Assembly: GCF_018448905.1 (NCBI RefSeq)
Contig: NZ_RCWA01000028.1
Span: forward strand, 1 to 64,000
Direction of reading: 5' to 3'
DNA: 64,000 nt
Source of the DNA: Photorhabdus heterorhabditis
GTDB taxonomy: Bacteria; Pseudomonadota; Gammaproteobacteria; Enterobacterales; Enterobacteriaceae
Shown here: in pieces, positions 1 to 64,000 of the stretch
How positions within the stretch are numbered: the stretch's first letter is position 1
Layout: each line of letters opens with the position of its first letter
Made by a program: the position numbers and the translations under genes
The notes under the pieces: model-generated
The model's input: the letters and a program-made list of their open reading frames with translations, nothing else
What the model was told of the DNA's origin: nothing
The model's database searches: none

Positions 1-17
1 CAGATTGTCTGATTAAT

Positions 18-29
18 TGTTAAAGAGCA
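18..29 (-). promoter_or_regulatory. rrn leader boxA antitermination site
   Basis: The minus strand reads TGCTCTTTAACA, the boxA core recognised by NusB-NusE (S10) for rRNA antitermination. It lies about 45 bp downstream of the P2 -10. The bases around it (ATTAATCAGACAATCTG) also match the typical 16S leader, confirming that an rRNA operon starts just outside the window. Confidence 0.9.
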
Positions 30-71
30 GGCCACCTTAAAATTTGATATTCTCGGTCAGCCGGGCTGCGT

Positions 72-99
72 ATATTACGCTTTTTGCCCGCAGAGTCAA
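72..99 (-). promoter_or_regulatory. rRNA operon P2 promoter
   Basis: Minus-strand TTGACT (94-99) and TAATAT (72-77) are 16 bp apart, about 95 bp downstream of P1. This is the usual tandem P1-P2 arrangement of rrn operons. The discriminator region (GCAGCCCGG) is again GC-rich. Confidence 0.85.
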
Positions 100-167
100 G
101 CGCTTATTTGCGCTCCCCTGCCCAACCTCACACGTTTTCTCAGCGTTGTGTCGGTCAGTGGTGGCGC

Positions 168-195
168 ATTATAGGGCGTTCTTCGGCGCTGGCAA
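168..195 (-). promoter_or_regulatory. rRNA operon P1 promoter
   Basis: On the minus strand TTGCCA (complement of 190-195) lies 16 bp from TATAAT (168-173), followed by a GC-rich discriminator GCGCCACC. This is the layout of enterobacterial rrn P1 promoters, which are growth-rate and ppGpp controlled. It reads left, away from gmhB. In E. coli gmhB lies just upstream of rrnH, so the 16S gene is expected just beyond position 1. Confidence 0.85.
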
Positions 196-265
196 GTGTT
201 TATTTGAAAAAAGTTAACGACCGCGGTTTTTTTCCACAAAATGATGACATAAGGAACAAAAAAAC

Positions 266-832
266 CTATTTTTTGATATCTTTAATCGCTTTAGGCAAGT
301 CTACCAAGCTATTTATTACCAAATCAGCTGCTTGTTCAGCTTCATTAGTAACTAGTTTACCTGTACGAACTAATACCTTAGTACCAACTTTTGCTGTCGT
401 CGCTGCTTGCATATCTTCCAGTTTATCACCAACCATATAAGAAGCAGCCATATCGATACTTAGCTCTTTTTGTGCTTCCAGAAGCATACCTGGTTGTGGC
501 TTACGGCAATCACAACCCTTCTTATATTGTCCTTCAGTCGCATCTGGATGATGAGGACAATAATAGATGCCGTCCAAATCTACCCCACGGTCTGCCAATG
601 ACCAATCCATCCATTCTGTCAGTTGCAAAAATTGCTCTTCATTGAAAATGCCACGAGCAATCCCCGACTGGTTTGTAACTAATACCAGTGCATATCCCAT
701 CTTTTTCAATTCAATCATGGCTTCAATAACACCATCAATAAATTGAAAATCATCTATTTCATGTACATAACCATGATCGATATTTATTGTTCCGTCACGA
801 TCTAAAAATACGGCAGGAATACTTTGTGTCAC
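266..832 (-). CDS. gmhB: D-glycero-beta-D-manno-heptose-1,7-bisphosphate 7-phosphatase
   Basis: HAD-family phosphatase that removes the C7 phosphate of heptose bisphosphate in the ADP-heptose pathway for the LPS inner core. The nucleophile motif DRDGT (D11, D13) sits near the N terminus, with VTNQSG in the middle, GDKLED near residue 137 and a Cys/His cluster (YYCPHHP...CDCRKP) that binds structural zinc. I chose the GTG at 832 because it is preceded by TTGGAG seven bases upstream and gives 188 residues aligned with E. coli GmhB. The longer ATG at 883 adds 17 unconserved residues and has no Shine-Dalgarno. It is divergent from metN and reads toward the rRNA promoters. Confidence 0.93.
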
Positions 833-915
833 CCGATTGCTCCAAGAATGTAAGAAGGCTTCAGTATCGCATGATTTAGTCATGAATGAGAATGCAGCAA
901 TTAATTTATTCCCGG

Positions 916-944
916 TTGACTTAGACGTCTAGACACCTTAACAT
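916..944 (+). promoter_or_regulatory. metNIQ promoter with two MetJ boxes in the spacer
   Basis: TTGACT (916-921) and TAACAT (939-944) are exactly 17 bp apart. The spacer is filled by two tandem 8-bp met boxes, AGACGTCT (923-930, perfect consensus) and AGACACCT (931-938). MetJ with S-adenosylmethionine binds such tandem boxes, so repressor binding should directly exclude RNA polymerase from metN. A third, weaker box-like octamer may follow at 939-946. Confidence 0.85.
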
Positions 945-1027
945 CCGATTCAACAGGTGGTTTGTTTTCTCAAAAATGTTTAAGCTATCAATTCTCAAAA
1001 TTTTTATAAAAACAAATAAGAATAAAA

Positions 1028-2059
1028 ATGATAAAACTATTTCATATCAATAAAGTATTTCAGCAGGGTGCCCGTTCTATCAACGCGCTTTCAGATATCA
1101 GCCTGCATGTTCCGCAGGGGCAAATTTATGGTGTTATTGGTTCATCTGGCGCAGGTAAAAGTACACTGATTCGCTGTGTGAATATGCTTGAGCGTCCAAC
1201 TTCTGGACAAGTACTGGTTGATGGTCAAGATCTAACTATCTTATCTAATAGTGACTTAACCCGTGCACGTCGTCGAATTGGCATGATTTTCCAGCATTTC
1301 AACTTGCTATCTTCGAGAACAGTGTTTGGCAACATAGCCTTACCTTTAGAATTGGACAACATTCCAAAGGCTGAAATCAAAAAGCGGGTAGACGAGTTAT
1401 TGGAACTTGTTGGTCTTGCAGATAAACATGATACCTATCCAGCAAATCTCTCTGGCGGACAGAAGCAACGTGTTGCTATTGCCCGTGCTCTAGCTAATTC
1501 ACCTAAAATACTTTTATGTGATGAAGCAACCAGTGCTCTTGATCCGGCAACAACTCGTTCTATTCTAGAATTATTGAAAGATATTAATCGCCGTCTGGGA
1601 CTAACCATTCTGTTAATTACACATGAAATGGACGTTGTCAAACGTATTTGTGACCAAGTAGCCGTTATCAGTGGTGGGCAACTAATTGAACAAGACATTG
1701 TTAGTGAAGTGTTCTCTCATCCCAAAACACCTATTGCGCAGGCATTTATTCAGTCAACTTTACATCTGGATATCCCTGAAGATTATGTACAAAAAATGCA
1801 AAGCCACCCAGCATCAGATCTTAGCCCATTACTGAAATTAGAGTTCACAGGTCAGTCTGTAGACGCACCACTGATTTCAATGGCAGTACGTCGTTTTAAT
1901 ATCGATATGAACATATTAAGTTCTCAAATCGACTATGCTGGTGGCGTTAAATTTGGCGTGATGTTAGCTGAATTACACGGTGAAAATGGCGGCATTGAAT
2001 CAACAATTAAGTTCTTACAAGATCATCATGTGAAAGTAGAGGTTCTCGGTTATGTCTGA
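1028..2059 (+). CDS. metN: Methionine ABC importer, ATP-binding protein
   Basis: ATPase of the high-affinity D/L-methionine importer MetNIQ. The Walker [10 protein letters not shown] covers residues 38-46, the signature LSGGQKQR lies near 140-147, followed by Walker [12 protein letters not shown]. The last 80 or so residues form the NIL (ACT-like) domain that binds methionine and shuts transport down when the internal pool is full. The length of 343 equals the enterobacterial family. It overlaps metI by 8 bases, implying translational coupling. MetJ boxes upstream indicate repression by methionine/SAM. Confidence 0.96.
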
Positions 2060-2705
2060 AGGAATGATTTTATTACTGGCTAAAGGCGTCTGGGAAACTC
2101 TGGTAATGACTTTTGTTTCTGGCTTCTTTGGCTTTATTATCGGGCTGCCGGTCGGTGTATTACTATATGTCACCCGTCCTGGTCAGATTATGGAAAACAG
2201 TAAACTCTATCGTTTTCTTTCCGCGATAGTTAATATTTTCCGCTCTATCCCATTTATTATTTTACTGGTTTGGATGATTCCTTTTACTAGATTAATTGTG
2301 GGAACATCTATCGGCTTACAAGCGGCTATTGTTCCATTAACTATAGGTGCTGCGCCATTTATTGCTCGTATGGTGGAAAATGCTTTATTAGAAATTCCAT
2401 CAGGATTAATTGAAGCAGCCAGAGCAATGGGCGCAACTCCGTTCCAGATTGTGAAGAAAATTCTGTTACCTGAAGCATTACCAGGTTTGCTCAATGCAGC
2501 CACAATTACTCTGATCACTTTAGTAGGTTATTCCGCAATGGGAGGTGCTGTAGGTGCAGGCGGTTTAGGTCAAATTGGCTACCAGTATGGTTATATCGGC
2601 TATAACGCAACAGTAATGAATATCGTATTAGTGCTACTGGTTATTTTAGTTTACTTAATTCAATTAAGTGGTGACCGTTTAGTTAAAGCCACAACACGTA
2701 AATGA
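2052..2705 (+). CDS. metI: Methionine ABC importer, permease
   Basis: Inner-membrane permease subunit of MetNIQ, 217 residues as in E. coli. It has five predicted hydrophobic segments. The coupling EAA-type motif [21 protein letters not shown], which docks onto MetN, is near residues 118-142. The start ATG lies inside the end of metN. Confidence 0.96.
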
Positions 2706-2770
2706 TAAAATTATGTTAATAACAGCACCGGCATAGGTGTTAATAAATCAGCATTCAATAGGGGTAAAGT

Positions 2771-3586
2771 ATGTCTGTTAAATTAAGAATCATCGCAACC
2801 ATCAGCGCCCTTTTAGGTTCATTAATTCTGGCTGGTTGTGGTCAAGAAAAACAAGATCCAAATCATATTAAAGTAGGTGTTATCGTTGGTGCAGAGCAAG
2901 AAGTTGCTGAGATTGCGAAAAAAGTAGCTAAAGATAAATATGGTCTTGATGTAGAGCTGGTAACTTTTAATGACTTTGTACTACCAAACGAAGCACTGAG
3001 CAAAGGTGATATTGATCTAAATGCATACCAGCACAAGCCTTATCTGGATCAACAAATCAAAGATCGTAGTTATAAGCTAGTCACTGTTGGCAATTCTTTT
3101 GTTTATCCAATTGCTGGTTATTCCAAAAAAATCAAGTCACTAGATGAATTGCAGGATGGTTCTCAAATTGCACTACCAAATGATCCAACGAACTTAGGCC
3201 GTTCTTTATTGTTATTACAGAAGCAAGACTTAATCAAACTGAAAGATGGCGTAGGTTTATTGCCAACAGTTTTAGACGTCGTTGAAAATCCTAAAAATCT
3301 AAAATTAGTTGAACTGGAAGCACCTCAATTGCCTCGTTCACTTGATGATCAAAAAATTGCTCTGGCAATTATTAATACGACATATGCAAGTCAGATCAGT
3401 CTGACCCCGGCAAAAGATGGCTTATTTGTTGAAGATAAAGATTCTCCATATGTGAACCTGCTTGTTAGCCGTGAAGATAATAAAGATGCCGAAAATGTAA
3501 AAAAATTCGTTAAAGCCTATCAATCTGACGAAGTTGACGAAGCTGCCAATAAGATCTTTAATGGTGGTGCAGTGAAAGGCTGGTAA
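2771..3586 (+). CDS. metQ: Methionine-binding lipoprotein
   Basis: Periplasmic substrate-binding protein (NlpA/MetQ family) delivering methionine to MetI. The signal peptide ends in lipobox LILAGC with the lipidated Cys at 23. The mature part begins KVGVIVGAEQE, typical of the family, and the length of 271 is standard. It is the third gene of the metNIQ operon, 65 bp after metI, with GGGGTAAAGT before the ATG as ribosome site. Confidence 0.96.
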   Translation: MSVKLRIIATISALLGSLILAGCGQEKQDPNHIKVGVIVGAEQEVAEIAKKVAKDKYGLDVELVTFNDFVLPNEALSKGDIDLNAYQHKPYLDQQIKDRSYKLVTVGNSFVYPIAGYSKKIKSLDELQDGSQIALPNDPTNLGRSLLLLQKQDLIKLKDGVGLLPTVLDVVENPKNLKLVELEAPQLPRSLDDQKIALAIINTTYASQISLTPAKDGLFVEDKDSPYVNLLVSREDNKDAENVKKFVKAYQSDEVDEAANKIFNGGAVKGW

Positions 3587-3618
3587 TCTTTCATATTACT
3601 CTCACCAATATTAGAATA

Positions 3619-3645
3619 ATCAGGCGGGCAAATTGTCCGCCTGAT
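3619..3645 (+). terminator. Candidate terminator hairpin after metQ
   Basis: Perfect 9-bp arms ATCAGGCGG (3619-3627) and CCGCCTGAT (3637-3645) around a 9-nt loop, 33 bases after the metQ stop. The following sequence (ATGTTATG) has no real U-tract, so the hairpin is clear but terminator activity is inferred. Confidence 0.55.
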
Positions 3646-3730
3646 ATGTTATGACATCATGTTTTCGATACTTTTTTATTAACCTGATCGATTAACTTAA
3701 CTCTAATTGTCATAATTCAAGGAGTTATTA

Positions 3731-4129
3731 ATGCGTCGGCTACTTGTCCCTTTATTAGTACTGTTCATAGCAGGATGCTCAATGCAACAGACAACTTTTA
3801 CTGATTCTTCCCAATTATCGGATATGAGACTCAAAAGACTACCAACCAGCGAAACAAGGAACCTCTCTTCATCTGTAAAGTTATATACCAAGAGTGAAGA
3901 ATTATTAGGTACCCCATTTAAAGATTTAGGGATTGTCACTGGTCAATCATGCCGTAGCTCGTTACAAGACCCACCAGCTAATATCACCATAGCGCGTAAC
4001 AAGATGATAACAAAGGCTACTTATTTGAATGCTAACGCTGTTTTATTACATCAATGCGAGATGTTATCAGGCCAAGGATGCTATCAGATAGCAATATGTG
4101 AAGGCTCAGCCCTGCTTATTACTCAATGA
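3731..4129 (+). CDS. rcsF: Outer-membrane lipoprotein sensor of the Rcs phosphorelay
   Basis: RcsF senses envelope and LPS stress and signals through IgaA to RcsC/D/B. The lipobox LFIAGC places the lipid anchor on Cys16. Four further cysteines at 74, 109, 117 and 123 match the two nonconsecutive disulfides of E. coli RcsF. At 132 residues it is close to the 134 of E. coli, with an alignable C-terminal domain (ANAVLLHQCE...GCYQ.A.C.GSAL). The linker after the lipid anchor is poorly conserved and less proline-rich. AAGGAG precedes the ATG. Its stop codon overlaps the trmO start (ATGA). Confidence 0.94.
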   Translation: MRRLLVPLLVLFIAGCSMQQTTFTDSSQLSDMRLKRLPTSETRNLSSSVKLYTKSEELLGTPFKDLGIVTGQSCRSSLQDPPANITIARNKMITKATYLNANAVLLHQCEMLSGQGCYQIAICEGSALLITQ

Positions 4130-4833
4130 CTGACTTTCATTTCACACAAATAGGGATTATTCACTCCCCTTATAAAGAGAAATTTGCTGTTCCCCGCCAA
4201 CCAGGTCTTATTAAAGATGGTGGAGGGAAATTAGTACTTCTTCCGCCCTATAATCAACCAGATGCAGTTCGCGGTTTGGAACAATTTAGTCATCTATGGA
4301 TTATTTTCGTTTTCCACCAAACAATGGAAGGCGGCTGGAAACCAATGGTGCGTCCTCCCCGTTTGGGTGGCAATGCAAAAATGGGTGTATTCGCAACTCG
4401 TTCAACTTTCCGACCGAATCCAATTGGTATGTCTCTGATTGAGCTTAAAGGAGTCGAATGCAGGACAGGTAGCGTTACTCTAGAGCTGGGTAGCATGGAT
4501 TTAGTTGACGGTACCCCTGTTATTGATATCAAGCCCTATCTACCCTTCGCGGAATGTCAGCCACATGCAATAGCAGGTTTTGCTCAGGAAGCGCCTTCAG
4601 CCGGTATGGAAGTAATATTTTCACCTGCCGCCGAACAGCAGCTTATCTTGATCCAAAACACTTACCCGAATTTACGCCGATTTATCAGTCAGGTTCTAGC
4701 CCAAGACCCTCGCCCTGCTTACCGTAGAGGAGAATCAGAAAATCGGGAATATGCTGTTCATTTACTGAATTTCAATGTGCGTTGGAGAGTTTACGACACA
4801 CTAACCGAAGTGGTTTCCATAGAACCCCGCTAA
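4126..4833 (+). CDS. trmO: tRNA (N6-threonylcarbamoyladenosine(37)-N6)-methyltransferase
   Basis: TrmO (formerly TsaA/YaeB) methylates t6A37 to m6t6A in ACY-decoding tRNA-Thr with SAM. The conserved start FTQIGIIHSPYKEKFAVPRQPGL, the RSTFRPNPIGMS motif near residues 90-101 and LVDGTPVIDIKPYLP near 125-140 are diagnostic of this beta-barrel methyltransferase family. Length 235, as in E. coli. The ATGA overlap with rcsF indicates coupled translation, an arrangement conserved in enterics. Confidence 0.94.
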   Translation: MTDFHFTQIGIIHSPYKEKFAVPRQPGLIKDGGGKLVLLPPYNQPDAVRGLEQFSHLWIIFVFHQTMEGGWKPMVRPPRLGGNAKMGVFATRSTFRPNPIGMSLIELKGVECRTGSVTLELGSMDLVDGTPVIDIKPYLPFAECQPHAIAGFAQEAPSAGMEVIFSPAAEQQLILIQNTYPNLRRFISQVLAQDPRPAYRRGESENREYAVHLLNFNVRWRVYDTLTEVVSIEPR

Positions 4834-4959
4834 AAATCAATATATACCCTTTTGGCATCTTGAACTCACTGGTAGACTAAAGGCTTATTTTCACTATTTT
4901 ATTGGCTGGCAAATTTCTGCCAGCCGGAAGCAATTTGCTGCTCTAATGGAACCCTAATA

Positions 4960-6684
4960 ATGCGTACTAGCCAATATCTGCTCTCTACATTAAAAGAGAC
5001 TCCCGCCGATGCAGAAGTTGTCAGCCATAAACTGATGCTTCGTGCGGGCATGATCCGTAAGCTCGCTTCTGGCCTATATAATTGGATGCCTACAGGTATC
5101 CGCGTACTAAAAAAAGTCGAAAAAATTGTTCGTGAAGAAATGAACAATGCTGGAGCGATTGAGATATCTATGCCCGTAGTGCAGCCGGCAGATTTATGGC
5201 AGGAAAGTGGTCGCTGGGAACAATACGGCCCGGAGTTGCTGCGTTTTGCTGATCGAGGGGATCGCCCTTTTGTACTGGGTCCAACCCATGAAGAAGTTGT
5301 CACTGATCTAATCCGCAATGAAGTCAGTTCATATAAACAGTTACCACTAACTTTGTTCCAAATCCAGACTAAATTCCGCGACGAAGTTCGACCTCGTTTT
5401 GGCGTAATGCGCTCGCGTGAATTCCTGATGAAAGATGCTTACTCTTTCCATGCTACTCAGGAATCATTACAAGAAACTTACGACAACATGTACGAAGCTT
5501 ACAGCAAAATCTTTACCCGTATCGGTTTGGATTTCCGTGCTGTCCTGGCTGATACCGGTTCTATCGGCGGTAGTGCTTCCCATGAATTTCAGGTCCTGGC
5601 TGCCAGTGGGGAAGACGATATCGTTTTCTCAACAGAATCTAATTATGCAGCTAATATTGAATTGGCTGAAGCTATTGCTCCTGCTTATGATCGCGCAACA
5701 CCCGCAGAAGATATGCATCTGGTTGATACCCCGAATGCAAAAACAATTGCTGAACTCATTGAACAATTCAATCTGCCAATTGAGAAAACCATTAAAACTC
5801 TGATAGTCCACGCAGCAGAAAGTACAGACCATAAATTAATTGCCTTACTGGTTCGTGGCGACCATGAACTCAATGAAATCAAAGCCGAGAAATTATCTTT
5901 GGTTGCCAGCCCTCTAACTTTTGCCACAGAAGAAGAGATTCGTACAATTGTCGGAGCAGGCCCTGGTTCACTAGGACCCGTCAATCTGCCAATGCCCATT
6001 ATCATCGACCGCAGTGTAGCAGTGATGAGTGACTTTGGTGCCGGTGCTAATATTGATGACAAGCACTATTTCGGTATCAACTGGGAACGTGATCTACCAA
6101 CACCAGAAGTTACTGATATCCGTAATGTTGTTGAAGGTGATGTCAGCCCTGATGGTAAAGGTACATTGCTCATCAAACGAGGTATTGAAGTTGGTCATAT
6201 ATTCCAGCTTGGTACCAAATATTCGGATGCAATGAAAGCAACTGTTCAAGGTGAAGATGGTCACAACCAGATCGTCACTATGGGTTGCTATGGTATTGGT
6301 GTTACCCGTATTGTCGCAGCAGCGATTGAACAGAATCACGATGACTGCGGTATCATCTGGCCTGATGCAATTGCGCCATTCCAGGTTGCTATTTTGCCAA
6401 TGAATATGCACAAATCATATCGTGTGAAAGAAATCGCAGAGAAATTGTATGCTGATCTGCGCGCCTGTGGTATTGACGTTATTTTTGATGACCGCAAAGA
6501 ACGGCCAGGCGTGATGTTCGCTGATATGGAACTTATCGGCGTACCACATACGATAGTTATTGGCGACCGTAATCTGGATAATGGCGAAGTAGAATATAAA
6601 TATCGTCGCAATGATGAAAAACAGATGCTAAAACTAGATAGTGTTGTTGATTATTTGAAGCAACAACTTGGTTTTATTAATTAA
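4960..6684 (+). CDS. proS: Prolyl-tRNA synthetase
   Basis: Class II aminoacyl-tRNA synthetase charging tRNA-Pro. The 574 residues match the bacterial-type ProS (572 in E. coli). There is an N-terminal catalytic part (motif 2 [23 protein letters not shown]), an inserted cis-editing INS domain (about 220-405) that clears mischarged Ala-tRNA, and a C-terminal anticodon-binding domain ([10 protein letters not shown]...[20 protein letters not shown]). Monocistronic, with its own 126-bp upstream gap. Confidence 0.97.
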
Positions 6685-6711
6685 AGTTATTACACCAACT
6701 CATTGAGCTGT

Positions 6712-6759
6712 ATGGTGATAATGGTCAGATCGTTAAGATGCCATAACCATTATCACCAT
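6712..6759. terminator. 14-bp inverted repeat between proS and nlpE
   Basis: Perfect 14-bp arms ATGGTGATAATGGT (6712-6725) and its complement (6746-6759) flank a 20-nt spacer between two convergent genes. Position suggests a bidirectional stop or 3'-end stabiliser. There is no U-tract on either side, so function is inferred from place and symmetry only. Confidence 0.45.
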
Positions 6760-6776
6760 CAATACTAAACCCTGAA

Positions 6777-7442
6777 TTATTTCTTCGTATTACAAGATTT
6801 CGATTTATCGAAATGGATTTTACCCGTCTGAATCAAAGCAGGATCAAATTGCCCATCTTCCATTGAAGGTCTCACGCTGTAATAACCTTCAACTTCAACA
6901 TAAACTGGTGTTCCCCCTTCTACACCAACTTGATGATAACCTCGCTCCAAATCCAAACTTTCCGTTACGGCATACTGCTTACCTGTATTACAATCAGTAA
7001 ATGAAGCTGCATCAGCCATATAACTGTATTCACCAACCAGTTTCTTCGGTGTTACCCGTTTCAGCTCATAGTTGAATTGTGATTCAATTGGATTGCCTTC
7101 AATATCTAGCATCACCAAGTTTCCACCTTTCAGCAGATAGTAATATTTCTGATCATCTGATTTTGTCAGGCGAATTTTTTCCCCGTCTTTCACCCATTGA
7201 CCAGATTCAAAGAATGACGAGTCACCATCACGAGTATCAAGATAAGTTTGTTCCAGAATATAACTCCCATCACCATCCAATAGCAGTGTGGTATCAATAC
7301 CAGAACAATCAGCACAAGGAAGAACCCCCTGAAAAGTCTGATCTACTGGTTGTGAACTCGTTTGTTGTGGCAAGTTACTTTTACATCCCATCAAAGTACA
7401 TACGCCCACAGCGATTAGCGCTGTTAAAAATTTTTTATTCAC
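6777..7442 (-). CDS. nlpE: Envelope stress lipoprotein NlpE
   Basis: NlpE (CutF) activates the Cpx response on surface contact or lipoprotein-sorting stress. The signal peptide ends LMGC with the lipid Cys at 20. A CADC motif (43-46) and a C-terminal cysteine pair (SFTDCN and KSCNTKK) match the two redox disulfides of the family. I use the GTG at 7442, which has GGAG six bases upstream and yields MNKKFLTALIAVG. An in-frame TTG at 7454 overlaps that ribosome site. At 221 residues it is slightly shorter than E. coli NlpE (236). Confidence 0.88.
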   Translation of the reverse strand: MNKKFLTALIAVGVCTLMGCKSNLPQQTSSQPVDQTFQGVLPCADCSGIDTTLLLDGDGSYILEQTYLDTRDGDSSFFESGQWVKDGEKIRLTKSDDQKYYYLLKGGNLVMLDIEGNPIESQFNYELKRVTPKKLVGEYSYMADAASFTDCNTGKQYAVTESLDLERGYHQVGVEGGTPVYVEVEGYYSVRPSMEDGQFDPALIQTGKIHFDKSKSCNTKK

Positions 7443-7699
7443 ATTTATCTCCAAACAGTATAGTGGGCTTTGTGAGCCGCCTTTTTAAGGACATTACTCA
7501 ATAATCTGATTTTAATACCTTTGTCCAGAACTTACTGTGAAATCAAACTTTTATTTATTTACTGTTCAAGGAAAACAACCAAAGTTATTCATTAATCACG
7601 ACTGATTTCCTGTGCTATAGTCATTAATAGTGCTTTTGAGTTACAATTTTAACAACCACAGGCGGCAATAACCGCCACTAACCATAGTGGTGAGCAAAT

Positions 7700-7966
7700 A
7701 TGTCTATAAATACTGAATATCAACCAATTAACTGTGACGACTATGACAATCTTGAGTTGGCTTGCCAACATCAACTCCACCTACACATAAAGTTGCGGGG
7801 TGGTGAAGTTATTGAAGGAAAAGCCTGTGATTTGGTTTTAAAGAAAAAAATTGAATACCTGATAATCGAAACAGAAGACAACCCCCGTGAATTACGGTTG
7901 GATTATATTGCTAGTTTTAGTAACCCTAAAATTGGTACTGTTATTATTGAACACTCCGAATCCTGA
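7700..7966 (+). CDS. rof: Rho-binding antiterminator
   Basis: Rof (YaeO) is a small Sm-like protein that binds Rho and blocks its RNA-binding site. The 88 residues include the conserved blocks YQPINCDDYDNLELACQH near the N terminus, EYLIIE, and RELRLDYIASFSNPKIGTV at the C terminus. It is divergent from nlpE and convergent with tilS, as in E. coli. Confidence 0.93.
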   Translation: MSINTEYQPINCDDYDNLELACQHQLHLHIKLRGGEVIEGKACDLVLKKKIEYLIIETEDNPRELRLDYIASFSNPKIGTVIIEHSES

Positions 7967-7970
7967 ATAC

Positions 7971-7992
7971 AAAAGAGCCGCTAAAGGCGGCT
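7971..7992 (-). terminator. Terminator downstream of tilS
   Basis: On the minus strand AGCCGC/GCGGCT arms (7976-7981 with 7987-7992) are followed by CTTTTG. This is an intrinsic terminator just after the tilS stop. It also lies 4 bp past the end of rof and may serve both convergent genes. Confidence 0.7.
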
Positions 7993-7999
7993 TAACTTC

Positions 8000-9328
8000 T
8001 TATTTTAACAGCGTTTTATTCCAGTTAATTGTCAATGTTTCCTGCCCTTCTGCTACTTCGCTTTCTTTAGTGACAAAAATACCCAATGCAGCCATCAATT
8101 GTTCATTGTAATAAAGCAGTGGAATTCGCTCTCTAAGCCACGGAGCAACTCCAAACTCCTGCCACAATTTTTTACTGTGCCGAGAGTGTTGACGGCCCAC
8201 AATACTCATCATTCCCTGAACGCCAAAACGGATAGTCACCCGCTCATTATCAGTTGGAGTCCTGACTTTAATACCGCAATCAGAAATATTTAGTTTTCCT
8301 AAGCTATCCGGTAATACCAAAGTGTTACAAATATCCCATTCAAGAATAATATCTCTCAAAGGTTGCAATTGAGGAACCAGCCAAAGTTTTTGCTTATAAC
8401 GGCGTACATCATGCTGACAAAATTGTAACCGTGGCTCAGCATCAATACGGGCAATAGCCACCTCATACCAGAGTCTATGAAGCTGCTCTCGCGAAGGCAT
8501 TTTCATGCCATGATAACCAAACCAACGACGCAACAAAGCATTTCGTTTTGCTTCTGAATACCCATCCAAAGGCGAAATAGCCAGAGCACCATCCTGAGTT
8601 ATCAATTTTTTCAGCGATTCATTCAATAACTCATCAAGAAGCAGCTCTTGCTCACCACATAAATTTGCACTACGTGCAACAGACTGTGGAAAATGCGGCC
8701 AGCGTTGATTCAGTAACGGCATAATATGTAAGCGCAGAAAATTTCGATCATAGCGATCATCTTGATTACTGTCGTCTTCAATCCAAGTTAGACAGTGTTC
8801 ACTGGCATATATTTCTAGTTCATTCCGGCTATAACCAAGTAACGGGCGTAACAATAATGTATCTGCAAATACGGCGATTGGAGGCATAGAAGCAAGACCA
8901 GCCGGACCACTACCACGCTTTAATGCCAATAAAAAAGTTTCTGCCTGATCATCAAGATGCTGGGCCGTTACCAGAACTTCATCTTTTTGTAATTCATGCT
9001 TAAATACCTGGTATCGGGCATCACGAGCAGCAGCTTCAATACCCTTTTGGCGCGCATCTATCGTTACCCTTTCAGAAAAAAATTCAACCTGCCAGTCATC
9101 ACAGATCTGTTGGCAATATTTAACCCACTGATCTGCTTTTATGTTTAAACCATGGTGAATATGGATTGCTCTTAGTTGAACATCCTGATTGTACTGATTA
9201 CGCCAATTAACCAGCAAATGAAGCAAAACTGAGGAGTCTAACCCACCACTGAACCCAACCAAGATTTTCTTATGTTTACCAAGCTGCTTAGCCAAAGTGA
9301 CAAATAGCCGCTCATCAATGTTTGTCAT
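8000..9328 (-). CDS. tilS: tRNA(Ile)-lysidine synthetase
   Basis: TilS converts C34 of tRNA-Ile2 (CAU) to lysidine, changing codon and amino-acid identity from Met/AUG to Ile/AUA. The N-type ATP pyrophosphatase P-loop SGGLDSS lies at residues 27-33. The HIHHGLN stretch and central TilS substrate domains follow, then a C-terminal acceptor-stem-binding domain. Length 442 against 432 in E. coli. It is last in the leftward block after accA, separated by 144 bp. Confidence 0.95.
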   Translation of the reverse strand: MTNIDERLFVTLAKQLGKHKKILVGFSGGLDSSVLLHLLVNWRNQYNQDVQLRAIHIHHGLNIKADQWVKYCQQICDDWQVEFFSERVTIDARQKGIEAAARDARYQVFKHELQKDEVLVTAQHLDDQAETFLLALKRGSGPAGLASMPPIAVFADTLLLRPLLGYSRNELEIYASEHCLTWIEDDSNQDDRYDRNFLRLHIMPLLNQRWPHFPQSVARSANLCGEQELLLDELLNESLKKLITQDGALAISPLDGYSEAKRNALLRRWFGYHGMKMPSREQLHRLWYEVAIARIDAEPRLQFCQHDVRRYKQKLWLVPQLQPLRDIILEWDICNTLVLPDSLGKLNISDCGIKVRTPTDNERVTIRFGVQGMMSIVGRQHSRHSKKLWQEFGVAPWLRERIPLLYYNEQLMAALGIFVTKESEVAEGQETLTINWNKTLLK

Positions 9329-9472
9329 TACAGATTCAAAAATCCCTTAGCTTGTAACAATTTGAATTGATTATCATTAAGAATAAAAAATGGCAAAAAA
9401 GCAGAAACAGTAAGGGATAAAGGCGACTGAAATTCATCACTTGCATCCCTTATTAAATAATTAATTCAGATA

Positions 9473-10432
9473 TCAACAATAACCATATTGCATCAGACGC
9501 TGATATCGGCGCTTGATCAATTCTTCAGAGGCCAAATGATCAAGATCGGCCAGATCAATCAACAACTGAGCCTTCAATGATGCTGATACTGCTTCGTAAT
9601 CACGATGCGCACCACCTAATGGTTCCTGGATCACAGTATCGATTAATTCCAGCTCTTTCAAACGAGGGGCGGTAATTCCCATCGCTTCCGCCGCAAGAGG
9701 TGCTTTCTCTGCACTTTTCCACAAAATTGAAGCGCAGCCTTCCGGAGAGATAACAGAATAGGTGCTGTATTGCAGCATATTCACTTTATCACCAACGCCA
9801 ATCGCCAACGCACCACCGGAACCGCCTTCACCAATTACGGTACAAATAACAGGCACAGACAAACGGGACATTTCAAGAAGGTTGCGAGCAATAGCCTCAG
9901 ACTGACCGCGTTCTTCTGCACCAACCCCCGGATATGCGCCTGGAGTATCAATGAAAGTGATAATTGGCAGTTTAAAACGTTCTGCCATTTCCATCAGACG
10001 TAAAGCCTTGCGATAGCCTTCTGGTGCTGGCATACCGAAATTACGGCGAATTTTTTCTTTAGTTTCACGGCCTTTTTGATGACCAATAATCATCACAGGT
10101 CGCCCATCAATACGAGCCAGACCACCAACAATCGCTTTGTCATCAGCATAAGCGCGATCACCCGCTAACTCTTCAAAATCAGTAAAAATATGCTGAATAT
10201 AGTCTAACGTATACGGGCGACGCGGGTGACGTGCAAGCTGAGCAATCTGCCAAGCCCCTAAATCTGAAAAAATTTTGCGAGTCAGTTCCAAACTCTTTTC
10301 CCGCAAACGTTGTACTTCTTCATCCAGATTTATATCTAATTTTTCATCTTGACGGCTAACTGCGGTTAGCGAATCAATTTTCGCTTCCAGCTCGGCAATC
10401 GGCTGTTCAAATTCAAGAAAATTCAGACTCAT
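9473..10432 (-). CDS. accA: Acetyl-CoA carboxylase carboxyltransferase subunit alpha
   Basis: Alpha half of the carboxyltransferase that makes malonyl-CoA, the first committed step of fatty-acid synthesis. All 319 residues align with E. coli AccA, including [24 protein letters not shown] and the oxyanion-hole region [18 protein letters not shown] and [15 protein letters not shown]. It follows dnaE by 12 bp, the conserved dnaE-accA pairing. AGGAATGTT precedes the ATG. Confidence 0.97.
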
Positions 10433-10444
10433 AACATTCCTATT

Positions 10445-13400
10445 TTAGTCAAATTCTAATTCTACCTGCTCATTACCCAGCAGAGTTCGCAGATCTGTCA
10501 GAAGGTTATCCGTTGGTGTTACCCTCCACGTCGCGCCAAATCTTAAACGAGCGCGGGCGTCTTCCCTCTGGTAATAAAGATGAACCGGTATCGTACCTGA
10601 ACGATATGGTTCCAATGTGCCACGAAGACGGCTTAACAATTGATTATCAATTTGCCTGTCCGACAGCGAGATAGCAAGCCCACGCGCATATTTTTCACGT
10701 GCTTCACTAATATCCATTAATTCACGTGCTGTCATTTTAAGACCGCCATTGAAGTCATCAAAGCTGACCTGCCCCGTAGCTATCAATATTCGGTCCTGTT
10801 CCAGCAAATGCCGGTGTCTTTCTAGGGCATCGGAAAATAACATAACTTCCAGGCGACCTGAACGATCATCCAATGTACAAAGACCAATCCGGTTACCTCG
10901 CTTGGTTATAATCACTTTGGATGCCAGTACCAAACCTACCACAGTTGTTACTTGACCACGCGGTGTCGGGTTTACATCCTTTAACCGCAGCCCATTAGTA
11001 TAACGCTCAATTTCTTTTAAATAACGGGTGATCGGGTGCCCAGTTAAATAGAGTCCCAGCGTTTCTCGTTCACCATCAAGAACTACCTGTTCTGGCCATT
11101 GGAAAACATTGGCATAAGAGCGTTCAACTTCTTCTGGCGCCTCTGCCAACACGCCAAACATATCAGTCTGACCAATGGCCTCTGCTTTGGCATGTTGATC
11201 TGCCGCCTTTAAGGCATCTTCCAAAGAAGACATCAATGCTGCGCGGTGCGGCCCCAGACGGTCAAATGCCCCTGACATGATCAATTTTTCCATCACCCGG
11301 CGATTTAATTTCTTGGTATCAACACGGGCACATAAATCAAACAGTTCTCTAAAATAACCATCTTTCTTTCTGGCTTCGATGATCGCTTCAATCGGGCCTT
11401 CGCCTACCCCTTTAATCGCACCGATACCATATACGATCTCCCCATCATCGTTAACATGGAAATGATACAGGCCGCTGTTAATATCGGGTGGTAAAATTTT
11501 CAGCCCCATGCGCCAGCATTCATCAATCAATCCAACAACTTTTTCTGTATTATCCATATCAGCAGTCATTACCGCAGCCATGAATTCAGCCGGATAATGT
11601 GCTTTCAGCCATAAAGTCTGATAAGAAACCAGTGCATACGCAGCAGAGTGAGATTTATTAAATCCATAACCAGCAAACTTCTCTACCAGGTCAAAGATTT
11701 TCATTGCCAACTCGCCATCAATACCGAGTTTTTTAGCTCCTTCCTCAAATACGGAACGCTGCTTAGCCATCTCCTCCGGCTTCTTCTTACCCATTGCCCG
11801 ACGGAGCATATCTGCACCACCGAGAGTATATCCCGCCAGCACCTGAGCAATCTGCATCACTTGTTCCTGATAAAGGATGATGCCGTAAGTTGGCTCCAAT
11901 ACAGGCTGTAAAGATTCGTGCTGCCACTGTATATCTGGGTATGAAATCTCTTCCCGGCCATGTTTGCGATCAATGAAGTTATCAACCATGCCTGATTGCA
12001 AAGGACCAGGACGAAACAGTGCCACAAGCGCAATCATATCTTCGAAACAGTCGGGGCGAAGACGTTTGATAAGATCCTTCATACCACGAGATTCAAGTTG
12101 GAATACCGCTGTTGTTTCAGCCCGTTGCAGCATATCGAAACTTTTGGTGTCATTTAGTGGAATCGCTGTGATATCAATCAACTCCAGACCTTTCTTCGCT
12201 CTGCGTGCGTTGATCATCTCTAACGCCCAGTTGATGATCGTCAGCGTCCTCAATCCGAGGAAGTCGAATTTCACCAACCCAGCATATTCCACATCATTTT
12301 TATCAAACTGAGTAACCGGATTCAAACCCTCCGGATCGCAGTAAAGAGGAGCAAAATCAGTGATCTTAGTTGGGGCAATAACTACCCCACCCGCGTGTTT
12401 CCCTGCGTTACGGGTGACACCTTCCAATTTACGCGCCATATCTATCAGCGCTTTAACTTCTTCATCCGATTCATAGATTTCGGGAAGTTGTGGCTCTGCG
12501 ACAAATGCTTTTTCCAGGGTCATTCCCGGATCAAGCGGTATTAATTTAGAAATTCTGTCAACAAACCCATATGGATGCCCCAGCACACGACCAACATCAC
12601 GAATTACGGCTTTCGCTGCCATCGTACCAAATGTGATGATCTGGGATACAGCATCACGACCATATATATCAGCCACATGATCAATCACCAGATCACGTTT
12701 TTCCATGCAGAAATCGACGTCAAAATCAGGCATGGAAACACGTTCGGGGTTAAGGAACCGTTCAAACAGCAGGTCAAACTCCAAAGGATCGAGATCGGTT
12801 ATTTCCAGAGCATAAGCTACTAAAGAACCCGCACCGGAACCACGCCCTGGACCAACAGGAACACCATTGTCTTTTGACCACTGAATAAATTCCATCACGA
12901 TCAGGAAGTAGCCAGGGAATCCCATCTGGTTGATAACCCGAAGTTCAACATCAAGTCGCTCATCATATTCAGGGCGTTTTTCTGCCCGTACTTCAGGCTC
13001 TGGATAGAGAAACTCCAAGCGCTCTTCCAACCCTTGTTTAGATTTCTCGACCAGATAATCTTCAGTGCTCATTTCTCCTGTCGGAAATTGTGGCAGGAAA
13101 TATTCACCAAGACGGATAGTGACATTACAACGTTTAGCAATTTCTACACTATTTTCCAGAGCCTCAGGAATATCAGAGAATAGCTCACACATTTCCTGTT
13201 CACTACGCAAATATTGCTGAGGACTGTAATTTCTTGGGCGTTTGGGATCAGCCAATGTATAACCATCATGAATCGCTACACGGATTTCATGCGCATCGAA
13301 ATCTTCTTTATCGATGAAGCAAACATCATTAGTCGCAACAACAGGTAGATTCTTTTCTGTTGCCAATGCAACCGCTGCGTGAAGATAATTTTCTTCATCT

Positions 13401-13927
13401 GCACGACCAGTACGAATCAGTTCTAGATAATAGCAGTCAGGGAAATGCTCCTGATAAAACTCAAGGCATTGGTCCACCATGACCCGATTACCACGTAACA
13501 GGAATTTGCCCACATCCCCCATACGGCCACCAGAAAGCAGGATCAGCCCTTCTTTACGGTTTATCAACCATTCCTGTTTAATTGTTGGACCAGCAGCACC
13601 ATACCCTTGCTGATAAGCCTCTGATATCAGTAAGGTCAGATTATGATAACCAGTATTATTACGGGCAAGAATGGTCAAGTAAGCGTACTCATCTCCAAGC
13701 AGCTCACTTTCCATATAAAAATCAGCACCAATAATCGGTTTTATCCCAGCCCCATGAGCACCACCATAAAATCTCACCAACCCGCATAGGTTAGTAAAAT
13801 CAGTGATCGCAAAAGTCGGCATGCCTAACTGAGCAACTTTTTTAACTAAAGGCCCAATTTTAGCTAAGCCATCAATCATTGAATAGTCGCTATGGACACG
13901 TAAGTGTACAAAACGGGGGTCAGCCAT
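10445..13927 (-). CDS. dnaE: DNA polymerase III alpha subunit
   Basis: Replicative polymerase subunit. An N-terminal PHP domain ([16 protein letters not shown]), the catalytic palm with PDFDVDF (about residue 399-405), the beta-clamp-binding/tandem HhH region, and an OB fold with a C-terminal tau-binding part make up 1160 residues, exactly the E. coli length. An upstream ATG at 13996 would add 23 residues absent from the family. The ATG at 13927 ([14 protein letters not shown]) is preceded by TCTGGA about 8 bases away, so I use it. It sits between rnhB (75 bp upstream) and accA. Confidence 0.97.
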
Positions 13928-14002
13928 GTATTTGTCCAGATGATTAAGTGATTGTGCTTTACATCGATTTGAGGAATAACTGTATCCAGTTAACAAGCTT
14001 AC

Positions 14003-14593
14003 TTAAAGACCAATTGCTCTTTTAACCGGCGCGAAACTTTTACGGTGATGTTTTGTCGCTCCCAGCTGAGCCAACTTTTCTAAATGAAAAGCGGTTGGAT
14101 AACCTTTATGCTTAGCAAACCCATATTCAGGAAACCGTTGATCGAGTTCAACCATTTCCCGATCCCTAGTTACTTTCGCCACAATAGAAGCGGCACTAAT
14201 TTCAGCAACCAATCCATCGCCTTTTATAACCGCTTGTGCAGGCATTGGTAATTTAGGGCAACGATTACCATCAATCAGCACATATTCAGGAGAAATAGAC
14301 AAACCAGCCACAGCTCTTTGCATTGCAAGCATGGTTGCATGCAAGATATTTAATTGATCAATTTCTTCCGGCTCTGCACGCCCCAAGCTCCAGCACAACG
14401 CTTTCTCTATGATTTCCCGATACAACTCTTCACGGCGTTTTTCACTGAGTTTTTTAGAATCAGCTAACCCGGCAATTGGGCGAGATGGATCTAAAATAAC
14501 AGCCGCAGTCACAACCGCACCGACTAATGGGCCTCGGCCAACTTCATCAACTCCGGCAATGAGATTCGCCGGAGGGTATATAAATTCCATCAT
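14003..14593 (-). CDS. rnhB: Ribonuclease HII
   Basis: Cleaves RNA in RNA-DNA hybrids, including single ribonucleotides misincorporated in [13 protein letters not shown] (D16, E17) supplies two of the acidic metal ligands. LIDGN and AKVTRD provide the rest. At 196 residues it is near the E. coli size (198). The start ATG overlaps the lpxB stop (ATGA), linking it to the lipid A genes as in other enterics. Confidence 0.96.
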
Positions 14594-15774
14594 TTTCCTG
14601 CTAATTCTAGTACAGCCTGTGCAGCTTGTTCATCAGCATTACAACGAATGCTTTCGTGCAGATGTAAAAATATCTGTTTCAGTGCTTCAACTTTTTCACT
14701 ACCTTGTAGTAACGGCAACAATTCATCTGCAAGTTTCTGTGGCTGACATTTTTCCTGCAATAATTCTTTGACCAGTTCTTTACCAGATAACAAGTTAGGT
14801 AATGAAACATAAGGTGTTTTTACAAGGTGTTTTGCCAGCCAGAAAGTAAACGGCTTCATCCGGTAACCCACTACCATTGGGCATTTTGCCAGCATACATT
14901 CCAAAGCAGCTGTTCCAGATGCCAAAAGTGCAGCATTACTTGCAATCATGATTTCCCGCGCTTTGCCATCCACAAGATGAACATTCAAATCTGGCGCAGT
15001 TTCCTGTTTAATTCTCTCAAATTGTTCACGCCGTTTAGCATTCACCAGTGGCACAAGTACATGCAAACCTGGAATTTTTTGCCGTAATAACTGAGCAGTT
15101 TTAAGAAAATCAGCACTTAGCATCTCAACTTCAGAATGGCGGCTCCCCGGCAACAAAGCTAAGCAAATAGACTCTTGTGGGATTCCTAGTAGCTCACGCG
15201 CTGCTGCTCTATCTGGTTTTAATGGCATAGTATCTGCCATTGTATGTCCAATAAACCGGCAAGGAACATTAAATTTATCGTAAAACGCTTTTTCAAAAGG
15301 CAAGAAAGCCAAAACCATATCTGTAGCTTTACCAATTTTGAAAACACGTTTCTGGCGCCAGGCCCATACCGATGGACTGACATAATGAATGGTACGGATG
15401 CCCCGCTGTTTTAACCGGCCTTCCAAAGTAATATTAAAATCCGGCGCATCAATACCGACAAACACATCAGGTTTCAGCGCCGTGAAACGGGTTGTCAGAT
15501 ACTTACGTATCTTCAGCAAACGAGGCAAACGCTCAAGAACTTCGATAATCCCCATTACAGCCAGTTCTTCCATCTCATACCAAGCTTCACAACCTTCAGC
15601 TTGCATAAGAGGACCTGCGACGCCAACAAAACGCGCATTGGGCACTTTGGCTTTTAATGCACGGATTAATCCTGCGCCAAGGATATCACCGGAGGTTTCT
15701 CCGGCGATTAATCCAATAGTCAGCGGACGCAGACTATCAACAGAAGAAATGGTAGCCAAAGGAGTATCCTTCAT
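14590..15774 (-). CDS. lpxB: Lipid-A-disaccharide synthase
   Basis: Inverting GT19 glycosyltransferase joining lipid X to UDP-2,3-diacylglucosamine. The N-terminal [22 protein letters not shown] and the C-terminal [20 protein letters not shown] nucleotide-binding block are family signatures. The 394 residues carry a slightly longer N-terminal tail than E. coli (382). It starts 4 bp after lpxA. Confidence 0.96.
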
Positions 15775-15778
15775 CTAC

Positions 15779-16567
15779 TTAACGGATAATACCGCGAGTA
15801 GAACTTACTAGAAAATCACTGAAGATTTTTACATGCTGATTGTCTTCAGCCAACTCAGCAATTTCCCGCTGGGCTTCTTCTAAAGTTTTGCCATTACGAT
15901 ACAACAATTTATATGCATTTCTGATTGCATGTAGTGATTCTTTATCAAAACCACGGCGCTTCAGACCTTCAACATTAATGCCAAAAGGTGTTGCATGGTT
16001 ACCCTGAGCGATAACATATGGCGGAATATCCTGTACCACACCGGAACAACCACCCACCATGGCATGAGAACCAATCTGGCAAAACTGATGAATCGCACTC
16101 ATACCACCGATGATGACATAATCTCCCAGAATAACATGCCCACCTAAAGTACCATTGTTAGCAATGACACAGCGATCACCGAGAATGCAGTCATGAGCAA
16201 TATGGGCATTAACCATCAGCAAATTATCATTGCCGATTTTCGTTAAACCGCCACCCTGAACTGTTCCACGATGGATGGTTACATTTTCGCGGATACGATT
16301 ACGATCACCAATTTCAACCTTGGTTGGTTCACCATGATATTTCAGATCCTGATTCATCTCCCCAACAGAGGCAAACTGAAAGATCTGGTTATCACGGCCA
16401 ATTTTGGTTATTCCATTGACAACAACATGAGATTTCAGCTCTGTACCTTCGCCAATCTCAACCTGAGAACCAATGCAACAAAATGGGCCAATACGAACAT
16501 TGGCACCAATAATCGCGCCATCTTCCACAATAGCGCTGGGATGTATATAAGCGGTTTCATCAATCAT
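15779..16567 (-). CDS. lpxA: UDP-N-acetylglucosamine O-acyltransferase
   Basis: First enzyme of lipid A synthesis, placing 3-hydroxymyristate on UDP-GlcNAc. The left-handed beta-helix shows as hexapeptide repeats through about residue 190. The catalytic His is in the AHDCILGD segment (about 125). The length is 262 residues, as in the family. It is located 3 bp after fabZ, which competes for the same 3-hydroxyacyl-ACP pool. Confidence 0.97.
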
Positions 16568-16570
16568 AGA

Positions 16571-17023
16571 TTAGACCTCACGACGGCGAGCACACATCAT
16601 TTCTGCTTCGCAAACCACTTCTCCATCGACTTTTGCCACGCCTCTACAGCGAGCAACCCCGCGACGTTCTTTAAGAAACTCTACTTCTAAGATCATTTGA
16701 TCCCCCGGCACTACCGGACGTTTAAAACGGGCACCATCAATAGCAGCAAAGTAATAGAGTTCATCCGACCCTAGCTTGCCTGCACTCTTAAATGCCAAAA
16801 TTCCAGTGGCCTGCGCCATAGCTTCAAGGATCAAAACGCCTGGGAAAATCGGTTTGCCCGGGAAATGCCCCTGAAAGAAGGGTTCATTAAAAGATACGTT
16901 TTTGACTGCACGTAAGGATTTACCTTCTTCAAAATCAAGAACGCGATCCACCAATAAAAACGGATAACGATGCGGAAGCAAATCCAAAATTTCTTCAATG
17001 TGCAGAGTATGATTTTCACTCAT
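16571..17023 (-). CDS. fabZ: 3-hydroxyacyl-ACP dehydratase FabZ
   Basis: Hot-dog dehydratase of type II fatty-acid synthesis. The catalytic pair is His53 in [11 protein letters not shown] and Glu67 in LILEAMAQ. The length is 150 residues (151 in E. coli). It sits inside the lpxD-fabZ-lpxA-lpxB cluster, where its use of 3-hydroxymyristoyl-ACP is balanced against LpxA and LpxD. Confidence 0.97.
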
Positions 17024-17144
17024 CTAAATACTCTTCCTGTCTAAAAAGGACTAATGGTATTAACGACACGGCCCGCTTAAACCCCAAATCCAGAGTTCCC
17101 AGGCAGGCCGCAAAAATAAAGCACAACCAAAAATTACAGTGTAA

Positions 17145-18173
17145 TTACTCGTTTTTGCCTTCCAGCTTACGCTCCACTGACTTAAGACGCTTATTCATTT
17201 CGTTGATATTCATGACTAAAGCTGATGTCTTACGCCAAACTTTATTTGGTTGTGCCGGAATGCCAGAAGAGTATACACCAGGTTCAGTGATTGGACGCAT
17301 TACCATGCTCATTCCCGTGATTGTCACCTTATCACAGATTTCCATATGTCCATTAATGACACTAGCACCACCAATCATACAATAACGACCAATTTTCAGG
17401 CTACCAGCCATGATCACGCCGCCAGCAACTGCCGTGTTATCTCCAATGATAACATTATGAGCAATTTGGCATTGGTTATCGATAATAACACCATTACCAA
17501 TAATAGTATTATCCAGAGCCCCCCGGTCGATAGTCGTACAGGCACCAATCTCAACCCGGTCGCCAATTATAACTGAACCTAATTGAGGAATTTTAACCCA
17601 ATTACCACGATCATTTGCATAACCAAAGCCATCAGACCCAATAACAGCCCCCGACTGAACCAAACACTGTTCACCCATTTCAATATCGTGATAAACAGAA
17701 ACATTCGCCCAGAGACGACTTCCCGCGCCAATATGAGTATTTTTACCAATAAAACAACCAGCACCAATCACAACATTGTCACCAAGAACAACATCAGATT
17801 CGATAACAGCATTAGCCCCAACAGAAACATTCTTACCCAGTGTTACTTGAGGTGAAATCACCGCCGAAGGATGAATATCTTGTGCAGGAGCTGGGGTTGT
17901 ATCCATAATCTGAGCCATATAGGCATATGCCAGATAAGGATTGGAAACAACCAATGCAGGAACATTACAATAAGGGAGATCTGATTCGCTAAGAGCTACA
18001 GCCGCAGCCTGACATTCACCTAAACGCTCGCGGTAACGGCTGTCAGACAAAAAAGTGATTTGCTCGTTATTAGCCGAATGCATTGGTGCAATACCAGTGA
18101 TGACGATATCGCCATCACCATGTAATTGCGCATTCAACTGCTGAGCTAAATCAGCCAATCGAATTGAAAACAT
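17145..18173 (-). CDS. lpxD: UDP-3-O-acylglucosamine N-acyltransferase
   Basis: Adds the N-linked 3-hydroxyacyl chain in lipid A synthesis. An N-terminal uridine-binding domain (about 1-100) precedes hexapeptide repeats ([22 protein letters not shown] and on). The catalytic His lies in [13 protein letters not shown] near residue 238. The length is 342 residues (341 in E. coli). It starts 3 bp after skp. A 121-bp gap separates it from fabZ. Confidence 0.97.
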
Positions 18174-18176
18174 CTA

Positions 18177-18674
18177 TTATTTAACCTGTTTCAATACATC
18201 TGAGGTAATGTCTTTACCGGATACTGAATAAGCAACAACATTCGCATTAATTACGACGTCATAGCCCTCTTTAGCTGCAACTACTTTGATTGCGTCCTGA
18301 ATACGGCCCAAAATTTTATTGCTTTCTTCCATATGGCGACGGCGGTTATCTTGTTCAAAAACTTGAGCTTTTTTCCCAAATTCTTCACGCTTAGCCATAA
18401 CGTCTTTTTCCAGATTAGTTCGCTCGCTGGATTTCATAGTAGAGCCATCACGTTGTAGCTTCTGGATTTTAGTCTGCAAATCAGCTTCCATACGTTGCAA
18501 TTCAGATGCGCGGCTTTTGAACTCATTCCCCAACTGTTTCTCAACAGCTTCACGGGCAGGCAACTGCTGAAAAATCTCACCGACATTTACAACAGCAATT
18601 TTATCTGCTGCCTGAGCACCAGCAGAGAAAGCTAATACAATACCAAGGCTCACTGCACACAACAATTTCTTCAC
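18177..18674 (-). CDS. skp: Periplasmic chaperone Skp (OmpH)
   Basis: Trimeric jellyfish-like chaperone holding unfolded outer-membrane proteins for BamA. The GTG at 18674 has a very strong TAAGGAG site and gives a 165-residue protein (161 in E. coli). A signal peptide (KKLLCAVSLGIVLAFSAGAQA) is followed by ADKIAVVNVGEIFQQ and a long helical arm rich in Lys/Glu/Gln. The upstream extension to 18788 carries no conserved residues and would bury the signal peptide. Located between bamA and lpxD. Confidence 0.93.
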   Translation of the reverse strand: MKKLLCAVSLGIVLAFSAGAQAADKIAVVNVGEIFQQLPAREAVEKQLGNEFKSRASELQRMEADLQTKIQKLQRDGSTMKSSERTNLEKDVMAKREEFGKKAQVFEQDNRRRHMEESNKILGRIQDAIKVVAAKEGYDVVINANVVAYSVSGKDITSDVLKQVK

Positions 18675-18784
18675 TATAAACTCCTTAAACCACGCTATCT
18701 GTAACATCTTGGAAGATTTAGCTAATGCCCTGAAACCGACAATTCCAGAACTTGCCTTATCAATAATAAGATAAAAACGCATTA

Positions 18785-21178
18785 TCACCAGGTTTTGCCA
18801 ATATTAAACTGGAATTGCTCTGATCTATCACCTTCGTAATCTTTGATCGGCTTAGCATAAGAGAATACCAACGGACCCAAAGGAGAAATCCATTGCAATG
18901 CGATACCCGTCGAAACGCGAATATTACCTGGTTTACTATAATCAGGTACACCCCTGTTTTTCATCGTCGCAGACTCACTCCAGTTGGTATCCCAAACCGT
19001 ACCTGAATCAATAAAGAATGAAGTCCGGACAGAGTTCGAATATTTACCATCAAGGAATGGCGTTGGCGTGATCAGCTCAAGGCTAGCGACTGCCATTGCA
19101 TTACCCCCTACAGCATCACGGGATGGGCTATCTTTCTTAGGATCATCGATTCCTTTCATATAAATCGCTTTAGGACCGATATTGTTGGAACGGAAACCAC
19201 GAACGGTGCTGGAACCACCGGCATAAAAGTTTTCATAGAATGGTAACTCTTTACCTCCTAATCCATCACCATAGCCTAAACGACCGCGGCCCAAAATCAC
19301 CCAAGTATGAGCATCATTAATCGGGTAATACGCAGAGGTATCAAGGGTAATTTTATAAAACTCGTTATCCGAACCAGGGATAGTCACTTTACCATTCAGA
19401 GCCGATTTCACACCGGAGGTCGGGAAGAAACCACGGTCAAGATTATTGTATGTCCAGCCCATAGTCAGAACAAAGTCATCTGCTTTGAACTCAGCCTTAT
19501 TTTCATAACCTGGTTTTTCACCCATAGAATTCAGATAGCGCCACATTGCTGCCTGCGGGAGCATATCAGACAAAGAGTTATGAACATAGCCCAGCCCAAA
19601 ATTCAGGGAGTTATTTTCATTCACCGGGAAGCCAAGAAAACCATTTAAGCCATAGGTTTTATTGGTATAACCGGACAAATCAGCATTATCAGCTCTAAAA
19701 TCATTGTAGAACACCCGACCACCGAGGCTGACGCCATTAACAGTGAAATAGGGATCAGTGAAAGAGAGTTCTGCATAGGTTGAGTAATCGTTCTTGCTGG
19801 CATTAATCCCAACAGAGTTACCCGTACCCAACCAGTTATCTTGCTGAGCACCGATCTGGAAACTCACGCCACTTTCAGTACCAAAACCAACACCAAAGTT
19901 CAGAGAACCCGTATTACGCTCTTTAACTTTATAAACGACATCTACCTGATCAGGACTGCCCGGTATACGTTGAGTTTCAACATCTACAGTTTCGAAATAG
20001 CCCAAACGGTTAAGACGCTCTTTGCCCAATTCAACCAGATCACTCCCCAACCATGCACCTTCCATCTGACGCATTTCACGGCGCAAAACAGAGTCTTTGC
20101 TGGTGTCATTACCTGAGAAACGAATTTTACGGACATAGAAACGGTTACCTGCATCAATGTTGACATGCAATTTTACGGTTTTGTCTTGGTCATTGATTTC
20201 AGGTTGAGTCATCACTCGTGGGTAAGCATAACCATAACGGCCAAGCAGATTTTTGATTTCACTTTCCATTTTAGTTACTTGAGTCCCGTTATATAAGGAA
20301 CCAGGCTCAATGGTAGCTAGTTTAGTAATTTCTGACTGGTAACCCACCATATTACCGTTCAAGTCAATACCAGATATTTTGTACTGGTCACCCTCAGTAA
20401 TATTCAACGTGACATAAATACCTTTTTTATCTGGCGTCAAACTGACCTGAGTCGAATCAATGTTGAAACGGGCATAACCGCGATCAAGATAAAAACTACG
20501 TAGTGCCTCAAGGTCACCAGCCAGTTTTTGTTTCTGATATTTCTGATCAGCGGTCAAGTTCCACCACGGCACACTATCCCTAAGTTGGAAACGATTCAAT
20601 AGCTCATCAGAAGAAAATGATTTATTACCAACGATGTTAATCTGCTGAATTTTTGCAGACACGCCTTCGGCGAAAACCAATTTTAAATCGACGCGGTTAC
20701 GTGGAAGTGGTGTCACAACAGCTTTTACACTAGCATTGTATTTCCCCACGCTGTAATAGAAATCTTCCAGCCCTTTTTCGATATTGGACAGCATCGTGCG
20801 GTCAAGAGCTTCACCGACCCGAACATGAGATGCTTCAAGGTTTTGTTTCAGCATGTCATCTTTCACCGATTTATTCCCGGAGAAAGTAATGCTAGCAATC
20901 GTCGGCCGCTCTTTTACCTGAACAATAAGTGTATTGCCATCACGCAGGACACGAACGTCTTCAAAGTTACCAGTAGCAAATAGCGCATGAATGGTACGAC
21001 CAATATCTTCATCGCTGACCGTATCACCTACGCGAACTGGCATATTCAATAATGCTGCACCTACGGCGACACGCTGAAGACCTTCAAAGTGAATATCCTG
21101 AACTACGAATCCGTTTGCACCGTATGCAGTAGCGCTGCCGAACAGCAGAGACGCTATGAGTAACTTTTTCATCGCCAT
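18785..21178 (-). CDS. bamA: Outer-membrane protein assembly factor BamA
   Basis: Omp85 insertase of the BAM complex. A signal peptide (about 1-20) is followed by five POTRA domains to about residue 420 and a 16-stranded barrel. The VRGF motif of loop 6 is visible ([11 protein letters not shown]). The sequence ends with FQFNIGKTW, the terminal aromatic beta-signal. The 797 residues are slightly shorter than E. coli (810), mostly in surface loops. The genes rseP, bamA, skp and lpxD run in order. Confidence 0.97.
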
Positions 21179-21211
21179 CGTTGTAATGCGTCTTCCTAAC
21201 CAGTCTTCCGC

Positions 21212-22567
21212 TCAGAAGCGGGAGAAATCATTGAAAAGTGCAAGCCCCATCAATAACACTAGCAACATGGTACCAATGCGATAGCTGAAGTCTTGTACAC
21301 GCTCGGAAACTGGCCCACCTTTTATCTTTTCGATAATCAGAAAAAGCAAGTGTCCACCATCTAACACAGGTAATGGGAGCAAATTAATGACCCCAAGATT
21401 GACACTTATCAGCGCCAAAAACATCAGATAATACACCAAGCCTGAATCAGCCGACACCCCCGCCCCTTTGGCGATAGAGATAGGCCCACTCAGGTTGTTG
21501 ATTTTCACATCACCAACGATCAGCTTGCCAATCATACTGACAGTTAGCCGCATCAGTTGCCAAGTCTTATCGCCTGCCTGATAAATGGCAGAGAAAGGCC
21601 CATATTGCTGAACTATTTTATATTCGTCTGCCAACGGTATAATTCGCAGTTCCACACCGGCAAAACCCACCTCTTTACCATCAGTCTGCCGTCGTGCTTC
21701 CGGTGTCATTGAGAGAGAAATAATATGACCAGCCCGCTCTACTGAAAGTTCCAATGGAACATTAGGATTATTGCTGACAAAGGATGTAAAAGTATGCCAA
21801 GCATCTATTTCCTGACCGTTGACTTTAACTATTCGGTCCCCCTTTTGTAAACCCGCTTTTTCTGCCGCAGTACCAAGAGTAACCTTATCCACCAGAGAAT
21901 CCAATCGGGGGCTGACAGGCATAATCCCTAATGATACCACTGGGTCTTGCTTATCAGGATTAAAGCTCCATTGCCGCAAATCCAGAATTTTCTCTACCGG
22001 GTGCGATGAGCCTGGGGGTATCGCCTGAATAGTAATGTTGTCATCACCTATCTTACCAACCAGAGCAAAGCGAACTGAATTCCAGTCAGGCGTTTCGATA
22101 CCATCTATGGCTTTTAGTTCCATTCCTGACGAAATATTTGCTTGGGCAGCAATAGAGTCAGGTTTGATATCTGCAATAATTGGACGTATTGCGGGTACAC
22201 CAATAATAAATACCAGCCAATAAGCCACAATCGCGAGTAGAAAGTTAGCAATAGGCCCTGCACTAACAACCGCAGCGCGCTGACTAATAGTTTTATTATT
22301 AAATGCCATATGTCGGCGTTCAGGAGAAACAGGTGAAACACGCTCATCGAGCATTTTCACATATCCCCCCAAGGGAATAAGGGCTATAACATATTCAGTT
22401 CCCTGGCGATCTGTACGCCGCCACAACGCTTTGCCAAAACCAATGGAAAAACGTTCAACATGAATACCACACTTTCTAGCTACCCAGAAATGACCGAACT
22501 CATGCACAGTGATCAATATACCTAACGCGATAATAAAAGCCGCCAGATTCCAGAGAATTCCCATCAT
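21212..22567 (-). CDS. rseP: Site-2 protease RseP
   Basis: Intramembrane zinc metalloprotease performing the second cut of anti-sigma-E RseA. HEFGH (residues 22-26) and the distal LDG motif ([11 protein letters not shown]) form the active site. Two periplasmic PDZ domains lie between (one holds [20 protein letters not shown]). The length is 451 residues with four membrane segments, as in E. coli. It is immediately upstream of bamA, itself a sigma-E target. Confidence 0.96.
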
Positions 22568-22596
22568 ATTCCTTTAAATGCCGTCAAATAGAGAGA

Positions 22597-23445
22597 TCAA
22601 GATACCAGCAACATTAGGCCGGCAAAGACAGGGATCGCAGCAGTCAAGCTGTCGATACGATCCATAATACCACCATGTCCAGGAATCAGCTGACTGCTGT
22701 CTTTAATACCAGATTCACGTTTGAACATACTCTCTGTCAAATCACCAAATACTGAGGCGATAACAACAATTGCAGAACACAACATGAGTTTTTCAGGCAT
22801 TGCGGGCACTGGAGCATATTTACTGAACAACCATGAAATAATAGCCGCAGTAACTAAACCACCAATTAACCCTTCTAGCGTTTTTCCCGGAGAAACTTTT
22901 GGTGCCATCTTGTGTTTACCTAAAGTACGCCCGAATAGATAAGCACCAGAGTCGGCCCCCCACACTAGCAACATGACATACAATAGCCACCATGCACCGT
23001 GAAATGAATTATCATCATATCCCAGACCCCGTAAGACCATCATTCCACAGTAAAACGGGACTAATGTCAGGCCACCAAATAAAAGACGCAATAAAATGGA
23101 TCTTTTCCAGATTGCAGCGGAAGAAGGATAAGTAATAACCAGAAGGGTGGCAACAATCCACCATATCATCCCTATCCATAAAATAAAGGTGATTTGCTGC
23201 TGTTTAATCAAATCAGTGAAACTTGGCAGGGTATATTGTAATGCCAGTAAACCTATCGCAAACAGAGCAGCCAAGATAACCCGTTTCTTTTGGCTAAATA
23301 AACCAGCAAATTGCCCCCATTCCCATGCAGCAAGGACTGATACAGCAATAATGACCAACCCAAACGCTGTTGGCGGCAACCAAAACAAAGCTGCAATTAC
23401 AAGAGGGATTAATATCACAGCCGTTATAAGACGGTACTTTAGCAA
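22597..23445 (-). CDS. cdsA: Phosphatidate cytidylyltransferase
   Basis: Makes CDP-diacylglycerol, precursor of all phospholipids. It is a polytopic inner-membrane protein, with the CDS signature (SMFKRESGIKDSSQLIPGHGGIMDRIDS-type) near the C terminus. At 282 residues it is close to the family norm. It lies 9 bp after uppS and 29 bp before rseP. Confidence 0.96.
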   Translation of the reverse strand: MLKYRLITAVILIPLVIAALFWLPPTAFGLVIIAVSVLAAWEWGQFAGLFSQKKRVILAALFAIGLLALQYTLPSFTDLIKQQQITFILWIGMIWWIVATLLVITYPSSAAIWKRSILLRLLFGGLTLVPFYCGMMVLRGLGYDDNSFHGAWWLLYVMLLVWGADSGAYLFGRTLGKHKMAPKVSPGKTLEGLIGGLVTAAIISWLFSKYAPVPAMPEKLMLCSAIVVIASVFGDLTESMFKRESGIKDSSQLIPGHGGIMDRIDSLTAAIPVFAGLMLLVS

Positions 23446-23454
23446 GAGTTCCTC

Positions 23455-24216
23455 CTATGATCCCGCATTGGCATCGTCTGGTATTGTTCCGCCAAATCGG
23501 CGTTCTCTTTTGGCAAAGGCATTAATTGCACCTTCAAAAACTGTTTCATCAAAATCAGGCCAGAGTATATCGGTAAAATAGAATTCTGCATAAGCTATCT
23601 GCCATAACAGAAAATTACTTATACGATGTTCACCCCCGGTTCTGATTACCAAATCAACCTGAGACTGCTGGCTCAGGTTAATATAATTATTAACTAATTC
23701 TTCAGTAATATCCTGTGGTTCAAGCAAATTATCCTTAACCTGCTGAGTAATTTTCTGAACACTTTGAACTATATCCCAACGACCACCATAATTTGCAGCA
23801 ATATTAAGTTGCAAGCCTGTATTATCAGCAGTGAGTTTAACTGAGCGACGAATGCGCTCCTGTAAACGTTCACTGAACCGACTGATATCGCCAATAATAG
23901 ACAATTTGATATTATGTTTATGTAAGCTTTTGATTTCACTGTCTAGTGCAAAAATAAACAATTCCATTAAAGAACTAACTTCTTGTTCTGGCCGGTTCCA
24001 GTTTTCACTACTAAAAGCGTACAGAGTCAACGACTCAATGTTGTGCTTAGCAGCGAAACGCACCGCACTCCGTACTGCCTTAATCCCTGCACGATGACCA
24101 AAAACTCTTAATTTCCCACGTTTCTTTGCCCAACGTCCGTTACCATCCATAATAATAGCAACGTGCTTAGGTAATAATGACGACAAATCGTTCTGATGAT
24201 CACTGGCTAATATCAC
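23455..24216 (-). CDS. uppS: Undecaprenyl pyrophosphate synthase
   Basis: Cis-prenyltransferase building the C55 carrier lipid for peptidoglycan and O-antigen. [14 protein letters not shown] carries the catalytic Asp24. SSENWNRP and [17 protein letters not shown] are further signatures. The length is 253 residues, as in E. coli. The gap to dxr holds a terminator hairpin, so the two isoprenoid genes may not be fully co-transcribed. Confidence 0.96.
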
Positions 24217-24273
24217 TCAATTAATCCTTTACTGGTCGGGGTAATTCTCTTACAAATGCAGGCATTCAAATAT

Positions 24274-24299
24274 AAAAAAGCCGTGTCTGGCATCACGGC
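24274..24299 (-). terminator. Intrinsic terminator/attenuator between dxr and uppS
   Basis: The minus strand shows GCCGTG (24294-24299) pairing with CACGGC (24280-24285) across an 8-nt loop, followed by six T residues. This is a good intrinsic terminator after dxr, 57 bp before the uppS start, so uppS probably has its own promoter or receives reduced read-through. Confidence 0.75.
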
Positions 24300-24431
24300 C
24301 TGAGTAACAACCTGATTATCTGGAAGATAACTCTGCAAATTTAAACTGTTAATTATATCAGCCAATAGTTATACAGAAACTATACCATCAGGTAAAAATG
24401 CGAACAAATACCCCTTCATTCATCAGCAATA

Positions 24432-25628
24432 CTACCTGACAAATGAACTGATAGTCTTTGTAGCCAAATTTCTTGCAAGCTTATCAATCTGTAAGACTTC
24501 TTCAATGCTCTGAGGTTCCGGTAAATCTAGTTTTTCTACAACCTGACGATTGATAATTGCTATATCTGTGAAAGAGATTCCACTTTGTAAAAAAACCTTA
24601 ACAACTTCTTCATTTGCTGCATTCAGTGCCGTAGTTGCAGCCTGACCTTCGTGACATGCTTCAATAGCCAACTTCAAGCATGGATATCGTTCATAATCTG
24701 GTTTCGAAAAAGTCAGTGTACCTAAAGAACAAAAATCAAGAGGCTTCACACCAGAAGAAATACGATTTGGGTATGCCATTGCATAGGAGATAGGCGTACA
24801 CATATCCGGGGTTCCCAATTGAGCAATAACGCTACCATCCAGATAACGCACCATAGAATGAATGACAGATTGGGGATGAATCACCACTTCCATTTCAACA
24901 GCAGACGCATTGAACAAACAACACGCTTCAATATATTCCAAACCTTTATTCATCATTGTCGCGGAATCTACAGAAATTTTGCGTCCCATCGACCAATTCG
25001 GATGGGCACAGGCTTGATCTGGTGTGACAAATGGCAACTGCTCCAAAGGCGTATGGCGAAAAGGCCCGCCAGACCCCGTTAGAATAATACTAGCAATACC
25101 ATGTTGTTTCAGCTCCTTGCTTCCAAGGTTCTGTTGTATTACCTCGGGTAAACTCTGAAAAATAGCATTATGCTCGCTGTCAATGGGTAACAATTTAGCA
25201 TTATGTTTAATTACGGCATCCATAAAAAACCGGCCACTGGTGATCAACGATTCTTTATTAGCAAGCAAAATCTGTTTACCCGCCCGGATAGCGGCCAAGG
25301 TTGGCAATAAACCAGCAACCCCAACAATCGCAGACATTACCTGATCGACATCATTCAAAGCAGCCAAATCACACACAGCCTGTTCCCCGAAAAATACTTC
25401 GGTTTTACAACCTTGTTCAATCAGTAACTGACTAAGCTTTTTTGCAGAAGCTTCATCTATCATTGCAGCATATTGAGGCTGAAATTCCAGACATTGCTCA
25501 GCCATAACCTGAATATTCTTCCCGGCAACCAGTGCCGTTACTTCGAATTTATCAGGATTATTGCGAACTACAGTAAGTGTACTTTTGCCTACTGAACCTG
25601 TGGAACCAAGGATGGTCAACCTTTTCAT
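24432..25628 (-). CDS. dxr: 1-deoxy-D-xylulose 5-phosphate reductoisomerase
   Basis: Second step of the MEP isoprenoid pathway, NADPH-dependent. [10 protein letters not shown] at residues 8-17 is the dinucleotide-binding loop. SEHNAIFQ and the flexible loop around [23 protein letters not shown] hold the metal and substrate contacts. The length is 398 residues, as in the family. It is followed leftward by a terminator and uppS. Confidence 0.97.
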
Positions 25629-25720
25629 ACTGACGCTCTGAATTGTTCTGTTTGATATGTGTTAATACTTGTCTGATTTGTCTGGCTTAGAATATCCATG
25701 ACTTCAGAGAAATGCCGGAT

Positions 25721-25749
25721 AAAAAATAGCGCCGCACGGTAGCGACGCT
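25721..25749 (-). terminator. Intrinsic terminator after frr
   Basis: Minus-strand AGCGTCGC (25742-25749) pairs with GCGGCGCT (25728-25735), including one G-T pair, across a 6-nt loop, followed by ATTTTTT. It lies 22 bp past the frr stop. Confidence 0.8.
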
Positions 25750-25770
25750 TGGTCTATCTCATGAAAGAGA

Positions 25771-26328
25771 TTAGAACTCCATCAGTTCTTCTTCTTTCTT
25801 GGCTAAAGCTTCATCAACTTTTTTAATGAAATTATCAGTCAACTTCTGGATTTCATCCTGTGCACGACGCTCATCATCTTCGCTAATTTCTTTGTCTTTC
25901 AGCAAAGCTTTGATTTTGTCATTCGCATCACGGCGAATATTACGGACAGAAACACGCCCCTGTTCAGCTTCGCCACGCACAACTTTAATCAGATCCTTAC
26001 GACGCTCTTCTGTCAGTGCCGGTAAAGGAACACGAATAATTGTACCAGCAGAAGATGGGTTCAAACCCAAATCAGAAGCCATAATTGCTTTTTCAATCGC
26101 CGGAGTCATAGAACGGTCAAATACCGTGATAGCCAGGGTACGTGCATCCTCAGCGGTGACGTTAGCAATCTGACGCAGTGGTGTTGGTGCACCATAATAC
26201 TCAACAGTGATACCATCCAGCAGACTTGGAGAAGCACGGCCAGTACGAACCTTGCTGATTTGGTTTTTAAGTGCTTCGACGCTTTTTTCCATACGGTCTT
26301 GTGCGTCTTTTTTGATTTCATTAATCAC
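25771..26328 (-). CDS. frr: Ribosome-recycling factor
   Basis: RRF splits post-termination ribosomes with EF-G. The GTG at 26328 ([23 protein letters not shown]) gives 185 residues, the exact E. coli length, with AAGGG upstream. The longer ATG at 26382 adds 18 unconserved residues. [14 protein letters not shown]-type and [21 protein letters not shown] motifs are present. It follows pyrH by 120 bp. Confidence 0.95.
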
Positions 26329-26448
26329 GTTACAAACCCTTGGGAACTGGTTGTTTTTCAAGCCATAAGTCATTATGACCATGTATTGTTAAATTTGGCA
26401 TATCAGGCGACTCATCATACCGCCAAACATCTCTGGTGTCTCTGAACA

Positions 26449-27177
26449 TTATTCGTGAGAAATCAGAGTACCTTCATTTTCACCCATCACCACACGACGC
26501 AACGCACCCGGTTTATTCATATTGAATACGCGAATAGGTAAGCTGTGATCACGAGCCAGAGTAAATGCCGCCAGATCCATGACTTTTAATTCACGCTCTA
26601 ATACCTGCTGATAAGACAACTTATCGAACAATATTGCTTCCGAATCTTTCGCTGGATCAGACGAGTAAACACCATCTACTTTGGTTGCTTTTAGCACAAC
26701 ATCCGCTTCGATCTCAATACCACGTAAACAGGCCGCAGAATCTGTAGTAAAGAATGGATTGCCAGTACCCGCAGAGAAAATAACAACACGGCCATGACGT
26801 AACAAGCTAATCGCTTCCGCCCAACTATAGTTATCGCAAACGCCATTTAAAGGAATAGCAGACATTAGACGGGCGTTCACATAGGCGCGGTGTAATGCAT
26901 CCCGCATTGCCAGACCATTCATCACTGTTGCCAACATGCCCATGTGGTCGCCTACTACACGGTTCATTCCTGCTTCTGCCAAGCCAGCGCCACGAAACAG
27001 GTTACCGCCGCCAATAACGACACCAACCTGTATGCCTAGCTCAACCAGTTCTTTGATTTCCTGAGCCATGCGGTCTAAGACGCTGGCATCTATACCAAAA
27101 CCTTCTGCACCTTGCAGGGCTTCGCCGCTGAGCTTAAGCAGGATACGCTGATATACGGGTTTTGCATTAGTTGCCAT
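26449..27177 (-). CDS. pyrH: UMP kinase
   Basis: Bacterial-type UMP kinase (amino-acid kinase fold) feeding UTP/CTP synthesis and regulated by GTP and UTP. ATG 27177 opens [23 protein letters not shown], matching E. coli to the residue. GGGNLFRG and the C-terminal [15 protein letters not shown] segment are visible. The length is 242 residues. An upstream in-frame extension to 27276 is not conserved. It lies between tsf and frr. Confidence 0.96.
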
Positions 27178-27286
27178 GGTGTTCTGTCCTAAGCAGAAAA
27201 AAGTATATTGGGGATTTACATACATCCGGGTCACTCTAACCAGATGCAAAAACTCAATGCCTACTGGGATAGGCAATTTAGATTGG

Positions 27287-27319
27287 ATAAAACAGAACCG
27301 CCATCTGGCGGCTCTGTTT
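27287..27319 (-). terminator. Terminator after tsf
   Basis: Twelve-base arms at 27291-27302 and 27307-27318 (one mismatch) surround a four-base loop. On the minus strand TTTTATCC follows. It begins 8 bp past the tsf stop and separates tsf from pyrH. Confidence 0.8.
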
Positions 27320-27326
27320 ATGAGAA

Positions 27327-28184
27327 TTAAGACTGTTTGCTCATTGCAGCAACTTCCGCTGCAAAGTCAGCCTCAACTTTCTCAATACCTTCACCAACTT
27401 CATAACGGATGAAGTTAGTGACTTTAGCATTGTTTTCTTTCAGCAGATCGCCAACCGTTTTGCTTGGGTCCATAACGAAATTCTGACCTGTCAGAGAGAT
27501 CTCACCGGTGAATTTATTCATTCGGCCAGAAACCATTTTCTCTGCGATTTCGCGTGGTTTACCTGACTGCATTGCGATATCCAGCTGGATTTGGTGCTCA
27601 CGCTCAACAACATCAGCAGGTACATCGCTTGGGTTAACATATTCTGGTTTGCTTGCAGCAATGTGCATAGCCACATGCTTAATCAGCTCTTCATTAGCGC
27701 CTTCAGCCGCAACCAGAACACCGATACGTGCGCCATGCAGGTAAGTGCCCAGTTGTTCACTTTCTAATACAGAGACGCGACGAATATTGATGTTTTCACC
27801 GATTTTAGCAACCAGTGCAGTACGTTGTTCTTCAAATTTAGCTTTCAAAGTTTCAACGTTAGAGATTTTATCAGCCAGTACGGCTGCCATAACTTCTTTA
27901 CCGAAAGCGATGAAGCCTGCATCTTTAGCAACGAAATCAGTTTCACAGTTCAGCTCAACCAAAGCACCGAATTTACCTTCAGCAGCCACTTCTGCCAGGA
28001 TGATACCTTCAGCAGCAACACGGCCAGCTTTCTTAGCTGCCTTCGCCTGACCTGATTTACGCATGTTGTCAATGGCTAACTCAATGTCACCATTAGCTTC
28101 AACCAGCGCCTTTTTACATTCCATCATACCTGCGCCAGTACGCTCACGCAGTTCTTTTACCAAAGCAGCGGTAATTCCAGACAT
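27327..28184 (-). CDS. tsf: Elongation factor Ts
   Basis: Guanine-nucleotide exchange factor for EF-Tu. [21 protein letters not shown] is the conserved N-terminal UBA-like domain, and [13 protein letters not shown] lies in the core. The length is 285 residues. The ATG at 28184 has GAGGAATAAAACAA ahead of it. The 11-residue upstream extension is not conserved. It is the second gene of the rpsB-tsf operon. Confidence 0.97.
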
Positions 28185-28254
28185 TTGTTTTATTCCTCGA
28201 TGTATCCTGCGGGACAATAATATTCCACATGGATAGTTCTTATATCAGATACGT

Positions 28255-28280
28255 AAAAGGGGGCCATAACAGGCCCCCCT
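28255..28280 (-). terminator. Attenuator hairpin between rpsB and tsf
   Basis: GGGGGCC/GGCCCCC seven-bp arms (28259-28265 and 28272-28278), with TTTT next on the minus strand. An rpsB-tsf intercistronic terminator that allows partial read-through is known in E. coli. The same position and form here suggest EF-Ts and S2 levels are set by this site. Confidence 0.75.
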
Positions 28281-28336
28281 AACCAATATATTCCAATACC
28301 TGGTTAATAAGGGCTCAATTCACTGAGCTTGCCTTA

Positions 28337-29280
<944 letters not shown>

Positions 29281-29493
29281 AACTTTTGTTGCCATTTTTT
29301 GGCTGCTCAATGTGGTAATGAAAAGCGCCATTTATGGCGGGTATTGTTAGTAAGTACCAGTAACGCGGGAAATATGGCTGCCAACTGTTATTGGCAGATA
29401 TTCTGTAGGCTGATACCATTGGTTCAACAATTTTTCCTCGTTAATAATCATACAACCAGCAGATTTGCTGGTTTTGAGTGGGCAAATTATTTC

Positions 29494-30291
29494 ATGGCAA
29501 TCTCAATTAAGACATCTGAAGATATTGAAAAAATGCGTGTCGCCGGTCGACTGGCGGCGGAAGTGCTAGAGATTATTGAACCTTACGTAAAACCTGGTGT
29601 AACAACTGGTGAATTGGATCGTATCTGTCACGAACACATTACCAATAAGCAACAGGCTGTCTCAGCTTGTCTTGGTTACCACGGTTTCCCAAAATCTGTT
29701 TGTATTTCTGTTAATGACGTCGTCTGTCATGGTATTCCAAGTGATGATAAGGCGCTGAAAGATGGCGATATCGTTAATATCGATGTAACTGTCATAAAAG
29801 AGGGCTTCCACGGCGATACCTCAAAAATGTTTATTGTCGGTAAGCCAACTATTCAAGGTGAACGCCTGTGCCGAATCACTCAGGAAAGCCTCTATCTGGC
29901 ATTGAAAATGGTGAAACCCGGTATTCGTCTGCGTACTCTTGGTAAAGCCATTCAACAATTTGTTGAAGCTAATGATTTCTCTGTGGTTCGCGAATATTGC
30001 GGTCACGGTATCGGTACAGTCTTCCATGAAGAGCCACAAGTACTGCACTATGACGCCGATGACGGCGGAGTTGTATTGCAAAAAGGCATGGCTTTCACTA
30101 TTGAGCCAATGGTTAATATCGGTGACTACCGCATCCGTACCATGAAAGATGGTTGGACCGTAAAAACCAAAGACCGCAGCTTGTCCGCCCAATATGAGCA
30201 CACAATTGTTGTTACGGACAACGGCTGTGAAATCATGACATTACGGAAAGAAGAAGAACCCGCTCTTTCCGCGATACTGACTAACGAATAA
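29494..30291 (+). CDS. map: Methionine aminopeptidase
   Basis: Removes the initiator Met from nascent proteins. ATG 29494 starts MAISIKTSEDIEKMRVAGRLAAEVLE, aligned with E. coli Map (264 residues, here 265). Metal ligands lie in NIDVTV, GDTSKMF, GHGIG, TIEPM and EHTIVV. An open frame extends back to 29224 but that part lies in the rpsB promoter region and is unconserved. Divergent from rpsB, as in enterics. Confidence 0.96.
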   Translation: MAISIKTSEDIEKMRVAGRLAAEVLEIIEPYVKPGVTTGELDRICHEHITNKQQAVSACLGYHGFPKSVCISVNDVVCHGIPSDDKALKDGDIVNIDVTVIKEGFHGDTSKMFIVGKPTIQGERLCRITQESLYLALKMVKPGIRLRTLGKAIQQFVEANDFSVVREYCGHGIGTVFHEEPQVLHYDADDGGVVLQKGMAFTIEPMVNIGDYRIRTMKDGWTVKTKDRSLSAQYEHTIVVTDNGCEIMTLRKEEEPALSAILTNE

Positions 30292-30306
30292 TTAATCGCA
30301 AATTGT

Positions 30307-30335
30307 GAAGCCTTGCTAAAACCACACAAGGCTTC
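30307..30335 (+). terminator. Hairpin after map
   Basis: Perfect 9-bp arms GAAGCCTTG (30307-30315) and CAAGGCTTC (30327-30335) sit 15 bp past the map stop. No U-tract follows, so it may be a weak or Rho-assisted stop before glnD. Confidence 0.45.
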
Positions 30336-30422
30336 CAATCTCCACCGTAATCTCTCCTGTTCAACACAGCATTTTCTCAGTAATCTGGCTGTTATGATTC
30401 GCTTTCTCTCGGGTTCATATTT

Positions 30423-33077
30423 ATGTCAGCAGATATCGCCGCAATTCAAGCGCCTATCCCGCCATTTTCTCCCTCTGATTTCTCCAGTGAAGACTTTCAC
30501 TATCCAGTGTTGAAACAACACCTCGAAGAATTTCAGCTTTGGCTAGAACATGCTTTTAAAGCGGGCATTTCCGCAGAAGCGTTGATTTACGCCCGTAGTG
30601 ATTACATAGACCAATTGCTGCAACAACTATGGCATACCTATGGATTTGATAGAATTTCATCACTTTCATTGATTGCCGTCGGCGGATATGGCCGACGGGA
30701 ACTACATCCGCTATCTGATATTGACTTGTTGATACTTAGTGAACAACCGCTTACACAACATCAAGCACAGAATGTCGGGCAATTTATCACCTTACTGTGG
30801 GATATACGACTGGAAGTAGGCCACAGTGTCCGTACACTTGAAGAGTGTTTACTGGAAGGGCTGTCAGATCTGACTGTAGCGACGAATTTAATTGAGTCAC
30901 GTTTAATCTGTGGCAATTTGCCTATTTTTCTCCGCTTACAGCGATACACATTTAGTGAGGTTTTTTGGCCTTCTACTGAATTTTTTGATGCCAAAATTGC
31001 CGAACAACATGAACGCCACCAGCGCTATCACAGTACCAGTTATAATCTGGAACCTGATATCAAAAGCAGCCCCGGAGGATTACGGGATATTCATACTTTG
31101 CTATGGGTTGCTCGCCGTCACTTTGGTGCAACCTCAATGGATGAAATGGTCGATTTTGGCTTCCTGACAGATGAAGAACGTAATGAATTGAATGAGTGTC
31201 TGAGTTTCCTCTGGCGTATCCGTTTTGCCCTTCATTTGGTCGTTAATCGTTATGATAATCGCCTGTTATTTGATCGCCAGTTCAGTATTGCCCAGTTACT
31301 CGGCTACCAGGGAGAACGTAATCAACCGGTAGAGCGGATGATGAAAGATTTCTACCGAATGACACGACGTGTCAGCGAACTCAATAATATGTTACTGCAA
31401 CTCTTTGATGAAGCTATTCTGGCACTGGGAACCAATGAAAAACCTCGCCCCCTGAATAATGAATTTCAGTTACGCGGACAATTGATTGATCTGGTTGATG
31501 AGACTCTGTTTATCAAAGAACCCGCAGCGATTATGCGGATGTTTTATTGCATGGCAGAACATGTAGAAGTTCAAGGCATCTATTCGACTACACTTCGTCA
31601 ACTCCGTTATGCTCGCCGTAATCTAAATCAGCCATTGTGTGAATTACCCGAAGCCCGTCAAATCTTTGTGGACATTCTGCGCCACCCCAGGGCGGTTGAA
31701 AGCGCATTTGTACCCATGCACCGCCACAGCGTTCTTGGCGCTTATACGCCACTTTGGGGCAATATTGTCGGCCAAATGCAGTTTGACCTGTTTCACGCAT
31801 ATACCGTCGATGAACATACAATCCGTGTGCTGAAAAAGCTGGAAAGTTTTGCCGACGAGAACAACCGTGCCATTCATCCACTCTGTGTCGAGCTATACTC
31901 TCGTCTGCCTCAACCGGAGATTTTACGCCTTGCCGCGCTGTTTCACGATATCGCCAAAGGGCGTAATGGCGATCATTCCGAACTTGGCGCTGAGGACGCG
32001 CTGACATTCTCACTGCAACATGGGTTTAACTCTCGGGAAGCTGATTTGGTGGCCTGGTTGGTTCGTTATCATTTATTAATGTCAGTCACTGCCCAACGGC
32101 GAGATATCCAAGATCCGGAAATCATCAAGCAGTTTGCCTATGAGATATTAAATGAAACTCGGTTACGTTACCTGATTTGCCTGACAGTCGCTGATATCTG
32201 CGCAACCAACACTAGCCTATGGAATAGTTGGAAACAGAGCCTGCTACGGGAACTCTATTTCTCTACGGAGAACCAATTACGTCAGGGAATGCAAAATACA
32301 CCGGACTTGCGGGAACGTATCCGTCATCATCGTTTTCAAGCACTTGCTCTGCTACGCCAGGATAATATCAATGAACAGAGACTTCATCAGCTCTGGAGCC
32401 GCTGTCATGCAGATTATTTTCTGCGCCATACACCCAAACAACTCGCATGGCATGCTCGTCATTTGGTGAAACATGATTCTCAAGAACCGCTGGTCTTGAT
32501 AAGTACCAAACCAACCCGTGGCGGTACTGAGATTTTTATCTGGAGCCCGGATCGCCCTTCCCTGTTTGCAGCAGTTGTCAGCGAACTGGACAGGCGCAAC
32601 CTCAGCGTTCACAACGCTCAAATATTTACCAATCGTGATGATATGACAATGGATACTTTCGTGGTACTAGAACCTAATGGTCATCCTTTAGCATTGGATC
32701 GTCACGAAATAATCCGCAACGCACTTTTGCTAGTCGTTCTCGGCCCATATTCCAAAATACCAAAAGCCCGAAGATTGCCAACTAAACTGCGTCATTTCAA
32801 TGTACCAACAAAGGTGAACTTTCTGCCCACTCATAATGAGCGGAGAACCTATATGGAACTGTTCGCACTCGATCAACCGGGCTTGTTGGCCAGAGTTGGC
32901 AATATTTTTACCGAAATGGGCGTTTCACTGCACGGTGCTCACATCACCACTATTGGCGAACGTGTTGAAGATTTTTTTGTGCTAACAGATAAAGACCATA
33001 AGGCATTAAATAAAAAAGTTAGAGAAGAATTGTCAGAAAGGTTGACAGAAACCCTGAATCCAAAGGATAAAATGTAA
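30423..33077 (+). CDS. glnD: Bifunctional uridylyltransferase/uridylyl-removing enzyme
   Basis: Primary nitrogen sensor that uridylylates or deuridylylates PII proteins according to glutamine. An N-terminal nucleotidyltransferase domain ([17 protein letters not shown], about residue 80-100), a central HD phosphohydrolase domain ([18 protein letters not shown], about 500-520) and two C-terminal ACT domains that bind glutamine (one at [17 protein letters not shown]) fill 884 residues, against 890 in E. coli. The gene order map-glnD-dapD is conserved. Confidence 0.97.
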
Positions 33078-33124
33078 CTGAATATAAGTCCATGATCCGG
33101 ATAATAACCAAGGAACCTGATGCA

Positions 33125-33949
33125 ATGCAGCAACTACAATCCATTATCGAAAGTGCTTTTGAAAACCGCGCAGCTATTACTCCAGCGACAGTAAACAATG
33201 AAACACGTGATGCTGTTACTCAGGTCATAAACCTGTTGGATAGTGGAAAACTGCGTGTTGCAGAGAAAATTGACGGTCAATGGGTCACACACCAATGGCT
33301 GAAAATGGCTGTACTGCTCTCTTTCCGCATTAATGAAAACCAAGTCATAGATGGTGCTGAAAGCCGTTATTTCGATAAAGTTCCGATGAAATTCTCTGAT
33401 TATGATCAGGAGAGATTTGAAAAAGAGGGCTTTCGCGTTGTTCCTCCTGCGGCAGCACGCCAGGGAGCCTTTATTGCCCGTAACTGTGTATTGATGCCTT
33501 CTTATGTCAACATCGGCGCTTATGTTGATGAAGGAACGATGGTAGATACTTGGGCAACGGTTGGTTCCTGTGCCCAAATTGGTAAAAACGTCCATTTATC
33601 CGGTGGCGTTGGTATCGGAGGCGTGTTGGAGCCATTGCAAGCTAACCCAACCATTATTGAAGATAACTGTTTTATCGGTGCCCGTTCTGAAATTGTAGAA
33701 GGTGTCATTGTCGAAGAAGGTTCTGTAATTTCAATGGGCGTCTATATCGGCCAAAGTACCAAAATCTATGATCGTGAAACAGGCGAGATCCATTATGGCC
33801 GCATTCCTGCTGGTTCTGTTGTTGTCTCTGGCAACCTTCCATCAAAAGATGGCAGTTACAGCCTGTATTGTGCTGTCATTGTAAAAAAAGTGGATGCCAA
33901 AACACGAGGAAAAGTGGGCATTAATGAACTATTAAGAACGATAGATTAA
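33125..33949 (+). CDS. dapD: Tetrahydrodipicolinate N-succinyltransferase
   Basis: Succinylase step of the lysine/diaminopimelate pathway. It is a left-handed beta-helix trimer enzyme with hexapeptide repeats ([38 protein letters not shown]). Starting at ATG 33125 it gives 274 residues, the E. coli length. The in-frame ATG at 33092 adds 11 extra residues. AAGGA lies about ten bases before the chosen start. A strong terminator follows. Confidence 0.97.
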
Positions 33950-33954
33950 ACTTT

Positions 33955-33986
33955 AAAATAGCGGATAATAAATCCGCTATTTTTTT
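33955..33986 (+). terminator. Intrinsic terminator after dapD
   Basis: AATAGCGGA (33957-33965) pairs with TCCGCTATT (33973-33981) across a 7-nt loop and is followed by further T residues to 33986. A textbook rho-independent terminator. Confidence 0.9.
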
Positions 33987-34035
33987 GCTTTTTATCATCT
34001 TTACCAAGCTCGGTGAGTGTTATTAATATAGGTAG

Positions 34036-34112
34036 TTTGAACGCGGGCAACATGCACAACCCAGAACGTACACAATGAGTACGTAAGCGTTTGGACATGA
34101 CCCACATTCAAA
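34036..34112. repeat. 77-bp imperfect palindrome upstream of yaeH
   Basis: Outer arms begin TTTGAA (34036-34041) and end TTCAAA (34107-34112). The next bases (CGCGGG against CCCACA) pair if G-U pairs are allowed, CATG recurs symmetrically, and the centre is ACGTAC, ACAATGA, GTACGT (34066-34084). The element is not an ERIC. It could be a miniature mobile repeat or a structured RNA element in the yaeH 5' region. I do not recognise its family. Confidence 0.5.
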
Positions 34113-34160
34113 ATGACGTATAAAATAACCTACTGGGAAAAATACCCTTAAGGTGGTGCC

Positions 34161-34547
34161 ATGTACGATAACTTAAAGAGTCTGGGAATCACATATCCCG
34201 AAGAAATTGACCGCTATAGTCTGCGTCAAGAAGCTAACAACGACATTCTAAAAATCTATTTTCGCAAAGATAAAGGTGAATTCTTTGCCAAAAGCGTGAA
34301 ATTCAAATATCCGCGTCAACGCAAAACGGTTGCTTCAGACCATGCAGAACAAGGATACAAAGAGATTAACGAGATCAATACTAACTTGCGTTATGTGATT
34401 GAAGAACTGGATCAGATTTGCAAACGAGACCAAGCAGAAGTCGATTTGAAACATAAAATCCTTGATGACCTGCGTCACCTTGAACACGTTGTTGCCAATA
34501 AGATTGCCGAGATTGAAGCCGATCTGGAAAAACTGACCCGTAAATAG
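34161..34547 (+). CDS. yaeH: DUF3461 family protein YaeH
   Basis: Conserved hypothetical protein of 128 residues, the same length as E. coli YaeH, with [27 protein letters not shown] and a C-terminal helical [22 protein letters not shown] stretch that looks like a coiled coil. Highly conserved in enterics but of unknown function. AAGGTGGTGCC precedes the ATG. It stands alone after dapD. Confidence 0.93.
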
Positions 34548-34560
34548 GTGGCAACTCATA

Positions 34561-34687
34561 TATACCCAATAGATTTCAAGATGGATCGCGACGGCAAAGG
34601 AGCGAATCCCCGGGAGCATAGATAACACTGTGACTGGGGTGAGAGAGTGCAGCCAACAAAGAGGCAACTTGAAAGATAACGGGTATA
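34561..34687. repeat. ERIC element (127 bp)
   Basis: Full-length enterobacterial repetitive intergenic consensus: it opens TATACCCAATAGATTTCAAG, contains GCGAATCCCCGGGAGCATAGATAAC and GTGACTGGGGTGAG, and closes CAACTTGAAAGATAACGGGTATA. It is the same family as the copies at 54.9-56.6 kb. It starts 13 bp after yaeH and so is likely in its 3' untranslated region. Confidence 0.92.
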
Positions 34688-34708
34688 ACTTGTACTAGTA
34701 TAACTACA

Positions 34709-34741
34709 ACCGCTTATATTCTCCTGTCCGGTATAAGCGGT
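34709..34741. terminator. Inverted repeat between yaeH and yqcA
   Basis: Ten-base perfect arms ACCGCTTATA (34709-34718) and its complement (34732-34741) lie between convergent genes, 16 bp before the yqcA stop. A likely bidirectional terminator, but U-tracts are poor. Confidence 0.45.
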
Positions 34742-34757
34742 GTATTAAGAGCTAAAA

Positions 34758-35210
34758 TCACTCAACTAATAATTCGCCCCACAGCTTAATCCAGGGCTGA
34801 GCAAAAATTTCCGGTTCTGCTTCTTCTACTGCATCCACCAGAAGAATTTCACCGATTCTTATCGCGCCTTGCTCTTGTAGCAACTCATCAAAAATGCGAC
34901 CGCCACCACAAAAATTCTCGTAACTACCATCACCCAAGGCGATAACGCCATAACGTAATTCCGGCTGATAACCTAATTCATCTCGCAAAGCGCAATAAAG
35001 TGGCTGAATATTATCGGGCAAATCCCCTTGCCCAGTCGTTGAAGTGATAACTAAAATCACATGATTAAGATAGGACTGCCACTGCTCCAGTTCCCCTTCT
35101 TCAAATACTTCTATCTCATGACCTTGTTGTTCAAGGATTTGCTGTGCTTCTTCTGCAACTGCCAGGGCATTACCGTAAACAGTACCAACAAAAATACCAA
35201 TTTTCGCCAT
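34758..35210 (-). CDS. yqcA: Flavodoxin YqcA
   Basis: Short-chain flavodoxin of the MioC/YqcA group. The FMN phosphate-binding loop GTVYGNAL is near residue 9-16. [12 protein letters not shown] and [14 protein letters not shown] contact the isoalloxazine. ATG 35210 gives 150 residues (149 in E. coli). The in-frame start at 35273 would add 21 unconserved residues. In E. coli yqcA adjoins truC. Here about 5 kb of foreign DNA separates them. Confidence 0.92.
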
Positions 35211-35601
35211 AACTTCTGATCTCTTTTTAAAGGAACTATTAGTTATCCTCGCTGGCAACAACAGAAAACTCAACCCTTGCCAAATCAGGGATAATTACCT
35301 TACCAACTAAGCCGTCGCACTAAATATTGCCATTATTAAGCTTAATCTGTCATGTAAACAATATTTCATTAGCACTAATGACTAACGATATATCTGCCAG
35401 ACTAATTACAGGCAGTTGTACTGATCAATAGCGATGTTTATTCTACATAAAACGGTAACAGGTAATCATCAAACGCATTGTTATCTGTGACAACTATTAT
35501 GGAACAGCCAAAATGCAACAACATTAAACTCAGTTATTTATCCAATAATAATTTAATGTTAACATTACTTCTTGTAACAACTTTGTTCGATAACATTTAA
35601 C
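35211..35601. other. Gene-free stretch upstream of yqcA
   Basis: AT-rich intergenic DNA marking the left side of the yqcA/truC insertion. It must contain the yqcA promoter (minus strand), but I cannot assign -35/-10 boxes with confidence. No RNA gene, repeat or further coding signal was recognised. Confidence 0.5.
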
Positions 35602-36133
35602 ATGGAAGAATGCCATATACTCTATTTCAATAAAAATAATAGCCGAATGAGATTAATAGAACAATGTAGGCAAGCAATAAATATCATGAGATCAATCACC
35701 ATGTTTAATAATAAAGCCATCGTGCTTAGTGTGTTATTAAGTGCAGCAAATATTACCGGCTCATCGGGTCTGATGACTTGGGTAGATGCTGTACTTAAAG
35801 ATGGAGGTATGATTTTCAATGCCTACGTTCCTATTTTTTCCTATTTATTGGGATTATCTCTGGGATGTATGACCATATCCTTTTTTATTCAAAAATGAAT
35901 ATTGCATTTTTTAAAAAAATATTTTTTGATTATTGTTATTATTAGCAACTATAAACTGCATTCTCTTTTCAAGAGAAACAACTCTTATTCCAGTTTGGCT
36001 GGATTCTCTGCATAGAATATTATGGGCATATATAAATCTTTATATGTTTACAGAAAATGTTTATTTTATGACAAGCAGTAAAAATACTGACATCATACCC
36101 TATATTAGCCTGATAATACCCTTTTATTTCTAA
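35602..36133 (+). pseudogene. Small membrane protein gene, probably frameshifted
   Basis: Two consecutive open frames encode hydrophobic segments. The first (35602-35898, possibly starting at 35686 or 35701) has about two membrane helices (KAIVLSVLLSAANITG and PIFSYLLGLSLGCMTISFFI). The second (from about 35933, a different frame, to 36133) has two or three more. An ATG overlapping the first stop (35895) opens a third frame of 16 codons that ends just where the second begins. Runs of A and T between 35905 and 35930 are natural slippage sites. I read this as one gene, or a pair, broken by an indel. No family is recognised. Its end overlaps the MFS gene on the other strand. Confidence 0.4.
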
Positions 36134-37313
36134 AGTAAGTACTTAGTAAAGTAAAGAAAGTAAAAAGTATCAGTAATATCCAACTTAAGTTATAACCACC
36201 TGTAATATCTCTTAATATCCCTATTAATGGCGCAATAACAATCACAGCAACTTGATTAGCAGTCATAGCCAAACCTAAAGCAAATCCTATTCTATCTTTA
36301 GGGGCTGTATCTGCTATATAAGCTACCCATGGACCATACCAACCTACTCCAAAGAAACCAAGCAAGACCATAAATGGGAATAAAAAATAATAACTATCCG
36401 TTTTTAAAAAAAACAAAATGGTGATTCCAATTAAAGAACAAAATAAGCAACATAATACTTGAAAATATCTATTTGTCTTTGTTCTGTCACTCCAAGCAGC
36501 TAAGACTATTCTCCCTACAACCCCAGAAGCAAGAGCTGAAAATAATAAAGTCGCACCTATAGATGGAGAAATTTTTAGCTCCTCATAAAAATAAGAAATT
36601 AGATAAATGACTACACTATATTGGATGGATGTCAAGCAAGCACCAGACAACATAATATTAAACATAGCAGGTTCTTTAACCATTAATATTTTATTTCTGA
36701 TAGTCGATATAATATTAATGTGCTGTATTTTCTTTGTTTTTGGATCTTTGTCTTTATAAAATATAAAAAAGAGCATAGCCCCAAAAATAGCAATACATCC
36801 ACTAGCAAAGAAAGCAAAATGCCAATTAAAACGTATTGCCAAAAATGGCAGAATTAAACTTGCTAAGGCTCCTCCTAGGGGCAATCCTGCTTGTCTAATC
36901 CCCATAGCAAAACCTAACTGATTTTTTGGAAACCAATTAGAAACGGATTTGGCCCCACCTGGTTGCGCAGAACTATATCCAATCCCAAGAATAAATAAGA
37001 GAATAAGAATCGCATAATAGTTATCAAAAAACAGAGTAAAACATAGAGTGATCCCAACCAAGAAAACACCTATACTTACCACGTATTTTTCATTAAACCT
37101 ATCAAGTAATTCTCCAGCTACTAGTAAGCCAACTAATGGTGCAAGTTGAGCAGATGATACTAATAACCCAATTTGGAATGCAGATAACGACATCTGTTGT
37201 TGCAATAGTAGAGCGATAGAACCTATCCCTTGAACAAAAAAACATGCACATGCCTGCGTTATCGTAGCTATAAATAAAACCATCCATTTATAACTTTCAA
37301 TATTTTGATTCAT
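36105..37313 (-). CDS. MFS transporter of the accessory island
   Basis: Twelve-helix major facilitator, 402 residues from ATG 37313 (a GTG lies one codon earlier). The MFS loop motif is present as GELLDRFNEKYVV after helix 2, and helix 4-5 carries GIRQAGLPLGGALASLILP, as in the NarK/CynX-like and oxalate/formate-like branches. It is the last gene of a leftward operon (hydroxylase, racemase, MFS), 26 bp after the racemase. The context suggests export of the pathway product or uptake of its substrate. Specificity cannot be read from sequence. Codon use is AT-rich, unlike flanking core genes. Confidence 0.85.
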   Translation of the reverse strand: MNQNIESYKWMVLFIATITQACACFFVQGIGSIALLLQQQMSLSAFQIGLLVSSAQLAPLVGLLVAGELLDRFNEKYVVSIGVFLVGITLCFTLFFDNYYAILILLFILGIGYSSAQPGGAKSVSNWFPKNQLGFAMGIRQAGLPLGGALASLILPFLAIRFNWHFAFFASGCIAIFGAMLFFIFYKDKDPKTKKIQHINIISTIRNKILMVKEPAMFNIMLSGACLTSIQYSVVIYLISYFYEELKISPSIGATLLFSALASGVVGRIVLAAWSDRTKTNRYFQVLCCLFCSLIGITILFFLKTDSYYFLFPFMVLLGFFGVGWYGPWVAYIADTAPKDRIGFALGLAMTANQVAVIVIAPLIGILRDITGGYNLSWILLILFTFFTLLSTYFRNKRVLSG

Positions 37314-37339
37314 CACGAATTAACTATCCCATAAGATCT

Positions 37340-38200
37340 TTATAAAAAACCACTATATTCGTATGGAGAAGTAAAGTTATCAACCTTACTTTGTTCTGTT
37401 AAGAATAAAAATTTCTGAATTCCCTTTTGAGAGTTAATTTGGTTAATCGCCTGATAAAGAGAGTTGACAGCATCATAGGCAGGGTCCACCCACTCCTTAA
37501 CATTTTTAAAAATATACTTTAATTCATCTTTAATATTAGGAAAGTGAGTGCACCCTAAAATCACTACATCTACATTATCAACTTCTTCTTTCGTCATTGA
37601 TCTTAATATTAAACTTTCTATATCATTGGTTTCTAATGATATTCCTCTTGATTTCATCTCTGAGAAATTAACCAGCTCTGTTAAACCTAATTTTTTAAAG
37701 ATGAACTTATCATCAATTAACTTTGCACATATATTATTAACATATTCACTGTCAATTGTATTAGGTGTAGCGATCAGAAGAACATTTTTTTTTGAAGATA
37801 TCTGAAAAGCTTCTAAAATAGGAGGAAGAACTTTAATACAAGGCATTTTTAGTTTTTCTGTAAAACTATTACTCAATAAAGTTGATGCTGTATTACAAGC
37901 AATGATTAAACCAATTGGTTCAAATATTTGTACTGCTTGCTCTAATAGATCCTCTATTCTTTCTAGTAGTAAATTTCTATCCTTATTTCCATAAGGATAG
38001 AACTTATTATCAGCAATATAAACAACGTCAGCACCTAAAAAAAAATTCTCTATATATTTAGATACTGACAAACCACCAACTCCCGAATCAAAAATCAATA
38101 TTCTAGGAGAATCTGTGTTTATTTTTTCTATAGAATCTCCATTAGCGTTGTAAAATTCTATATTTTTTTTTCCTAAAATAATCGTATTTTCAACTAACAT
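37340..38200 (-). CDS. Glutamate-racemase-family enzyme (MurI paralogue)
   Basis: Cofactor-independent Asp/Glu racemase superfamily, 286 residues. The MurI hallmarks are intact: FDSGVGGLSV (37-46), ACNTAS with catalytic Cys102, and GCTHFP with catalytic Cys217. A MurI-type enzyme interconverts L- and D-glutamate. The N terminus has about 32 extra residues before the core. The location in an AT-rich island beside a hydroxylase makes a housekeeping role unlikely. It may racemise a pathway intermediate, supply D-glutamate, or back up MurI. AGAGG sits six bases before the ATG, and the hydroxylase gene ends 9 bp upstream. Confidence 0.85.
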   Translation of the reverse strand: MLVENTIILGKKNIEFYNANGDSIEKINTDSPRILIFDSGVGGLSVSKYIENFFLGADVVYIADNKFYPYGNKDRNLLLERIEDLLEQAVQIFEPIGLIIACNTASTLLSNSFTEKLKMPCIKVLPPILEAFQISSKKNVLLIATPNTIDSEYVNNICAKLIDDKFIFKKLGLTELVNFSEMKSRGISLETNDIESLILRSMTKEEVDNVDVVILGCTHFPNIKDELKYIFKNVKEWVDPAYDAVNSLYQAINQINSQKGIQKFLFLTEQSKVDNFTSPYEYSGFL

Positions 38201-38209
38201 AGGAACCTC

Positions 38210-39181
38210 TTACGCAATGATGGCTCGACTTCGAACAGATCCTCGCATTCCTCGAGATTTCTTTAAGTCAGTTGTAAAGACAACTCTTGCTAACCAACGT
38301 GCTTTTTCTCCGAAGAAAGGTTCATATGCATCCCTCGCGTGTACACATCTAAAGTTATCAATAAAGATACAATCTGAAGTATTTAAAACAATTGATTTCT
38401 TATTTTTATTAAAAAAATCAATTACTTTATTGACTGCATTTATTTCATCTAACGAATTGTTATCTAGGTTCAAAGCAGCAGCATTAATTCTTACATAAGG
38501 CTCTTCTTTTGCACCAAATAATATTGCCTGACCTTCTTCATCAACAATATTTGAAGTTGAATGAATTGGATTATGAGAAATATAAAACCTGTTCTGAAAA
38601 AGCAGAGCCTTTTCCCTGTCAGTAAGTTCAATACCATCAATACAAGAAATTGTTGTTGGTGCTTTTTCTTCATTTCGCATACAAACTAGTCCTAAAAACT
38701 CTGCTCTTGCTGGATGAAAGGCATCTTCTACATGAAACCCAAAATCTCTATTTGAACCACTGCTTGAATTAGGGACATTTTGTAATTCTTCGAAAGGAAT
38801 AATATTATTGTATATACTACCATTTCGTTGGGAGGTAAATCCTATACCTTCTCCTAATAAAGATCCGTATAAACCTAATAATATTTTCGCATCATTAATT
38901 TTATATCCATCTTCTAATTCTATTAATTTACTTGGAGTTGGTTGAACTCCATTAAGCAAAACAGGGTTATCTTTAACACAAATAGCAGCATATTTTTCAT
39001 GCCGTTTAAAATGATAAAACTCTTCTCTAATATTACGAGGCAATTCCTGTGCGAAAATTGGGGATTTTTCTAGAAAGTCATATTGATTATCTAATTTCTC
39101 ATCAAAAACAATATGATCTATTAAATCTTTAATCACTTTATTTTCACTTTGCCCAGGATTAATTTCCTTAATATGTGTCAT
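38210..39181 (-). CDS. Fe(II)/2-oxoglutarate amino-acid hydroxylase (VioC/AsnO-like)
   Basis: Clavaminate-synthase-like dioxygenase, 323 residues. The facial triad is visible as His150-X-Glu152 in FGFHVEDAFHPARAEFLG and the distal His281 in NFRCVHARDAYEP. Arg295, fourteen residues on, fits the 2-oxoglutarate-binding Arg. The HxE form and the EDAFHPxR/GLxCxRN and ISHNPIHS segments are typical of free L-amino-acid beta- or gamma-hydroxylases (VioC, AsnO, lysine hydroxylases) rather than TauD. The substrate is not predictable from motifs alone. It is the first gene of the three-gene operon with the racemase and MFS genes. Confidence 0.85.
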   Translation of the reverse strand: MTHIKEINPGQSENKVIKDLIDHIVFDEKLDNQYDFLEKSPIFAQELPRNIREEFYHFKRHEKYAAICVKDNPVLLNGVQPTPSKLIELEDGYKINDAKILLGLYGSLLGEGIGFTSQRNGSIYNNIIPFEELQNVPNSSSGSNRDFGFHVEDAFHPARAEFLGLVCMRNEEKAPTTISCIDGIELTDREKALLFQNRFYISHNPIHSTSNIVDEEGQAILFGAKEEPYVRINAAALNLDNNSLDEINAVNKVIDFFNKNKKSIVLNTSDCIFIDNFRCVHARDAYEPFFGEKARWLARVVFTTDLKKSRGMRGSVRSRAIIA

Positions 39182-39480
39182 CTTCCTACTCTAATATAGT
39201 TAATATAACAAAGTCCAGTTTGGTTCGGGTAATTTATATTTTTCGTTTTAAAACGAAACCAAATTTACATTTATTTACATTTTAATTTTCTCGATTATTT
39301 AATTTTATCTATAATTTTCAAAAAGATATATTTACCTTATGGAGAAATACACTTTTCTCAAACAGAATAAAAATATTTATAAAAATAATATATTAAATCC
39401 ATTTTTTAAAAAAATTACGCATTTTTTATTTAAATATTAACGTAATATTACACAAGGAAACTTATAATCTAAACAAGATA
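39182..39480. other. AT-rich region upstream of the hydroxylase operon
   Basis: Extremely A+T-rich DNA with long A and T runs, expected to hold the operon promoter. Several TATAAT-like hexamers occur by composition alone, so I do not name one. The composition resembles H-NS-silenced horizontally acquired DNA. No RNA or coding feature recognised. Confidence 0.5.
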
Positions 39481-39646
39481 AAAGCATGAATGAATGTTTA
39501 TTACTCAGCCAGCTATCAGTGCCTTATCCATATTAACGCTATTCATGCTGGCCTCTTTCGTTTACGGCGAATACTGGCTTTTTTTGTTGTTTCCGCACGA
39601 AGTATATTCAAGGTCAGATCATATACAAGCCAGAATTTCAGTAGTA

Positions 39647-39790
39647 TCACCACGATGGTAGCAAGCATCTTCGTTCATAAACACATCTAGAACCTAGTGT
39701 ACGCATTGACTTCCTTGTATCTTGGTGTAAACGCTGAGCTTGTGCTTCCATCTGTTCCAGTCGGAATTTACAGGCTTTCAGAATGAGCAT
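39647..39790 (-). pseudogene. IS200/IS605 tnpB (OrfB) N-terminal remnant
   Basis: Reading left from ATG 39790 gives MLILKACKFRLEQMEAQAQRL, the characteristic TnpB opening (short beta strand LKAxKFRL followed by xxEQxQxL). The frame then loses similarity and stops after 47 codons. The zinc-finger and RuvC parts are absent. Just upstream on the same strand (about 39792-39890) a second short frame ends ...IENNHLSCNIAERR, weakly like an IS66-type transposase tail. These are decayed insertion-sequence fragments, not functional genes. Confidence 0.5.
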
Positions 39791-40049
39791 ATTAATTCGG
39801 TGTGTCCTGTCGTCTTTCCGCAATATTACAGCTCAGGTGGTTATTCTCAATGCAGAAATACCCCTTCAACCGTTCCCGATATGCCGCCTTCCATCAGTAT
39901 GAAAGGCAGACAACCAGTCCGTCCCTAGGTCTCGTTTTCATTTTGCAGGTTTGTGTAACAATGCTCGGCGTTGTGAAACACTATTACGGAGCTAACGCCT
40001 CGTCGAAATCCCCCTCCCGCCTTGTGTCAGCAGGAGTACCCTTTCGAAG

Positions 40050-40238
40050 GAAAAGATGGTGAGTGAAGCGAGAGAATCTCCCCACAGCCTCCCGTAGAAC
40101 GGTACGTGAATCTCCCAATTCATATCGTTCCTATCAAGCAAGCACACCTTACTTTAAACAGAATTCGGGTTATTCTTACTTACCAATGAGCAAACAACCT
40201 CGGGTTCTTGGCACTTACCGTTCGCTTCGTTCTAATTA
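40050..40238 (-). mobile_element. Group II intron 3'-end remnant with domain V
   Basis: The minus strand at 40130-40097 forms a 34-nt domain V: an 8-bp lower helix GAACGATA with TACCGTTC (one A-C mismatch), a CG bulge, a 5-bp upper helix TGAAT/ATTCA and a GGGA tetraloop closed by T-G. A GGGAGG stretch and a second stem (domain VI-like) follow toward 40050. The triad position reads AAC rather than AGC and the helix is mismatched, so it is probably inactive. No reverse transcriptase is present. The remnant abuts the truC stop codon. Confidence 0.65.
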
Positions 40239-40979
40239 CTATACATATTCCAAATCAGGAATAATGCCTTGCCAGCCAAATTGTTGCACTAAATGTTGCC
40301 ACGACGCATCCCATTTTGCCGTAAGCGATAATTTTTCACCCGTAACAGGATGATTCAACTCAAGATGACTGGCATGAAGCATCAACCGATTGGTTTGATA
40401 ATGAGCGACAACACCTCTGTTTTGCCGTAAATCACCATGGGTCGTATCACCAATAATTGGATGACGAATATGTGCCATATGGCGCCTTAATTGGTGTTTT
40501 CGGCCTGTTTTCGGAGTCAACTCCAATAAACTAAAACGGGATGTAGGATAACGACCAATTTCCACCGGACATTCTACTGTTGCCAGCGGACGATAATAAG
40601 TGATACAGGGCTGAGCTTCTTTATCACTATCTGCAAATTTATCTGCAATCTTATCCAACTCTTCAACCAGAGCATAATCGATAATATCTGATTCCAACAC
40701 ATAACCGCGCACAACAGCATGATAAGTTTTTTGTAACTGATGATGTTCAAACTGTTGGGAAAGCTGACGGGCAACATCACTGGAAAGCGCCATCAGCAAT
40801 ACGCCTGATGTTGGTCTATCCAGACGGTGTACCGGGAAAACATGCTGACCAATCTGATCACGCAATGTCTGCATAACAAAAACCGTTTCGTGACGCGCCA
40901 ACCAACTACGATGAACTAACCAACCAGCCGGCTTGTTAACCGCCACAATATGATCATCCTGATATAACACTTCTAACAT
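40239..40979 (-). CDS. truC: tRNA pseudouridine(65) synthase
   Basis: RluA-type pseudouridine synthase modifying U65 of tRNA-Ile and tRNA-Asp. The catalytic motif HRLDRPTSGVLL holds Asp near residue 55, with KTGRKHQLRRHMAH and RLMLHASHLEL later. From ATG 40979 (MLEVLYQDDHIVAVNKP) it has 246 residues against 260 in E. coli. The C-terminal tail is about 13 residues shorter, ending where the intron remnant begins. It starts one base after the yqcC stop, so the pair is coupled. The longer upstream frame to 41135 lies inside yqcC. Confidence 0.93.
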   Translation of the reverse strand: MLEVLYQDDHIVAVNKPAGWLVHRSWLARHETVFVMQTLRDQIGQHVFPVHRLDRPTSGVLLMALSSDVARQLSQQFEHHQLQKTYHAVVRGYVLESDIIDYALVEELDKIADKFADSDKEAQPCITYYRPLATVECPVEIGRYPTSRFSLLELTPKTGRKHQLRRHMAHIRHPIIGDTTHGDLRQNRGVVAHYQTNRLMLHASHLELNHPVTGEKLSLTAKWDASWQHLVQQFGWQGIIPDLEYV

Positions 40980-40980
40980 A

Positions 40981-41313
40981 TCAGGCATTATCCTGAATAA
41001 ATAAGCGATCCAATACATGAAGATGCTCAAGCAGTTGCTGATAGCGACCAGTAGTCTCTTCTTTATAGGATTCCTCAAAATAAGGCGCAATAGCGAATGC
41101 CGTCGGTAACGCCAAACTCTGCTCCAATAACGCATACATTCTCGGAATTAATACCCACTGCAACCACTCTGCCGCCAGCATCGTATCAATTGAAAATGGT
41201 TCAACACTTTCAAAAGCTTCCGCTTTAGGTGGGTGATCCTGCCACAGGTCAATTTCCCTCATGGCTTCTTCAATTAATTGTAACGTATGCAGAATTTGTT
41301 TTTCAGTACTCAT
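40981..41313 (-). CDS. yqcC: YqcC family protein
   Basis: Conserved enteric protein of 110 residues (109 in E. coli) with the segment PFSIDTMLAAEWLQWVLIPRMYALLE that defines the family (DUF446). Predicted all-helical and cytosolic. Function not established. Coupled to truC downstream. csrB lies directly upstream in the same order as E. coli (syd, csrB, yqcC). Confidence 0.9.
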   Translation of the reverse strand: MSTEKQILHTLQLIEEAMREIDLWQDHPPKAEAFESVEPFSIDTMLAAEWLQWVLIPRMYALLEQSLALPTAFAIAPYFEESYKEETTGRYQQLLEHLHVLDRLFIQDNA

Positions 41314-41412
41314 ATTTTCAGCCTAATTAATAAGTATTTGCCCAAAGCGGCAAAACTGATAAGGATACCACTGATAACCCTTAAGCTGTAAATTTGCTTT
41401 TTCCATCAAACA

Positions 41413-41645
41413 TAAAGAGAAGGGAGCGAACAAGCGCTCCCTTTAAATTGATTATATAGCAATCCCGCTAATCGTTTGCTCCCTGCTCATTCCCTGACAA
41501 ATTGTCCCTTAATGGTCATCCTTACCCGTCATTTTTATTTATATTGCATACAATCCAGTTATGCATCGTGCCAGTCATACTGACCATCATCACCTAATCT
41601 ATCCCTGAGAGATTGTACGCAGAGACTCCTTTTCCTGCTGAGGAC
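41413..41645 (-). ncRNA. csrB: CsrB regulatory RNA
   Basis: Minus-strand RNA that sequesters CsrA. About ten GGA motifs occur (CAGGAAAAGGAG, CAGGGAT, CTGGAT, AAGGAT, AAGGGAC, CAGGGAATG, CAGGGAGC, CGGGAT, AAGGGAG). The 3' part TTGTCAGGGAATGAGCAGGGAGC aligns with E. coli CsrB, ending in a hairpin GGGAGCG/CGCTCCC (41421-41442). Location between syd and yqcC is the conserved csrB locus. The 5' end is estimated from GTCCTCAGCAGG. The RNA is about 235 nt, clearly shorter than the 369 nt of E. coli, with fewer GGA sites. Transcription likely depends on BarA-UvrY. Confidence 0.85.
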
Positions 41646-41785
41646 AGAATGAATTAATTCGATTTACGACACAAGTCATATAAGCGGAACCATTAAGCCA
41701 GTGAAAGGGGATAAAATCTGTAATTATTTATAGGCTATTGAAATAAAATAAAAATAATAAACCAATGTGAAACTCACCGAAGTAA

Positions 41786-41826
41786 ACATTGATATCTCTT
41801 ACATGAAGTGTAAGAGATATCTCACA
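41786..41826. promoter_or_regulatory. UvrY (SirA) binding site upstream of csrB
   Basis: TGTAAGAGATATCTCACA (41809-41826) is a near-perfect copy of the 18-bp UvrY/SirA palindrome TGTAAG-N6-CTTACA with one mismatch. A partial second copy, GATATCTCTTACA (41791-41803), lies head-to-head. The site is roughly 150-180 bp upstream of the estimated csrB start, the spacing known for csrB in E. coli. The pair also forms a 13-bp inverted repeat 29 bp past the syd stop. Confidence 0.75.
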
Positions 41827-41849
41827 AATACTAAGTTAAAACTCCAAGC

Positions 41850-42401
41850 CTAACAAATGAAGACAGGCTTAATTGCACCAAGAAACCCAATTAAATCGGT
41901 AAACAACGGAGTTCTTTTATCACTACCAAACTGCTCCAGGATCACTTCACCGGTCAAATTACACAGAGAAATAATACTCATATCTGAATCCACGGTCGCA
42001 ATAAATGCTGTTGGTGACAATTTTAGCCGTTTCTGTGTCACCAGATGCCCTATCAGGTTTTCCTGTAAACGGATAAAGTCCTCCTCGCTCCAGACCTGAA
42101 TCAAACTCAGCTGTTGACCTTCAAACATTGCCGTCATATCACCAGCTAATTGAGAGGTATAAAAATCATGAATTGCTGGCTGTAATTGGATATCCAATGC
42201 AACTTCAACTTTATTCAGCTTGTCTTCCGAAGGAAAAGGCTGAGGAAGCCAATAAACAATGTCATCACCAGTATGGGTAATACAAGGTGATGGCACATCA
42301 TAAAGCTCACTGCTGGCAGGTGCAGTTCCCGTTTCCTTCTGCCACAAATCAACATAACGACGGGTAAAATCAGCCAACGCCTCTGTAACACTAGAAATCA
42401 T
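41850..42401 (-). CDS. syd: Syd, SecY-interacting protein
   Basis: Peripheral inner-membrane protein that binds SecY and may check translocon integrity. At 183 residues (181 in E. coli), the blocks [27 protein letters not shown] and [33 protein letters not shown] are conserved. Divergent from queF, as in E. coli. The UvrY box and csrB lie just downstream. Confidence 0.94.
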
Positions 42402-42562
42402 ATTATTTTCAACCAGTCACTGTTAGGAGGTACTTATGACATTATGTTAAACCAAATATTACGAATTAAAATGGTGAACAAATAAAATTCTGATAAAACC
42501 CCGTAGCCTGATAAACTTGAGCAATGACTGCGATCCACTATTATCAAATTTTGAGGAATAAC

Positions 42563-43411
42563 ATGTCGTTATATCAGGATCATCAAGCTCTTGAGCAACT
42601 TACATTAGGTAAAACCACTTCATATCATGACCAATATGATGCCAACTTACTGCAAGCAATACCACGCAGTATGAACCGTGAACCGCTAAAAATTCTCTGT
42701 GATAATTTACCATTTCACGGAGCTGATATCTGGACACTATATGAGCTGTCATGGCTAAACAGCCGTGGTTTACCACAAGTTGCTGTCGGGCATGTTAGCC
42801 TGAATGCGACGAGTAAAAACCTGATAGAGTCTAAAAGTTTTAAACTCTATCTGAACAGCTTTAACCAAACCCGTTTTGAAAACTGGCAAACTGTCGAAGA
42901 AACACTACAGCGTGATCTGGCCGCTTGCGCAGAAGGCCATGTAGAAGTGACACTTCATCATTTGGATCATTTCAATAACCAACCGATTTCCGCTTTTACC
43001 GGTGAATGTATTGATAACCAAGATATTGACATTACTGAATATAATTTCAAGCGTGATTATCTGCAAGGCGCCGCACAAGGCCCATTAGTGGAAGAGGTTT
43101 TAGTTAGCCATCTACTGAAATCCAACTGTCTGATTACCCATCAACCTGACTGGGGGTCTGTCCAGATTCACTATAAAGGAGCAAAAATTAACCAAGAAGC
43201 GTTACTACGTTATCTGGTATCATTTCGGCACCATAATGAATTTCATGAGCAATGTGTTGAACGTATTTTCAATGATCTACAACAGTTATGTGCACCAGAA
43301 AAGCTCTCGGTCTATGCTCGTTATACCCGTCGCGGGGGATTAGATATCAACCCATGGCGCACAAATAATGCAGACTTTGCTCCAGTAACAGGCAGGCTAG
43401 CACGCCAATAA
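42563..43411 (+). CDS. queF: NADPH-dependent 7-cyano-7-deazaguanine reductase
   Basis: Reduces preQ0 to preQ1 in queuosine synthesis. This is the long (YqcD-type) bimodular tunnel-fold form of 282 residues, equal to E. coli. The NADPH motif [17 protein letters not shown] lies near residue 90, and the catalytic Cys is in [13 protein letters not shown] near 190. The ATG at 42563 ([13 protein letters not shown]) has GAGGA six bases upstream. The earlier start at 42524 adds 13 unconserved residues. I saw no preQ1 riboswitch upstream. Confidence 0.96.
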
Positions 43412-43520
43412 ATCTACCGTTCTGAGTGCAGCCTGGGCAAAATTAAGCTGAATAGGAAATGTGACATATTCAGTTTAACGATATTGAGGTGAAACCCATA
43501 CACGATATAAGGAGTCATTC

Positions 43521-44888
43521 TTGATTACACATATCAACCCACTCGGTTCAATGGATTTACTATCTCAACTTGAAGTAGATATGCTAAAGAGTACCGCAAA
43601 AAGTGATCTCTATCGCTTATTTCGTAACTGCTCACTAGCTGTACTCAATTCCGGTAGCCAAACAGATAATAGTAAAGAACTGCTCTCTAAATACACAGAT
43701 TTTGATATTAACGTGTTGCGCCGTGAGCGTGGAGTAAAACTGGAATTGGTAAATCCACCAGAAGAGGCATTTGTTGATGGGAAAATTATCCATTCACTGC
43801 AAGCGAATTTGTTCGCAGTGCTTCGGGATATCTTGTTTGTCCATACTCAGATTACCGATTCAAGAAAACAATATCATCCCAGTCTGGAAGATAGTGCCTA
43901 TATCACCAACACCATATTCTCTATTCTGCGTAACGCCAGAGCATTACATACCGACGAAGATCCCAATATGATTGTCTGTTGGGGCGGCCACTCAGTGACT
44001 AAACAAGAGTATCAATACAGCCGTAAAGTCGGTCATCAGCTTGGGCTGCGAGGGCTCAATATCTGTACCGGCTGCGGCCCTGGTGCAATGGAAGCACCGA
44101 TGAAAGGTGCAGCCGTAGGTCATGCACAACAGAATTATAAAAATAGCCGTTTTATCGGTATCACCGAGCCATCAATCATTGCAGCTGAACCCCCTAACCC
44201 ATTAGTGAACGAACTGATTATCATGCCGGATATAGAAAAACGTCTGGAAGCTTTCGTTCGTATTGCTCACGGTATCATTATTTTCCCAGGTGGTGTCGGC
44301 ACAACAGAAGAATTATTCTATCTGTTGGGTATTCTGATGGACCCGGAAAATCAGGAACAGATATTGCCATTGATTCTTACCGGTCCGAAAGAAAGTGCAG
44401 ATTATTTCCGGGTCTTGGATGAATTTATTGTTCATACATTGGGAAAAGGAGCACGACGCTACTATCACACCATTATTGATGACGCTCCTGAAGTTGCCCG
44501 GATAATGAAAGAAGCCATGCCATTAGTAAGAGATAACCGCCACAGTACCGGTGATGCATACAGTTTTAATTGGTCAATGAAGATCAACTATGATTTACAA
44601 CAACCGTTTGCACCCTCTCATGAAAACATGACTAATCTTAATCTCTATCCTGATCAGTCTCCTGACAAACTGGTAGCTGCACTACGCCGTGCTTTTTCTG
44701 GGATTGTTGCCGGCAATGTGAAAGAGATTGGTATTCACGCGATTGAAAAACATGGCCCATTCAAAATCCACGGGGATGCTGAAATAATGCGCCATATGGA
44801 TAAGCTGCTGACAGACTTTGTGGAACAGCACAGGATGAAACTACCAGGTGGCACTGCTTACGAGCCTTGCTACGAAATTACCCGATAA
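43521..44888 (+). CDS. ppnN: Nucleotide 5'-monophosphate nucleosidase PpnN
   Basis: Formerly YgdH. It cleaves purine and pyrimidine NMPs to base plus ribose-5-phosphate and is stimulated by (p)ppGpp. The LOG-family motif PGGVGTTEE near residue 257 follows [20 protein letters not shown] near 187. The flanking N- and C-terminal regulatory domains are both present. The length is 455 residues (454 in E. coli). The start is a TTG at 43521 with a strong AAGGAG site six bases upstream, giving [18 protein letters not shown] as in E. coli. Confidence 0.95.
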
Positions 44889-44944
44889 CAAAAAAAGATG
44901 TCTGCTCCACGGATGGAGCACAATTATGCTTATAGTGATCCAAT

Positions 44945-45700
44945 ATGATACACCTTCTAATTGTTGATGCTCTTAACCTTATCCGCCGCATTCACGCTGT
45001 GCAGGGTAGCCCATGCATTGCTGCCTGTGAACATGCACTGAAGCAGTTGATCCAACATACCAATCCTACCCATGCTGTCGCAGTATTCGATGAGGAAGAT
45101 CGCAGTAACAGTTGGCGTCACCAAATATTACCGGCCTACAAAGCTGGCCGTTCGCCAATGCCTGACAATCTGAAACAAGAAATGCCGCAGATCAGAATAT
45201 CATTTGAACAACAAGGCATAGCCTGCTGGCATGCCCAAGGACATGAAGCAGATGATCTAGCCGCGACGCTGGCAGTAAAAGTCGCTTCTGCCGGTTACGT
45301 TACGATTGTTTCTACTGATAAAGGTTATTGCCAATTACTTTCACCCAATATCCGTATCCGCGACTACTTCCAGAAACGCTGGCTGGATATGCCATTTGTT
45401 CAACAAGAATTTGGCGTTTCTCCAGAACAATTACCTGATTACTGGGGACTGGCGGGGATCAGTAGCAGTAAAATACCCGGAATTCAGGGGATTGGCCCTA
45501 AAACCGCCACGGCTTTACTGCAACAGGTTGGTACACTGGATAACCTTTTCCAGAATCTCGATCAACAACCAGATAAATGGCGCAACAAGCTGGAATCAAA
45601 TAGAGAAATCGCTTTTATCAGCCGGGAAGTTGCGTCGTTACGTACCGATTTAGCGTTAAATGGCAATCTGCAACAACTCCGGCTGACAACAGCAAACTAA
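44945..45700 (+). CDS. xni: Flap endonuclease Xni (ExoIX)
   Basis: Pol I 5'-nuclease paralogue that cuts flap structures. [16 protein letters not shown] at the N terminus, [35 protein letters not shown] and STDKGYCQL give the acidic metal sites. The H3TH region is [21 protein letters not shown]. The length is 251 residues, as in E. coli. Its stop overlaps by 4 bases the convergent stop of prtD. The sdaCB genes found between ppnN and xni in E. coli are absent. Confidence 0.94.
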
Positions 45701-47073
45701 CGGAAATACCCTGCTACCTTATCCAAATGCTCACCTTTTAGCTCTCCGGCCTCATTTAGTAGGCCGACCCAAGCTTTAATATAATTATATTTTGCCTGAG
45801 AAAGATCACGCCGGGCAGTATATAACTGCTGCTCAGCATTCAGAATATCCACATTAACCCGCTGCCCAAGAACAACACTCTTACTGGTCGCATCTACCTG
45901 CAAGCTGGCTGATTCAACAGCCATTTCATAAGCATTAATCCGCTTTTCACTATTCAGGTACTGATTATAATTTCGGCGTAATGCATTAAGAACTTCTCCT
46001 GCCTGAGCATCAAGATCATATCTAGTTCTTCCATATTGCGCCGCCGCCTGACGTACAGAAGCCGATGTACCACCCCCATTATAGATATTCATGCTCATCC
46101 GCAAGCCAATGGTATCGGTTCGATACTTCTGATCTACCGTATTATCGCTGCTAGATTCGCTTTCAGAATGGGAAGCATAGAGTTCCAACTTAGGTAAATA
46201 ACCTGCCCGGTTACGTTGCACCTCATGGTACGCCGCTTTCACTTCCTGACGGGAAGCGGCCAGAACCGGATTGTTAGCTAATGCCAGTTTTTCCCATTCT
46301 TCATAATGGCTTGGCGACAACTTCAATATCTTAAACTGCGTCTTATCTGATAGCCGCTGCACCGGTAAATCAATGGGAAGAGGAACACCAACAATCAGTT
46401 GTAAACCCCGGATTGCTGCATCCAGATCATCTTTAGCTGCTATTTCATCGGCAATAGCCTGGCTGTAACGAGATTGTGTTTCCACTACATCAGTACGTGT
46501 CCCTTCACCAGAAGCAAATAACTTCCTGTTCAGTTCCAATTGTTTTTCATACGCCATTTTCTGGCGTATCACCAAATCAATCTGATCCTGAGCATAAGCC
46601 ACATCCACGTAAGCATTCACTACCCGGACAGCTAATTGCTGAAAATCTGCCCGAAAACGTTCATTACTCATTAACGTATGAGCCTGACTGGCTTTATAAC
46701 GCGCCCATATCTCAAAATCTATCAATGGCTGAGTCAGCACAACTGCCGCGTTATAACTGCTATATTGGCGATCCCGACTTTCCGTTGTCTTATTTCCCCG
46801 ACGATCATACGTAGGGTATTCCATATGTTGCCAGTTCTTCGGTGAATGCTGATAAGACATCATCACTTTAGGTAACAATTCTGCCCTGCCAATCTTTTCA
46901 TACTCTTCTCCTCCTTCTCTTTCTTTTACTGCCGAGAGAAAAGTAGGATCATTTTCTAATGCCAGCGCATAAGCCTCTGTCAGGCTCAGTGCCCATGCAG
47001 GAAAAGAGAACAAACTGACACTGAAAAGAATTAACAAACTCACTGATGATAAAGAAGCACGATGCAGTTTCAT
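45697..47073 (-). CDS. prtD: TolC-family outer-membrane channel of the PrtA exporter
   Basis: Outer-membrane component of the type I secretion system. A signal peptide ends in FSFPAWA, then [20 protein letters not shown] begins the first TolC repeat. The protein is rich in helical coiled-coil stretches and ends ...AGYFR. From ATG 47073 (AGGAG upstream) it has 458 residues. The third exporter gene, 2 bp after prtC. In Dickeya nomenclature the equivalent is PrtF, so the letter depends on the naming scheme. Confidence 0.9.
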
Positions 47074-47075
47074 AA

Positions 47076-48404
47076 TCACTCCTCTATCAACGATGTCGAA
47101 GCCCGATCCCACAATGGCTTAAACAGGTAACTCAACAAGGAACGTGAACCGGTTTTGACAAATACTTCAACTGGCATCCCCGGCCTGATATCCAGCCCTT
47201 TCAGTTTTTCCATCTCTTCAGGGGATACGACTGCTCTCATCTGATAATAAGGTTGGCTATTCACAGGATCTACCAATCTGTCTGCGGAAACCATGACCAC
47301 TTTTCCCGCAATTTTTGGCGTCCGGTTCTGATTAAAAGCGGTGAACATCAGATCTACATCCAGCCCTTTACTAATCTTATCTGCCAGATTAACCGCAACA
47401 CGGGTTTCCACTTCAAGCGCCATTTGGTTCGGTAGAATTTCCATCAGTTTTTCACCGGGAGCAACAACACCACCCTGTGTAAAAATATTTAACCCGACAA
47501 CCGTGCCATCAACCGGTGCCACAATTGAAGTATGCGTAAGTTCAAACTGGGCTGTATCCAACTTATTTCTGTATTCACTGGCAGCAACCTGCACCTCTGC
47601 CAATTGCGTACGCACTTCCCGTTGATAGTCTGCGTTGCGCTGAATAATACGCTGCTGGGTTTCCTGTAGCTGTTTTTCAAGCTGGCCGGTACGCCCTTCC
47701 ATTTCCGCTATGCTACTGTTGAGTTCAGCCTGTTCACGCAGAAGTTCCAAATAACGATTACGCGGGAAATATCCCTCATCCACTAAAGATTTAAGATTAA
47801 CTATCTGTTCTTTAAGTGCTACCTGTTGCACTCGTTTACTGACAAGAGAAGCTTTCAGCCCTTTAATCTGAAAGTTTGTACCAGCAACAGACTGCTCAAG
47901 CCCTTCCAGATCGCTTTGCAGCATTTCCCGGCGTGATGCGAACAGTTGTTTTTGCAATGCAATAATCTCTTTCACCCGAGGTTCAGATTGTAATTGCTGG
48001 AATATTTCGGGAAAAACCAGCATGTCATCACCATGCTGTTCAGCCAATAAACGGGTTTCCGTTGCTAATGTGGTATACAGTTGATCCTGAAGCGCATCTA
48101 CCTGTGCTTTTGCCTGCACCTGACTGAGCTGAACGAGAGTTTGGCCCGCTTTTATTGTTTCTCCTTCAACAACCATAATCTGGCTAATAATACCGCTTGC
48201 CGGGGCTTGAACCGTTTTGCGGTTGCCATCCACAACCACCACACCAGAAGACGCGACCCCTTTATCCAACGGCGCAAATGCTGCCCAAATGAGAAACCCC
48301 AAGATCCCCACACCAATCACCAACCATCCTAGTCGTAAAAAATGCCCTTCTTCTAGTGGCAATAATCCTTTTCCATCCACTACCGGCGTATTCTGATCAG
48401 ACAT
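47076..48404 (-). CDS. prtC: HlyD-family membrane fusion protein of the PrtA exporter
   Basis: Periplasmic adaptor of the type I system. One N-terminal membrane helix (LGWLVIGVGILGFLIWAAFAP) is followed by a lipoyl/biotinyl-like half-motif (VVVDGNRKTVQAPASGIISQIMVVEGETIKAGQTL), long coiled coils, and the second half-motif with a beta-barrel (HTSIVAPVDGTVVGL). The ATG at 48404 (MSDQNTP) has GGGAG five bases upstream. A GTG two codons earlier is less likely. The length is 442 residues. The Dickeya equivalent is PrtE. Confidence 0.9.
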   Translation of the reverse strand: MSDQNTPVVDGKGLLPLEEGHFLRLGWLVIGVGILGFLIWAAFAPLDKGVASSGVVVVDGNRKTVQAPASGIISQIMVVEGETIKAGQTLVQLSQVQAKAQVDALQDQLYTTLATETRLLAEQHGDDMLVFPEIFQQLQSEPRVKEIIALQKQLFASRREMLQSDLEGLEQSVAGTNFQIKGLKASLVSKRVQQVALKEQIVNLKSLVDEGYFPRNRYLELLREQAELNSSIAEMEGRTGQLEKQLQETQQRIIQRNADYQREVRTQLAEVQVAASEYRNKLDTAQFELTHTSIVAPVDGTVVGLNIFTQGGVVAPGEKLMEILPNQMALEVETRVAVNLADKISKGLDVDLMFTAFNQNRTPKIAGKVVMVSADRLVDPVNSQPYYQMRAVVSPEEMEKLKGLDIRPGMPVEVFVKTGSRSLLSYLFKPLWDRASTSLIEE

Positions 48405-48470
48405 ATCCACTCCCGGACAGAAATCTCCGTCTCAGCTATTTGATATTATTATAATTACATGCTTATTTGC

Positions 48471-50201
48471 TTATGATGCCTGTGCAACTGCCTTGGCCGC
48501 AGAAGGTTCCTGACTTTTATTTTGTTGCGATAAAGCAGTCATTACCTGCTGAGATGAACCAAACATCTTCATTTTTCCCTGAACCAGTAGCAATATTTTG
48601 TTCGTCTGTGACAACAATGATGTGCGGTGAGTAATCACAATCACAGTTTTTCCTTGCGCTTTCAGCTGAGCAATAGCTTGATTCAGCGCTCTTTCACCCG
48701 CTTCATCCAGGCTGGAATTAGGTTCATCCAGAACCACAAGTGATGGCTCATCATACAACGCACGAGCAAGACCAATTCGCTGTTTCTGACCGCCAGATAG
48801 CCCAATACCGCCGGCACCAATAACAGTGTCATAACCCTTATCAAGCGCTAATATCAGTTCATGAACCCCAGCTTTCTTTGCCGCCTGAACAACTTTTTCT
48901 GATTCCACTTCATTGAAACGAGCAATGTTCTCAGCGATAGTGCCGCCAAATAGCTCAATATCTTGCGGTAAATATCCTATTGAAGAACCCAATTCATCTT
49001 TGTTCCACCGATAAATATCTGCATTATCAAGACGGACTACACCTTCCTGTGCCGGCCATATCCCGACCAGTAACCGGGCGAGGGTCGATTTCCCTGAAGC
49101 ACTGGGGCCAATTAATCCCATCACATCACCCGCATCCAGCGCAAAACTAACATCCTGCAACACAACCTTACTGTTTCTTCCTGGAGGTGCGGCTGAAACT
49201 TTTTCTACCACCAAATTGCCTTTTGGCACCGGTAATGACATGCCCGATTTCCGTTCTGGTTGCTGCTCCAACAAATCGGTTAATCGTTGCCATGACAAAC
49301 GCGCTGCACTCCAACCTTTCCAGGCTTGAATCAGCTGTTCAATCGGCGAAAGTGCCCGCCCCATCAGAATTGAAGCAGCAATCATCATTCCTGGCGTAAT
49401 ATGCCCGTCAATTGCTAACCAGCCACCTAATCCAAGGATCAGCGACTGTAACGCCAAACGCACTGTTTTAGTGACTGAATTAATTACTGAAGCCCGTTCA
49501 CTGGCAATACGCTGGAAATTCAGAAAACGTTCATGTAATCCAAACCATCTCCGGCGTAACACCGGCAACATCCCCAACGCCTCTATTACTTCAGCGTTAC
49601 GCAAGTTAGTGCTAGCGAGGCTGGCTGAACGCAGAGCAAGTTTATTGGCTTCTGATAAAGGCTGGCTTGATACCCACTGATTCAACACAGCAAGGGCAAT
49701 CAATACCAACGCCCCCACTAATGACAACAAACCAAGCCAGGGGTTAAAAAGAAAAATAACCAGCAAGTAGATTGGGAACCAGGGGGCATCAAAGAAAGCA
49801 AATAAGGCATTACCCGTCAGAAACTGGCGAATATTTGCCAAGTCATTGAGCATCTGCCCCGCATCTGTTGTACCATTTTTCAGATTTGATTCGTAAGATG
49901 CGGTATAAACCCGATTATTCAGCTTCATATCAAGCTGGCTACCAATACGAATAACAATCATGCTGCGGATATATTCCAGCATCCCCATCATGGCAAACAT
50001 GCCAAGAGTAATCAGGGTCAACATCAGCAAAGTGATTTCATTGCCCGACGGCAACACTCTGTCATAAACCTGCAACATATAAACAGATGGAACCAACATG
50101 AGCAGGTTAATAAAGGCAGTGAACAACCCGATAGTCCAAAACACCCGACTACGGGCACGAATGACATCAGCAATCTCGTCCTTTGGGAGTAGTAATTTCA
50201 C
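48471..50201 (-). CDS. prtB: Type I secretion ABC transporter for PrtA
   Basis: Half-size exporter of the PrtD/HasD type, 576 residues. The six-helix transmembrane domain lies in residues 20-300. The nucleotide-binding domain has Walker A GPSASGKST (365-373), signature LSGGQKQR near 470 and Walker B LVVLDEPNSSLDEA. There is no N-terminal C39-like domain, as expected for serralysin exporters. It follows inh by 84 bp and precedes prtC. The Dickeya equivalent is PrtD. Confidence 0.92.
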   Translation of the reverse strand: MKLLLPKDEIADVIRARSRVFWTIGLFTAFINLLMLVPSVYMLQVYDRVLPSGNEITLLMLTLITLGMFAMMGMLEYIRSMIVIRIGSQLDMKLNNRVYTASYESNLKNGTTDAGQMLNDLANIRQFLTGNALFAFFDAPWFPIYLLVIFLFNPWLGLLSLVGALVLIALAVLNQWVSSQPLSEANKLALRSASLASTNLRNAEVIEALGMLPVLRRRWFGLHERFLNFQRIASERASVINSVTKTVRLALQSLILGLGGWLAIDGHITPGMMIAASILMGRALSPIEQLIQAWKGWSAARLSWQRLTDLLEQQPERKSGMSLPVPKGNLVVEKVSAAPPGRNSKVVLQDVSFALDAGDVMGLIGPSASGKSTLARLLVGIWPAQEGVVRLDNADIYRWNKDELGSSIGYLPQDIELFGGTIAENIARFNEVESEKVVQAAKKAGVHELILALDKGYDTVIGAGGIGLSGGQKQRIGLARALYDEPSLVVLDEPNSSLDEAGERALNQAIAQLKAQGKTVIVITHRTSLLSQTNKILLLVQGKMKMFGSSQQVMTALSQQNKSQEPSAAKAVAQAS

Positions 50202-50285
50202 AGCATTTCCTTAATAACTATCTGATATATCTTATTTTTATAAATATGTGACTATCTGATGTTAACGTTCCTTGCCCTATTCGCT

Positions 50286-50672
50286 TTACTTACCCGGTCT
50301 CATTATCAATTCCCGGCCATCAGCAAACCGGGCAAACCAGCCATCTGACTCATGAGCAAAAAAAGCCAAACCACTCCCCTGATTATCTGTAATTGTGATG
50401 CCATCAGGCGTAGGCCGCCAACCGGCAGGTACTTCACCAAACATATCCGCCAAACACGTGTTATCACCATTAAGTGACCAAATTGACCCCTCCGGTAATG
50501 GTTGATCAGTCAATGACACATCACATTGTTGACGTTTATCTGACAGTTGCCATACGCCTTTCAATTCACTAGCGTGTGGCAGATCAAGACTACTTGCCAT
50601 ACTTCCTCCAATAATGCTGAATGTAAGAACAACAAAGAATGCAAATTTTAGATACCAAGTCGCAAAAACCAT
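50286..50672 (-). CDS. inh: Serralysin inhibitor Inh
   Basis: Periplasmic protein inhibitor of the I38 (Inh/AprI) family, which blocks any protease misdirected inside the cell by inserting its N terminus into the active site. A signal peptide (about 1-26, ending SMA) is followed by SSLDLPHASELKGVWQLSD. Two cysteines (QQCDVS and NTCLAD) form the expected single disulfide. The length is 128 residues. It lies between prtA and the exporter genes, behind a hairpin. Confidence 0.88.
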   Translation of the reverse strand: MVFATWYLKFAFFVVLTFSIIGGSMASSLDLPHASELKGVWQLSDKRQQCDVSLTDQPLPEGSIWSLNGDNTCLADMFGEVPAGWRPTPDGITITDNQGSGLAFFAHESDGWFARFADGRELIMRPGK

Positions 50673-50689
50673 GCCGTCTCCAAACGAAT

Positions 50690-50714
50690 AACCGCATCCA
50701 AATTAGATGCGGTT
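50690..50714 (-). terminator. Intercistronic hairpin between prtA and inh
   Basis: Perfect 9-bp arms AACCGCATC (50690-50698) and GATGCGGTT (50706-50714) sit 11 bp after the prtA stop. ATTCGTTT follows on the minus strand, a weak U-tract. It probably lets a fraction of transcripts continue, so that prtA is made in excess over inhibitor and exporter, or it protects the prtA 3' end. Confidence 0.65.
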
Positions 50715-50725
50715 GTATTGTTGTG

Positions 50726-53280
<2,555 letters not shown>

Positions 53281-53281
53281 A

Positions 53282-53314
53282 AAATAAAAACGCCTCAAAA
53301 TATCACTGAGGCGC
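53282..53314 (-). terminator. Intrinsic terminator after rlmM
   Basis: The minus strand reads CGCCTCA (53307-53313 complement) and TGAGGCG (53291-53297 complement) around a 9-nt loop, then TTTTTATTTT. It lies 57 bp past the rlmM stop. Confidence 0.88.
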
Positions 53315-53370
53315 TTTATGAAGTCTTATTTTAGGAATTTATTCCAGAAATAACGATGAACAACAGTTAA

Positions 53371-54471
53371 TCAGTCATTATTCCGACTGTTTGCATAAGC
53401 AGACCAAATACGACGAACATGAACCGTTATTTCTTCCCTGTCATGATAAAGGTGCTTTGCCTGAATTTGTGCATTGATACCATTCTCTTTTAATTGCAGA
53501 TTCATTTTCTGCAAATTATGCGCAACTTCTTCATAACGCTTTTTCATGGGCAGTTTGAGATTAAAAATAGCCTCCCGACACCAACCATTAACCAACCAAT
53601 CAGCCATGAGTTGCGTCACTTTTGCCGGCTTTTCCACCATATCACACACTAGCCAATAAATGTTTTTTACCGAAGGTTGAAACTTAAAACCATCAATTTT
53701 GTGATGCCGAACCTGCCCGGTATCCATCAGGCTTTGCGACATAGGACCATTATCCACAGCATGAACCATCATACTGCGTTTCACCAATTGGTAGGTCCAA
53801 CCACCAGGACATGCACCTAAATCAACAGCATACAGACCACTAGCCAGCCGCTCTTCCCATTCATCATAAGGAATAAAAACATGAAAAGCTTCTTCCAACT
53901 TCAGTGTTGAACGACTTGGTGCATCTGAAGGGAACTTCAATCGGGGAATGCCCATATAAAATGGCGAGTTGTTATTACTGTAAGAATAACCAACATAACA
54001 GCAACCCGGTGCAATAAAGAAAACATGTATGACGGGACGGCTCGTGTTTTCCTTAATCTGCAAAATTTTTTCCTGACGCATAGCATTACGCAACGGCACA
54101 GTAAATTTCCGGCAGAATTTCAACAACTCTTTACTTTCATTAGTATCAGGCACTTCAACCCGTAGTTCGCCCGCACGTTCGATGACACCATGTAACATAC
54201 CAACAATCGGACTTATCCGATCTTCAGGAGATAAATCTCGTAATAATTCACCCACGACTAGCATTTGGCGGGCAAAAATCAATTCCCGAAAGGGTATCTC
54301 ACGAATAAGACGATCTGCATCTTCATGCTGATAACACTCAAACAGAACATAACCGCTGTTGTCTTTTACCCGGGCAAAACCGTAAATCTCTTTTTGACCC
54401 GCTTTATCGGTGATTTCTGCCGCACACTCTTTTTCAAAACCAGGGCGACAATATAAGGCAATTTTATTCAT
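53371..54471 (-). CDS. rlmM: 23S rRNA (cytidine(2498)-2'-O)-methyltransferase
   Basis: Adds the 2'-O-methyl group at C2498 of 23S rRNA. An N-terminal THUMP-like domain ([20 protein letters not shown]) precedes a Rossmann domain with the SAM motif [18 protein letters not shown] and the K-D-K-E catalytic residues ([38 protein letters not shown]). The length is 366 residues, identical to E. coli. It overlaps ygdD by 8 bases. Confidence 0.96.
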
Positions 54472-54859
54472 GGCGAAGCGCCGATTTCCTTAGACGCAAA
54501 GCGCCGATTAATACTAAGATCCAGCCAATAAGAAAGCTGCCCCCTCCAACTGGAGTAATATAAGCGAAAAATTTAACCTGCAATAAGGCCATACAATAGA
54601 GACTGCCACTAAACAACAAAATGCCTACCGCGAAAAAGACACCACTCCAGTAAAACCAGAGAATAACTTTACGCATCAGCATGGCAGATATAGCCATCAT
54701 TGCCAGAGTGTGAATACCCTGATATTGCAGACCAAGCTCAATCCAGCCTAGCTGATATTTTTCCATAATCGGAGATAATAAATGCGATCCGATAGCACCA
54801 AACGCCACATAGAAAAAACCACTAATGCCAGCAAAGATAAGCATTAAACGACTATTCAC
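54464..54859 (-). CDS. ygdD: DUF423 membrane protein YgdD
   Basis: Small inner-membrane protein of 131 residues (131 in E. coli) with four hydrophobic segments and the DUF423 blocks [22 protein letters not shown] and [18 protein letters not shown]. Function unknown. It overlaps the start of rlmM, so the two are coupled. In the leftward gcvA-ygdD-rlmM order, two ERIC elements now separate it from gcvA. Confidence 0.92.
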
Positions 54860-54881
54860 TGTTATCTTCCTTTTTCATATT

Positions 54882-55008
54882 TATACCCTTCATCTTTCAA
54901 GCTGCTGCTTTGTTGGCTGCGTTCACTTACCCCGGTCACAGAGTTATCTATGCTCCCGGGGATGCGTTCTCTTGCCGCCGCACTGCAACTTGAAATCTAT
55001 TGGGTATA
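54882..55008. repeat. ERIC element, first of a tandem pair
   Basis: 127 bp from TATACCC to GGGTATA, in the opposite orientation to the copy at 34561. Internal landmarks are TTGGCTGCGTTCACTTACCCC, GGTCACAGAGTTATC and CTCCCGGGGATGCG. It shares its last two bases (TA) with the next copy. It starts 22 bp upstream of ygdD, within the presumed gcvA-ygdD transcript. Confidence 0.92.
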
Positions 55009-55133
55009 TACCCTTCATCTTTCAAGCTGCTGCTTTGTTGGCTACGTTCACTTACCCCGGTCACAGAGTTATCTATGCTCCCGGGGATTCGCGCCCTTGC
55101 CGTCTCGATCCATCTTGAAATCCATTGGGTATA
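55007..55133. repeat. ERIC element, second of a tandem pair
   Basis: A second 127-bp copy in the same direction, beginning at the TATA that ends the first copy. It differs from the first by a handful of substitutions (for example GATTCGCGCCC for GATGCGTTCTC), so this is not a very recent exact duplication. It ends 41 bp past the gcvA stop. Confidence 0.92.
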
Positions 55134-55173
55134 TATCTGAGAACTCTTGTAACCAGAATGACTTATCCTTTCC

Positions 55174-56094
55174 TTATTCATTGGTAATAAAACCCAATTT
55201 CTCCTGCTCACTAGCGGCCTGTGCCAGAACCCATTGCCGGAATGCTGCGATTTTCCCTACCTCAGCCTGACTATCATGACAAACAAGGTAAAATGCATTC
55301 TTGCTCACTAACACATCATTAAATGGGCAAACTAAACGCCCGGCATCAATTTCAGTCCGAGCCATGACATTATTTGCCAATGCAACCCCTTGCCCATGAA
55401 CCGCCGCCTGGATCACCATGGCGCTATGGCTAAATATAGGTCCCTGCTGAACATTTATCTGCTGTTGCATCTCAAGTTGACGTACATAAGCCAGCCAGTC
55501 ACGGCGAGAAGAATCGTGCAATAATGTATGGCGCGCTAAATCTGCTGGTGTTTTCAGAGGATTCTCCCCAGTTAGTAGCGTAGGAGAACAAACAGGGAGC
55601 AAATATTCTGCATAAAGACGATCTGTTCGCAACCCCGGCCAGTTTCCACGGCCATAAAATATAGCAACATCAACATCATCAGCGAGCTTATCTTCTTCTC
55701 TGTCTACCGCCTGTATCCTGACATCAATTCCCGGGTAAGCTAAATTAAAGCCAGACAACCTTGGAACCAACCACTGAATAGCAAAGCTGGGTGAAAGACT
55801 GACAGTCAAAGCCCCTTTCGCACTTCGAGCTTGAAGTTTACGCGTTGCTTCATTTATAGACGTGAAAATTTCTTTAATATCCAAATAATAACTTTGTCCC
55901 TCTTCAGTCAACAATAGTGATCGGTTGCGACGACGAAACAGCTTAAGCCCCAGAAAGTCCTCCAAACTTTTCATCTGGTGGCTAACTGCGGCCTGCGTCA
56001 CAAATAACTCTTCAGCTGCCTTAGTAAAACTCAAATGGCGCGCCGCAGCATCAAAAACCCGCAACGCATTAAGTGGTGGTAAACGTTTGGACAT
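55174..56094 (-). CDS. gcvA: Glycine cleavage system regulator GcvA
   Basis: LysR-type regulator of gcvTHP and gcvB, 306 residues (305 in E. coli). An N-terminal winged HTH (LNALRVFDAAARHLSFTKAAEELFVTQAAVSHQMKSLE) precedes the periplasmic-binding-fold effector domain. Divergent from gcvB with 122 bp between, the conserved pairing that lets GcvA control its own promoter and that of the sRNA. Confidence 0.95.
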   Translation of the reverse strand: MSKRLPPLNALRVFDAAARHLSFTKAAEELFVTQAAVSHQMKSLEDFLGLKLFRRRNRSLLLTEEGQSYYLDIKEIFTSINEATRKLQARSAKGALTVSLSPSFAIQWLVPRLSGFNLAYPGIDVRIQAVDREEDKLADDVDVAIFYGRGNWPGLRTDRLYAEYLLPVCSPTLLTGENPLKTPADLARHTLLHDSSRRDWLAYVRQLEMQQQINVQQGPIFSHSAMVIQAAVHGQGVALANNVMARTEIDAGRLVCPFNDVLVSKNAFYLVCHDSQAEVGKIAAFRQWVLAQAASEQEKLGFITNE

Positions 56095-56181
56095 GTGAGC
56101 CCTTATTCAATATTAGTGATACCGGTAACTCTTTATATTTATTTATTAGTTTTTGTAATCCGAACCATTATAAATTGTCCA

Positions 56182-56210
56182 TTGAGGATACTCCAGTAAA
56201 TCCCTATAGT
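56182..56210 (+). promoter_or_regulatory. gcvB promoter
   Basis: TTGAGG (56182-56187) and TATAGT (56205-56210) are 17 bp apart. The first base of the GcvB match, A56217, lies seven bases after the -10, a standard initiation distance. GcvA binding sites are expected just upstream by homology, but I did not resolve them. Confidence 0.75.
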
Positions 56211-56216
56211 GGCGCC

Positions 56217-56412
56217 ACTTCCCAAGCCGGAACGAAAAGTGAATTAGCAGTAACGCTATGGAACTTTTGGCTTTGTGGTTGTGATGTTGTGTTTGCAAGT
56301 TGTCTGGAAAACCAGACTGTGTAGCTTAAGCTACTGTTTTTTCACTTCCTGTACATTTACCCTGTCTGTCCATAGTGATTTTTTAATGCACCGCGGTTGC
56401 GGTGCTTTTTTT
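56217..56412 (+). ncRNA. gcvB: GcvB small regulatory RNA
   Basis: Hfq-dependent sRNA that represses many amino-acid and peptide transporter mRNAs. It matches E. coli GcvB at the 5' stem (AGCCGGAACGAAAAGT...ACTTTTGGCT), the GU-rich seed R1 (GTTGTGATGTTGTGTTTGCAA), the R2 block CACTTCCTGTACATTTACCC with CTGTCTGTCCATAGTGATT, and a terminator GCACCGC/GCGGTGC with eight T residues (56388-56413). About 196 nt. R1 lacks roughly 8 nt of the GTTGTTGT repeat present in E. coli as I remember that sequence. Located divergently from gcvA. Confidence 0.95.
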
Positions 56413-56449
56413 TGGCATAATTACTGGAACATGGCACTATTATTCGATG

Positions 56450-56575
56450 TATACCAATAGATTTCAATTTGCAGCGCGGCGGCAAGAGAACGCATCCCCG
56501 GGAGCATAGATAACGATGTGACTGGAGTAAGTGAACGTAGCCAACAAAGCAGCAACTTGAAGGATGAAGGGTATA
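56450..56575. repeat. ERIC element between gcvB and csdA
   Basis: 126-bp copy in the orientation of the 34561 element: TATACCAATAGATTTCAATTTG at one end, GGAGCATAGATAACGATGTGACTGGAGTAAG inside, AACTTGAAGGATGAAGGGTATA at the other end. One C is missing from the opening TATACCC. It lies 37 bp past the gcvB terminator and 58 bp before csdA. Confidence 0.9.
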
Positions 56576-56633
56576 ATGACTATCACCGACAGAATAGCCT
56601 GATAAACAACAACGAAATCAACTCAAAACAACT

Positions 56634-57842
56634 ATGAAAAAGTTCGAACCAGAACAATTCCGTCGGCAATTTCCTGCCCTACAACAACAGACTGTATTTT
56701 TAGACAGTGCGGCAACTGCACTCAAACCACAAGCCATGATAAAAGTAACTCAGGATTATTATCAGTGCAGTAGTGCTACAGTACATCGCAGCCAACATCA
56801 CGCAGCACAGGAAGCGACATCCCGCTATGAAAATGCCCGCCAACTGGTTGCTGAACTCATCAACACCCCAACACCTGAGAATATTATCTGGACAAAAGGA
56901 ACTACAGAATCCCTCAATCTGGTTGTTCAGAATTATTTCCGTCCTCGTCTCCAACCCGGAGATGAAATTATAGTTAGTGAACAGGAACACCATTCTAATT
57001 TGATCCCTTGGTTAATGCTGGCAGAGCAAATAGGCGCCAAGGTTATTAAATGGCCTTTAGGCAACGGCAAATTACCAGATATAAATACCTTACCTAAACT
57101 TCTGAACCAACACAGTCGATTGATAGCCATTAGCCAAATGTCCAACGTGACTGGCGGAGCCGTTGATTTAACTGCAATAACCAAAATAGCGCACCAACAC
57201 GGTTGCCGGATCGTGGTTGATGGCGCACAAGGCGTTGTTCACAATCCTGTTGACGTTCAGCAAACAGATATCGATTTCTACGCATTTTCAGCTCATAAGC
57301 TCTATGGTCCAAATGGCGTTGGCGTACTTTATGGTAAAAGTGAGCTACTTGAAGCCATGTCTCCCTGGCAAGGCGGCGGTAAAATGCTTACTCAGGCATC
57401 ATTCAGTGGTTTTACACCGGAAGCTGTACCATTCAGATTTGAGGCGGGTACACCAAATGTTGCAGGTGTTATTGGCTTTTCAGCCACACTAGAATGGCTG
57501 AAAGATCTTGATATGACCAAAGCTGAAACCCATGCTGTCACTCTCGCTGACTACACCGAAGAACAACTTTCCGCTTTACCCGGGTTTATCAGCTATCGTA
57601 TTGCTGGTTCCAGCTTGCTGGCTTTTAATTTTGCTGGCATTCATCACGGTGATTTGGCGACTATTTTGGCAGAACAAAATATTGCCTTACGCTCTGGTCA
57701 GCACTGCGCTCAACCATTGATCGAGGCTTTAAATATCAGTGGCTGTTTACGGGCATCTTTTATGCCTTACAACAATCAGCAGGATGCCGATTCTTTAGTT
57801 CAGGCGGTAAAATTCGGCCTTTCTCTACTACAAGATGAATAA
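56634..57842 (+). CDS. csdA: Cysteine desulfurase CsdA
   Basis: Class V PLP enzyme (SufS-like group II) that takes sulfur from cysteine and passes it to CsdE. The PLP lysine is in FSAHKLYGPNGVGVLYG (about residue 222), and the persulfide Cys in RSGQHCAQPL (about 357). The length is 402 residues. csdE follows 3 bp later, so the two are an operon. Confidence 0.95.
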   Translation: MKKFEPEQFRRQFPALQQQTVFLDSAATALKPQAMIKVTQDYYQCSSATVHRSQHHAAQEATSRYENARQLVAELINTPTPENIIWTKGTTESLNLVVQNYFRPRLQPGDEIIVSEQEHHSNLIPWLMLAEQIGAKVIKWPLGNGKLPDINTLPKLLNQHSRLIAISQMSNVTGGAVDLTAITKIAHQHGCRIVVDGAQGVVHNPVDVQQTDIDFYAFSAHKLYGPNGVGVLYGKSELLEAMSPWQGGGKMLTQASFSGFTPEAVPFRFEAGTPNVAGVIGFSATLEWLKDLDMTKAETHAVTLADYTEEQLSALPGFISYRIAGSSLLAFNFAGIHHGDLATILAEQNIALRSGQHCAQPLIEALNISGCLRASFMPYNNQQDADSLVQAVKFGLSLLQDE

Positions 57843-57845
57843 TAT

Positions 57846-58307
57846 ATGACACAACCCACTAAAGGATTGACCGCACCACACCCATTCGGTCAAAAAATTA
57901 ACCAGCAACAGCTAACCGAAACCTTTAACCAATGCCGCCAATGGGAAGATCGCTATCGCCAGTTAATCTTACTGGCGAAGAAACTACCAGCACTGTCTGA
58001 CAACTTGAAACAACAGGACATCGAAATATCAGGCTGTGAAAACCGAGTTTGGTTAGGATATCAATTAATGCCAAATGGCTATTTGCACTTTTATGGTGAC
58101 AGCGAGGGCCGCATTGTAAAAGGTCTGCTAGCCGTAATCCTAACCGCCGTAGAAGGAAAAACACCGAAACAAGTTTCGGAAACTAACTTGCTGGCGTTGT
58201 TCCACCAGCTTGGACTAGAACAACAGTTAAGTGGTTCACGGTTGAACGGCGTAAAATCGCTGATTCATACCGTGCAAAACGCCGCAAAACATTACACCAA
58301 AGATTAA
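57846..58307 (+). CDS. csdE: Sulfur acceptor protein CsdE
   Basis: SufE-like partner of CsdA. The acceptor Cys is in ISGCENRVWLGYQ near residue 61. The length is 153 residues (147 in E. coli). It passes sulfur on, and with TcdA it is linked to ct6A37 modification of tRNA. Its end overlaps the convergent tcdA gene by 4 bases, keeping the csdA-csdE-tcdA neighbourhood of enterics. Confidence 0.94.
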   Translation: MTQPTKGLTAPHPFGQKINQQQLTETFNQCRQWEDRYRQLILLAKKLPALSDNLKQQDIEISGCENRVWLGYQLMPNGYLHFYGDSEGRIVKGLLAVILTAVEGKTPKQVSETNLLALFHQLGLEQQLSGSRLNGVKSLIHTVQNAAKHYTKD

Positions 58308-59116
58308 AGTTCACCCCGGCGTTGAGCTTTAGCCACCATCTTTTTCAATGCATGGGAAACCGCAACAAACCCGAACGTCGCCGTGACCATCGTCGCGGCA
58401 CCAAAACCGGAAGCACAATCCATGCGTTTAGTCCCTTCCGCCGTACTTTTCGCGGCACAAACAGAACCATCACCTTGCGGATAAACCAATTGCTCAGTTG
58501 AAAACACACAATCAATTCCCAACTTGCCTTTACCATTCTTCACAATGTGATAATCAGATTTCAGCCGTTCCCGCAACTTAGCTGCCAACGGGTCCTGAAT
58601 AGTTTTCGCTAAATCAACAACCTGAATTTGTGTAGGATCAAGTTGCCCACCTGCACCACCTGTTGTTACCAACGGAATTTTATGGCGACGACAATAAGCC
58701 AACAAAGCTGCTTTCGGCCTGACACTATCAATAGCATCAACCACATAACTGAACCCGGCAGACATGATTTCCTCAACGTTATCCGGTGAGAGAAAATCAT
58801 CAATACAAGTCACTTTACACTCAGGGTTAATTGCCAGAATACGTTCTGCAATCACTTCCGTTTTTGGTTGCCCAATATGCTGCTTTAAAGCGTGTAATTG
58901 GCGGTTGGTATTCGTAATGCATACATCATCCATATCAATCAAGGTAATCGCGCCTATTCCGGTACGAGCCAAAGCCTCAGCAGCCCAGGAACCCACACCA
59001 CCGATACCCACCACACAAATATGGGAATGAAAAAATAAAGAGAGCGCTTTTTGACCATATAAACGGGCAGTCCCCGCAAAACGCTGCATATATGCATCAG
59101 AAAGAGAAGTTTGCAT
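58304..59116 (-). CDS. tcdA: tRNA threonylcarbamoyladenosine dehydratase
   Basis: TcdA (CsdL), an E1-like enzyme that adenylates and cyclises t6A37 to ct6A. GIGGVGSWAAEALARTGIG is the ATP-binding Rossmann loop, with DMDDVCITNTNRQ, DAIDSVRPKAALL and GFGAATMVTATFGFVAVSHAL following. About 270 residues. I use the ATG at 59116. A GTG one codon earlier is also possible. Convergent with csdE. Confidence 0.94.
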   Translation of the reverse strand: MQTSLSDAYMQRFAGTARLYGQKALSLFFHSHICVVGIGGVGSWAAEALARTGIGAITLIDMDDVCITNTNRQLHALKQHIGQPKTEVIAERILAINPECKVTCIDDFLSPDNVEEIMSAGFSYVVDAIDSVRPKAALLAYCRRHKIPLVTTGGAGGQLDPTQIQVVDLAKTIQDPLAAKLRERLKSDYHIVKNGKGKLGIDCVFSTEQLVYPQGDGSVCAAKSTAEGTKRMDCASGFGAATMVTATFGFVAVSHALKKMVAKAQRRGEL

Positions 59117-59164
59117 CACTGAATATCAATCCTGAAAACCTGTTATAAAATCCATGGAGAGGCA

Positions 59165-60262
59165 TTACTGATTGACCATCAGCATAGCCGGTTGCTCTTT
59201 TTTCAGCACCCAAACTCGACCATAGTGGTTATAAAACCCGGCCATCATACCAGCCTCACGACCAATACCATGATAAATATCGAAGTGATGACCTTTTATT
59301 GCACCGCCGATATCCAATGCAATCATCAGACGCATCTGGTACTGACCGGTAAATTTACCTTGTTCATCTAACAAAGGTACCTCTGCCAACAATGTTGTTC
59401 CTGGTGGAATAAGTGTTTTGTCTGAAGCCACAGAGGCTTTTGCAATCAGAGGAACAGCACTCGCTCCCCGCACCGAGGCATAAACTTCAGGTTTAAAAAA
59501 GACAAACGAAGGATTTTGCTCTAGCAGCTCACGAACTTCTGCCTCGCTATGAGATTCAATCCATCTACGAATCGACAGTATAGATATATCTTCCTGCGCA
59601 ATTTCTCCGCGCTCAATCAGCAGTTTGCCAATACTGCGGTAAACCTGCCCATTCTTACCTGCATACCCCAAAAAGGTCAGCGGCCCACCATCACCAAAAT
59701 CAACATAACCACTGCCCTGTACTTCCATAAGATAATTATCAATCAGCGAACGACTGTAACCAATAATCAAATTAGGGCTGAGGGCACCATTATATATCTC
59801 AGCTCGACTTGGTAAATGGTATCTGCCTTTAGGCGGCATACGGTACAGAGGATATTTAAATTCACCTTGTTTAACACGGCGAGCTTGTAATATCGGCGTA
59901 TAGTAACCCGTGAACTGGACATTACCGTAATTATCCACACCTTCCATCTGATAAGCATGTAGATTAAACAGATTCAATTTACTGGTTTCACCACCTGCTA
60001 ACATCCAGTTCTGGACCGCATCAAAAGTTGAGCTATTATTCTTATACAGACGAGGTGCAGACTGATTAATAAGCGCAACCTGCTCTGAAAAGTCTTTAGC
60101 ATTAACCGGCCTCCCCTGAGCATTAGGTTGATTCACGAGCCGTAAATCCTCAGTAATATGACCATCTTTATATTGTTGGCCCAGATCTGTTGGATGAGAA
60201 TGACATCCAACCAGCAGTGAAATCATGACCCCACCCAGAAGATGCTTACTCCAAAGTCTCAT
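59165..60262 (-). CDS. mltA: Membrane-bound lytic transglycosylase A
   Basis: Outer-membrane lipoprotein (lipobox LLVGC, Cys20) that cleaves peptidoglycan with formation of 1,6-anhydromuramic acid. The family blocks FTGYYTPILQARR, LIGYSRSLIDNYLMEVQGSGYVDFGDG and the C-terminal LDIGGAIKGHHFDIYHGIG, holding the catalytic Asp, are all present. The length is 365 residues, as in E. coli. It lies next to the tRNA-fMet cluster, the conserved order. Confidence 0.95.
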   Translation of the reverse strand: MRLWSKHLLGGVMISLLVGCHSHPTDLGQQYKDGHITEDLRLVNQPNAQGRPVNAKDFSEQVALINQSAPRLYKNNSSTFDAVQNWMLAGGETSKLNLFNLHAYQMEGVDNYGNVQFTGYYTPILQARRVKQGEFKYPLYRMPPKGRYHLPSRAEIYNGALSPNLIIGYSRSLIDNYLMEVQGSGYVDFGDGGPLTFLGYAGKNGQVYRSIGKLLIERGEIAQEDISILSIRRWIESHSEAEVRELLEQNPSFVFFKPEVYASVRGASAVPLIAKASVASDKTLIPPGTTLLAEVPLLDEQGKFTGQYQMRLMIALDIGGAIKGHHFDIYHGIGREAGMMAGFYNHYGRVWVLKKEQPAMLMVNQ

Positions 60263-60440
60263 TATTGCTCTCTCTTACCAACATTGCTCAGCGGCAAACA
60301 ATATCAAACCAACAAAAATAATGAAACTTACCATAAAAAAATAACGTCACGGGACAATGATACAAACGAACAAAAATACGCCAATATGTGGGGTAACTAA
60401 TCAAAAACGTAACGAAACAAACAATAATTAATAAAAAAAC

Positions 60441-60468
60441 TTGCAACGGATCTCATCCTGAGTATAGT
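60441..60468 (+). promoter_or_regulatory. Promoter of the tRNA-fMet cluster
   Basis: TTGCAA (60441-60446) and TATAGT (60463-60468) are 16 bp apart, with GC-containing DNA (GCCCGC) after the -10, typical of stable-RNA promoters. It lies 12 bp before the first tRNA. Confidence 0.75.
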
Positions 60469-60480
60469 GCCCGCATCGGA

Positions 60481-60557
<77 letters not shown>

Positions 60558-60659
60558 ATACAATGAAATAGTTCGATATAACAGTTCGATATTTGTGAAT
60601 AAGAACCTATTCCAGCAAGCATTATCGATGCAGGAAAATACCAGAAAGGTTCTAACGGA

Positions 60660-60736
<77 letters not shown>

Positions 60737-60766
60737 ATTTTTCGCAACTAAAAATACTCAAACGGA

Positions 60767-60843
<77 letters not shown>

Positions 60844-60936
60844 ATTCTTTGTGCGTTTCAGCATATACATTCCAAAAACAATTCATCTATGCTTTTATCC
60901 CCATCATATCCGCACTCAGTTTAAATGGCGGATATT

Positions 60937-62184
60937 TCACCGCCGAACCAAATCACCGCCATTCTTGAAATAAGCTTTGATACCCGCAAAAATTGACTCT
61001 GCTACCTGTTGCTGGAAACGCGCAGTTTTCAGTTTTCGTTCCTCTTCCAGGTTACTAATAAACGCAGTCTCCACCAGAATGGATGGGATATCCGGGGCTT
61101 TAAGTACCGCGAATCCTGCCTGATCTACCCGGTTTTTATGCAATTTATTCACGTTGCCCATGCGCCTGAGCACTTCACTGCCAAATTTAAGGCTGTCGTT
61201 GATTGTCGCGGTCTGTAGCAAATCAAACATGGTATGATCCAGATACTTATCGCCGCTTTTACTTACCCCACCAATCTGGTCAGCCTCGTTTTGAGTCTGG
61301 GCTAAAAAACGTGCAGTATTACTGGTCGCACCTTTAGTAGAAAGTGCAAAAACCGAAGAGCCGCGTGCCGCCCGGTTAGTAAAGGCATCAGCGTGAATAG
61401 AAACGAACAAATCAGCCCTCATCTTACGTGCCTTTGCCACCCGAACTTTTAGCGGAATAAACACATCTTCATTACGGGTCATATAAACTTTCATATTCGG
61501 CTCACGCTGAATAATACTTTTCAATCGACGGGCAATTTGTAGAACAACGTCTTTTTCTCGGGTTTTATATTTACCAATAGCACCGGGATCTTCCCCTCCA
61601 TGCCCGGGATCAAGCATAATAACAATCGGCCTGTCCTTACCTGCTTTGCCGGATTTTGGTATTTTCGCCGGTAAATCCTCAGCCAAATTACCTCTATTGT
61701 ACTCCTCAAGCAGAGCAAGTAGTGGATCATCATCGGTATTCGCTCCCGTTGCCGGATAAATATCCAATACCAGACGATGTTTAAATTCCGCCACTGGTTT
61801 CAACGTAAACATATGCGGGCTGACCAGTTGTTTAACCTCAAACACCAAACGAACAGTTTTAGGATCAAATTGCCCTGCCCTAACCAATTTAAGATAAGGA
61901 TCACGGGACTGAATCTGTTCTCCCATCCCTTTTAAGGCGTGATTCAACTGCACACCTTCAAGATCAACAACAATTCTGTTTGGATTTTTCAGCATAAACT
62001 GGCGATATTTGAGTGAAATATTAGACTCAAGCGTTACACGGGTATAACTGGATGCAGGCCAAATACGTACAGCAATAATTTTTGATGACGCGGCGTAACC
62101 TACTTGGCTGACACTAAGCAACCACATTGCTGCGGCTCCCTGCAACAAGCGACGTCGTGACAGATTATGATCTGAATGACTCAT
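60937..62184 (-). CDS. amiC: N-acetylmuramoyl-L-alanine amidase AmiC
   Basis: Septal peptidoglycan amidase exported by Tat (twin-Arg SRRRLLQ at residues 9-15). The AMIN domain (about 35-140) targets it to the division site. The Amidase_3 domain (about 190-405) has zinc and catalytic residues in [21 protein letters not shown] and [10 protein letters not shown], under NlpD/EnvC-type control. The length is 415 residues (417 in E. coli). Divergent from argA. Confidence 0.95.
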
Positions 62185-62379
62185 CTACTATTTTATTCCA
62201 TTCATAAAATACAAATATTCAGGGTAATATTCACCAAGAGAAACAGCCAAGTGAAAAACTCTAACCAATCAACATTATGCTGTCATCAACAAAAAGCATT
62301 TTATATGCTGCAAATTATTAACGTCCACATCTATATCACAATGCTTTTATCTTAATTGCCTCTTGCCATTCCTCTTCAA

Positions 62380-62418
62380 AAAGAATAAAAATACATAAAT
62401 TTCGAATAAAAATTCAAT
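62380..62418 (+). promoter_or_regulatory. Paired ARG boxes (ArgR operator) of argA
   Basis: Two 18-bp ARG boxes separated by exactly 3 bp: 62380-62397 (core AGAATAAAAATACA) and 62401-62418 (core CGAATAAAAATTCA, close to the TGAAT-N4-ATTCA consensus). The 3-bp spacing is the standard for ArgR hexamer binding. They end 12 bp before the argA start. A TTGCCA at 62363-62368 could be the -35, so bound ArgR would cover the promoter. Confidence 0.75.
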
Positions 62419-62430
62419 CGAGAGCCTGTT

Positions 62431-63768
62431 ATGAAAGAACGAAGCACCGAATTAGTTGAGGGATTTCGCCACTCGGTTCCGTACATCAATGCACACCGTG
62501 GCAAAACTTTTATTATCATGCTTAGCGGAGAAGCGATTGCTCATGAAAACTTCCCGAATATCATCAACGATATCGGATTACTGCATAGTTTAGGTATCCG
62601 TCTGATTGTTGTTTATGGCGCCAGACCGCAAATTGAACAAAATATTGCAGACCACCATTACGAACCGGCTTATCACAAACACACCCGTGTTACTGATAAT
62701 AAAACATTAGAATTCGTCAAACAGTCTGCTGGTTTAGTGCAACTGGATATCACCGCACGTCTTTCCATGAGCCTGAATAATACCCCATTACAAGGAGCAA
62801 ATATTAATGTTGTGAGCGGTAACTTTATTATAGCTCAACCTCTAGGCGTTGATGATGGTATCGATTATTGCCACAGCGGCAGAATTCGTCGCATTGATGA
62901 AAACGCAATCAACCTTCAGTTAGACCATGGCGTAATAGTGCTGATTGGCCCTGTTGCGGTTTCTGTCACTGGAGAGAGTTTTAATCTGCCATCAGAAGAA
63001 ATTGCTACTCAGTTAGCTATCAAGCTACGGGCTGAAAAACTGATTGGCTTCTGTTCTTCTCAAGGTGTGCAGGACAAAGATGGACAAATTCTATCTGAAA
63101 TTTTTCTTAATCAAGCACAAGAATACATTGAAGAATTGACACTCCAGGGGGACTACTATTCAAGTACAACCCGTTTTTTACGAAGTGCAGTGAAAGCTTG
63201 CCGTGGTGGTGTTCGCCGCAGCCACTTATTAAGCTATCAGGCAGATGGTGCTCTGGTTCAGGAATTATTCTCCCGTGATGGTATTGGCACCCAAATAGTC
63301 ATGGAGAGTGCGGAACAAATACGCAGGGCTAATATTAATGATATTGGTGGCATTTTCGAACTTATCCGCCCACTGGAACAACAAGGGATTTTGGTTCGCC
63401 GTTCAAGAGAACAACTTGAGAGAGAAATTGATAAATTCACCATTATCGAACGCGACAACCTGACTATCGCCTGTGCTGCACTTTACCCCTATCCTGATGA
63501 AAAAATCGGGGAAATGGCTTGCTTAGCCGTTCATCCCAAATATCGAAGTTCTTTAAGAGGTGAAGCTCTATTAAATCGCATCTCAGAGCATGCCCAGCAA
63601 TTTGGACTAGAAAAACTTTTCGTCCTGACTACCCGCAGTATCCATTGGTTTCAGGAACGGGGTTTTGAGCCGGCAGAAATCTCAATGCTACCGATTGAGA
63701 AGCAAGCACTATACAACTACCAGCGCCGTTCAAAAATCCTTATGTTAAGTTTGGAACCACAGCAATAA
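62431..63768 (+). CDS. argA: Amino-acid N-acetyltransferase
   Basis: N-acetylglutamate synthase, the first step of arginine synthesis, feedback-inhibited by arginine. An N-terminal amino-acid-kinase-like domain that binds arginine ([13 protein letters not shown], about 50-62) is joined to a C-terminal GNAT acetyltransferase domain (about 295-440, with [19 protein letters not shown] as the acetyl-CoA loop). The length is 445 residues (443 in E. coli). Divergent from amiC. In E. coli recD follows, but the window ends before that could be seen. Confidence 0.96.
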
Positions 63769-63804
63769 ACGTATTTATGCCGCAAGGTTTACATTGCCCT
63801 TAAT

Positions 63805-63845
63805 TCAGCGGTAATGATATTAAACCTACGGCATCCTACCGCTGA
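63805..63845 (+). terminator. Hairpin after argA
   Basis: Nine-base arms TCAGCGGTA (63805-63813) and TACCGCTGA (63837-63845) with a 23-nt loop begin 37 bp past the argA stop. There is no U-tract. A possible weak terminator or 3'-end structure. Confidence 0.35.
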
Positions 63846-63906
63846 CTTAGTCTGTTAATTCAGTGAATAATCGAAGAAATAAATAGTGTCCACTTAAATT
63901 ATAAAG

Positions 63907-64000
63907 TGCACCCCAAAAGTTAGACATTTTTCCTATCGAAAGACAGAAGTCCTCATATAGGGCGCTTACATTTAAACGGCGCTATTCACCTAGTTATGAG
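63907..64000. mobile_element. Possible IS3-family insertion sequence end (cut by window)
   Basis: TGCACCCCAAAAGTTAGACA at 63907 resembles the terminal inverted repeats of IS3-family (IS150-type) elements, which begin TG and carry CCCCAAAAGTT-GACA. No transposase frame is visible before the window ends, so this may be a complete element continuing to the right or only a fragment. The 138 bp between argA and this point show only the hairpin above. Confidence 0.35.

Follow-up and report, generated by a model that had tools for sequence, protein, structure and literature searches.

The question raised by this locus is what a small operon that joins an amino-acid hydroxylase, a racemase of the glutamate type and a transporter does for Photorhabdus heterorhabditis. 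The window, meaning the whole stretch of 64,000 nucleotides that was analysed, carries the operon on the reverse strand as three leftward ORFs. These encode a clavaminate-synthase-like, Fe(II)/2-oxoglutarate-dependent amino-acid hydroxylase (38210..39181, 323 aa, recognized by Pfam TauD and its pocket residues), a second copy of a MurI-type racemase (37340..38200, 286 aa, recognized by Pfam, NCBIfam and its cysteine motifs) and an MFS transporter (36105..37316, 403 aa, recognized by Pfam MFS_1). An earlier note on this DNA had placed the three ORFs correctly and had given the gaps between them as 9 and 26 bp. The first of these, between hydroxylase and racemase, stands, while the second is 26 bp only if the MFS gene starts at the ATG at 37313, and 23 bp from the GTG at 37316. 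Both other Photorhabdus copies have ATA in place of this ATG, so that GTG is the likelier start. The AT-richness described for the operon is also seen in 1-kb bins: the five from 35001 to 40000 have a GC fraction of 0.307–0.341, while the other 59 range over 0.248–0.473 and are all at or above 0.37 except two (52001–54000). The region upstream of the operon (39182..39330, reverse strand) contains a promoter-like match, TTGAAA-16-AATAAT at 39321–39294, which was the best in a scan returning 19 sites against 24.8 expected and is no better than chance for the region. Selection acts on all three genes (dN/dS 0.11–0.22 across the three Photorhabdus copies), and the trio recurs at several different sites in seven Pseudomonas genomes, which confirms that the operon is real and beyond chance.

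The three-gene cassette is small, horizontally mobile and common to Photorhabdus and some Pseudomonas. At this site, 13 Photorhabdus genomes are divided into three with the trio, one with a fragment of the hydroxylase gene and nine with no trace of it. The co-occurrence of homologues elsewhere, which the earlier note had named as a check, is therefore found in three Photorhabdus and seven Pseudomonas genomes. Searches of whole genomes from the family (295), the class (369) and the phylum (398) gave no match above 30% beyond the three Photorhabdus copies, and a search of Pseudomonas matched 6 of 398 genomes, all previously found in this analysis. Carriage by viruses and by plasmids was considered and rejected: tblastn found no relative among 60 pattern-matched viral stretches, there was no match to plasmid DNA, and the matches to plasmid proteins were all below 60% identity, the 20 listed lying at 24–30%.

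The hydroxylase scores 29 bits with Pfam TauD (cut-off 27), and its AlphaFold model has a mean pLDDT of 87.5. A genome scan by two short peptide patterns, which may miss some relatives, gave 53 loci, 14 inside the clade of this hydroxylase and 39 outside it. The HxE...H triad is intact as described (H150, E152, H281), and is conserved in all 12 aligned members of the clade and in 14 of 14 others, the latter being five solved chains and nine proteins hand-picked from the 39 outside loci. All 12 clade rows also carry R295 (P18) and R299 (P19), arginines that are assigned to 2-oxoglutarate and to the substrate carboxylate, respectively (PMC6224419). The clade forms a single branch with support of 100/100 in a tree computed without L050, L051 and L053, which are broken or truncated.

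The nearest solved relatives, VioC, OrfP and CmnC (PDB 2wbo, 4m23 and 7vgl), are hydroxylases of free amino acids, and a free amino acid, as first proposed, stands as the likely substrate class. The window hydroxylase belongs by sequence to the same clavaminate-synthase-like fold family (E ~1e-33) and has the same Fe triad, the arginines for 2-oxoglutarate and carboxylate, and Gln118 at the amino-group position. However, it is only about 30% identical to these enzymes, their Asp at P15 and Asp/Tyr/Ala at P16 are replaced by Asn233 and Ala235, their Gln at P3 is replaced by Arg, and the long lid of VioC is missing. (Chain 4m23 is OrfP, and 6daw is NapI; PMC6224419.) A short lid is shared with AsnO (PDB 2og5), but AsnO sits on a different branch of the tree and has Asp241, Lys at P3 and P-P-S in its lid. 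Asp241 is absent from the window hydroxylase, where N233 takes its place, just as engineered AsnO D241N has Asn at this position. The curated NCBIfam cut-offs for VioC (181.8 vs 418.6 bits) and GntD (242.6 vs 345 bits) are both missed. The family assignment of VioC/AsnO type holds, but the protein is neither VioC nor AsnO itself and falls in a separate clade. Its pocket (P3 Arg, P11 His, P12–P15 N-P-I-N) agrees with that given by Bastard et al. 2018 (PMC6224419) for their uncharacterised group G4, whose model protein is B0KR96, the comparison being made with the published description of the pocket. The excerpt of that paper used here gives neither gene context nor activity for G4.

Positions in the substrate pocket were anchored by VioC Q137 (P2), VioC S224 (P14) and the PPSD of AsnO. 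Residues D268, D270 and H155 are named by their numbering in VioC and AsnO, and P15 corresponds to D268 of VioC. In the window hydroxylase, the pocket consists of R119 (P3), H203 (P11), N204-P205-I206 (P12–P14) and N233 (P15), and the change relative to other family members extends over the whole clade. Asn occupies P15 in 12/12 clade rows, where all 14 others have Asp, and P12 in 12/12, where 13 of the 14 have Asp; Arg at P3 (12/12 vs 1/14) and His at P11 (12/12 vs 0/14) are similarly distinctive. Xenorhabdus szentirmaii has Ala at P13, and the downstream parts of two broken clade members carry the same pocket residues. Asp at P12 and P15 has been tied to positively charged substrates (PMC6224419), and the VioC-type acidic side-chain residue at P15 is absent here (N233). 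A basic (Arg/Lys-like) substrate was rejected on these grounds, and the basic product allowed for in the earlier note is unlikely because, across the clade, other residues stand where the Arg/Lys enzymes have acidic ones for binding the side chain.

P15 corresponds to D241 of AsnO, and AsnO D241N converts L-aspartate to L-threo-hydroxyaspartate (PMC9968057); Arg at P3 has been read as a signal for C4 (PMC6224419). The favoured reaction would be hydroxylation of an acidic amino acid, with glutamate as first and aspartate as second candidate, probably at C4. Against this stands the sole published reading of the G4 pocket (PMC6224419), in which homology models of the N-P-I-N sub-pocket led to an assumed hydrophobic substrate, and Pro and Ile do line the sub-pocket in this clade. 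The hydroxylase would then act on a hydrophobic amino acid, and the racemase either on the same compound or in some unrelated housekeeping use. This seems unlikely, since Asn makes up two of the four residues of the sub-pocket, AsnO D241N (P-P-S-N) takes aspartate (PMC9968057), and 8 of 12 copies of the partner racemase score above the cut-off for glutamate racemase. A hydrophobic substrate would also not account for why MurI was recruited repeatedly.

The second gene had been called a MurI-type racemase with both catalytic cysteines, and the CNTAS and GCTH motifs that hold them are present, as are the DSG and PYG motifs of glutamate racemase. It passes the cut-offs of Pfam Asp_Glu_race (39.8 vs 31 bits) and of the NCBIfam glutamate racemase model TIGR00067 (163.9 vs 146.65 bits). 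In contrast to housekeeping MurI, which is found in the same genome at G000:C20, it is an extra copy in an operon with a hydroxylase, and the two are 32–34% identical. Another MurI-type match occurs in all 15 of the cassette-bearing genomes searched. Among the 12 unsplit cluster racemases, the four that do not reach the glutamate racemase cut-off share this with the Streptomyces housekeeping MurI copies.

The racemase is co-inherited with this hydroxylase clade, occurring nearby in 13 of the 14 clade loci (in one as a remnant) and in 0 of the 39 outside loci, a count limited by those outside loci with less than 6 kb on one side. A tree forcing all 12 cluster racemases together is rejected (p-AU 0.00012), and the two from Streptomyces group with Streptomyces MurI (100/100). 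Since these two are of Streptomyces MurI descent, a racemase has been recruited at least twice. The racemase trees were computed without L052 (split) and L042 (ruin), and the AU-tested tree included the cluster row from Telmatospirillum but not the housekeeping row of that genus, which has a long branch. Long branches make the racemase tree less secure.

Patterns of gene decay bear on what the racemase is for. In X. szentirmaii it is a ruin, while hydroxylase and MFS genes are open, with dN/dS of 0.07–0.11 against Photorhabdus. The claim of a remnant rests on its tblastn score of 44.3 bits, where 100 shuffles reached no more than 19.2; at the DNA level, BLAST matches are weak (best E 2e-4), and one of the two is on the wrong strand. 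Three of the seven Pseudomonas genomes have an apparently broken hydroxylase with racemase and MFS open, and in Pseudomonas L052 the racemase is apparently split with hydroxylase and MFS open. Given the X. szentirmaii ruin and the three Pseudomonas cases, the racemase may serve to protect its producer and not to shape the product.

It could also be biosynthetic, making a D-substrate or inverting the hydroxylated product, in which case the pathway would end in a D-hydroxy amino acid in free form, or in a dipeptide in the case of Streptomyces. The racemase gene lies between the other two in 10/10 trio loci (window, L040, L041, L043, L045, L046, L047, L050, L051 and L052), and at least two recruitments to a single hydroxylase clade are in keeping with such a role. 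The statement that no ligase is present holds for the window, but not for the two Streptomyces relatives. There, hydroxylase and racemase are accompanied by ligases of the ATP-grasp type that are akin to BacD and to L-amino acid ligases, much as in the dipeptide pathways of those enzymes, though well under the BacD model cut-off (70 vs 850 bits) and with no counterpart in the Photorhabdus or Pseudomonas cassettes. On the other hand, X. szentirmaii retains hydroxylase and MFS without the racemase, D-glutamate is already made by housekeeping MurI, and the Gram-negative racemases have diverged faster from the window copy (29–38% identity) than the hydroxylases (55–64%) or MFS proteins (49–53%). 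A biosynthetic racemase is possible though less likely than not, and of the other explanations considered for the operon it is the one to be taken most seriously. A further role is suggested by the fact that some MurI proteins bind and protect DNA gyrase, and in the cluster racemases some 30–40 additional N-terminal residues precede the DSG motif. With no link here between a small product and gyrase, it is highly improbable that gyrase, instead of the D-glutamate supply, is what the racemase guards.

The third gene is an MFS transporter, as proposed (Pfam MFS_1, 227.9 bits vs a cut-off of 33.4). Its nearest NCBIfam models are organic-anion transporters of galactonate and phosphoglycerate types, all far under their cut-offs, including the D-galactonate family TIGR00893 (113.6 vs 395 bits). 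Transporters of these types are mostly importers or exchangers, which would suit a cassette for uptake and use, with the MFS protein importing an amino acid, perhaps in the D-form, and both enzymes converting it for growth. This is improbable, as the cassette contains no catabolic enzyme (aminotransferase, dehydrogenase or aldolase) and the Streptomyces relatives, with an MFS_3-type transporter and ligases, look biosynthetic.

The explanation preferred here, tentatively and at less than even confidence, is a self-contained mobile cassette in which an acidic amino acid is hydroxylated, the product is exported as an antimetabolite, and a spare racemase guards the D-glutamate supply. With Fe(II), O2 and 2-oxoglutarate, the hydroxylase would act on an acidic amino acid in free form, L-glutamate being the likeliest, probably at C4, and the MFS protein would export the product. 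Outside, this may act against neighbours, the likeliest target being the supply of D-glutamate for peptidoglycan, at MurI or a neighbouring step; (2R,4S)-4-substituted D-glutamates are known inhibitors of MurI (PMC5127577). The MurI-type racemase would be a spare glutamate racemase that tolerates the product and secures the producer's own D-glutamate. The arrangement is that of a spare target enzyme, with a second racemase copy beside biosynthetic genes and the housekeeping copy elsewhere, and this reading is drawn from the additional MurI-type match in every genome searched and from the gene-loss patterns in X. szentirmaii and Pseudomonas.

The preferred explanation also draws on the association of racemase and clade, the repeated recruitment, the pocket change and the organic-anion character of the MFS models. 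Several observations count against the preferred explanation. L052 and X. szentirmaii would be producers without a guard, transporters of the types nearest to the MFS protein mostly import or exchange, the Telmatospirillum clade locus has no homologous MFS, four of the 12 cluster racemases miss the cut-off for glutamate racemase, and the racemase tree has long branches. A bolder version, which we consider rather doubtful, is a minimal mobile antibiotic cassette, invented at least twice through the union of this one hydroxylase clade with a local MurI, in which 4-hydroxyglutamate or a close relative, formed from glutamate in a single step, would be directed against glutamate racemase and the exporter and tolerant racemase would provide immunity.

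No paper on a hydroxylase-racemase-MFS cassette was found among the open-licence PMC papers searched, nor any characterised pathway with this gene set, in agreement with the earlier note. Synthetic 4-substituted D-glutamates have for many years been explored as antibacterials directed at glutamate racemase. If the preferred explanation is true, bacteria make a 4-substituted D-glutamate-like compound with a single oxygenase and have spread this ability in the form of a trio of genes, whose spare racemase would reveal a way of tolerating such a compound. A hydroxylase for free amino acids with acidic side chains would also be of use in biocatalysis. Even if the racemase is biosynthetic, the cassette still supplies an entire uncharacterised oxygenase group with a role and with a substrate that can be tested.

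Three ORFs lie on the minus strand of the window just where the earlier note had placed them, at 38210–39181 (hydroxylase), 37340–38200 (racemase) and 36105–37316 (MFS transporter), and the 1-kb bins around them have a G+C content of 0.307–0.341. By Pfam and NCBIfam, the first encodes a TauD-superfamily oxygenase, closest to the NCBIfam GntD and VioC models yet under both cut-offs, the second encodes a glutamate racemase above the model cut-off, and the transporter matches no named family. Arginine hydroxylases are the closest solved relatives of the oxygenase (E about 1e-33), as are MurI enzymes for the racemase. The AlphaFold model of the hydroxylase (mean pLDDT 87.5, pTM 0.90) is weakest in the lid, residues 201–210 (pLDDT 60). 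Elsewhere in the window, a serralysin-type protease gene adjoins ABC transporter, HlyD-type and outer-membrane efflux genes, forming a type I secretion operon (45697–52294). The lowest-GC kilobase (52001–53000; 0.248) is upstream of the protease gene, and its last 700 bases contain no ORF of 100 aa.

In 84,980 species genomes, one scan located 53 hydroxylase loci, 14 in the clade of the window enzyme and 39 outside it. The clade loci are from Photorhabdus (3, one being a fragment in P. bodei), X. szentirmaii (80% identity), Pseudomonas (7; 55–64%), a Telmatospirillum MAG (58%) and Streptomyces (2; 51–55%). Beyond these, identity falls to 33% or less, and in a 26-row hydroxylase tree the 12 clade rows included form a single branch (100/100). 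With 26 racemase queries, 13 of the 14 clade loci have a match nearby, a remnant in one case, against none of the 39 others; the racemase belongs to the cassette. In Photorhabdus, flavodoxin and truC are neighbours of the site in 13/13 genomes. Three carry the trio there (the window, P. noenieputensis and P. luminescens DSM 3368), P. bodei retains approximately the first 107 hydroxylase codons with the racemase and MFS genes absent, and nine have none of the three genes at the site and no clade hydroxylase genome-wide (best matches ≤28% identity). Among the three Photorhabdus copies, dN/dS is 0.17–0.18 for the hydroxylase, 0.15–0.22 for the racemase and 0.11–0.14 for the MFS gene. We are nearly certain that the three genes form a genuine module, inherited together and belonging to a defined hydroxylase clade.

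Beside the cassette, 35602–36046 is a remnant of an older membrane-protein gene. A 98-aa ORF within it is matched in 12/13 Photorhabdus genomes. Also present are the N-terminal 47 residues of a protein whose full 329 aa are intact in P. bodei, P. noenieputensis and P. luminescens, the remainder being lost from the window. The window genome has a second, distant hydroxylase relative (28% identity) on contig C1 (30729–31607), inside an ORF of 569–588 aa with an additional N-terminal part. Other Photorhabdus carry relatives at 26–28% (L006, and the similar loci L007, L008, L014 and L016); L006, with a 247-aa ORF and an ABC-type ATPase as neighbours, is possibly another natural-product cluster. 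Two genomes of the same family (L017, L018) have a 320-aa relative (28–30%), flanked by aminotransferase-like and AMP-ligase-like genes.

The order hydroxylase, racemase, MFS recurs in all seven Pseudomonas genomes, where the trio has a G+C of 0.43–0.51 vs 0.53–0.67 in most neighbours and occupies several sites (one neighbour is common to loci L045 and L047; L046 and L051 are another such pair). Given this low G+C, the several sites, the presence of the hydroxylase in 6/398 Pseudomonas genomes searched and the scattered clade loci, the trio is rare, patchily distributed and mobile. The racemase does not have one origin throughout: a single clade for all 12 cluster racemases is rejected (p-AU 0.00012). 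In the racemase tree the four Streptomyces rows group together (100/100), placing the racemases at both Streptomyces loci as of Streptomyces MurI descent. Those of Gram-negative clusters form one group (100/100) beside enterobacterial MurI, a placement carrying long-branch warnings. Both Streptomyces loci also encode a transporter of the MFS_3 type together with an ATP-grasp ligase resembling BacD, and one an L-amino acid ligase-like protein. A MurI-type match occurs in 17/17 genomes searched, and more than one in all 15 that carry the clade hydroxylase, whole or in part (the additional matches being weak in P. bodei and X. szentirmaii), so that the cassette racemase adds to the housekeeping gene, on contig C20 in the window genome, and does not replace it.

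Pocket residues, numbered by the position scheme of PMC6224419, are Gln118 (P2), Arg119 (P3), His203 (P11), Asn204-Pro205-Ile206 (P12–P14), Asn233 (P15) and Ala235 (P16); P3, P11, P12, P14, P15 and P16 are invariant in 12/12 clade rows, while P15 is Asp in all 14 non-clade rows compared. Arg at P3, His at P11 and NPIN are likewise the pattern of the uncharacterised group G4 in that paper, where Arg at P3 is taken to signal C4 hydroxylation and a hydrophobic substrate is assumed. We differ in reading P15 as permitting an acid, because the D241N change, at the equivalent position, enables AsnO to accept aspartate (PMC9968057). The guanidino-binding Asp249 of CmnC, as described in PMC9513391, corresponds to P16, where the clade has Ala. 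The substrate is very probably a free amino acid; that it is acidic is an even call.

The partner racemase points to glutamate as the likely amino acid; the pocket would allow an acidic substrate, and Arg at P3 would direct hydroxylation to C4. MurI is inhibited by 4-substituted D-glutamates (PMC5127577). By making a product of the 4-substituted-glutamate type, a bacterium would put its own MurI at risk, a danger that a second MurI encoded next to the hydroxylase would straightforwardly counter; alternatively, the racemase may be a biosynthetic enzyme. In X. szentirmaii the hydroxylase and MFS genes are open (dN/dS 0.07–0.11 against Photorhabdus) and the racemase between them is a ruin (44.3 bits vs ≤19.2 in shuffles). 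The assemblies of 3/7 Pseudomonas have an apparent stop or frameshift in the hydroxylase, with racemase and MFS open. These loss patterns fit a protective racemase, although that in X. szentirmaii can be read either way. Pseudomonas L052, its racemase apparently split in the assembly with open hydroxylase and MFS genes, counts against protection, which does not predict a split racemase with open partners. The complete mechanism is offered tentatively, as somewhat doubtful in its entirety; among acidic-substrate readings, a protective role for the racemase is slightly more likely than a biosynthetic one.
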